Assembly: GCA_002400885.1 (NCBI GenBank)
Contig: NVRM01000018.1
Span: 1 to 34,042, forward strand
Length of the DNA: 34,042 nt
Direction of reading: 5' to 3'
DNA from: Flavobacteriaceae bacterium
GTDB taxonomy: Bacteria; Bacteroidota; Bacteroidia; Flavobacteriales; Flavobacteriaceae
Under the pieces are notes generated by a model that worked only from the letters and a program-made list of their open reading frames with translations, had not been told where the DNA came from and made no database searches. The position numbers and the translations under genes were made by a program. This document shows positions 1 to 34,042 of the stretch, piece by piece (positions within the stretch are counted from its first letter, which is position 1; every line of letters starts with the position of its first letter).

Positions 1-39
1 AGAAAAACGCCGTATGTTGACCTCATGAAATATGCGTAA
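1..39 (+). CDS. possible C-terminal tail of a gene truncated by the window edge
   Basis: Frame 1 is open from the first base to a TAA at 37-39 and would encode the tail RKTPYVDLMKYA. The base composition of these 39 bases is more balanced than the AT-rich stretch that follows, which would fit the end of a coding region. Thirteen codons are too few to recognise a family, and the frame could be open by chance. The upstream sequence would settle it. Confidence 0.25.
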   Translation, partial: RKTPYVDLMKYA

Positions 40-104
40 TAATTATTTTTTAAAATAAGTTAATAATTACTTGTTTTAATCATAGAATACGATACAATTA
101 CTCC

Positions 105-167
105 TACCGTCCTAATCACTCGATGTGACGGGAAATGAGGACAAGGTAACCAAATGTCAATTCGAGT
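105..167 (+). ncRNA. candidate pseudoknotted RNA element
   Basis: Two inverted repeats cross each other. TACCGTCCT (105-113) can pair with AGGACaaGGTA (138-148, AA bulged). ACTCGATGTGAC (118-129) can pair with GTCAATTCGAGT (156-167), 10 of 12 positions matching. Because the 5' arm of the second helix lies inside the first, the two together would form an H-type pseudoknot, or else two mutually exclusive folds. This resembles a cis-regulatory RNA, but it matches no family I recognise. No covariation evidence is available here. Confidence 0.35.
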
Positions 168-300
168 AGTTTTTGGATGGTTTTTTTGGAAAAAACATCC
201 GAAAAAGGTATCGAGAATATTGGATTTCTATAAAAGCCTCAATACTAGTGGTTTTTAGTTGTTTTTTTTCTAAAAACCATCTAAAAAAAAGGTGTCGAGA
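165..300 (+). repeat. two imperfect tandem hairpin units
   Basis: Copy A (165-216) and copy B (247-300) share the order AGTrGTTTTT, a T-run, an A-rich return arm, then GGTrTCGAGA. Copy A forms GGATG (175-179) with CATCC (196-200). Copy B forms a perfect 9-bp stem, GGTTTTTAG (250-258) with CTAAAAACC (270-278). The stems differ in sequence while the pairing is kept, which looks like compensatory change and would fit selection for structure. The TCGAG motif also occurs at the end of the preceding pseudoknot-like element. Confidence 0.5.
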
Positions 301-366
301 GCAACGATTAAATAACAAAATTATGTATTGTACCCGTCTTATACAAACAGCTTAAAAATAATAAAA

Positions 367-1431
367 ATGAAACTCTCGAAAATAATAAAAAAAACACATT
401 TAATTGTCGGCCTTACTGTAGGATTGATCACTTCAATTTCGGGACTTACTGGCGCCATGTATGTTTTTGAACCAGAAATTACGGCTGTTATAAATAGCGA
501 ATTACTGGAAGGAACCCTTACAGAGAATACTCCTTACCTTGAAAGTTTAACTACCGTAATAAAGCTACAAGAGCTCCATATGGATAGTGTCCAAGCAATG
601 TTGTTGCCTTATCGAGGGCAGCGAACCATGGCGGTTAAATTTGGAGAGAAAGACATCCAGTATTTCCATCCGACTACGGGGCATTTTATAGGTTCAAACG
701 CAAAAAGTGTGGCGTTTTTCAAATGGCTATTAAAGTTACATAGAAACCTGCATATTCCTAGTTACGGTAAGTATATTATTGGTGGTTCTAGTCTTTTGTT
801 TGCCCTGCTGATATTAATCTCTGGGTTTTATATGTGGTGGCGTATTTATAAAAAACGATGGAATCGAGGACTTAGTTTATCTTTAGGAGATACCGCTAGA
901 AAAGTAAATTTTCATTTGCATAGAATTGCGGGTATTTATTTTTTTATTCCTCTATTTTTGATTGCCATTACGGGAGGGTATTTTACTTTTGACGAAACTT
1001 ATAAGAAAGCTTTTTTAGGCATTTCTTATTTTCAACAAATAAGTAGTTCTAAGGTGTTAATGCCTAAAGTAGGGGAGACTTTGGATCTATTAAAAACGAG
1101 TCTTTCTATGGCGGAATCCTATAAGTTACGCGCCATTTATTATCCTACCGACACTAAAAACAATTACCGATTTAGGTATATAAATAAGTTGGAGGTTTCC
1201 AGTGGACTTAGAAAAACAACCGATATAATGACGGATTCTAAACTCCAAATAATAAAAGTAACTTCCTGTGAAACAGCCACATTGGCCGATAAAATATTTC
1301 GTCAAATGTATCCCATTCACATTGGTGAATCATTAGGGATTGTTCATCGTTTATTGGTGTTTTTTGCGGGCTTAATTCCCGTGTTATTGTATGTCACTGG
1401 AATTCGGTATTATTTTTTCAGAAAACAGTAA
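367..1431 (+). CDS. PepSY-associated transmembrane protein
   Basis: A 354-residue inner-membrane protein of the PepSY_TM family, which in Bacteroidota usually accompanies TonB-dependent siderophore or metal receptors and is thought to act as a ferric-siderophore reductase or uptake accessory. Four membrane segments are visible: about residues 11-35, 137-159, 186-206 and 325-348. The large non-cytoplasmic PepSY part lies between the first two, and the HLHRIAG histidine motif sits just before the third. The start at 367 (MKLSKIIKKT, A-rich upstream) is preferred over the in-frame ATG at 328, because it places the basic cluster directly before the first membrane helix as in family members. The substrate is not visible. 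The gene converges on the outer-membrane receptor gene at 1543-3945, which may or may not be its partner. Confidence 0.85.
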   Translation: MKLSKIIKKTHLIVGLTVGLITSISGLTGAMYVFEPEITAVINSELLEGTLTENTPYLESLTTVIKLQELHMDSVQAMLLPYRGQRTMAVKFGEKDIQYFHPTTGHFIGSNAKSVAFFKWLLKLHRNLHIPSYGKYIIGGSSLLFALLILISGFYMWWRIYKKRWNRGLSLSLGDTARKVNFHLHRIAGIYFFIPLFLIAITGGYFTFDETYKKAFLGISYFQQISSSKVLMPKVGETLDLLKTSLSMAESYKLRAIYYPTDTKNNYRFRYINKLEVSSGLRKTTDIMTDSKLQIIKVTSCETATLADKIFRQMYPIHIGESLGIVHRLLVFFAGLIPVLLYVTGIRYYFFRKQ

Positions 1432-1440
1432 TTTCTTATA

Positions 1441-1479
1441 AAAAAAACGATGACCACTTCATTATAAAGTGGTCATCGT
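1441..1479 (-). terminator. intrinsic terminator of the TonB-type receptor gene
   Basis: A perfect 13-bp stem, ACGATGACCACTT (1447-1459) and AAGTGGTCATCGT (1467-1479), closes a 7-nt loop. Read on the minus strand it is followed by a run of seven T (complement of 1441-1447), so it terminates the receptor gene, whose stop is at 1543. On the plus strand there is no T-run, but the hairpin may also protect the 3' end of the PepSY transcript. Confidence 0.85.
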
Positions 1480-1542
1480 CATTAACATTCGTAAGTGTGT
1501 TTAATTCAAATAATTATACGATCCTATTTAAGGAGCTTGGTT

Positions 1543-3945
1543 TTACATAAAACCACCACTGCCTTGTTTTTCATTATTATCTCTTCTTTTTCTTGTTTTT
1601 GCTTTGTTTTTCCCACCTCCAAATCGGTAGCTAAAACCTAGATATGCTGTTTGACTTTCCCAGTTAAATTTCCCTGTTTGAGGATATGGTTTTTCACTTT
1701 CGAACTGGAATTTCATTCCTTTAAAGATATCATTGAAACGTAAACTTAGCGTTCCTTTTCCTTTCAAAACTTTGTACGTAGAACCTGCGTTTACCATCCA
1801 CATTGGTTCGGTAGTAAACTGGATACTTTGTCCTGCTCCGCGGTACATGGCAAATACATTGAATCGTAGTTTTTTAGTCGCCGTAAAGCTTTGGCTTAAT
1901 CTAGCGTTCCATTGGATATTTTTTATTTCAATTATTTCACCGTCTATTAAACCGTTTTCATTGTTTTGGTAAAAATCAAAACTTCCGTTTACTCTCCACC
2001 ATTTTGCGATTTTTAAATTAGAAGAAACTTCAATACCATAAGCATCCGTATCATCTGTATTTCTATAAGATAATTCAACTCTGTCTATCTCCGTAGGGTG
2101 AGCACTTAAACTTCTACTGATATTGTCGTTTACTAACCTATAAAAAGTACCGATAGTTATGGATCCTTTTTTTAATTGCTTGGTGTAATTAATTTCAAAA
2201 GAATTGGTGAACTGAGGCTTTAAATTGGGGTTACCTCTTGAGTCCATGGTAGCAGTAGTCCATTCTAAATTTGGATTTACTTGATTTAATCCTGGTCTGT
2301 CAACTCTTCTGCTATAACTCGCTTGAAATTGATTTTTTTCAGAGGGATTATAGGTTAAAAAAGCAGAGGGATAAACACTGAAAATTTCATCTTCGTACTG
2401 TGTTTGGGCGATTCCGTTTTTATTGAAATCTCCTGTTACATTGTACTGTTCTAATCTAGCTCCTACCTGTAACCTGAATTTATTCCATTTAGTATTGTAA
2501 TTTGTATAGAAGGAATAGATGTCCCTGTTATAGGTGAATTTATTGATTTCCAATGCTGGTGCATTTTCTTGCTCTTGGTTAGAGTCACGCCTGTTTTTTG
2601 TGTTCTGAGTTCTGTATTCCGCACCAATTTCAATTTTTGAGTTCTTAGAAATTGGATTGGTATAGTCTATATTTACAATGGTGTTTTTTCTTTTGTTATT
2701 TGAAAACACTTCGTAATTTAATTTTTTATTTAGAGGGTTAATTCGTTCTGTATATACTTGTGAGCCTTCTGGAGTAGCGGTAGAGGTATTGAATTCGAAA
2801 TCCAATTCATGACCATCGGTATTAAATTTTGTATTGTAATTAAAGTTATAGGTTTCACTTTTATCTTTATCATCGTTTATCATTTTCTCTAATGTATTAG
2901 GAAAATCACCATTGGCGTAGACGTTATCTGTTAGGACTTCTAGCATTCCAGTACTCCAATTTTGAGTGGTGTAAAAAGAGACGCTATTTTTATCGTTGAT
3001 GTCATAATCAACTCCAAGTTTTAATAGATCAGAAGTGTTGTCATTCAACATGTTTAATTTTTGTCTGCTTTCTAAATCCAATCGTCTAAGGTCTCCACGG
3101 TTAGCACGTTTTCCTCTATTTGCTCCATAGTTCATATAAAAATTAACGTTGTCAATTTTATAATTCATATTAATAGAACCATTAGTACGTGTGTTGTCAC
3201 CATGAGTTAGCCCTAATTCGATATTTCCATTAAAACCAATATTTGCGTTTTTGTGCAATACAATATTAATTATTCCGGACATTCCCTCGGGGTTGTATTT
3301 TGCAGATGGATTGGTGATTAGTTCTATCGATTTAATAGAACTGGAAGGTATTTGTTGTAATAACTGAGCGGCAGAGATATTGGTAGGTTTTCCGTCTACT
3401 AAAATGCGAACGTTTTCATTTCCTCGAAGGCTAATATTCCCCGATTGTGAATCTACACTCACCGATTGTACATTGTTTAATAATTCGGCAGCGGTGGTCC
3501 CTGCAGATTGAAGGTCTTTCCCAACATTGATTACTTTACGATCTACTTTTTGAGTTATTGTAGAGGTTTCTGCGATGATTACAATTTCGTCCAATTGAGC
3601 AGATGATTCTTCTAAAACAATGGTTCCAAGATTAATGGAACTACTATTTTTATCTAGGATCACTATTTTTTTATAAGTTTTGTATCCGATGTATTGAATT
3701 TCGATCGTGTTTTTTCCTAGCGGTATTTTTTGAATGTTAAATTTACCGTTGTCTCCAGTTATTCCTCCAGTGATGATCTTGTTTTGAGCATCCTTAATTA
3801 TGATACTTACATAAGGTAAAGACTCCTTCGTAAGAGCGTCAATAACTTTCCCTGAAATAGTGCCTTGCTTAGGGATGGTGTTGTTTGCCTGTGATGGTGT
3901 GATGACCATAAAGCATAGGCTTAGAATGATGAGTAGTTTTTTCAT
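1543..3945 (-). CDS. TonB-type outer-membrane receptor with carboxypeptidase-regulatory domain
   Basis: An 800-residue outer-membrane protein of the type annotated as outer membrane beta-barrel family (OMP_b-brl_3). A signal peptide ends near residue 20 (MKKLLIILSLCFMVITPSQA). A CarboxypepD_reg-like beta-sandwich follows at about 27-110 (GTISGKVIDALTKESLPYVS). A plug domain spans about 125-230 with the segment ILVDGKPTNISAAQLLQQIP, and a barrel runs to the end. A barrel-like terminal segment (TAYLGFSYRFGGGKNK) is followed by a lysine/arginine-rich tail. In this family the TonB box is hard to see and ligands are mostly unknown; peptides, metals and siderophores are possible. The gene stands alone, with a ~150-nt leader and a palindrome at its promoter, so it is probably regulated by a dedicated transcription factor. 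Confidence 0.85.
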   Translation of the reverse strand: MKKLLIILSLCFMVITPSQANNTIPKQGTISGKVIDALTKESLPYVSIIIKDAQNKIITGGITGDNGKFNIQKIPLGKNTIEIQYIGYKTYKKIVILDKNSSSINLGTIVLEESSAQLDEIVIIAETSTITQKVDRKVINVGKDLQSAGTTAAELLNNVQSVSVDSQSGNISLRGNENVRILVDGKPTNISAAQLLQQIPSSSIKSIELITNPSAKYNPEGMSGIINIVLHKNANIGFNGNIELGLTHGDNTRTNGSINMNYKIDNVNFYMNYGANRGKRANRGDLRRLDLESRQKLNMLNDNTSDLLKLGVDYDINDKNSVSFYTTQNWSTGMLEVLTDNVYANGDFPNTLEKMINDDKDKSETYNFNYNTKFNTDGHELDFEFNTSTATPEGSQVYTERINPLNKKLNYEVFSNNKRKNTIVNIDYTNPISKNSKIEIGAEYRTQNTKNRRDSNQEQENAPALEINKFTYNRDIYSFYTNYNTKWNKFRLQVGARLEQYNVTGDFNKNGIAQTQYEDEIFSVYPSAFLTYNPSEKNQFQASYSRRVDRPGLNQVNPNLEWTTATMDSRGNPNLKPQFTNSFEINYTKQLKKGSITIGTFYRLVNDNISRSLSAHPTEIDRVELSYRNTDDTDAYGIEVSSNLKIAKWWRVNGSFDFYQNNENGLIDGEIIEIKNIQWNARLSQSFTATKKLRFNVFAMYRGAGQSIQFTTEPMWMVNAGSTYKVLKGKGTLSLRFNDIFKGMKFQFESEKPYPQTGKFNWESQTAYLGFSYRFGGGKNKAKTRKRRDNNEKQGSGGFM

Positions 3946-4407
3946 GTTTGTTTTGATTGTTGATTAGTGTAATTTCTTAAAATGTATTGTTGGAAATCTG
4001 TTTTGAAGACTGCACTGCGTTGTTGTATCTAGTTATTATTTTCATCAAAGCGTATGCTGTCCTTTGTAATTTGTAGTTGTAATGATTTTATGCTTTTTTT
4101 GTTTTGCAAAGATATTTCCTAAACCCAGTACTGGTTTTAGGAAGTAATAAACAAATTTAACGGTTCTTAAATCCTTTTGACTAATAGACTAAGGGAGTCA
4201 AGGAATGTTACTGAAAATTCACATTTTAACGTGTTTTTAACAGTTTAAAGAAGATTAAATTATTGGGATTTGGACTTGTAAGGAAGGATTCTGTTTGTGT
4301 ATTTGACTGGTAATTAGTCGATTGGGATTTGTTTTAGCCTTGTAATGATCGTATTGTATATGAAGAGTAATAAGCCACGTCAATTACTTTAAGAAAAGGG
4401 CATGTTG
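3946..4407. other. 462-bp intergenic region upstream of the receptor gene
   Basis: The region holds the receptor promoter and palindrome (4107-4141). It also contains a looser inverted repeat, TTGACT (4177-4182) with AGTCAA (4196-4201), and an 11-nt direct repeat ATTGGGATTTG at 4262-4272 and 4321-4331. No ORF with coding character was found. No terminator hairpin with a T-run was recognised after the ribonuclease Z gene, which ends at 4408. Confidence 0.5.
4107..4141 (-). promoter_or_regulatory. receptor promoter -7 box with abutting 24-bp palindrome
   Basis: On the minus strand, TATCTTTG (complement of 4107-4114) fits the Bacteroidota -7 box TAnnTTTG. Immediately upstream is a palindrome with half-sites CCTAAACCCAGT (4118-4129) and ACTGGTTTTAGG (4130-4141), which match at 11 of 12 positions with no spacer. 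No TTTG box lies at the usual distance, which would suit an activator-dependent promoter. A second -7-like box (TAAATTTG, complement of 4152-4159) lies further upstream, so the exact transcription start is uncertain. Confidence 0.5.
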
Positions 4408-5322
4408 TTAAACCACAAATTCTTTTCCTGCACCAGCAAGTGCTGTATTTTCAAATACCTCTTGTGCTTCTTGTTTGAAATCGTTGAGGTTGGGATATCG
4501 AGAAGAAAAATGGCCAATAATCAATTTTTTAACCATGGCTAATTTGGCAATAGTTCCCGCTTCAAATGCCGTAGCATGCATGGTAGTTTTTGCCAATTCT
4601 TTTTTATCCTTTAAAAAGGTAGTTTCGTGATACAATAGATCACAATTTTTAATAATAGGGACAATGCTTTCATTGTACATCGTATCGCTACAAAAAGCAT
4701 AGGACTTTATAGGGGTAGGAGCTAAGGTTAATTCCTCGTTTTTAAGAAAGCTACCGTCCTTCTTTTCAAAATCTTTTCCTAATTGAAGGTTTCTATAATC
4801 GCAGGTTTCTATTTCATCATTTTTAATGATTTTCGCCATGTTTATCTTGCGCAGACCTTCTTTTTCTTTAAAAAGATAACCGTTTGTATAAACGCGATGT
4901 TTTAAAGGGATGGTGTGCACCTCTACCTTTTCATCTTCATAAATTAATTCAGAAGATTTACTGGTTAATTCGTGGAAGTACAAGCCAAAATTAATCCATG
5001 TTTTGGAGAGTTTTAGCTGTAATAAAATGACTTCTTTAATCCCTTTTGGACCGTAGATATGTAGTTGTTGAGTTCGTTTATGTAGCATAAACGTAGAAAT
5101 AAGGCCTATGAGTCCAAAATAATGATCGCCATGTAAATGGGAAATAAAAATACATTGAATTTTAGAGAAAGGCAATTTGTATTTACGTAATTGTACTTGC
5201 GTTCCTTCGCCACAATCTATTAAGAAAGTACGATTATTAATGTTTAAAAATTGCGAAGTAGGATGTGCGTTTACACGTGGAGTGGCAGAGTGACAACCTA
5301 AAATTGTTAGGTTTATGCTCAT
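4408..5322 (-). CDS. rnz: ribonuclease Z (tRNA 3'-end endonuclease)
   Basis: A metallo-beta-lactamase-fold endonuclease that removes 3' trailers from precursor tRNAs. The protein has 304 residues, the usual length for the short bacterial form. The metal-binding motif HLHGDH is at 62-67, preceded by the DCGEGTQ segment (37-42). Later metal-ligand segments are FCSDTMYN, YHETTFL with HATAFEAG, and IGHFSSRY near the C-terminus. The start ATG at 5322 overlaps the stop of the upstream T9SS gene by 4 nt (ATGA), so the two are probably translationally coupled. It is the last gene of the pyrR-pyrB-led minus-strand run. Confidence 0.93.
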   Translation of the reverse strand: MSINLTILGCHSATPRVNAHPTSQFLNINNRTFLIDCGEGTQVQLRKYKLPFSKIQCIFISHLHGDHYFGLIGLISTFMLHKRTQQLHIYGPKGIKEVILLQLKLSKTWINFGLYFHELTSKSSELIYEDEKVEVHTIPLKHRVYTNGYLFKEKEGLRKINMAKIIKNDEIETCDYRNLQLGKDFEKKDGSFLKNEELTLAPTPIKSYAFCSDTMYNESIVPIIKNCDLLYHETTFLKDKKELAKTTMHATAFEAGTIAKLAMVKKLIIGHFSSRYPNLNDFKQEAQEVFENTALAGAGKEFVV

Positions 5323-5678
5323 CTAATCACGAGTCTTTTTGAAACGATTTCTGTATCTGTTTGTAAGGAGTATATATACATTCCGTTTTGTAAGTCATCT
5401 CTTTTAAAAGGAATATAATTGCGACCTTTTTTTGCATTTATACGTTCCATATATACCGTTTTTCCTAACAAGTTTTTAACTGTAAAAGTAACTGTTTGTC
5501 TTTCTGTTGAGGTAAAATTGATACGGGTAGCTACACTAAACGGATTTGGATAGGCCGTTACAAGAGTCAGTGTTTTTGGCACTACATTTTTTACAACTCT
5601 AGTTCCCCAAGTGTGTTGCTGTGCAATTACTGGGGCAGTTAAGAATAAGAGTAAAGTTATAAATAGTAGTTTTTTCAT
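5319..5678 (-). CDS. short secreted protein made almost only of a T9SS sorting domain
   Basis: A 119-residue protein. A signal peptide (MKKLLFITLLLFLTAPVIA, cleaved before QQ) is followed by about 20 linker residues and then a complete type A T9SS C-terminal domain: the entry motif TAYPNPF, a central NLLGKTVY strand, NGMYIYSL, and a terminal SKRLVIR. T9SS cargo normally carries a large passenger in front of this domain, and here there is essentially none. The start is placed at the ATG at 5678, since the codon before it is TTG. It overlaps rnz by 4 nt and lies 16 nt after the STAS-like gene. Its role is unknown; it could be a surface anchor, a decoy or periplasmic factor, or a passenger-less remnant. 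Confidence 0.8.
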   Translation of the reverse strand: MKKLLFITLLLFLTAPVIAQQHTWGTRVVKNVVPKTLTLVTAYPNPFSVATRINFTSTERQTVTFTVKNLLGKTVYMERINAKKGRNYIPFKRDDLQNGMYIYSLQTDTEIVSKRLVIR

Positions 5679-5694
5679 CAATACACGCTAATTT

Positions 5695-6027
5695 TTAAAA
5701 TCCTAGTTCTCTTTCTATGGCTTCCATTTGTAAGATATCTTCTGCCTCTATAAATGTAGGTACAACTATCAGTTCTTCTGGTAGTTTATCCATAAATATT
5801 TCTTTAGATACAATTACAAAAGACATGCCATTGTCTTTTATTTGAGAACTTATACCCAAAAATAGTAATAATTCTTCAATTGTAACGTTATTTTTTTTAT
5901 AAAGATCAATGATTAAGTGTTGATTTTTAAAATCGCCTTGTTTTTTTACAAGTTCCGAATGGAATTCTTGTATAGAGGTTTCACAAGGGGATATACTTGT
6001 ATGCAAAGCTGTTTTAACGATATTCAT
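5695..6027 (-). CDS. STAS-like conserved flavobacterial protein
   Basis: A 110-residue soluble protein without signal peptide or membrane segment. The alternating strand/helix pattern, with LIIDLYK at about 38-44, MSFVIVSKE near 68-76 and a final VVPTFIEAEDILQMEAIERE segment, resembles the small STAS fold of anti-sigma-factor antagonists, but the phosphorylatable serine motif typical of SpoIIAA is not evident. Similar short proteins next to rnz are sometimes labelled ribonuclease Z, which the sequence does not support because there are no metal-binding histidines. It is 5 nt after pyrB and presumably cotranscribed. The function is unknown. Confidence 0.6.
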   Translation of the reverse strand: MNIVKTALHTSISPCETSIQEFHSELVKKQGDFKNQHLIIDLYKKNNVTIEELLLFLGISSQIKDNGMSFVIVSKEIFMDKLPEELIVVPTFIEAEDILQMEAIERELGF

Positions 6028-6032
6028 AGTTT

Positions 6033-6962
6033 TTATCTTTCAATTTGTTGTGCCAATAAATAGATGACTGCCATACGTACAGCAACACCGTTTTCTACTT
6101 GATTTAAGATGATGGATTGGTCCGAATCTGCAACATCACTCGTAATTTCTACACCTCTGTTAATTGGACCTGGATGCATGATAACTATTTTTTCTGATAA
6201 AGAGTCTAACAAGTCTTTGTTTACCCCAAAAAGCTGGGTGTATTCTCTAGTAGAAGGGAAGTAATTAATGTCCATCCGTTCGTTTTGAACTCGTAACATG
6301 TTGGCTACATCACACCATTCGAGTGCTTTTTTTAAATTGGATTCCACTTGGACACCTAGGCTTTCTATATATTTAGGTATAAGTGATTTGGGTCCACATA
6401 CTTTTACGTTCGCCCCTTGTAGCTGCAATGCGTAAATATTAGATAAAGCTACACGTGAGTGCAAAATATCACCTACGATGACTACATTTTTTCCTTTTAC
6501 TTGACCTAACTTTTCCCGGATAGAATACGAATCTAATAATGCCTGTGTAGGATGTTCATGTGTTCCGTCTCCGGCATTTATAATACGGGCATCTACGTTT
6601 TTTGATAAAAAATCACAAGCGCCTACGTGGGGATGCCTCATAACAATCAGATCTACTTTCATAGACAAAATGTTATTGGCGGTATCTATCAACGTTTCTC
6701 CTTTGGAAACAGAAGATCCACTAGCCGAAAAATTGATCACATCTGCAGACAATCTTTTTTCTGCCAGTTCAAATGATAATTTGGTACGAGTACTGTTTTC
6801 AAAAAAGAGGTTTGCGATTGTTATATCTCGCAGAGAGGGAACTTTCTTTATAGGTCTATTGATAACTTCTTTAAAATGGTCAGCTGTTTTGAAAATCAAA
6901 TCAATATCTGAGGCATTTAAATGTTTAATTCCTAAAAGGTGTTGAACGCTAAGCTGATTCAT
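6033..6962 (-). CDS. pyrB: aspartate carbamoyltransferase catalytic chain
   Basis: Catalyses carbamoyl phosphate + aspartate to N-carbamoyl-aspartate, the committed step of de novo pyrimidine synthesis, in the cytoplasm. The carbamoyl-phosphate motif STRTKLSFE, the HPTQALLD motif, the ARN-like RVQNER segment and the terminal HPGPINRGVEI segment are all visible. The ATG at 6962 (MNQLSVQHLLGIKHL) gives 309 residues, the normal size for the family. The longer open frame to 6992 would overlap pyrR and adds ten uncharacteristic residues, so it was rejected. It begins 4 nt after the pyrR stop. No regulatory chain gene (pyrI) is adjacent. Confidence 0.95.
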   Translation of the reverse strand: MNQLSVQHLLGIKHLNASDIDLIFKTADHFKEVINRPIKKVPSLRDITIANLFFENSTRTKLSFELAEKRLSADVINFSASGSSVSKGETLIDTANNILSMKVDLIVMRHPHVGACDFLSKNVDARIINAGDGTHEHPTQALLDSYSIREKLGQVKGKNVVIVGDILHSRVALSNIYALQLQGANVKVCGPKSLIPKYIESLGVQVESNLKKALEWCDVANMLRVQNERMDINYFPSTREYTQLFGVNKDLLDSLSEKIVIMHPGPINRGVEITSDVADSDQSIILNQVENGVAVRMAVIYLLAQQIER

Positions 6963-6966
6963 ATGG

Positions 6967-7506
6967 TTACTTGTTTTGTATGTAAACGGCATCTACTCCG
7001 TCTTTTTCTTTCCATTGTACTAGTACCTTTTCTTCGTTGATGACATCTACCTGTCTTCCTAAATAAGTAGGTTGGATGGGTAAATGACGGCTAAATCGCC
7101 TGTCGATAAGAACTAACAGTTCTATTTCTAATGGACGACCAAAAGATTGTATGGCGGTAAGTGCAGCTCGTATGCTACGTCCAGAATATAAGACATCATC
7201 TATAAAGACGACATTCTTATTTTCTACAATAAAATCAATGGTTGTTTTGTTGGCTTCGATAGGGATTTCCCTTCTCCTAAAATCATCTCTATAAAAGGTA
7301 ATGTCTAGTTGCCCTAGTTGAATATCATTTATTTCGTAATTGTTTTGTAAGATGTAACACAATCTTTCGGCTAAATAAATACCTCGAGGTTGAATTCCTA
7401 TTAAAACAGTTTCCGAAAAATCAGTGTGATTTTCGATTAGCTGACATGCCAATCGATTTAAAATGATATCAATTTCTTTCGCGCTAAGCAGTATTTTTTG
7501 ACTCAT
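6967..7506 (-). CDS. pyrR: PyrR: pyrimidine operon regulator / uracil phosphoribosyltransferase
   Basis: A 179-residue type I phosphoribosyltransferase with the PRPP-binding motif VVFIDDVLYSGRSIRAAL. The family converts uracil + PRPP to UMP. In Firmicutes it also binds pyr mRNA leaders to control attenuation; whether it binds RNA here is not shown, and I see no attenuator in the short upstream region. The ATG at 7506 (MSQKILLSAKEIDIIL) is the family-like start; the frame extends upstream to 7542 but without similarity. A -7-like box (TATTTTTG, complement of 7532-7539) sits just upstream without a good -33 partner. It is the first gene of the run pyrR-pyrB-STAS-T9SS-rnz. Confidence 0.92.
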   Translation of the reverse strand: MSQKILLSAKEIDIILNRLACQLIENHTDFSETVLIGIQPRGIYLAERLCYILQNNYEINDIQLGQLDITFYRDDFRRREIPIEANKTTIDFIVENKNVVFIDDVLYSGRSIRAALTAIQSFGRPLEIELLVLIDRRFSRHLPIQPTYLGRQVDVINEEKVLVQWKEKDGVDAVYIQNK

Positions 7507-7581
7507 AAGTTCCAAAACGTTGTTTGGAATACAAAAATACATATTTTTTGTTAATTAGATTGTTAAAAAGATTTTTGTTTT

Positions 7582-7615
7582 TTTGAAGAGTTCTTTCCTT
7601 GATTGCTTAATTTTG
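7582..7615 (+). promoter_or_regulatory. Bacteroidota-type promoter of the TPR gene
   Basis: TTTG (7582-7585), a 22-nt spacer and TAATTTTG (7608-7615) fit the TTTG-N(17-23)-TAnnTTTG consensus. The start codon follows at 7633, so the untranslated leader would be very short. The region also contains the divergent pyrR start. Confidence 0.65.
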
Positions 7616-7632
7616 CACTGTAAAGAAACCCT

Positions 7633-9024
7633 ATGGATTTGTATTCAGAAAATAATAAACCCCTACAGAAATTTGAGTCAATGCTCAAGACTAATAATGT
7701 GTATTTTTTCGATTCGTTAGAATTCGAAGGAATTATACAATATTACATCGACTCAGGAAAATCGGCTTTGGCGAAAAAAGCCTTGACCCTTGGTTTATCA
7801 CAACACCCGATGGCAGTTTCTTTAAAGCTATTAGATGCGGAAATACTTATTTTTGATAATAAGTACACCGCTGCCATCGAAATTTTAGATAGCATTCAGG
7901 CAATGGAGCCTACGAATGAAGAAGTTTATATTCAAAAAGCAACTGTTTATTCAAAGACAAATGATCACAAAGAGGCGCTAATACAGTTGAAAATTGCTTT
8001 AGATTTTTCGGATGATAAATCCGATGTGTACGCCTTAATAGGGATGGAGTATTTATTTTTAAATAACTTCTCGGATGCCAGAGAAAATTTCATTGCTTGT
8101 TTGGAAGAAGATCTCGAAGATTATTCGTCATTATACAATGTCGTGTACTGCTTTGATATGGAGAAGAAACATAGGGAAGCAGTTGAATTTTTGATAACAT
8201 ATATTGATAAAGACCCTTATAGTGAGGTGGCTTGGCATCAATTAGGACGTCAGCATTTTGTATTGGATGAGTTTGACCAGGCGCTACGTGCGTTTGATTA
8301 CGCAGTACTGGTAGATGAACTTTTTGTAGGTGCCTATATTGAGAAAGCTAAAACACTGGAGAAATTAGCTCGTTATTCTGAAGCCATTGAAAATTATAAA
8401 ACGACTTTAGAGCTAGAAGATGCGACTAGTTTTGCCTTATTGAGAATTGGAGAATGTTATTTGGAACTCAAAGATTATGAAAATGCTTTGCAGTTTTATA
8501 AACGTACTGTTCATGAAGATCCGCTATTAGATAAAGGGTGGATGGCTTTGTCCTCTATATATTATCAGCAGAAAGACTACGAAAAATCCTTGTATTATAT
8601 AAATAAAGCCTTGGATATAGATGAGATAAACACGGCTTATTTAAGACGTTTTGGAGAAATAAATATCAAACTTAGTTTTTACGAAGAAGCGGTTAAGGTT
8701 TTTGAGTTATGTATTGAGTTAGGGGATGATGATTTAGATATTAGAACGGCGCTTGTAGATGTACATTATTTTTTAGGTGATTTTGAGTTGGCTTTAGATT
8801 GTTTAAAAGATGCCGATACAGAAATTCCAAATACAGCGGAGCTCAATTATAGGTTGGCTTGTTTACATTTTTTGTTTAAAACAGAAGAGAAAGGTGTTTA
8901 TTACTTGAAAAAAGGCCTTGGAATAGATTATGAATATCATAAAATAATGAAAGAAATGTATCCCTCGGTTTTTGATTTGCACGTGGTCCAAGATATTGTG
9001 AGTTTTTACAAATTTTCTTTCTAA
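7633..9024 (+). CDS. tetratricopeptide repeat protein
   Basis: A 463-residue protein consisting almost wholly of helical TPR units, for example the repeats around AWHQLGRQHFVLDEFDQALR, AYIEKAKTLEKLARYSEAIE and GWMALSSIYYQQKDYEKSLY. There is no signal peptide or membrane helix, so it is probably a cytoplasmic scaffold. It is strongly acidic. TPR proteins mediate protein-protein contacts, and no partner can be read from the sequence. It lies 38 nt upstream of the first DUF368 gene, which has its own promoter-like box (9033-9040), so cotranscription is only partial at most. Confidence 0.85.
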   Translation: MDLYSENNKPLQKFESMLKTNNVYFFDSLEFEGIIQYYIDSGKSALAKKALTLGLSQHPMAVSLKLLDAEILIFDNKYTAAIEILDSIQAMEPTNEEVYIQKATVYSKTNDHKEALIQLKIALDFSDDKSDVYALIGMEYLFLNNFSDARENFIACLEEDLEDYSSLYNVVYCFDMEKKHREAVEFLITYIDKDPYSEVAWHQLGRQHFVLDEFDQALRAFDYAVLVDELFVGAYIEKAKTLEKLARYSEAIENYKTTLELEDATSFALLRIGECYLELKDYENALQFYKRTVHEDPLLDKGWMALSSIYYQQKDYEKSLYYINKALDIDEINTAYLRRFGEINIKLSFYEEAVKVFELCIELGDDDLDIRTALVDVHYFLGDFELALDCLKDADTEIPNTAELNYRLACLHFLFKTEEKGVYYLKKGLGIDYEYHKIMKEMYPSVFDLHVVQDIVSFYKFSF

Positions 9025-9032
9025 GAAAAGAG

Positions 9033-9040
9033 TACATTTG
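9033..9040 (+). promoter_or_regulatory. -7-type box before the DUF368 pair
   Basis: TACATTTG fits TAnnTTTG and lies 22 nt before the start codon at 9063. No good TTTG partner is present at the expected distance in the tail of the TPR gene, so the call is moderate. Confidence 0.4.
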
Positions 9041-9062
9041 TGTTCGAAAATATTGAAGACAC

Positions 9063-9986
9063 ATGCAAGAAAGACGCTTAATTGATTATCTATTTATTAC
9101 ATTAAAAGGGGTGGCTATGGGTGCTGCCGATGTTGTTCCGGGAGTCTCTGGAGGAACCATTGCTTTTATTTCTGGAATATACGAAGAGTTACTAGCGTCT
9201 ATAAGCGCTGTGAATTTTAAGGCGTTAAAAATACTTAAAGAGAAAGGGGTTAAGTCTTTTTGGGAAGCAATAAATGGTAATTTCCTACTAGCGTTGATGT
9301 TAGGTATTGCGATTAGTGTGGCGTCTTTAGCTAAAACTATCGCTTTTTTATTAGACGAACATCCCATTTTACTTTGGTCATTTTTCTTCGGTTTGGTGCT
9401 GGCAAGTGTTTTATTTGTAGCCAGACAAATTACGCAATGGTCTGTACTCAATGTTATCCTATTATTGATAGGGAGCTTTGCTGCTTTTTATATCACGACA
9501 CTTACACCGGTAACCAGTAGTGAAATATCTCCTATGTATTTATTTTTATGTGGAGCTTTGGCTATTTGTGCCATGATTTTGCCTGGGATTTCTGGTTCTT
9601 TTATCTTAGTTCTTTTGGGGGCTTATCGTCCTGTTTTAGATGCTGTTCATGAACGTAATTTAAAATCTATTGCCCTTATTGGAGCAGGAGCTATTGTAGG
9701 CTTACTTACTTTTTCGAGGGTTTTGAAATGGCTATTCGAACATTATAAAAATGCGACTTTAGCAGTCCTAACAGGTTTTATTGTGGGGTCTTTGAATAAA
9801 ATATGGCCTTGGAAAAAAGTATTGGATTCTAAAATGTTTGGAGAGAAACTAATTATCTTAAAGGAAAAAAGTGTGTTCCCTGCCAATTATGAAGGGGATA
9901 ACTTATTGATTTATGCATGTATTCTATCTATATTAGGTTTTTTACTTATCTTATTACTTGAAAAATTAGCGAAAAAAAAACAGTAA
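9063..9986 (+). CDS. DUF368 polytopic membrane protein, PopT-like (first copy)
   Basis: A 307-residue integral membrane protein. It carries the two internally repeated re-entrant motifs of the DUF368 family, GAADVVPGVSGGT near residue 20 and LPGISGSFILVLLG near 173. DUF368 members (PopT) have been described as undecaprenyl-phosphate translocases that recycle the lipid carrier for cell-envelope polymer synthesis, alongside DedA proteins. Many hydrophobic segments are visible through residue 300, followed by a lysine-rich tail. The next gene starts at the base after its stop codon (TAA then ATG), so the pair is cotranscribed and probably coupled. Confidence 0.88.
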   Translation: MQERRLIDYLFITLKGVAMGAADVVPGVSGGTIAFISGIYEELLASISAVNFKALKILKEKGVKSFWEAINGNFLLALMLGIAISVASLAKTIAFLLDEHPILLWSFFFGLVLASVLFVARQITQWSVLNVILLLIGSFAAFYITTLTPVTSSEISPMYLFLCGALAICAMILPGISGSFILVLLGAYRPVLDAVHERNLKSIALIGAGAIVGLLTFSRVLKWLFEHYKNATLAVLTGFIVGSLNKIWPWKKVLDSKMFGEKLIILKEKSVFPANYEGDNLLIYACILSILGFLLILLLEKLAKKKQ

Positions 9987-11021
9987 ATGCCATCAAAAAG
10001 AACCATACTAGATAAGCTATTCCTTTTTGTAAAAGGATTGTCCATGGGAGCTGCCAATAAAGTTCCTGGGGTATCTGGAGGGACAGTTTCTTTTGTATTA
10101 GGTTTTTATGAAGAGCTTATTTATTCGTTTAAAAAAATAAATATAAAGGCCTTAAAATTACTTTTTACAGGAAGGTTTAGAAGCTTTTATCGGTATATAA
10201 ATGCGGAGTTCTTGCTTTTGGTGATGGGAGGGAGTATGTGTAGCTATTTCACTATTTCTCTGGTTTTAGATTATTTATTAAAGGCCTATGAACTATATGT
10301 CTGGTCCGCTTTTTTCGGAATGATACTGGGTTCTATCTACTATATCGCAAAGGATTTTAATGATTTCAAATTCTCCAATGTTTTGAGTATTGTTATTGGG
10401 ATATCCTTAGGTATTGCGATAAGTTTTATGCCTCCTGCCAAGGAGAACACAAACCTATATTTTGTGTTTTTCTGTGGAATTGTAGGAGTTTCCGGAATGA
10501 CACTTCCTGGACTTTCGGGCTCGTTTATCCTTATTCTTATGGGAAACTATGTGTTGTTACTGGTGGATTCTGTAAACATGCTATCTAAAACTATTTTGGA
10601 TATTTTTTCTTGGAATTTTGATTTTGTAAATAACGCAGAACGGATTAAATATCTAAAGATAGTAGGAGTGTTTACCGCAGGATCTACTTTTGGCTTGATC
10701 TTTATTTCTCATATTTTAGGCTTTGTTTTAAAGCGATGGCATCAATTAGTAACCGCCATGATATTGGGATTTATTATTGGTTCTCTGGGGATTGTTTGGC
10801 CTTGGAAAAAAGAAATTTTTAAACAGGAAAACGGAATACTACTTAGCGATGTAAATGGCAATAATATCATTCAAAACTACCAACGTTTTTTGCCAGATAT
10901 TTCTTTGATGGAAACATGGTTGGCCATTTTTTATATTCTTACGGGAATTGGCATCGTTTTATTGATCGACTTTTATTCAAAACAAAACATCACGGATACT
11001 TATGATAGAAAAGACACATAA
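9987..11021 (+). CDS. DUF368 polytopic membrane protein, PopT-like (second copy)
   Basis: A 344-residue paralogue of the preceding protein with the same motifs, GAANKVPGVSGGT and LPGLSGSFILILMG. A GSLGIVWPWKKE loop corresponds to GSLNKIWPWKKV in copy one. It is about 37 residues longer, mostly in a loop around SKTILDIFSWNFDF and near the C-terminus. An asparagine (AANK) replaces the aspartate of AADV in the first motif, so the two copies may differ in substrate or polarity, or may form a heteromer; that is inference. It overlaps the aroE start by 20 nt. Confidence 0.86.
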   Translation: MPSKRTILDKLFLFVKGLSMGAANKVPGVSGGTVSFVLGFYEELIYSFKKINIKALKLLFTGRFRSFYRYINAEFLLLVMGGSMCSYFTISLVLDYLLKAYELYVWSAFFGMILGSIYYIAKDFNDFKFSNVLSIVIGISLGIAISFMPPAKENTNLYFVFFCGIVGVSGMTLPGLSGSFILILMGNYVLLLVDSVNMLSKTILDIFSWNFDFVNNAERIKYLKIVGVFTAGSTFGLIFISHILGFVLKRWHQLVTAMILGFIIGSLGIVWPWKKEIFKQENGILLSDVNGNNIIQNYQRFLPDISLMETWLAIFYILTGIGIVLLIDFYSKQNITDTYDRKDT

Positions 11022-11748
11022 ATACGGCTTGATAGGAAAAAATATTTCATATTCATTTTCTCGCCAATATTTTACAGATAAATTTAAAGAATTACAACTA
11101 TCCCAGCATAGTTATGAGAATGTAGACAAGAAATCATCGGAAGAACTTGCCTCTTTTTTTGAAAATGATTTTAAAAAGTTCAAAGGGTTTAGTGTCACGA
11201 TTCCATTCAAACACGATGTATTTCGTTTTTTAGACGAGGTAGAGGTAGAAGCAGAAAAAATTGGAGCGGTAAACTGTATTAAGGTGACAGAAGACCATAA
11301 ATTGATCGGTTATAATACAGATGTTTATGGTTTTAAAAAAGCCATAGAGCCGATGCTTACCCCCATGCATACAAAAGCCTTAATATTGGGGACAGGTGGA
11401 GCTGCCAAAGCAGTGGCATATGTATTTGACGGTTTAGGTATCTCGTATACGTTTGTATCACGTTCGGAAGGGGCAACTAAAATTGCCTATACCGCTATTA
11501 CCAAGGAGTTAATGGAAGCGCACCTGGTTGTTGTAAATTGTTCCCCTGTAGGTACTTTTCCTAATGTGGACCAGTGCCCGGACATTCCTTATCCCTTTAT
11601 TACGGACAAGCATGTATTATTTGACCTTATTTACAATCCTGCCGAGACTTTGTTTTTGAGCAAAGGAAAATCCAAAGGAGCTGCCATTAAAAACGGCCTA
11701 GAAATGCTTGAACAACAGGCTGAAAAAGCATGGGATATTTGGAATTAA
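11002..11748 (+). CDS. aroE: shikimate dehydrogenase
   Basis: Reduces 3-dehydroshikimate to shikimate with NADPH in aromatic amino acid synthesis. The protein has 248 residues, somewhat short for the family but complete. The substrate-binding SFS at 17-19 is followed by the catalytic-lysine segment GFSVTIPFKHDV, then GAVNCI, NTDVYGF, the nucleotide-binding LGTGGAAKAV, and the terminal NGLEMLEQQAEKAW. The ATG at 11002 lies inside the end of the second DUF368 gene (20-nt overlap). No better start lies downstream, so translation is probably coupled. Confidence 0.93.
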   Translation: MIEKTHKYGLIGKNISYSFSRQYFTDKFKELQLSQHSYENVDKKSSEELASFFENDFKKFKGFSVTIPFKHDVFRFLDEVEVEAEKIGAVNCIKVTEDHKLIGYNTDVYGFKKAIEPMLTPMHTKALILGTGGAAKAVAYVFDGLGISYTFVSRSEGATKIAYTAITKELMEAHLVVVNCSPVGTFPNVDQCPDIPYPFITDKHVLFDLIYNPAETLFLSKGKSKGAAIKNGLEMLEQQAEKAWDIWN

Positions 11749-11853
11749 TATATTTTGCGTTCTTAGGTTAAAAATCATCCTAAAATAATTTCTCATGTAC
11801 CTTGCAATTACTATCTTTAGATTTTAATTGAAGGAACCATAAACATTATAAAT

Positions 11854-13902
11854 ATGTTAGACGAAAAAAACAATGATATGTCAACTGCTAAAGTTGAAGA
11901 AACAACTGCAATGACAAATCAAGAGGTAAAGGCAGATGCTGAAAAAGTTACAGTAGATACTGTTGAAAATGTAAAGAAAGTGGATGTAGAAACGGACGTT
12001 ACAAAAGTAGTTGAAACGATTGATGATGCAGAGATAGTAGCCGTAGACGAACAACAAGAGTCTGTTGCAGAAATAGCTGACGTAGAAAGCTCTGAAAAAG
12101 TGGTGGCAGCACATGTTACTGCGATCGATGAAATTGAAAAAAAGGTAGCCGAATCTTCTGAGGTTATCGAGCAAATAGAACAATTAGAAATGCTTGATTA
12201 TAAAAGCATGGAATTAGAACAATTGGTTGCTGAACTTACTGTTTTAGTAAAAGAGAAGCCGGTATTGTTGATTAAGAATAATGTAAACGAAATAAAAACA
12301 GCGTTTAATAAAAAGTTTGGAGATATTTTATCTGCAGAAAAAGAACGCTTTTTATCGGAGGGTGGAAATGAAATCGATTTTAATTATGCAAACCCTTTAA
12401 AAACAACCTACAATGGGCTGTTGTACGATTATAAAGTAAGTAGAGATGCACACTATTCAAGTGTTGAAAAAGAATTGAATACAAATTTAGCGTCAAGAAA
12501 TCAAGTCATCGAAGAATTAAAACACTTGATAGAAAATGCAGACGGTAATACCATGTATAAAAACTTTAGAAGTTTACAAGATACATGGAGAGCTATTGGA
12601 CCTGTACCAAAAGCCACTTATAACGATACTTGGAAAACCTATCATCATCATGTAGAACGTTTTTATGATTTATTGCATTTAAACAATGATTTACGTGATT
12701 TAGATTTCAAACATAATTTAGAAGAGAAATTAAAATTAGTAAACAAGGCTGAAGAATTGGCAGAACATGCTGATATTAATTTTGCCTTTAAAGAATTACA
12801 GGTCATCCATAAATTGTGGAAAGAAGAAGTAGGGCCCGTAGGAAGAGAACACAGAGAAGAAGTTTGGAATAGATTTAGTGCAGCGACGAAAAAAGTACAT
12901 GACAAACGCCATGAACATTTTAAAGAATTACGTTCTGGATACGAAGCAAATGTAGCGAAGAAATTAGCGGTTATCGAAGAAATAGATGCCTATGAAACTA
13001 CGAATAATAGGTCTCGTTCGGATTGGCAAAAAAGTATTAAAGAAATTGAAGCATTGCGTGACAAATTCTTTAAATGTGGTACCGTACCTCGTTCAAAAAA
13101 CGAAGAAGTTTGGCAGTTGTTTAAAGTAGCAACTCACAAATTTAATAAAGCTAAGAATTCTTATTATAAGGATGTAAAAGATGAGCAACTTACAAATTTA
13201 AAGAAAAAACAAGCCTTAGTAGCTCAGGCGATCGCACTAAAAGAAAGCGACGATTGGGAGAATACGACCAATATGATGAAGAAAATTCAGTCCGATTGGA
13301 AAAAAGTGGGACATGTACCACGTAAGTATTCTGATAAATTATGGAAGGAATTTAAAGATGCTTGTAACCATTATTTTGATCAATTGCACCAAGTGCAGGA
13401 TGCAGACAGCAAAGAAGAATTAGGTTTTTATGAAGCTAAAAAATCTATGTTAGATGCGATTAAAAAAGCAATCGAAGAAAAAGCAGATATTAACTTAGAA
13501 ACGATTGACGGGTATATCTCTGAATGGAGAGGATTAGGAAGAGTTCCTTCAGATAAAAAATACATAGAAGGTAAATTTAATAAAGTGATAGAGTCTGCGG
13601 CAGAATCTTTAGATTTAGATAAGGATGCTGTTGAAATGCTGAAATTTAAGAATGTAATTGCTAGTTATATAGAGCAGAAAAATTACAGAAAATTAGATTC
13701 AGAACAATTATATGTTCGTAAGAAAATTGATGAATGTATGAAAGAAGTACAGCAGTTAGAGAATAATTTAGGGTTTTTCTCGAATGCAAAAGATGACAAT
13801 CCACTTGTGATTAATGTTCGCAAAAACATAGAGCAGTACAAGAGTAATGCTCAAATATGGAAAAGTAAATTGGCCTACCTAAGGACGTTGAGCTATTCAT
13901 AG
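11854..13902 (+). CDS. DUF349 repeat protein
   Basis: A 682-residue cytoplasmic protein. Residues 1-115 are a low-complexity acidic region rich in V, E, D and A with no clear fold. Then come about five DUF349 units of roughly 75-80 residues, recognisable by W-x-x-x-G-x-V-P followed by W-x-x-F: around TWRAIGPVP, LWKEEVGPV, FFKCGTVPR, DWKKVGHVP and EWRGLGRVP. The C-terminus is helical. DUF349 proteins are common in Bacteroidota and no biochemical role is firmly established. It stands alone, about 105 nt after aroE, with a weak -7-like TATCTTTA at 11812-11819, and ends in a strong terminator. Confidence 0.88.
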   Translation: MLDEKNNDMSTAKVEETTAMTNQEVKADAEKVTVDTVENVKKVDVETDVTKVVETIDDAEIVAVDEQQESVAEIADVESSEKVVAAHVTAIDEIEKKVAESSEVIEQIEQLEMLDYKSMELEQLVAELTVLVKEKPVLLIKNNVNEIKTAFNKKFGDILSAEKERFLSEGGNEIDFNYANPLKTTYNGLLYDYKVSRDAHYSSVEKELNTNLASRNQVIEELKHLIENADGNTMYKNFRSLQDTWRAIGPVPKATYNDTWKTYHHHVERFYDLLHLNNDLRDLDFKHNLEEKLKLVNKAEELAEHADINFAFKELQVIHKLWKEEVGPVGREHREEVWNRFSAATKKVHDKRHEHFKELRSGYEANVAKKLAVIEEIDAYETTNNRSRSDWQKSIKEIEALRDKFFKCGTVPRSKNEEVWQLFKVATHKFNKAKNSYYKDVKDEQLTNLKKKQALVAQAIALKESDDWENTTNMMKKIQSDWKKVGHVPRKYSDKLWKEFKDACNHYFDQLHQVQDADSKEELGFYEAKKSMLDAIKKAIEEKADINLETIDGYISEWRGLGRVPSDKKYIEGKFNKVIESAAESLDLDKDAVEMLKFKNVIASYIEQKNYRKLDSEQLYVRKKIDECMKEVQQLENNLGFFSNAKDDNPLVINVRKNIEQYKSNAQIWKSKLAYLRTLSYS

Positions 13903-13920
13903 TGTTACTTTTTAAACATA

Positions 13921-13949
13921 AAAAAACCTGCAAGTTGCAGGTTTTTTTT
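13921..13949. terminator. bidirectional intrinsic terminator
   Basis: Six A, CCTGC (13927-13931), a 5-nt loop, GCAGG (13937-13941) and eight T. The A-run and T-run extend the stem and make it work in both directions. It lies between the convergent DUF349 gene (stop 13902) and the YceI gene (stop 13964). Confidence 0.92.
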
Positions 13950-13963
13950 ATGACTTTTTTTAT

Positions 13964-14581
13964 TTATTTCACTGCTATATAAGTGGCAATGTTTATTTTA
14001 ACTTCACTCCATGTTTTTGTAATTCCATCTGGACCTGTATGTTCACCTTTACAAACCGCGTTTAAAGCAGCAACTGCCGCTTGTGCTTGCCAATTATCTA
14101 AATCCATAGTAGCTTCCATAGTCGCCATTTGTCCGTCTAAAACGTAAGTGATTGGGAGTTCGTGAGTAATTCCATTTAAGGTTAAATGAACCTTTCCAGA
14201 AGTCTCCGTTTCCATACTTATTTTCCCTTTGATTACCGACGTTTCGATCATAGCACCAAAGAAGGAGTTTTTTAATTTGATATCTCTTCCTTCATTGTTT
14301 GTAAATAAAGAAGAAACAGGAATAGAAAACTCTAAATTATTAAGCGCATCTTTTATGTTTGAAGCGGGGGCAGATTTTGTAAATTCAACCACTCTAAACT
14401 CTCCTTTTACAGGTAGTTTTTCACTGGTTTTATAAGCAGTCCACTTAATAGATGTCGTTTTTTCGTTAACCACATACATGGTGGTTTCCTTTACTTGTTT
14501 TTCTTCTTTTTTGCCATCCTTACAAGAGCTGATTGTTAGGACAAAAAGTAGTGTTACACTTAATAGGTAGTAGTTTTTCAT
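13964..14581 (-). CDS. YceI-family lipoprotein
   Basis: A 205-residue protein with a lipoprotein signal (MKNYYLLSVTLLFVLTISSC, lipobox SSC with the lipidated Cys at 20) and a charged KDGKKEEK tether. The rest is a YceI lipocalin-like beta-barrel (TTSIKWTAYKTSEKLPVKGEF near the start, SGKVHLTLNGITHELPI in the middle, a conserved end near WSEVKINIATYI). YceI proteins bind isoprenoid or other amphiphilic lipids in the periplasm. Here it would be anchored in a membrane by its lipid. It lies 71 nt downstream of the acyl-CoA-binding-protein gene and may be the last gene of that run or transcribed separately. Confidence 0.85.
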   Translation of the reverse strand: MKNYYLLSVTLLFVLTISSCKDGKKEEKQVKETTMYVVNEKTTSIKWTAYKTSEKLPVKGEFRVVEFTKSAPASNIKDALNNLEFSIPVSSLFTNNEGRDIKLKNSFFGAMIETSVIKGKISMETETSGKVHLTLNGITHELPITYVLDGQMATMEATMDLDNWQAQAAVAALNAVCKGEHTGPDGITKTWSEVKINIATYIAVK

Positions 14582-14652
14582 TGGATTGGTTTTATAAAAT
14601 GTTAATTGTTAGCTACATTTTCTACAAACATTCTCCTTTTGTCCTATGGATA

Positions 14653-14916
14653 TTAAGAAGTGATGTGCAGGTTTACTAAACGAATATACATTTTTTTTGC
14701 CTCATCAATACTAAGATTACTTATTTGCATCCAAGCATTGAGTTTAAAGGCGCTTCGTACGTCGTTTTCTTCATTATAAACAGTGTAATTGTTTCCTCTA
14801 GTCGCTTGCTTATAGGAGGCGTAAAGCTGAAGCATAACATCGGCAGGCTGCTTTTTTTCAGATGCGTTTGCTAGTGTATATGCCTTTTGAAATTCTATTT
14901 CTAAGGTATCTTCCAT
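14653..14916 (-). CDS. acyl-CoA-binding protein
   Basis: A small four-helix protein that binds long-chain acyl-CoA esters. The signatures LYASYKQATRGNN and RSAFKLNAWMQI match the ligand-binding YKQAT and K-x-x-AW elements of the ACBP family. The ATG at 14916 (MEDTLEIEFQKAY) gives 87 residues, the normal length. The frame runs up to 14967, but that would add 17 unrelated residues and overlap psd. The gene lies 37 nt after psd and in line with cdsA, so it may carry acyl chains for phospholipid synthesis; that link is inferred from position. Confidence 0.85.
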   Translation of the reverse strand: MEDTLEIEFQKAYTLANASEKKQPADVMLQLYASYKQATRGNNYTVYNEENDVRSAFKLNAWMQISNLSIDEAKKMYIRLVNLHITS

Positions 14917-14953
14917 ATAGATATTTTGAAAAGAAGTAGTTGTAAGTAGGTGT

Positions 14954-15604
14954 TTATACGGATGCAATTATTTGCTCTCCTCCTTTTACTACGTCGTTTA
15001 TTTTAACGTGTAATTTGGTGTCTAAAGGTAAATATAAATCCACACGTGATCCAAATTTGATAAAACCTGCATCAGTTCCCTGAACTACTTTTTTACCTTT
15101 CTTTGCATAATTGACAATACGTCTGGCCATGGCTCCTGCAACTTGTCTATACAATATTTCTCCAATAGTGTTGTTTTTCACAACAATAGAGGTACGCTCA
15201 TTTTCTTCTGAAGCTTTTGGGTGCCAAGCGACTAAGTATTTACCAGGATGGTATTTACTATAAGTTACTTCACCACCAATAGGATATCTTGTTACATGCA
15301 CATTTATAGGAGACATGAAAATAGAGACTTGTAATCTTCTTTCATTAAAATATTCTTTTTCAAATACTTCTTCAATGACCACTACTTTTCCATCTACAGG
15401 AGCAATAACGTTTGCATCGTTTAATTCGGTGGTTCTTTTTGGGTTTCTAAAAAATTGTAAGACAGTAATTAGTAAAATGAATACCACTGCTGTCAATGTT
15501 TTGTTTAACCAAAAAATTGTAGCGAAATTTTCGATGAGAATGATACTAAGCCCTGTTAGTATTATTGAAATCAATATTATTTTAAAACCTTCTTTATGAA
15601 ACAT
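14954..15604 (-). CDS. psd: phosphatidylserine decarboxylase proenzyme
   Basis: Makes phosphatidylethanolamine from phosphatidylserine at the inner membrane. At 216 residues it is the short form found in Bacteroidota and archaea-like PSDs. The N-terminal hydrophobic part (residues 8-50) would anchor it. The conserved FMSPINVHVTRYPIGG segment is at 96-111. The self-cleavage site is FGSR at 184-187, where Ser186 becomes the pyruvoyl group. It lies 2 nt after cdsA, so the CDP-DAG and PE steps are encoded together. No phosphatidylserine synthase gene is in the immediate run. Confidence 0.93.
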   Translation of the reverse strand: MFHKEGFKIILISIILTGLSIILIENFATIFWLNKTLTAVVFILLITVLQFFRNPKRTTELNDANVIAPVDGKVVVIEEVFEKEYFNERRLQVSIFMSPINVHVTRYPIGGEVTYSKYHPGKYLVAWHPKASEENERTSIVVKNNTIGEILYRQVAGAMARRIVNYAKKGKKVVQGTDAGFIKFGSRVDLYLPLDTKLHVKINDVVKGGEQIIASV

Positions 15605-15606
15605 GT

Positions 15607-16422
15607 TTAATGTACTAATTGTAAATAAATAAAAATAAATGGTGCTGCAAAAATAACACTATCAAAGCGATCTAAAAAACCACCGTGTCCAGGGATAAAA
15701 TTGCTACTGTCTTTAACGCCGGCTTGTCTTTTAAACATAGATTCTATTAAATCTCCTAAGACTCCGAATATACTGACAATACCCGCTATAGAAAACCAGT
15801 GAACGAGTGGGAGGTCTGTAAAGTATTTAGCGACAAAAAAACAGGCGATAAAAGTAAAAACAAGTCCCCCTAAGAATCCTTCTTGTGTTTTATTAGGTGA
15901 AATGCGTTCTAACAATTTTCGTTTTCCTATGTTTTTTCCTACTAAATAAGCAAAGGAGTCATTTACCCAAATAAGGATAAATACACCTAAAATTGTAGTG
16001 TTGACATATTCAAAAGATCCATTTAAAAAGGGTATTTGAACCATCAACGTAAATGGAGCTACAATATATACGACGGTTAAAAATATTTTTCCTAGATGTG
16101 ATATTACCTCTTCTTTTTTTGCAAATAAGATAGAAGCAAAGGATGAAAAAATGACTAAAAACAATAAAACACCTGCATAGGTATAAATTGATTTAGAAGG
16201 TACGTCTTCTACATTTAATATGTTTCCAAATATAAAAAATAAAATCCCGATTAAATAAGGGAACACACTTTTAAGTCCGATCATTCTTTTGAATTCAAAC
16301 AAACACACCATCATCAGCAAAAAGAATAATGAGATAAAGGTGATCTTGTTAAATAAGATACAAAAGACAAGTATTGAAACAAATACAAGTCCGGATAATG
16401 CGCGTTTAACTATTGTGCTCAT
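15607..16422 (-). CDS. cdsA: phosphatidate cytidylyltransferase (CDP-diglyceride synthase)
   Basis: Forms CDP-diacylglycerol from phosphatidate and CTP, the branch-point precursor of phospholipids. A 271-residue protein with roughly eight membrane segments. The full CdsA signature is present near the C-terminus: SMFKRQAGVKDSSNFIPGHG, then GFLDRFDS. The gene lies between the LUD gene (3-nt gap upstream) and psd (2-nt gap downstream), and all are probably on one message. Confidence 0.94.
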   Translation of the reverse strand: MSTIVKRALSGLVFVSILVFCILFNKITFISLFFLLMMVCLFEFKRMIGLKSVFPYLIGILFFIFGNILNVEDVPSKSIYTYAGVLLFLVIFSSFASILFAKKEEVISHLGKIFLTVVYIVAPFTLMVQIPFLNGSFEYVNTTILGVFILIWVNDSFAYLVGKNIGKRKLLERISPNKTQEGFLGGLVFTFIACFFVAKYFTDLPLVHWFSIAGIVSIFGVLGDLIESMFKRQAGVKDSSNFIPGHGGFLDRFDSVIFAAPFIFIYLQLVH

Positions 16423-16425
16423 AAA

Positions 16426-17016
16426 TTATAAATCTTCGAAAAGTAATAGATATAAATTTTTTGCATTGTTCAAGCCATAACTCATAAAATCCACTTCTTT
16501 TTCGTTTGGATTGTAGTTTTTTACGGCGCCTATATTGCTTGGAATATTACCTCGGTAATGTGAATTTATTCCAGTTAAGCCATCTGTTTGGTTATTTACA
16601 ATTTGGCTAGTGGTGGCATAAACAATGAAATCTTTCGTTAAATCGGAAAGTTTTATATCACTTAATTGGTTTGATGAAAATAAAATACTCCCGTTTTCCG
16701 CAATTAAATGCTCACAGCAAGTAAACAAGGGTGTATTTATGCTGAAATCTGGGGATTTTTTGATGTTTAATGCACCAATGAGTTTGTGCAAATCATTATC
16801 GATACATGTTACAGCGTCCCAATGTTCGTTTTCACTAACAATATGTGTTAGAAAACCTGTGACTTCTTGTAAGCTTGTACAGTATAAGAATTTACCTCCT
16901 TTATCAATAAAATTTTTAACAAAAACACTATCAATAGATTCTTCTTTGATAGTGTTCTTATTAATCTTTTGTTGATCCTGTTTTGATTTTTTAAAGATGT
17001 TTTTAAAAAAACTCAT
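16426..17016 (-). CDS. LUD-domain protein (LutC/YkgG-like)
   Basis: A 196-residue soluble protein. The LUD fold is suggested by VKNFIDKGGKFLYCTSLQEV, AENGSILFSSNQL and the terminal HYRGNIPSNIGAVKNYNPN. LutC-type proteins take part in lactate utilisation together with LutA and LutB, but neither partner is nearby. Its fixed position between ftsH and cdsA suggests a different, unassigned role. The N-terminus is lysine-rich (MSFFKNIFKKSKQDQQK). The gene is 42 nt after ftsH and 3 nt before cdsA. Confidence 0.75.
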   Translation of the reverse strand: MSFFKNIFKKSKQDQQKINKNTIKEESIDSVFVKNFIDKGGKFLYCTSLQEVTGFLTHIVSENEHWDAVTCIDNDLHKLIGALNIKKSPDFSINTPLFTCCEHLIAENGSILFSSNQLSDIKLSDLTKDFIVYATTSQIVNNQTDGLTGINSHYRGNIPSNIGAVKNYNPNEKEVDFMSYGLNNAKNLYLLLFEDL

Positions 17017-17058
17017 GTTACATTTTGAATAATTTCAAAAGTAAAGAAATACTAGCGA

Positions 17059-19056
17059 TTAATCGTTAGATTCTTCTTTATTTTCAATTTTATTCTCAGT
17101 ATCACTTGCTTCTTCCTTATGATCTTCTTTTTTAGGCAGTTCGATAATTTCTTCTTGAAATGGTCTTGGGCCAAAAATAGATAGTAAGTCTTTTTTGAAA
17201 ATTACTTCCTTTTTCAGAAGTAATTCTGCTAAAGCAGTTAGCTTATCTTTATTATCTGTTAGGATCTGTATTGCTCTTTGATATTGCTCGTTTATGATTT
17301 TAGAAATCTCGTCGTCGATCTTTTGAGCAGTCGCTTCGCTGTATGGTTTTGTAAAACTATAGTCTCCATTGTTTGATGAGTCGTAATAGGTTATATTTCC
17401 GATAACATCATTTAATCCGTATACACTTACAATTGCACGGGCTTGTTTCGTTACTTTTTCTAAGTCATTTAAAGCACCGGTAGATATCTTATCAAAGATA
17501 ACACGCTCTGCAGCTCTTCCTGCCAAAGTAGCACACATCTCGTCTAACATTTGCTCTGTACGAACAATCTGACGCTCTTCGGGTAAATACCATGCAGCAC
17601 CTAAGGATTGCCCTCTTGGTACGATTGTTACCTTTACTAATGGAGAAGCATGTTCTAGCATCCAACTAGCGGTTGCGTGTCCTGCTTCGTGAAAAGCAAT
17701 GGTCTTTTTTTCTATGGGAGAAATAATTTTATTTTTCTTTTCTAAACCTCCAACGATACGATCTACCGCGGATAAAAAGTCGATATGGTGTACTGCTTTT
17801 TTATCTTCTCTAGCGGCAATTAATGCTGCTTCGTTACATAAATTAGCAATATCTGCACCAGAAAAACCAGGTGTTTGCTGAGAAAGGAAATGAATATCTA
17901 CATCGGTATGTAATTTTAAAGGACTAATATGAACTTTAAAAATAGCTTCTCTTTCATTAATGTCTGGAAGGTCTACATAGATTTGACGGTCAAAACGACC
18001 GGCTCTCATTAAGGCCTTATCTAAAACATCTGCTCGGTTTGTTGCTGCAATAACAATTACGTTAGACTCTGTTCCAAAACCATCCATTTCTGTCAGTAAT
18101 TGGTTCAATGTGTTTTCACGTTCGTCATTCCCACCAGTCATATTGCTTTTTCCACGCGCTCTACCGATAGCGTCGATTTCATCAATAAATATGATAGAAG
18201 GTGATTTTATTTTTGCTTGTTTAAACAAGTCACGTACCCTAGAGGCACCAACTCCTACAAACATTTCAACAAAGTCAGATCCAGATAACGAGAAAAAGGG
18301 TACACCTGCTTCACCTGCAACGGCTTTTGCCAATAAGGTTTTTCCTGTTCCAGGAGGCCCTACAAGCAATGCTCCTTTAGGGATCTTACCTCCTAAGGCT
18401 GTATACTTTTCTGGGTTTTTTAAGAAGTCTACAATCTCTTGTACTTCCTCTTTTGCTCCAACCAGTCCTGCGACATCTTCAAAGGATGTTTTTACCTTTG
18501 TGTTTTGATCAAATAGTTTCGCCTTTGATTTTCCAATATTGAAAATCTGACTACCACCACCGCCACCACCTGACATACGTTTCATGAAGTAAATCCACAA
18601 ACCAATTAAAAAGATAAAAGGAAGATACATAAGGATAGAATCCATAATGTTTGTCTTGTCTATATGTTGTGTGTCAACATCTAAACTCTTGTCTTCTTTT
18701 GCTTTTTGAATTTGGTTTTCGAAATTTTGTAAATCACCAAAATCATACATGTACAAAGGTCCTCTCTTACTGTATAAAGCAGATTCAGTAAGTTCTCTGT
18801 ACTTTTCTCTGTCTAGTACTTCGTCCTTAATGTATATTTCTGCAGTGCTGTTATTTACGATAAGGATTTTCTCTATATCGTTGTCGTAAAGGGTCGTAAT
18901 AAAATTATTATGACTCAAGTTTTGATTCCCTAAGTTGCTACTGTTAAATACAGTATAGCCAATGTACAATACAAACATGATCCCGTAAATCCAATAGAAA
19001 TTGAATTTAGGAATCTTTATTTTGTTTTTATTATCTGGCGAATTGTTTTCGTTCAT
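17059..19056 (-). CDS. ftsH: ATP-dependent zinc metalloprotease FtsH
   Basis: A membrane-anchored AAA+ protease that degrades damaged membrane proteins and short-lived regulators. 665 residues. Membrane segments are at about 20-38 and 138-159, followed by a glycine run (163-168). The AAA module has Walker A GPPGTGKT (233-240), Walker B IIFIDEID (288-295) and the arginine-finger region RAGRFDRQ (351-358). The zinc site HEAGH is at 456-460. The C-terminal 30 residues are highly charged (E/K/D). It begins 27 nt after rsfS and heads the lipid-synthesis genes in the same transcript direction. Confidence 0.97.
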
Positions 19057-19083
19057 ATACGTCTTTCAAATGTTGCAATAATA

Positions 19084-19455
19084 TTAGCTAGTAGTATCAA
19101 TATCTGTTATTTTGGCATCACCCCAAAGGCTTTCCAAATCGTAATATTCTCTGGTTTCTTTTTGGAATACATGTACAGCTACACTTACAAAATCCATCAA
19201 AATCCATTCAGCATTTCCTGCTCCTTCAACATGCCATGGTTTTTCTTTACATTGTTTACCTACCATTTTTTGGATAGATCCAGAAATGGCATTTACTTGG
19301 GTATTTGAGTTTCCTGAACAAATGATGTAATAATCACAGACAGTATTTTCTATATCTCTTAAATCTAATAATTTAATATCTTCCCCTTTGACTTCGTCAA
19401 TCCCTTTTATAATTACGGAAATTAACTCATCTACATTTACATTCGTTTTAGTCAT
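19084..19455 (-). CDS. rsfS: ribosome silencing factor RsfS
   Basis: Binds ribosomal protein L14 on the 50S subunit and blocks subunit joining under nutrient limitation. 123 residues with the conserved core DIENTVCDYYIICSGNSNTQ, GAGNAEWILMDFVSVAVHVF and the YYDLESLWGDAK C-terminus. The start is the ATG at 19455; the codon before it in frame is TTG. On the minus strand a -7-like TAACTTTG (complement of 19476-19483) lies just upstream. It is divergent from birA. Confidence 0.93.
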   Translation of the reverse strand: MTKTNVNVDELISVIIKGIDEVKGEDIKLLDLRDIENTVCDYYIICSGNSNTQVNAISGSIQKMVGKQCKEKPWHVEGAGNAEWILMDFVSVAVHVFQKETREYYDLESLWGDAKITDIDTTS

Positions 19456-19475
19456 CAAAAATTATTTATTTAATA

Positions 19476-19521
19476 CAAAGTTATTATTTTTTTGTTAGTA
19501 AACGTGGTTGTCTTAACTTTG
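19476..19521. promoter_or_regulatory. divergent promoters of birA (plus) and rsfS (minus)
   Basis: For birA, TTTG (19491-19494), a 19-nt spacer and TAACTTTG (19514-19521) form a textbook Bacteroidota promoter 18 nt before the start codon. For rsfS, the complement of 19476-19483 also reads TAACTTTG, but no good TTTG partner is visible. The two cores lie back to back within 46 bp. Confidence 0.7.
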
Positions 19522-19538
19522 TTTCTATATTATTAATC

Positions 19539-20276
19539 ATGAAGTTAATCAAACTTAGTGCCATTGGCTCTACGAACGCATATTTAAAGGAGCTGTGTCA
19601 GCAAGAAAAACAACAATCTTATACCGTGGTTCAGACCCATGAGCAATCTCAGGGGCGTGGTCAATTGGGGACGACCTGGGTTTCTGACAAGGGAAAGAAC
19701 CTGACGTTTAGCGTGTTAGTTAATTTTTTAAAGTTTGAAGTTGGAGATCAATTCTTTATAAGCATGGCTGTTTCTTTGGCGATTCAGAAAGTGCTGAACG
19801 CTTATGTAGACAATGATATAAGGGTGAAATGGCCAAACGACATTTTGGCAGATGGTCAGAAAATTGCGGGTATTTTAATCGAAAACAATTTGTCTGGTGG
19901 GCACTTGAGTAGGGTTGTAATCGGAATTGGCCTAAATGTGAATCAAGAAAGTTTTCCAAATGAAATTCCCAATGCTACTTCTTTAAAATTATTGACCAAT
20001 AAAAGCTTTGAATTGGAAACTGTTTTGGACGAAATTATTACGAGTATAGAATACTATATGGCCATAGTATTACATGGCGGTTTTGACTTTTTAACCAAGT
20101 TGTATTATGGAAAACTATTTCGTTTTGGTGAATGTACTTGTTTTACGGACGCGAGCGGGCTTTCGTTTTCTGGAAAAATAATAGGAGTGACCCATGCAGG
20201 AATGCTACGGGTGGAAGTAGGAGATAAAAAAACTCGAGAATTTAATTTAAAAGAAATTAAGTTTTCGAGTTTTTAA
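19539..20276 (+). CDS. birA: biotin--[acetyl-CoA-carboxylase] ligase
   Basis: Activates biotin to biotinyl-5'-AMP and attaches it to the biotin carboxyl carrier protein. 245 residues without the N-terminal winged helix of E. coli BirA, so it is a class I ligase that does not act as a repressor. Visible motifs are QSQGRGQLGTTW (biotinyl-AMP loop; the usual second arginine is replaced), VKWPNDI, and AGILIENN. The C-terminal SH3-like cap includes ECTCFTDASGL. It is a single gene with its own promoter. Confidence 0.92.
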   Translation: MKLIKLSAIGSTNAYLKELCQQEKQQSYTVVQTHEQSQGRGQLGTTWVSDKGKNLTFSVLVNFLKFEVGDQFFISMAVSLAIQKVLNAYVDNDIRVKWPNDILADGQKIAGILIENNLSGGHLSRVVIGIGLNVNQESFPNEIPNATSLKLLTNKSFELETVLDEIITSIEYYMAIVLHGGFDFLTKLYYGKLFRFGECTCFTDASGLSFSGKIIGVTHAGMLRVEVGDKKTREFNLKEIKFSSF

Positions 20277-20282
20277 AATATG

Positions 20283-20314
20283 TACCGCCTGTCATCTTTA
20301 GAGGGCAGGCGGTA
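20283..20314. terminator. GC-rich hairpin between convergent genes
   Basis: TACCGCCTG (20283-20291) pairs perfectly with CAGGCGGTA (20306-20314) around a ~14-nt loop. It sits 7 bp after the birA stop and 6 bp before the SRPBCC stop. No T-run follows on either strand, so it may be a processing or stabilising hairpin or a weak terminator rather than a classic intrinsic one. It is unusually GC-rich for this genome. Confidence 0.5.
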
Positions 20315-20319
20315 AATGT

Positions 20320-20709
20320 TTATAGTTTTGCAATGTTTTCTGACAAGGTGTCTATGAATTTTTGCAATGGTTTTTTAACCATCATGGCCATCATAGGATT
20401 AAAGTCTCCTGTAAAGCTTAATTTAGTTTCAGCAGTTGTATCTGAAACTTCTTTGATGTCTGCAGTCAATGTAAATGGTAATTTACTACTAGCAGCACCT
20501 AAAATAACTTTGTCAAACTCTTGAGTTTCTTTGATAACCATTCTGATTTCTGGCATTCCCTTTAAAGAAAAGAGCATAGAATCTCCGTCGATTTCAAATT
20601 TCTCTGTGTTTTCTGGTAATAACTGCTTGAAATTCTTAAGGTCTGTCAAAAAGTCAAAGGTTTCCTTTTGTGATTTATTAACAGGTGTGTTTGTGCTTTC
20701 TAAATTCAT
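20320..20709 (-). CDS. SRPBCC / START-like ligand-binding protein
   Basis: A 129-residue soluble protein. It begins with a strand and the helical FLTDLKNFKQLLPENTEKFE, continues with antiparallel strands (MLFSLKGMPEIRMVIKE, TLTADIKEVSDTTAETKLSF) and ends in a long C-terminal helix with MMAMMVKKPLQKFIDTLSEN. This is the CoxG/polyketide-cyclase-like SRPBCC pattern, which usually holds a hydrophobic ligand. It follows pyrE by 7 nt, so the two are surely cotranscribed; no functional link to pyrimidines is known. No catalytic motif is visible. Confidence 0.75.
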   Translation of the reverse strand: MNLESTNTPVNKSQKETFDFLTDLKNFKQLLPENTEKFEIDGDSMLFSLKGMPEIRMVIKETQEFDKVILGAASSKLPFTLTADIKEVSDTTAETKLSFTGDFNPMMAMMVKKPLQKFIDTLSENIAKL

Positions 20710-20716
20710 AGAGTTG

Positions 20717-21358
20717 TTATTTGTTCCACGTACTAGGATTAATACGCCATTGTTTTAATGTTTCTAATTCCTTTTCTGCGATATAATTGTTCTCACTGGC
20801 TAATTCCAATAAGTTATCATAATCACTTAAAGTAGTTAATTCTACTCCGTCATTTTCAAAATTACTTGCTGCAATTTCGAATCCATAAGAAAATATAGCA
20901 ACCATTCCTTTTACATCAGCTCCAGCTTCTTTTAGTGCTTTAACGGCGTTTAAACTGCTTTTTCCAGTACTGATTAAATCTTCGATAACTACCACGCGTT
21001 TTCCTGGTTCTAAAACCCCTTCTACTTGGTTTTGTCTTCCATGTTTCTTCGCTTCTGGTCGTACATATATAAAGGGAACGTTTAAATACTCGGCAACCAA
21101 TACACCAATAGCGATGGCGCCAGTAGCAACTCCTGCTATTACTTCAGGTTTTCCGTATTTCTCTTCAATTATTTTACCTAATTCTTCACGAAGGTAGGTG
21201 CGAATTATTGGGTAAGACAGGGTCGTACGGTTGTCGCAATAAATTGGAGAATTCCATCCAGAAGCCCAAGTAAATGGTTCTTGTGGACTCAATTTAATGG
21301 CCTTTATTTGAAGTAAAAGCTCTGCTGTTCTTTTTGCTGTATCTTTGTTGAAAATCAT
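20717..21358 (-). CDS. pyrE: orotate phosphoribosyltransferase
   Basis: Converts orotate + PRPP to OMP. 213 residues from the ATG at 21358 (MIFNKDTAKRTAELLL). The frame extends upstream to 21409 but only through the divergent NUDIX gene. Motifs are the PRPP loop VVVIEDLISTGKSS, the flexible-loop RPEAKKHGRQNQVEG, and the substrate region PFTWASGWNSPIYCDNR. The start lies 7 bp from the start of the divergent NUDIX gene, and its -7 box (TACATTTG, complement of 21363-21370) leaves almost no room for an untranslated leader. Confidence 0.94.
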   Translation of the reverse strand: MIFNKDTAKRTAELLLQIKAIKLSPQEPFTWASGWNSPIYCDNRTTLSYPIIRTYLREELGKIIEEKYGKPEVIAGVATGAIAIGVLVAEYLNVPFIYVRPEAKKHGRQNQVEGVLEPGKRVVVIEDLISTGKSSLNAVKALKEAGADVKGMVAIFSYGFEIAASNFENDGVELTTLSDYDNLLELASENNYIAEKELETLKQWRINPSTWNK

Positions 21359-21370
21359 ACTGCAAATGTA
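21340..21370. promoter_or_regulatory. overlapping divergent promoters of pyrE and the NUDIX gene
   Basis: On the plus strand, TATCTTTG (21340-21347) lies 18 nt before the NUDIX ATG at 21366, inside the pyrE coding region. On the minus strand, TACATTTG (complement of 21363-21370) lies 4 nt before the pyrE ATG and overlaps the NUDIX start codon. Both fit TAnnTTTG; clear TTTG partners were not found. The pyrE mRNA would be leaderless or nearly so. Confidence 0.5.
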
Positions 21371-21968
21371 TAAAGTTTTTGTGAATGAACGTCCTTTAAT
21401 TTTCACCAATAATAAGAAGGATGTAGGATTGAATTATTGCGACTATGATATGTCCATGAATTTTAAGGATATTGTAAGTCTATTAGGTAAAAGTAAATTG
21501 ACGGAGCAATGCGTTTATCACGCGGATATATCCTTGATGTGGTCCGCTTTTAAAGCATCTTTTAAGATAGAAAGAGCGGCAGGAGGTGTTGTTTTTAATA
21601 AGAAAGAAGAAGTATTGTTTATTTATAGGTTTGGGAAATGGGATTTGCCAAAGGGACATATAGAAAAAGGAGAGGGTAAAAAAGAAGCGGCCATTAGGGA
21701 AGTAGAAGAAGAGTGTGGAATTAGCGCTTTAGAAATTGTAAAGAAGCTACCTACTACTTACCATATGTTTGAAAGGAATGGTCAAATGGTTTTGAAAATT
21801 ACGCATTGGTATCAAATGTTTTCATCGGATCAGGGCCCACTTGTGGGGCAGGAAGAGGAGGGAATAGAATTGGTTTGCTTTAAAGCCAAGGAAGCGCAAG
21901 ATATTGCATTGGAAAACAGTTATAAAAACATTGTATTATTACTTCAAAGTTGTGAAGATCTAAAATAA
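21366..21968 (+). CDS. NUDIX hydrolase with N-terminal extension
   Basis: A 200-residue protein. A complete Nudix box spans 97-119: G-x5-E-x7-REVEEECGI beginning GHIEKGEGKKE. This motif coordinates the metal that hydrolyses nucleoside diphosphates linked to X. The FGKWDLPKGHIEKGEG context resembles Ap4A hydrolases and MutT-like diphosphatases, but the substrate cannot be read. Residues 1-70 form an extra N-terminal part unlike the core. The start is the ATG at 21366 (MYKVFVNERPLIF); an earlier in-frame ATG at 21345 would overlap pyrE and adds seven uncharacteristic residues. Confidence 0.85.
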   Translation: MYKVFVNERPLIFTNNKKDVGLNYCDYDMSMNFKDIVSLLGKSKLTEQCVYHADISLMWSAFKASFKIERAAGGVVFNKKEEVLFIYRFGKWDLPKGHIEKGEGKKEAAIREVEEECGISALEIVKKLPTTYHMFERNGQMVLKITHWYQMFSSDQGPLVGQEEEGIELVCFKAKEAQDIALENSYKNIVLLLQSCEDLK

Positions 21969-21986
21969 AACTAAAAATAAAAACTG

Positions 21987-22061
21987 TACATTTGCAGCTT
22001 TTTGAAAATTAATTGATTGACACCTTTTGTGTCATGTTAAAAGTTGGAGTATAAGAGCTCC
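21987..22061 (+). promoter_or_regulatory. promoter and folded leader of the SulP-led operon
   Basis: TACATTTG (21987-21994) fits the -7 box. The ~70-nt leader then holds two small hairpins: TGACAC (22018-22023) with GTGTCA (22029-22034), and GGAG (22046-22049) with CTCC (22058-22061). The start codon is at 22073. The second hairpin could mask or present the GGAG as a ribosome-binding element. No known riboswitch consensus was recognised. Confidence 0.45.
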
Positions 22062-22072
22062 GTGATTAAATT

Positions 22073-23752
22073 ATGACTGAATTTATAAAAAAGAGAGCGT
22101 CAAATATTAAAAACGATGTATTGTCGGGTATTACCGTCTCTTTAGCCTTGGTACCAGAAGCAGTAGCTTTTGCATTTGTAGCTGGTGTTGATCCATTAGT
22201 TGGTTTGTATGCTGCCTTTATGGTAGGATTAATTACGTCTATTTTTGGAGGTCGTCCAGGGATGATTTCTGGAGCAACCGGTGCGTTAGCTGTAGTAATG
22301 GTTTCCTTAGTGAAAGATGGAAATGCGATGGGCTTACCAGAGGATAATTTAGGACTATACTATTTGTTTGCTACCGTAATACTGATGGGATTGATTCAGG
22401 TTTCTGCTGGTTTGTTAAAACTAGGTAAATTTGTACGTCTTATTCCACACCCTGTAATGATGGGATTTGTGAATGGTTTAGCCATTGTAATTTTCTTTTC
22501 GCAATTGGGAATGTTTCCAGATGCTGTAACTGGAACTAGTTTATTCTTGAAAGAAGAAGGCAGTTGGTTTTGGAGTATTGATTTGGCTTGGTTCGCAGAA
22601 TTGTTTGCTAATACAAAATTTTGGTTGATGTCTGGATTGGTTGGATTGACCATGCTTATGATGTGGGGACTGCCTCAATTTAAATATACAAAAAAGATAC
22701 CGGAAGCATTGTTGGCTATTTTAGTAGTGAGCTTCTTGGCAATCTATTTTAATTTAGACGTTGCTACCGTAGGCTCTTTTATTAGAGATGGTGGTGGAGA
22801 AGGGTTAAAAGGAGGATTACCGACCTTACACTTGGAAACTTTCCAGAAAATTCCATTCACTTGGGAGTCTATAAAGTTCATTTTTCCTTATGCTTTAATT
22901 TTAGCAGCGATTGGATTAATTGAATCGTTAATGACCTTAAATCTAATCGATGATTTAACGGATACCCGTGGAAACAGTAACAGAGAATGTATTGCCCAAG
23001 GTGGAGCAAATATTGTGACTGGACTGTTTGGAGGAATGGGTGGTTGTGCTATGATTGGCCAATCTATTATTAATATAAAAGGAGGTGGACGTACGAGGTT
23101 GTCTGGTGTGGTTGCCGCTGTATTATTGTTGTTATTTATCTTATTTGGATCTTCTTATATTGAGCAAATTCCAATTGCAGCGCTTGTAGGAGTTATGTTT
23201 ATGGTCGTTATTGGAACGTTTGCTTGGAGTAGTTTTAGAATTATTAATAAAATACCAAAAGCAGATTTATTTGTACTGATCTTAGTGTCATCTTTAACTG
23301 TTATATTTGATTTAGCGGTGGCTGTAATTGCAGGGGTAATTGTGAGTGCATTGGTATTCTCTTGGGAAAATGCTACACGTATTAGAGCACGTAAAAGAAC
23401 CAAAGAAGATGGAACTAAAATATACGAAATATGGGGCCCATTATTTTTCGGGTCAATTACTGCATTTGTCGATAAATTTGACGTGAAGAATGATCCAGAT
23501 AATGTTGAAATAGATTTTGTTGAATCTCGTGTAAGTGATCATTCTGCAATTGAAGCTATTTTTAATATTGTAGAAAAATATGAAGCTGTCGGAAAGAAGG
23601 TGCAATTAAAGCACTTGAGCGAAGAATGTAAAGTGTTATTGCTAAAAGGAAGTCCTAAATTTGCATCGCTTATTGTGGATGATATTGATGACCCTCGTTA
23701 TCATTTAGCAGCAAACCCAGAAGCTTTTACTAAAGGCTTGAATGAATCCTAA
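22073..23752 (+). CDS. SulP-family inorganic anion transporter with STAS domain
   Basis: A 559-residue secondary transporter for sulfate, bicarbonate or a similar anion. The signature region GITVSLALVPEAVAFAFVAG lies at about 19-38. The membrane part ends near residue 435, and a C-terminal STAS domain follows (GPLFFGSITAFVDKFDVKND, then EIDFVESRVSDHSAIEAIFN). The ion cannot be decided from motifs alone. The stop is 2 nt before the Lgt-like gene, so it leads a four-gene run with the lipid-type genes. Either the transporter supplies something to them or they merely share a promoter. Confidence 0.9.
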   Translation: MTEFIKKRASNIKNDVLSGITVSLALVPEAVAFAFVAGVDPLVGLYAAFMVGLITSIFGGRPGMISGATGALAVVMVSLVKDGNAMGLPEDNLGLYYLFATVILMGLIQVSAGLLKLGKFVRLIPHPVMMGFVNGLAIVIFFSQLGMFPDAVTGTSLFLKEEGSWFWSIDLAWFAELFANTKFWLMSGLVGLTMLMMWGLPQFKYTKKIPEALLAILVVSFLAIYFNLDVATVGSFIRDGGGEGLKGGLPTLHLETFQKIPFTWESIKFIFPYALILAAIGLIESLMTLNLIDDLTDTRGNSNRECIAQGGANIVTGLFGGMGGCAMIGQSIINIKGGGRTRLSGVVAAVLLLLFILFGSSYIEQIPIAALVGVMFMVVIGTFAWSSFRIINKIPKADLFVLILVSSLTVIFDLAVAVIAGVIVSALVFSWENATRIRARKRTKEDGTKIYEIWGPLFFGSITAFVDKFDVKNDPDNVEIDFVESRVSDHSAIEAIFNIVEKYEAVGKKVQLKHLSEECKVLLLKGSPKFASLIVDDIDDPRYHLAANPEAFTKGLNES

Positions 23753-23754
23753 TA

Positions 23755-24519
23755 ATGGAGATCCCATTCGAACCAATATTACTAGGAAGAACGCTAAATA
23801 TTCATTTAATTTTTGAATATTTAGCGTTCTTTGTTGCGTATAGATATTACCGTTTTTTGAAAAAAAACCAAATAGATGCTATAGGAGAGTTAAACCGTTT
23901 GAGTATTATTATCGGGGCTATATTCGGTGCTTTTATAGGTTCTCGTGTTATTGGTTTCCTTGAAAATCCATTGTTTTTAAAATTTGAAGGACTGACGACT
24001 ATTATTCAGTTGTTCAATTTAAAAACTATAATGGGTGGGTTATTTGGTGGTTTGTTAGGAGTAGAGCTCTCAAAAAAAGTAATTGGAGAAAAACAATCTT
24101 CCGGAGATTTGTTTACGTTTCCCATTATTCTAGGGATTATGATTGGACGCATCGGCTGTTTTTTATATGGAATAAATGAATTCACCTATGGAATTGAGAC
24201 TTCATTTTTTACTGGAATTGATATAGGAGATGGGCTATTAAGGCATCCCATCGCCTTATACGAAATTGTGTTTCTTGCATTTTTAATGTATTTATTAAGG
24301 AAGATCAGCTACAAAAAGCTACCGGCAGGGGGGCTCTTTAAATTGTTTATGATCTTTTATTTTGGTTTTCGGTTTTTCATTGAGTTTTTAAAACCAAATG
24401 TGTTTTATGTGTTGGGAATTAGTAGTATACAGTTTTTGTGTATCTTGTGTTGGTTTTATTATTTAACAACCATAAAAAAAATCGTTAATTATGCCCGTAA
24501 GAGATTATACCTATTATGA
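23755..24519 (+). CDS. Lgt-like integral membrane protein (divergent prolipoprotein diacylglyceryl transferase homologue)
   Basis: 254 residues with about seven membrane segments in the Lgt arrangement. Recognisable Lgt elements are GRIGC (131-135, the Lgt signature GRxGN/C), RHPIALYE (163-170, cf. RHPxQLYE) and FRFFIEFLKP (205-214, cf. R-x-x-x-EF). The HGGL motif of canonical Lgt reads MGGL at 93-96, so the conserved histidine is missing. The family transfers diacylglycerol from phosphatidylglycerol to lipobox cysteines. With this change and its coupling to a radical SAM lipid-type enzyme (29-nt overlap), it may act on another acceptor. It could also be a second true Lgt. The housekeeping lgt is not in this window. 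Confidence 0.72.
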   Translation: MEIPFEPILLGRTLNIHLIFEYLAFFVAYRYYRFLKKNQIDAIGELNRLSIIIGAIFGAFIGSRVIGFLENPLFLKFEGLTTIIQLFNLKTIMGGLFGGLLGVELSKKVIGEKQSSGDLFTFPIILGIMIGRIGCFLYGINEFTYGIETSFFTGIDIGDGLLRHPIALYEIVFLAFLMYLLRKISYKKLPAGGLFKLFMIFYFGFRFFIEFLKPNVFYVLGISSIQFLCILCWFYYLTTIKKIVNYARKRLYLL

Positions 24520-25885
24520 TCATACTTTAAGTTTATGTCCTAGTTGCTTAAAGCGAATTGATGCCAAAATTGTTTTTCAGGATAATGCTGTTTATATGCT
24601 TAAAAGATGTCCCGAACACGGGAAGTCTAAAGTTTTAATTGCAGATGATATCGCCTATTATAAAAACATAAGAAATTATAATAAACCATCCGAATACCCC
24701 TATAAGTTTAATACAAAAACAATGTACGGTTGTCCATACGATTGTGGTTTGTGTCCAGATCATGAGCAGCATTCATGCTTGTCCATTGTGGAGCTGACGG
24801 ATCGTTGTAATTTAACGTGTCCCACCTGTTATGCAGGATCTTCCCCGCATTATGGATCACACCGGTCTTTGGAAGATATAAAGAAAATGTTGGATGTTAT
24901 TGTGGCCAATGAAAAAGAACCAGACGTTGTGCAATTAAGTGGTGGTGAACCTACAATACACCCTCAGTTTTTTGAAATTTTAGAATATGCCAAAAGTTTG
25001 CCCATACGCCATTTAATGTTAAATACCAATGGGGTTCGAATCGCAAAAGACAAAGGCTTTGCGGAAAAACTGGCTACTTTTATGCCGGATTTCGAAATAT
25101 ATTTACAGTTCGATTCGTTTAAAGGCGAGGTGTTAAAAGAGTTAAGAGGAGAGGATTTGACGGCTATTAGATCCAAGGCTATCGAGAGGTTAAATGCTTT
25201 AAATCTTTCAACAACACTGGTTGTTGTCGTGCAAAAAGGTTTAAATGATGATGAAATAGGTGAAATAATTGATTATGCTACTAAACAGAAGTGTGTTCGT
25301 GGTGTGACTTTTCAACCAACGCAGATAGCGGGTAGGTTGGATAATTTCAATCCCGATTTACATAGAATTACTTTAACAGAAGTACGGCGAAAAATTTTAG
25401 AGCAATCTCCCAGTTTTGTTTCCGATGATTTAATTCCTGTCCCCTGTAATCCAGATGCCTTAGTGATGGGCTATGCACTGAAATCTGAAAATGGATTAAT
25501 TCCGCTAACGAGATATATAAATCCCGCTGATTTATTGGATGCTGGTAAAAACACGATTGTTTATGAACAGGATACAGAATTACATCTTAAAATGGTGGAA
25601 TTGTTCAGTACAGGGATCTCTGTAGAAAAATCGAGCGAGAAATTAAAATCTATCATGTGTTGTTTGCCTAAAATTGATGCACCTGAAATGGGCTATGATA
25701 GTTTGTTTAGAATTATTATAATGCAATTTATGGATGCACATAATTTTGATGTTAGAGCAGTGAAAAAATCATGTGTACATATTGTAAATAAGGATTTTAA
25801 AATCATTCCTTTCGAAACCATGAACTTGTTATACCGTGATGAGAAATCACTTTTATTAGAAAAACTTAAAAAAGAGAGTGTATGA
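24491..25885 (+). CDS. radical SAM protein, tetraether/membrane-spanning lipid synthase (Tes/Mss)-like
   Basis: 464 residues. The N-terminal zinc/rubredoxin-like part has C16-x2-C19 and C40-PEHG. An auxiliary Fe-S motif follows (C81-x3-C85-x2-C88-x7-C96, GCPYDCGLCPDH). The radical SAM cluster motif CNLTCPTC is C106-x3-C110-x2-C113, and the SAM-contact GGEP is at 151-154. Further cysteines are C319, C390/C391 and C428 (KKSCVH), after the FMDAHNFDVR segment. This cysteine order resembles the archaeal tetraether synthase family and the bacterial membrane-spanning lipid synthases, which join lipid tails through C-C bonds. A final cysteine of the archaeal form (PFC) is PFE here. The substrate is unproven. 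It overlaps the Lgt-like gene by 29 nt. Confidence 0.75.
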   Translation: MPVRDYTYYDHTLSLCPSCLKRIDAKIVFQDNAVYMLKRCPEHGKSKVLIADDIAYYKNIRNYNKPSEYPYKFNTKTMYGCPYDCGLCPDHEQHSCLSIVELTDRCNLTCPTCYAGSSPHYGSHRSLEDIKKMLDVIVANEKEPDVVQLSGGEPTIHPQFFEILEYAKSLPIRHLMLNTNGVRIAKDKGFAEKLATFMPDFEIYLQFDSFKGEVLKELRGEDLTAIRSKAIERLNALNLSTTLVVVVQKGLNDDEIGEIIDYATKQKCVRGVTFQPTQIAGRLDNFNPDLHRITLTEVRRKILEQSPSFVSDDLIPVPCNPDALVMGYALKSENGLIPLTRYINPADLLDAGKNTIVYEQDTELHLKMVELFSTGISVEKSSEKLKSIMCCLPKIDAPEMGYDSLFRIIIMQFMDAHNFDVRAVKKSCVHIVNKDFKIIPFETMNLLYRDEKSLLLEKLKKESV

Positions 25886-26094
25886 TTTCTTTAAATTTAT
25901 TGTTAGAAGCAAACTTAAATGGATTGGGGGAACTTATAGTTGCTATTATGGTGGGGCCAGCCATTTTACTAAGTATTATAGCGATAATACTCCGTTTGAC
26001 TAAAAAGATCAAGGCGAGTAAAATCTTTTTTATTCTAGCAGGGGTGTACTTGTTAATTAGCTTTGGTTTTTGTGGTGTTCTAATGGTTGCTTAA
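25882..26094 (+). CDS. small two-helix membrane protein of the radical SAM operon
   Basis: 70 residues with two predicted membrane helices, about 17-41 (LIVAIMVGPAILLSIIAIILRL) and 48-69, joined by a short basic loop (TKKIKASK). The start codon overlaps the radical SAM stop (ATGA), so the two are translationally coupled. No family was recognised. It could anchor or assist the radical SAM enzyme or the Lgt-like protein at the membrane; this is inference from position. Confidence 0.7.
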   Translation: MISLNLLLEANLNGLGELIVAIMVGPAILLSIIAIILRLTKKIKASKIFFILAGVYLLISFGFCGVLMVA

Positions 26095-26136
26095 TGCCTG
26101 CTGGTTTTTAGGGATAGATTTTTATTTTTAAATAAT

Positions 26137-26165
26137 AAAGGGATGTCATAAAAAGGCATCCCTTT
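26137..26165. terminator. intrinsic terminator between convergent genes
   Basis: AAAGGGATG (26137-26145) pairs with CATCCCTTT (26157-26165) around an 11-nt loop. It closes the SulP-to-small-membrane-protein operon (last stop 26094) and faces coaD (stop 26190). T-rich tracts follow only after a short gap. Confidence 0.75.
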
Positions 26166-26189
26166 ACTTCAATGTTTTTATCTATTTTT

Positions 26190-26651
26190 TTACTCAGAAA
26201 TAGCATGAACACAGGGAGGAACAAATTTAGAAACATCGCCTTCGTATTTTAGAATATCTCTGACAATGCTTGAACTGATAAATGAGGTTTCTGCAGAAGT
26301 TAGTAGAAACACGGTTTCTATTTGTGACAATTTCCTGTTGGTATGTGCAATTGCTTTTTCAAATTCAAAATCGGCAGGGTTTCTTAGTCCTCTTAAAATA
26401 AAATTGGCGCCCATTTTTTTACAATAATCTATGGTCAATCCTTGGTAAGTATCTACACTTATTTTAGGTTCATTTTTAAAAGTTTCCAATATAAATTTCT
26501 TGCGTTGTTCTAAAGGAAACATGTACCGTTTGTCCGAATTTACTCCGATGGCAATAATTATTTTATCAAATAACGGAAGTGCTCTTTCTATAATGTCTAC
26601 GTGTCCGTTTGTGATAGGGTCAAACGACCCTGGGAAAATAGCGATTTTCAT
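26190..26651 (-). CDS. coaD: phosphopantetheine adenylyltransferase
   Basis: Adds AMP to 4'-phosphopantetheine, the penultimate step of coenzyme A synthesis. 153 residues. It carries the nucleotidyltransferase motif FPGSFDPITNGH (T/HxGH as TNGH) and the ISSSIVRDI segment near the C-terminus. The FILRGLRNPADFEFE loop is typical of the family. It lies 49 nt downstream of ddl and is probably cotranscribed with it, an order often seen in flavobacteria. Confidence 0.95.
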   Translation of the reverse strand: MKIAIFPGSFDPITNGHVDIIERALPLFDKIIIAIGVNSDKRYMFPLEQRKKFILETFKNEPKISVDTYQGLTIDYCKKMGANFILRGLRNPADFEFEKAIAHTNRKLSQIETVFLLTSAETSFISSSIVRDILKYEGDVSKFVPPCVHAISE

Positions 26652-26700
26652 GTTGTATGTTTTAGCAAGCGTATAGGCTTGTCTTGTTGTTTTTATGTTT

Positions 26701-27675
26701 TTATTTTAAAGCCATATGGATTGCGTTAGAAAATAATGCTTCCAATGAAATGCCTGCTGCGATGGACTGTTGAGGCAATAAACTAGCATCTGTTAATCCT
26801 GGGACCGTGTTCATTTCTAAAAAATGAGGTTCGTCATTTATCAAAATATATTCCGACCTTGAAAAACCACTCATATGTAAGCTTTTATAGGCTAGTTTAG
26901 CAACTGTTTGCACTCGTTTTTCCACGATAGCTGTAATGTTGGCAGGAGTCACTTCATTAGACTTGCCTTCATATTTCGCCTCATAATCAAAAAAGTCGTT
27001 TTCGGAAATGATTTCGGTTATCGGAAGTACTTTTATTTTTCCTTGGTATTCGATAACACCGACCGACATTTCACGACCGTCTAAAAATTCTTCTATTAGG
27101 ATTTGGGAATCCTCTTTGTAGGCCTTCTCTATGGCTGCTACTAATAATTCTTCCTTATATACTTTAGAAATTCCATAGCTAGAACCCGCATTGTTTGGCT
27201 TGACAAAACAGGGTAAGCCTACTTTTTTAACGATGGCTTTGGTGTCTATTTCTTCTCCTAAATCTAAGTAGTATGAGATGGCTGTTTTAATGCCATAAGG
27301 TTTTACAATACTCAAACAGTCCCTTTTATTAAATGTAATGGCCATTTGATAAAAAGGAGCAGAAGTATGCGGTAAATTGATCAATTCAAAATAGGCCAAT
27401 AGTTTGCCATCTTCTCCTGGAGTTCCGTGAATGGCATTAAATACGCAGCTAAACGTTATTTTTTTTCCAGCGACCATTGCAGTGAAATCATCCTTGTTAA
27501 TTAAGAATTCTTCCTTTTTGTCGTCTACAAGGACCCATTTTTCTTTTAGTATGTGAATCTTGTATGGAGTGAAGTCTGTGTTTTTCAGTGCATTATAAGC
27601 AACTTCTCCGCTTTTTAGAGAAATTTCTACCTCTGAAGAATATCCGCCCATGACGATGGCAATATTTTGTTTCAT
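26701..27675 (-). CDS. ddl: D-alanine--D-alanine ligase
   Basis: An ATP-grasp ligase that makes the D-Ala-D-Ala dipeptide of peptidoglycan. 324 residues. The N-terminal MGGYSSEVEISLKSG glycine loop binds D-Ala, and HGTPGEDG follows. The ATP-grasp core has FVKPNNAGSSYG and ILIEEFLDGREMSVGV, and the metal-binding LEMNTVPGLTDASLLPQQ is near the C-terminus. It is divergent from the PASTA gene. A possible -7 box (TATGTTTG, complement of 27707-27714) lies 32 nt upstream, without a good -33 partner. Confidence 0.95.
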   Translation of the reverse strand: MKQNIAIVMGGYSSEVEISLKSGEVAYNALKNTDFTPYKIHILKEKWVLVDDKKEEFLINKDDFTAMVAGKKITFSCVFNAIHGTPGEDGKLLAYFELINLPHTSAPFYQMAITFNKRDCLSIVKPYGIKTAISYYLDLGEEIDTKAIVKKVGLPCFVKPNNAGSSYGISKVYKEELLVAAIEKAYKEDSQILIEEFLDGREMSVGVIEYQGKIKVLPITEIISENDFFDYEAKYEGKSNEVTPANITAIVEKRVQTVAKLAYKSLHMSGFSRSEYILINDEPHFLEMNTVPGLTDASLLPQQSIAAGISLEALFSNAIHMALK

Positions 27676-27747
27676 TTTTTGTTTGTAAGTTTGTTAAGTA
27701 CAGATACAAACATACGTTAAAAAGCAAACATTTAAAAATTAATGTAT

Positions 27748-27777
27748 TTTGTAACCGTACATTTTATAGTATCTTTG
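27748..27777 (+). promoter_or_regulatory. Bacteroidota-type promoter of the PASTA-rluD operon
   Basis: TTTG (27748-27751), an 18-nt spacer and TATCTTTG (27770-27777) match the Bacteroidota housekeeping consensus closely. The start codon is at 27797. Confidence 0.75.
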
Positions 27778-27796
27778 TCAATTCTAAAAACAAATT

Positions 27797-28384
27797 ATGA
27801 ATTTTTTAAATTTTTTGAAAAGTAGACGTTTTTTAATCCAATTAAGCCTCGCGGTGGTTGTGATTATTGTATTTCTGTTTTTACTATTTAAATGGTTAAA
27901 TGTTTCTACCAATCACAATCAAAAAATAGAAGTACCAAATTTAAGTAAGATGGTATTGCATGAAGTAGGGGATACCTTGAGTGAATTAAATTTAGCATAT
28001 AAAATTATCGATTCAGCAAGTTATAATCCTGATTTCCCGCCAAAATCTGTGATTGAACAAAGCCCAGAAGCAGGTGATTTTGTAAAAGAAAACAGAAAAA
28101 TATATTTAACATTAAACCCTTCCAACTATAGAAACGTTACCATTCCTGAATTTTATGGGAAAACAAAACGAAATATATCTCCAGTACTCAATGCACAAGG
28201 ATTTCGAATTAGCAAAAAGTATATTTATGTTTCTGACATAGCCTTGAATGTAGTGAGAGGAATGAAATTTAAAGGAAAAGACCTTAGAAAAGGAGATAAA
28301 ATACCTAAAAACTCATTATTGACATTTGTTTTAGGTGATGGAAAAGGAAGTGGACGTTATAATTTTACCGAACAAGATAACTAA
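27797..28384 (+). CDS. membrane-anchored PASTA-domain protein
   Basis: 195 residues. A short basic N-terminus (KSRR) precedes one membrane helix at about 14-35. Two PASTA units then lie in the periplasm: the first begins KIEVPNLSKMVLHEVGDTLS, the second NVTIPEFYGKTKRN. PASTA domains bind peptidoglycan or beta-lactams and are usually joined to Ser/Thr kinases or penicillin-binding proteins, and neither domain is present here. The gene is divergent from ddl and shares one base with the rluD-type start, so it is cotranscribed with it. A cell-wall sensing or scaffolding role is likely but unproven. Confidence 0.85.
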   Translation: MNFLNFLKSRRFLIQLSLAVVVIIVFLFLLFKWLNVSTNHNQKIEVPNLSKMVLHEVGDTLSELNLAYKIIDSASYNPDFPPKSVIEQSPEAGDFVKENRKIYLTLNPSNYRNVTIPEFYGKTKRNISPVLNAQGFRISKKYIYVSDIALNVVRGMKFKGKDLRKGDKIPKNSLLTFVLGDGKGSGRYNFTEQDN

Positions 28385-29400
28385 TGAATCAACCAGAAGA
28401 AAAAAACGAATTACACGAGCATTTTAGATATGTCGCTAACGAAGGGCAAGAGCCTCTACGTGTGGACAAATTTTTAATGAATTTCATGGAAAATGCTACC
28501 CGTAATAAAATTCAACAAGCAGCAAAAGACGGCAATGTTTTAGTAAACGATATTCCCGTAAAATCAAACTATAAGGTAAAGGCAAACGATGTAGTTCGTT
28601 TGGTTTTAGCATATCCAACTCCTGAAAAATTGTTGGTTGCTGAAGATATTCCTTTGAATATCGTCTATGAAGATGACCAAGTAATCGTGGTTAATAAGGA
28701 AGCAGGGATGGTGGTACATCCAGGACATGGGAACTATAGTGGTACCTTAGTAAACGCATTGATTCATCATTGCGATAATATTCCAATGAACAGCAACGAC
28801 CGTCCAGGACTCGTACATCGTATAGATAAGGATACAAGTGGATTGCTAGTGATTGCAAAAACGGAATTGGCCATGGAGAAATTATCAAAACAGTTTTTTG
28901 ATAAATCTACCAAGCGTATTTACCATGCTTTAGTATGGGGGAATGTAAGAGAAGATGAAGGGACCATTGAAGGAAATGTAGGTCGTAGCTTAAAAAACAG
29001 GTTGCAAATGAGTGTTTTTCCAGACGGAGAGTTCGGAAAACATGCAGTAACACATTATAAAGTGTTGGATAGGTTTAGCTACGTTACTTTAGTAGAATGC
29101 CAGTTAGAAACTGGACGTACACATCAGATTCGTGCACATTTTAAACATATAGGACATACCTTGTTTAATGATGAACGTTATGGTGGAGAAAGAATACTAA
29201 AAGGAACTACATTTACCAAATACAAGCAATTTGTAGACAACTGTTTTAATATTTTACCAAGGCAAGCATTGCATGCTAAAACCTTAGGTTTTGTACATCC
29301 AACAACAGGTGAGTTTATGGAGTTTAATTCAGAAGTTCCTGCAGATATGAAGGAATGTTTAGATAAATGGATGAATTACACAGAAAATCAAAGATCTTAA
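28384..29400 (+). CDS. RluA/RluD-family 23S rRNA pseudouridine synthase
   Basis: Isomerises uridines in 23S rRNA to pseudouridine. 338 residues. An N-terminal S4 RNA-binding domain (RVDKFLMNFM near 21-30, DGNVLVNDIPVKSNYKVKAN) precedes the catalytic domain, whose motif HRIDKDTSGLLVIAK contains the catalytic aspartate. The ETGRTHQIRAH segment is also present. The arrangement is closest to RluD (helix 69 sites), but RluA/RluC-type specificity cannot be excluded without comparison. It is followed by a clear terminator. Confidence 0.9.
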   Translation: MNQPEEKNELHEHFRYVANEGQEPLRVDKFLMNFMENATRNKIQQAAKDGNVLVNDIPVKSNYKVKANDVVRLVLAYPTPEKLLVAEDIPLNIVYEDDQVIVVNKEAGMVVHPGHGNYSGTLVNALIHHCDNIPMNSNDRPGLVHRIDKDTSGLLVIAKTELAMEKLSKQFFDKSTKRIYHALVWGNVREDEGTIEGNVGRSLKNRLQMSVFPDGEFGKHAVTHYKVLDRFSYVTLVECQLETGRTHQIRAHFKHIGHTLFNDERYGGERILKGTTFTKYKQFVDNCFNILPRQALHAKTLGFVHPTTGEFMEFNSEVPADMKECLDKWMNYTENQRS

Positions 29401-29426
29401 TTTTTGTTTTTTTGATTCAATACTAT

Positions 29427-29458
29427 AAAAAATCCTCTTTATTGAGGATTTTTTTTTA
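29427..29458 (+). terminator. intrinsic terminator after the pseudouridine synthase gene
   Basis: AAAAAATCCTC (29427-29437), a 6-nt loop and GAGGATTTTTT (29444-29454), continued as a T-run to about 29457. The stem and T-run are both strong. Confidence 0.92.
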
Positions 29459-29462
29459 CACT

Positions 29463-29516
29463 AACAACTAGTAACCAGCAACCAACAACGAGTAACCAAC
29501 ATCTAACAAGCAACAG
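29463..29516 (+). repeat. AC-rich 21-nt tandem repeat in the yaaA leader
   Basis: Two 21-nt units, 29463-29483 (AACAACTAGTAACC...) and 29484-29504 (AACAACGAGTAACC...), are followed by a partial third (AACAAGCAAC). The stretch is almost free of T and G, so it should be single-stranded. It lies directly before the yaaA ATG (29519) and replaces any recognisable ribosome-binding site. Confidence 0.6.
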
Positions 29517-29518
29517 CA

Positions 29519-30277
29519 ATGAAAATAGTTATTTCTCCCGCAAAATCTTTAGATTTTGAAACAGCAGTACCTACAGATAACCATACAGAGGCTCTCTTTT
29601 TAAAAGAAGCGGAAGTGTTGAGTACGGTGCTTAAAAAGAAATCACCTAAAAAAATAGGAGATTTGATGCATATTTCTCCTGCTTTGTCAGCATTGAATTG
29701 GCAGCGCAATCAAGAATGGGCATTGCCTTTTGATTTAGAAAATGCCAAGCAAGCCGTTTTCGCTTTTAATGGAGAGGTGTATACAGGCATGGATTCCTAC
29801 TCTTTGTCGGCGGATAAAATTGTGATATTACAGGATAAACTTCGTATTTTATCAGGGCAGTATGGATTACTAAAACCATTGGATTTAATGCAAGCCTATA
29901 GGTTAGAAATGGGGACGAAATTAAAAGTGGGAACCAAAGAGAATTTATATAAATACTGGGGTACAAAGATTACGGATGCTTTAAATGAAGAATTGGAAGA
30001 AGGGGAGGTATTTGTAAACTTGGCAAGCAACGAATATTTTAAATCGGTACAAGTAAAAAACATTAAAGTACCAGTAATTACTCCTGTCTTTAAAGATTAT
30101 AAAAATGAGAAGCTAAAAGTAATTAGCTTTTTTGCAAAGAAGGCGAGAGGTTTAATGGTGCGTTTTATTATTGATAATAATATTGAAACCGTTGATGGTT
30201 TAAAAACATTTGATTGTGAGGGCTATGGTTTTGATGAGAAGTTGTCTACAGAGCTTGAGTTGGTGTTTACTAGGTAG
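29519..30277 (+). CDS. yaaA: peroxide stress protein YaaA (DUF328)
   Basis: 252 residues beginning with the family hallmark MKIVISPAKSLDFE. Further conserved parts are FNGEVYTGMD, ILSGQYGLLKPLDLMQAYRLEMG and VNLASNEYFKSV. The family limits DNA and protein oxidation under hydrogen peroxide by lowering free iron, and it binds DNA in vitro. The gene follows the terminator at 29427-29458, and no TAnnTTTG box is seen in the 60 nt before the start. Its 3' end overlaps the tail of the convergent exporter gene by 55 bp. Confidence 0.92.
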   Translation: MKIVISPAKSLDFETAVPTDNHTEALFLKEAEVLSTVLKKKSPKKIGDLMHISPALSALNWQRNQEWALPFDLENAKQAVFAFNGEVYTGMDSYSLSADKIVILQDKLRILSGQYGLLKPLDLMQAYRLEMGTKLKVGTKENLYKYWGTKITDALNEELEEGEVFVNLASNEYFKSVQVKNIKVPVITPVFKDYKNEKLKVISFFAKKARGLMVRFIIDNNIETVDGLKTFDCEGYGFDEKLSTELELVFTR

Positions 30278-32451
30278 ATAATACTTGTTTTATAGGTTGT
30301 TCCAGAAATCGCTATAAAATTAGATGTTTGCATCAGTTTTGTGTGATTTCCTTGATGAGAAATACTGCCTTTTTCTAGTACGTAAATAGTATCTGCCATG
30401 TTTTTTAAAGAGTGTATTCTATGCGAAATAAATAAAATCCCTAAATTGTTCTTTAATTTATCTAAGAGTTCTAATGTGAATTTTTCTGTATTTCTATCCA
30501 TAGCTGATGTTGCTTCATCTAGAATCAATAATTCAGGTTTTTTTATAATTGCTCTTGCAAGGGCAATTATTTGTTTTTGTCCTCCAGAAAGGTTTATACC
30601 TTCTTCGCCTAGTATTGTTGAGTAGCTTTGTGGAAAAGTTTTTATGAAATTGTCAAAACCATATTCTTTACAAAAATCAATTACTTTTTCAGGGATGTAC
30701 TCTTGGTCTAGCATAATGTTATCTAAAACGTTTCCTCTGAAAATTTTAATTTCCTGAGGTACCACTCCCATTTTTTGTCTCCAACATTTTAAATCTATAT
30801 CTCTAAAATTATGTTTATTATTGATAGTTATTTTTCCATTTTCAAAATCATATAATTTTTGTAAGATTAAACCAATAGTGCTTTTTCCACTACCACTTTC
30901 TCCAATAATTGCAGTGATTTCCCCTTTAGATATATGAATGTTGATAGTTTTTAAGAGTTGACCTCTTCCTGCGAATCGATATGATAAATCTTTTATGTCT
31001 ATTGATTTTAAATTTGTTATTTTGAGTGTTCCTTTGTCTTCTTTTTTGATTAATGAAAATTCAAACATTCTATTAAAGGCTACTTTTGCTTCTTGTATTT
31101 CTATGTTTATTAATGCCAAATTTGAAGTTGATGACATTAAAATAGCTACAAGTTGTAAAATTGCGATTATTGAACCTGCAGTAAGGTTTTTATCCAGTAT
31201 TAAGTATATACTGTAACTTAATGTCGATATAATAAACACACTGGAAACTAGTTGATTAATTGTTTGATATTTTAAACCTAAGCGGTTAAGGTTGAAAATT
31301 GCTCCTTGAAATTGTTTATAAACAGTATTAGTTTGTTTTGAAAAAGAAGATTCTCTGTTATTCGTTTTTATTGTTGCAACTCCTTGGATTGTTTCTATAT
31401 AATTACTTTCGTTTCTGGCGTAGGATTGCATTACTAATTTTTGAAAAGTCTTTATTTTAGGGTTAAAATAAATTACAATAACTGTAAATACAGGAATCCA
31501 TAAAAGTGTTATTAGTCCTAGATTAGTATTGTATGAGAATATACTGATAGATACTACTATAATCATTAGAATATCTATCATGATTTCTCCTATTATCTTA
31601 GAAATAGTTTCTTGGATACGACTCGTGTCATTCATTCTTGCAACCATGTCTCCTATTTGTCTAGTATCAAAAAACGATTTAGGTAGCCTAAGTAAGTTTT
31701 TATAGAAGTAGTCGATTACTCTGGTATTATAGTCTCTGGTTTGCCTAATTAAAAATGAACTACGGATATAGCTTAAAAATGTTTGAATATTAAATAAAAT
31801 AATTAGAAGGAAAATACTCGAAACAATCTTAAAAGTGTTATTTGAAGGTAATAGAACGTCGATTAGTTTTTGTGAATAAATGGCTGTAGACAATCCCAAG
31901 ACTGCAACCAAAATACCTAGGAGTAAGGATGTGGATAGTAAATTAAGGTCTTCTTTTATGTATTTATATATCCATGACCATTTTTGTTTGTTTACAGTTG
32001 TTGTTGTTGTTATAATATCGCCTGTAGGTTCAAACAAAATTAGAGCTTTAGACTTCCAAATGTTATTTAAAGAGTCCTCACTTAAATAGGTTATTGAAGT
32101 TGTAGCAGGGTTACTTATAATAAATTTTTCTTTTTTCCTGTCGTAGCCAAAACATACAATATAATGTTGAAGTGTTTCCTCAAAAACGGTATGTAAAATA
32201 GCGGGGATTTTAATTTCCTTTAAGGCATCAATAGTTGATTCATATCCTTTAGGTTTAAAACCTAGTTTTTGACCACATTGTACCAATCCTAACATGGTAG
32301 TTCCTTGTTTAAAGGTGCCACTTAGCTCTCTTAAATTTTCTAAAGAGCTATGACTGTTAAAGTACTTTAAAATTGTTTGTATGCAAATAATTCCGCAGTC
32401 GGAATTATCTAACTGTTGAGAATGGCTTTTTATAATTTTTTTAATTCTCAT
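30223..32451 (-). CDS. C39-peptidase-containing ABC exporter (double-glycine peptide exporter)
   Basis: 742 residues. The N-terminal C39 peptidase domain (1-140) has the cysteine motif QLDNSDCG (C19) and H96 of HYIVCFGYD. The third catalytic position is N114 (SNPA), where DP is usual. About six membrane helices lie between 170 and 450. The nucleotide-binding domain has Walker A GESGSGKS (517-524), LSGGQ (621-625), Walker B LLILDE (641-646) and the switch H677. Such exporters cut precursor peptides after a double glycine and secrete them. The start overlaps the upstream gene by 11 nt. The last 17 codons lie antisense to the end of yaaA, and the tail after residue 710 looks non-conserved. Its likely cargo is the peptide at 33341-33502. 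Confidence 0.92.
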   Translation of the reverse strand: MRIKKIIKSHSQQLDNSDCGIICIQTILKYFNSHSSLENLRELSGTFKQGTTMLGLVQCGQKLGFKPKGYESTIDALKEIKIPAILHTVFEETLQHYIVCFGYDRKKEKFIISNPATTSITYLSEDSLNNIWKSKALILFEPTGDIITTTTTVNKQKWSWIYKYIKEDLNLLSTSLLLGILVAVLGLSTAIYSQKLIDVLLPSNNTFKIVSSIFLLIILFNIQTFLSYIRSSFLIRQTRDYNTRVIDYFYKNLLRLPKSFFDTRQIGDMVARMNDTSRIQETISKIIGEIMIDILMIIVVSISIFSYNTNLGLITLLWIPVFTVIVIYFNPKIKTFQKLVMQSYARNESNYIETIQGVATIKTNNRESSFSKQTNTVYKQFQGAIFNLNRLGLKYQTINQLVSSVFIISTLSYSIYLILDKNLTAGSIIAILQLVAILMSSTSNLALINIEIQEAKVAFNRMFEFSLIKKEDKGTLKITNLKSIDIKDLSYRFAGRGQLLKTINIHISKGEITAIIGESGSGKSTIGLILQKLYDFENGKITINNKHNFRDIDLKCWRQKMGVVPQEIKIFRGNVLDNIMLDQEYIPEKVIDFCKEYGFDNFIKTFPQSYSTILGEEGINLSGGQKQIIALARAIIKKPELLILDEATSAMDRNTEKFTLELLDKLKNNLGILFISHRIHSLKNMADTIYVLEKGSISHQGNHTKLMQTSNFIAISGTTYKTSIIYLVNTNSSSVDNFSSKP

Positions 32452-33328
32452 GTGTTTCCAACGTTAAGCCAATAATAAAATTAGTATATCCCAAAAATTC
32501 TGCATCATAATCTTTAGCTACCTCCCATTGTCCATTTCTACTAAAACAATTTTTAAAATATGTCGTAATTAAAACATCCTTAGACTCTTTGTTTGTAAAT
32601 GTAAATGCAGGAAATACTAATTTGTCTTTTTTAAGATTTCCATAGTTATCAATTTTTCCTAGCATTTCAATACAAATAAAGAAGCCCTTTTTATTAAAAA
32701 TAATTTCTTCTTCTGAAACGTCAATACCAATAAATTTTTTCGAATCCTGATTACAAAAAAACATAATAGGTTTATCAATTAAAGGTTCACCAAGAGTATT
32801 GTTTTTATTTGAAAATAAGTGTATTTTAATAACACTATTATATGTTTTTTTTAAGGAATGTGAATAAGTTTTGTTTCTAATGGGAATATATATATATCTT
32901 ATATATGTGTTTTCTTGTTTTTTTTTATTTTGAACTAATATACCTAGTTGAGAGTTTGGTTTCAGATTGAAAAACAGTTTAGTTTTTTTTGGCTTTATTT
33001 TTTTTATTCTTGGTTTTTTTTGCCTAATTATTACTTGGTTTAATTGAGTGATTTTTGGTGTCAAAAAAATAGTGTCAGTTAATTGACGGGGGTGTATATT
33101 TAAATTAAAATAGCCTAAACTTAAAATTTGAATTGAATCTATTTTGTTTTTATTGATATTGAATACGCCTTTTTCATCACTAAAAAAACTTACTTGTTGA
33201 TTGTTAACAACCACAATAGCGGAAAAAGGGATAGGTTCATATGTTTTAGAATCAAAAATTTGATGAATGCTATTTTGTGAAAATGAAAGGTTAAAAATGA
33301 ATAATAGAACAAAGTGTAATCTTTTCAT
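32441..33328 (-). CDS. secreted carboxypeptidase-regulatory-like protein of the peptide-export operon
   Basis: 295 residues. A signal peptide ends near residue 18 (MKRLHFVLLFIFNLSFSQ). A CarboxypepD_reg-like beta-sandwich spans about 20-100 (SIHQIFDSKTYEPIPFSAIV, SDEKGVFNINK, ILSLGYFNL). The rest is lysine-rich and beta-rich with no recognised domain. It ends with NFIIGLTLETHEN and has no T9SS sorting motif. The gene is 12 nt after the peptide gene and overlaps the exporter start by 11 nt, so it is part of the same unit. It could be an envelope partner for the exporter or an immunity or receptor-type protein. It is AT-rich and lysine-rich like its neighbours, unlike the core genes. Confidence 0.75.
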   Translation of the reverse strand: MKRLHFVLLFIFNLSFSQNSIHQIFDSKTYEPIPFSAIVVVNNQQVSFFSDEKGVFNINKNKIDSIQILSLGYFNLNIHPRQLTDTIFLTPKITQLNQVIIRQKKPRIKKIKPKKTKLFFNLKPNSQLGILVQNKKKQENTYIRYIYIPIRNKTYSHSLKKTYNSVIKIHLFSNKNNTLGEPLIDKPIMFFCNQDSKKFIGIDVSEEEIIFNKKGFFICIEMLGKIDNYGNLKKDKLVFPAFTFTNKESKDVLITTYFKNCFSRNGQWEVAKDYDAEFLGYTNFIIGLTLETHEN

Positions 33329-33340
33329 GTTAATTTTAAT

Positions 33341-33502
33341 CTAACAAGGTGTTGGTGTATATCCCCTAGTTTTTACCCAAAAGACTCTGTAAGTACAATT
33401 TTGATAACAACTCCCAGCAATTGAATATTTTTGACCGCAGTCTTTTCCCCAAAATTTACCTCCTTCAAGGTTTTCTAATTTTTCTAATGATAATTCTTTC
33501 AT
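33341..33502 (-). CDS. bacteriocin-type precursor peptide with double-glycine leader
   Basis: A 53-residue ORF from an ATG at 33502-33500 to TAG at 33343-33341. The leader MKELSLEKLENLEGG has the hydrophobic spacing (L4, L6, L9, L12) and G14-G15 that C39 peptidases recognise. The predicted mature part begins KFWGKDCG and has 38 residues, four cysteines (C22, C32, C36 and the C-terminal C53), several aromatics, and a net charge near +5 (four K, two R, one D). It lies 12 nt upstream of the carboxypeptidase-regulatory-like gene and in the same direction as the C39 exporter. A secreted, disulfide-bonded antimicrobial or signalling peptide is the likely product. The sequence of the core is not one I recognise. 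Confidence 0.82.
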   Translation of the reverse strand: MKELSLEKLENLEGGKFWGKDCGQKYSIAGSCYQNCTYRVFWVKTRGYTPTPC

Positions 33503-33544
33503 CTTTTTAAAAATTTAAAGTTAAACAATTTTCTTATTTTTCTG

Positions 33545-33567
33545 TAAAGGTAAATAAGTAAACCTTT
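33545..33567 (-). promoter_or_regulatory. inverted repeat and -7-like box before the precursor peptide gene
   Basis: AAAGGT (33546-33551) and ACCTTT (33562-33567) form an inverted repeat with a 10-nt spacer. On the minus strand the near end reads TACCTTTA (complement of 33545-33552), seven of eight matches to TAnnTTTG. It is about 43 nt upstream of the precursor ATG. It may be an operator-covered promoter, but no -33 box was found. Confidence 0.35.
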
Positions 33568-33590
33568 TCTATCTAAGGCCTAATTGATAG

Positions 33591-34042
33591 CTAATTAAAA
33601 TTCATTTCCATTATACTCGAAAAAATAAACCACATAACAAAACCAACACCGTATGTTTTTAATACTAATATATTTGATTTTAAATAGTTTATGTTAGTTG
33701 AGCAGCTCACTATTTTTGGTAACCCTATGAAAATTAATAGTTGTGTTAGATTTATAGCAGATAGTGATAATATTGACCAGGTTGGAAATGTTGTATTATT
33801 AAAAAAATATAATATTGAAAACTTAGTGTCTAACTCCATGAATGTTTCCATGGTAATTGTTTGTCCACTATAAACAAAATATAGAGTTTTAAGTATTTGA
33901 ACAATAATATATGCGAGATAGGTTTTTATTATAAAAGTTATTGTTTTTGACACTTTTATTTTTAAGTTTAAAAATAGAAACCCAGTATTTAAACAAAAAA
34001 GAGTAGCTATAAAAAAAGAGAAAAGCAGGATACTTTCTCGTG
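33591..34042 (-). CDS. polytopic membrane protein, 5' end outside the window (immunity candidate)
   Basis: The frame ending in TAG at 33591-33593 is open without a stop to the right edge, giving at least 150 residues. The possible GTG start at 33953 is therefore probably internal. Five hydrophobic segments are visible: one upstream of that GTG (SILLFSFFIATLFCLNTGFL), then TITFIIKTYLAYIIVQIL, a middle segment near FPTWSILSLSAINLTQLLIF, a weaker one, and the final TYGVGFVMWFIFSS. No family is certain; a Yip1-like arrangement is conceivable. It is 88 nt upstream of the precursor gene on the same strand. Immunity proteins of peptide bacteriocins are often small membrane proteins, hence the suggestion. 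Confidence 0.6.
   Translation of the reverse strand, partial: RESILLFSFFIATLFCLNTGFLFLNLKIKVSKTITFIIKTYLAYIIVQILKTLYFVYSGQTITMETFMELDTKFSILYFFNNTTFPTWSILSLSAINLTQLLIFIGLPKIVSCSTNINYLKSNILVLKTYGVGFVMWFIFSSIMEMNFN

Follow-up and report, generated by a model that had tools for sequence, protein, structure and literature searches.

The described systems closest to the present locus are the bacteroidetocins (PMC6671954, PMC8546649), class II-like Bacteroidota bacteriocins with which it has in common a double-glycine (GG) leader of 15-16 amino acids, Lys after the GG, a short Cys-containing core, a five-transmembrane (5-TM) protein and a C39 ABC exporter, each from a shared family, and the lack of an evident outer-membrane export gene. 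Loci of this layout make toxins, and a thiol oxidoreductase is encoded in most, not all, of the described regions (PMC6671954). The bacteroidetocins act on BamA (PMC8546649); those studied experimentally have no immunity gene, and their producers are killed (PMC6671954). The TM protein of bacteroidetocin-type operons is described as unknown in the literature. A second relevant system is BamP of the F. johnsoniae BAM complex (PDB 9n2d chain E), annotated as a "CarboxypepD_reg-like domain-containing protein". In the tripartite BamP, the linker reaches into the BamA barrel through the lateral seam; BamPs shield F. johnsoniae BamA from darobactin (PMC12611786).

The window (the whole stretch of 34,042 nucleotides that was analysed) is the entire contig of a 75%-complete, marine-type Bacteroidota genome. 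Its minus strand encodes, in this order, a multi-TM protein, a GG peptide, a secreted CarboxypepD_reg-like protein (the partner), and a C39 exporter:

33591..34040, minus strand: multi-TM protein, truncated at its 5' end by the contig edge and homologous to the bacteroidetocin-type 5-TM protein
33341..33502, minus strand: GG-leader precursor peptide, 53 amino acids (53 codons), assigned from its sequence and homologues
33458..33502, minus strand: leader MKELSLEKLENLEGG, 15 amino acids, predicted cut after the second G (Gly15); near-invariant in four syntenic operons
33344..33457, minus strand: core KFWGKDCGQKYSIAGSCYQNCTYRVFWVKTRGYTPTPC, 38 amino acids, 4 Cys
32441..33328, minus strand: secreted partner, 295 amino acids, with a signal peptide, a CarboxypepD_reg/transthyretin-like domain (~19-96), a linker, and a C-terminal beta-sandwich (~105-293)
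30223..32451, minus strand: C39-peptidase ABC exporter, 742 amino acids, with Peptidase_C39, ABC_membrane, and ABC_tran above the Pfam cut-off
32035..32424, minus strand: C39 peptidase domain within this exporter; no other was found in the 75%-complete genome

The TM and peptide genes were separated by 88 nt, the peptide stop codon and the partner gene by 12 nt, and the partner gene overlapped the exporter start by 11 nt, so that a single operon is likely. The sequence-only reading had placed the peptide and the exporter in one run; this was correct, although the 295-amino acid secreted-protein gene (32441-33328) intervenes between them. That reading had overlooked both this partner, the most constant companion of the core, and the relatives with a Sec leader described below. 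The remainder of the TM gene was not found on other contigs of the genome, and the fold of the TM protein gave no match in PDB. Among the bacteroidetocin-type TM proteins (L056 5130-5747 and 33 homologues), weak profile matches were seen to YknW (12/34, best E 3.9e-6), part of a Bacillus pump that confers protection from the toxic peptide SDP (PMC4887032), and to Yip1 (3/34, best 1.4e-4). No HlyD- or TolC-type gene was found in the operon.

The minus-strand ORF of 53 codons was present as claimed, and its translation was MKELSLEKLENLEGG followed directly by KFWGKDCGQKYSIAGSCYQNCTYRVFWVKTRGYTPTPC. The leader ended in GG and contained L at positions -4, -7, and -12, and the C39 exporter with its Cys and His was encoded in the same operon, as is typical of a double-glycine substrate; the proposed association of precursor and exporter was kept beside homologous exporters. 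The core was cationic as described, with a net charge of +5 and a pI of 9.3 (computed), and four Cys were located at precursor positions 22, 32, 36, and 53, the last of which is C-terminal. Two disulfides, which are plausible, would lower the computed monoisotopic mass from 4441.07 (reduced) to 4437.04. A bacteriocin function of the core, as had been proposed, is likewise plausible. Searches of the peptide against Pfam, NCBIfam, and PADLOC gave nothing above cut-off, and no match was found among PDB sequences. The core had been regarded as an unrecognised type, and no Pfam or NCBIfam model indeed covers it, whereas the architecture is partly familiar: a TM protein, a GG peptide, and an exporter also make up the bacteroidetocin loci (PMC6671954), from which the present locus differs in lacking the thiol oxidoreductase. 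Two other assignments were rejected: a class IIa bacteriocin, since the core begins with KFWGKDCG and the N-terminal YGNGV motif is absent, and an rSAM-modified RiPP of TIGR04149, a group of GG peptides likewise with a Bacteroidota GG-type leader, since the weak profile match was 10.2 bits (cut-off of 25) and no radical SAM gene was present in the operon.

The locus shared two features with bacteroidetocins: a GG leader of 15-16 amino acids on a peptide with at least two Cys, and an operon containing orthologous genes for the TM protein and for the C39 exporter. Differences appeared when the genes around the exporters were compared. A TlpA-like thiol oxidoreductase was encoded immediately upstream in 49 of the 66 exporter ORFs compared, and loci of this type mostly carried a TM homologue and Gly/Ala-rich GG peptides, mostly with two Cys. 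On the other hand, a CarboxypepD_reg-like gene before the exporter, with no thiol oxidoreductase, was found in only four (window, L056, L083, and L216); in all four partner-type operons the thiol oxidoreductase was absent between peptide and exporter, and the secreted CarboxypepD_reg-like gene stood instead. The window core was polar, with an aromatic FWG...YxxFW pattern, in contrast to the Gly/Ala-rich bacteroidetocin-type cores: GRAVY values were -0.64 for the window, -0.62 for A. marinum, and +0.02 for L083 (computed), against +0.98 to +1.62 for 16 bacteroidetocin-type cores used in place of bacteroidetocins A and B themselves. The C39 triad of the window exporter corresponded to Cys19, His96, and Asn114. 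Its third position was Asn in 4/4 partner-type exporters and Asp in 55/55 other rows with sequence there, and the four exporters clustered with two contig-edge relatives in a quick tree. Papain-type proteases have Asn at the equivalent position, so that the C39 domain of the window exporter may be active. This Asn and the existence of Sec-leader relatives also distinguish the window type from bacteroidetocins.

The gene order TM protein, peptide, partner, and exporter was shared by A. marinum (L056), a Flavobacteriaceae MAG (L083/G1280), and a second Aureibaculum-genus genome (G1273), and the leader in these syntenic operons was identical to that of the window or one substitution away. A family-wide peptide search gave a syntenic homologue of 60 amino acids in Aureibaculum marinum BH-SD17 (G119), 80% identical and with an identical leader, whose 15 codons differed from those of the window by 2 synonymous and 0 non-synonymous changes; in the assembly of this strain, a frameshift seemingly interrupts the exporter ORF. 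The MAG peptide (MKELSLEKLETLEGG...) was obtained from the exporter search (84,980 species). That of G1273 (MKELSLEKLENLEGGKFWGKEDVNVYSEDGCTKTTYRRRYAFWIKYDSEPIDVQYIC), a genome in a single contig with an intact 720-amino acid exporter, came from a search of the A. marinum genus in which only the peptide profile was used, and the partner was then located next door. Besides the leader, the GG-type homologues kept the frame FWG...Y-x-x-FW-[IV]-[KR], with GFG in place of FWG in L083. The leader was therefore conserved beside homologous exporters, as the sequence-only reading had expected, while the expected conservation of Cys did not hold: there were four in three GG-type homologues, two in the fourth, and 0-1 in remote homologues.

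An FWG-type GG peptide with a partner-like gene was also found in L094, and a related peptide in L122. In the latter (Chitinophaga MAG, L122 400-5000), several GG peptides are encoded, separated by recurring fragments of the TM gene, which looks as though peptide cassettes were duplicated along with parts of that gene. A different GG-type peptide (MKNILNLGVPLTKEAQKSILGGNPELVCLVEFCWINGQPALCEVCE; L168 3292-3468) adjoins another CarboxypepD_reg-like gene, and in a Daejeonella MAG (L097 2850-3215) an apparent peptide-gene fragment (...VFGLETPSLC) lies 5' of two tandem partner-like genes. In MAG D96SM.bin.25, one contig ends within this exporter type (L083 8593) and two others (L125 1-234 and L126 1-234) start with near-identical exporter 3' ends and different flanking genes, which suggests at least two operon copies.

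In the 299- and 396-genome searches, clear peptide matches were limited to G000, G119, G042, and G181; the same-genus genomes G003 and G238 gave no peptide match. The DNA next to yaaA differed in the same-genus genomes, and similarity to the window stopped at the yaaA stop codon. The last ~30 codons of the exporter (window 30223-30315) run antisense into the 3' end of yaaA and are not homologous to the relatives, which end in ...FYSEFW..., which gives the operon the appearance of having been inserted or joined at this point. Positions 30223-30315 are probably an insertion or recombination junction, at a site that varies in the genus.

Relatives of the core were not confined to GG leaders. The family search by peptide sequence alone found homologues behind a Sec-type signal in G042 (E 1.5e-7) and G181 (E 9e-5), where no exporter was nearby and the next gene downstream was a partner homologue. 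G1231 was likewise reached with only the peptide profile (E 1.2e-6): its core KFWGRDTHEITANQYGTICQTTDYYVFWIKVSSKTECWACC comes after ...VNVAEA, and a partner homologue (E 1.8e-18) is encoded next, downstream. The signal lacks an in-frame ATG, GTG, or TTG start in the assembly and may be frameshifted. The peptide of G1012 (...TKADA/KMFGQEC...; the slash marks the apparent cut) precedes a secreted protein of 214 amino acids, a shorter partner with a stretch resembling the C-terminal domain, and that of G337 (...YASA/RPFWGTD...), a tentative relative, has a different neighbour. Besides G1012, the weak matches examined in the class-wide profile search sat inside other genes or had no plausible leader. 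In three cases the apparent signal-peptidase site, judged by eye from the AXA motif with no predictor, coincided with the residue of the GG site: AEA/KFWG (G1231), ADA/KMFG (G1012), and ASA/RPFWG (G337). Sec-dependent class II bacteriocins of Gram-positives, such as enterocin P and divergicin A, likewise have a Sec signal in place of the GG leader on a bacteriocin core. They are unrelated in sequence, and the present core family includes members of both leader types, with a partner gene in common. Since distant relatives retain core and partner with a Sec signal and no exporter, core and partner are the conserved unit, and its export route is swappable. With no HlyD- or TolC-type gene, the core of the window should reach the periplasm, as it would via Sec, and this would account for the leader swap, which at a fixed processing site suggests that Sec can take over the essential job of the C39 exporter here.

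The partner matched Pfam PF13715 below cut-off (E 3.1e-5). Its AlphaFold2 model (7 sequences; mean pLDDT of 70) was beta-rich, with two domains and a low-confidence linker. In VIA-align, the first domain matched SusC NTE domains (Z 10.5), carboxypeptidase D, and BamP (9n2d_E; Z 8.0, 15% identity), and the C-terminal domain matched PHR domains (Z ~10), possibly just a common arrangement. A CPD-only profile of partner-type proteins reached 9n2d_E with E 0.0013, behind six TonB-receptor-type sequences, whereas full-length partner profiles did not match BamP, although 9n2d was among the sequences searched. SusC-type CPD domains are closer to the partner than BamP, and a full-length homology with BamP (249 amino acids) was not supported, the match being restricted to the CPD domain and the C-terminal domain being unmatched by sequence. 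Both proteins are secreted, with an N-terminal CarboxypepD_reg-like domain, a linker, and a C-terminal domain. Members of the partner family were found in 116 of the 397 Flavobacteriaceae genomes, mostly away from peptides; peptide-linked partners did not form one clade, and the tree required three or more label changes to place them, so that partner recruitment may have happened on more than one occasion. As a specific marker of such loci, the partner was therefore rejected. We found no literature linking carboxypeptidase-like regulatory domains to bacteriocins in Bacteroidota.

The locus is, rather probably, a compact candidate operon for a peptide bacteriocin released into the periplasm, with the partner as its immunity protein. 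The 53-amino acid precursor would be cut after Gly15 by the C39 domain of the exporter, which would translocate the core of 38 residues through the inner membrane, probably with the help of the multi-TM protein; homology and conservation support precursor synthesis and this export step well. Once in the periplasm, the core would fold and probably form disulfides; leakage or lysis, suggested by the lack of a HlyD- or TolC-type gene, would bring it to neighbours, where it may kill related Bacteroidota at the envelope. The CarboxypepD_reg-like protein, secreted to the producer periplasm, would be the dedicated immunity or partner protein. Its repeated adjacency comes close to showing that it is a specific partner of the core, and the layout of two genes for a secreted peptide and a secreted partner, as of a toxin and its immunity protein, counts for this reading. 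On the other hand, the core is very unlike bacteroidetocins, the partner family is wide and mostly away from peptides, and the bacteroidetocin precedent of self-killing producers does not require an immunity gene. Since BamP blocks the access of an antibacterial peptide to BamA and bacteroidetocins act on BamA, the partner may work in the manner of BamP, its proposed analogue. By this analogy, a BamA target with BamP-like protection, in which the partner shields BamA as BamP does against darobactin, is an attractive form of the last two steps. In the complete version, the locus would represent a toxin-immunity family new among Bacteroidota: an FWG...YxxFW peptide, stabilised by disulfides and exported by C39/ABC or Sec with processing at the same residue, would attack BamA, and the co-encoded CarboxypepD_reg protein would protect the producer by occupying BamA. 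This version is possible but doubtful.

Several other readings were considered. That the ORF arose by chance and has no function, as its short length and its position outside every curated family might suggest, is extremely improbable given leader-conserved syntenic homologues in three other loci and the repeated partner adjacency. The peptide is also unlikely to be an ordinary member of the bacteroidetocin family from which the thiol oxidoreductase has been lost: the 15-amino acid GG leader, Lys after GG, four Cys, TM protein, and C39 exporter agree with this (PMC6671954), but the composition and motif of the core are sharply different, in each of the four operons the partner is present and the thiol oxidoreductase missing, the gene order is unlike that of related Flavobacteriaceae loci, and Sec-type relatives exist. 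GG leaders and C39 exporters serve pheromones too, and the operons of A. marinum and G1273 are each preceded by a response-regulator gene, from which a secreted pheromone sensed by a two-component system could be proposed. In the Aureibaculum-genus loci (L056 4321-4986 and L216 6197-6865) this gene lies 5' of the operon with no adjoining histidine kinase, and the window contig stops short of the corresponding position. We consider a pheromone very unlikely, because no adjoining histidine kinase was seen (the window contig ending before that position), response regulators elsewhere in the window genome were only 26-29% identical, a similar regulator type also precedes an ordinary bacteroidetocin-type locus (L078), and the partner gene is left unexplained.

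The peptide may instead be an envelope component of the producer, serving the CarboxypepD_reg-like protein as a periplasmic ligand or cofactor, for example in outer-membrane assembly or protection. The Sec and C39/ABC routes both end in the periplasm, the Sec-type pairs have no other export gene, the widespread partner relatives not linked to peptides point to general envelope roles of the fold, and BamP, with the same type of N-terminal domain, is an envelope protein. This is nonetheless rather unlikely, since the distribution is rare and patchy, with absence from the same-genus G003 and G238, and a fast-changing core and a lineage-specific insertion beside yaaA are features of competition genes.

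If the toxin-immunity reading is true, the locus would represent a Bacteroidota peptide family not classified before, together with a protein whose fold is now known from the Bacteroidota BAM complex. Bacteroidetocin-like peptides would thereby gain their first candidate mechanism of immunity, which is lacking in the producers studied, and the origin of the BamP type of BamA shield would become testable.
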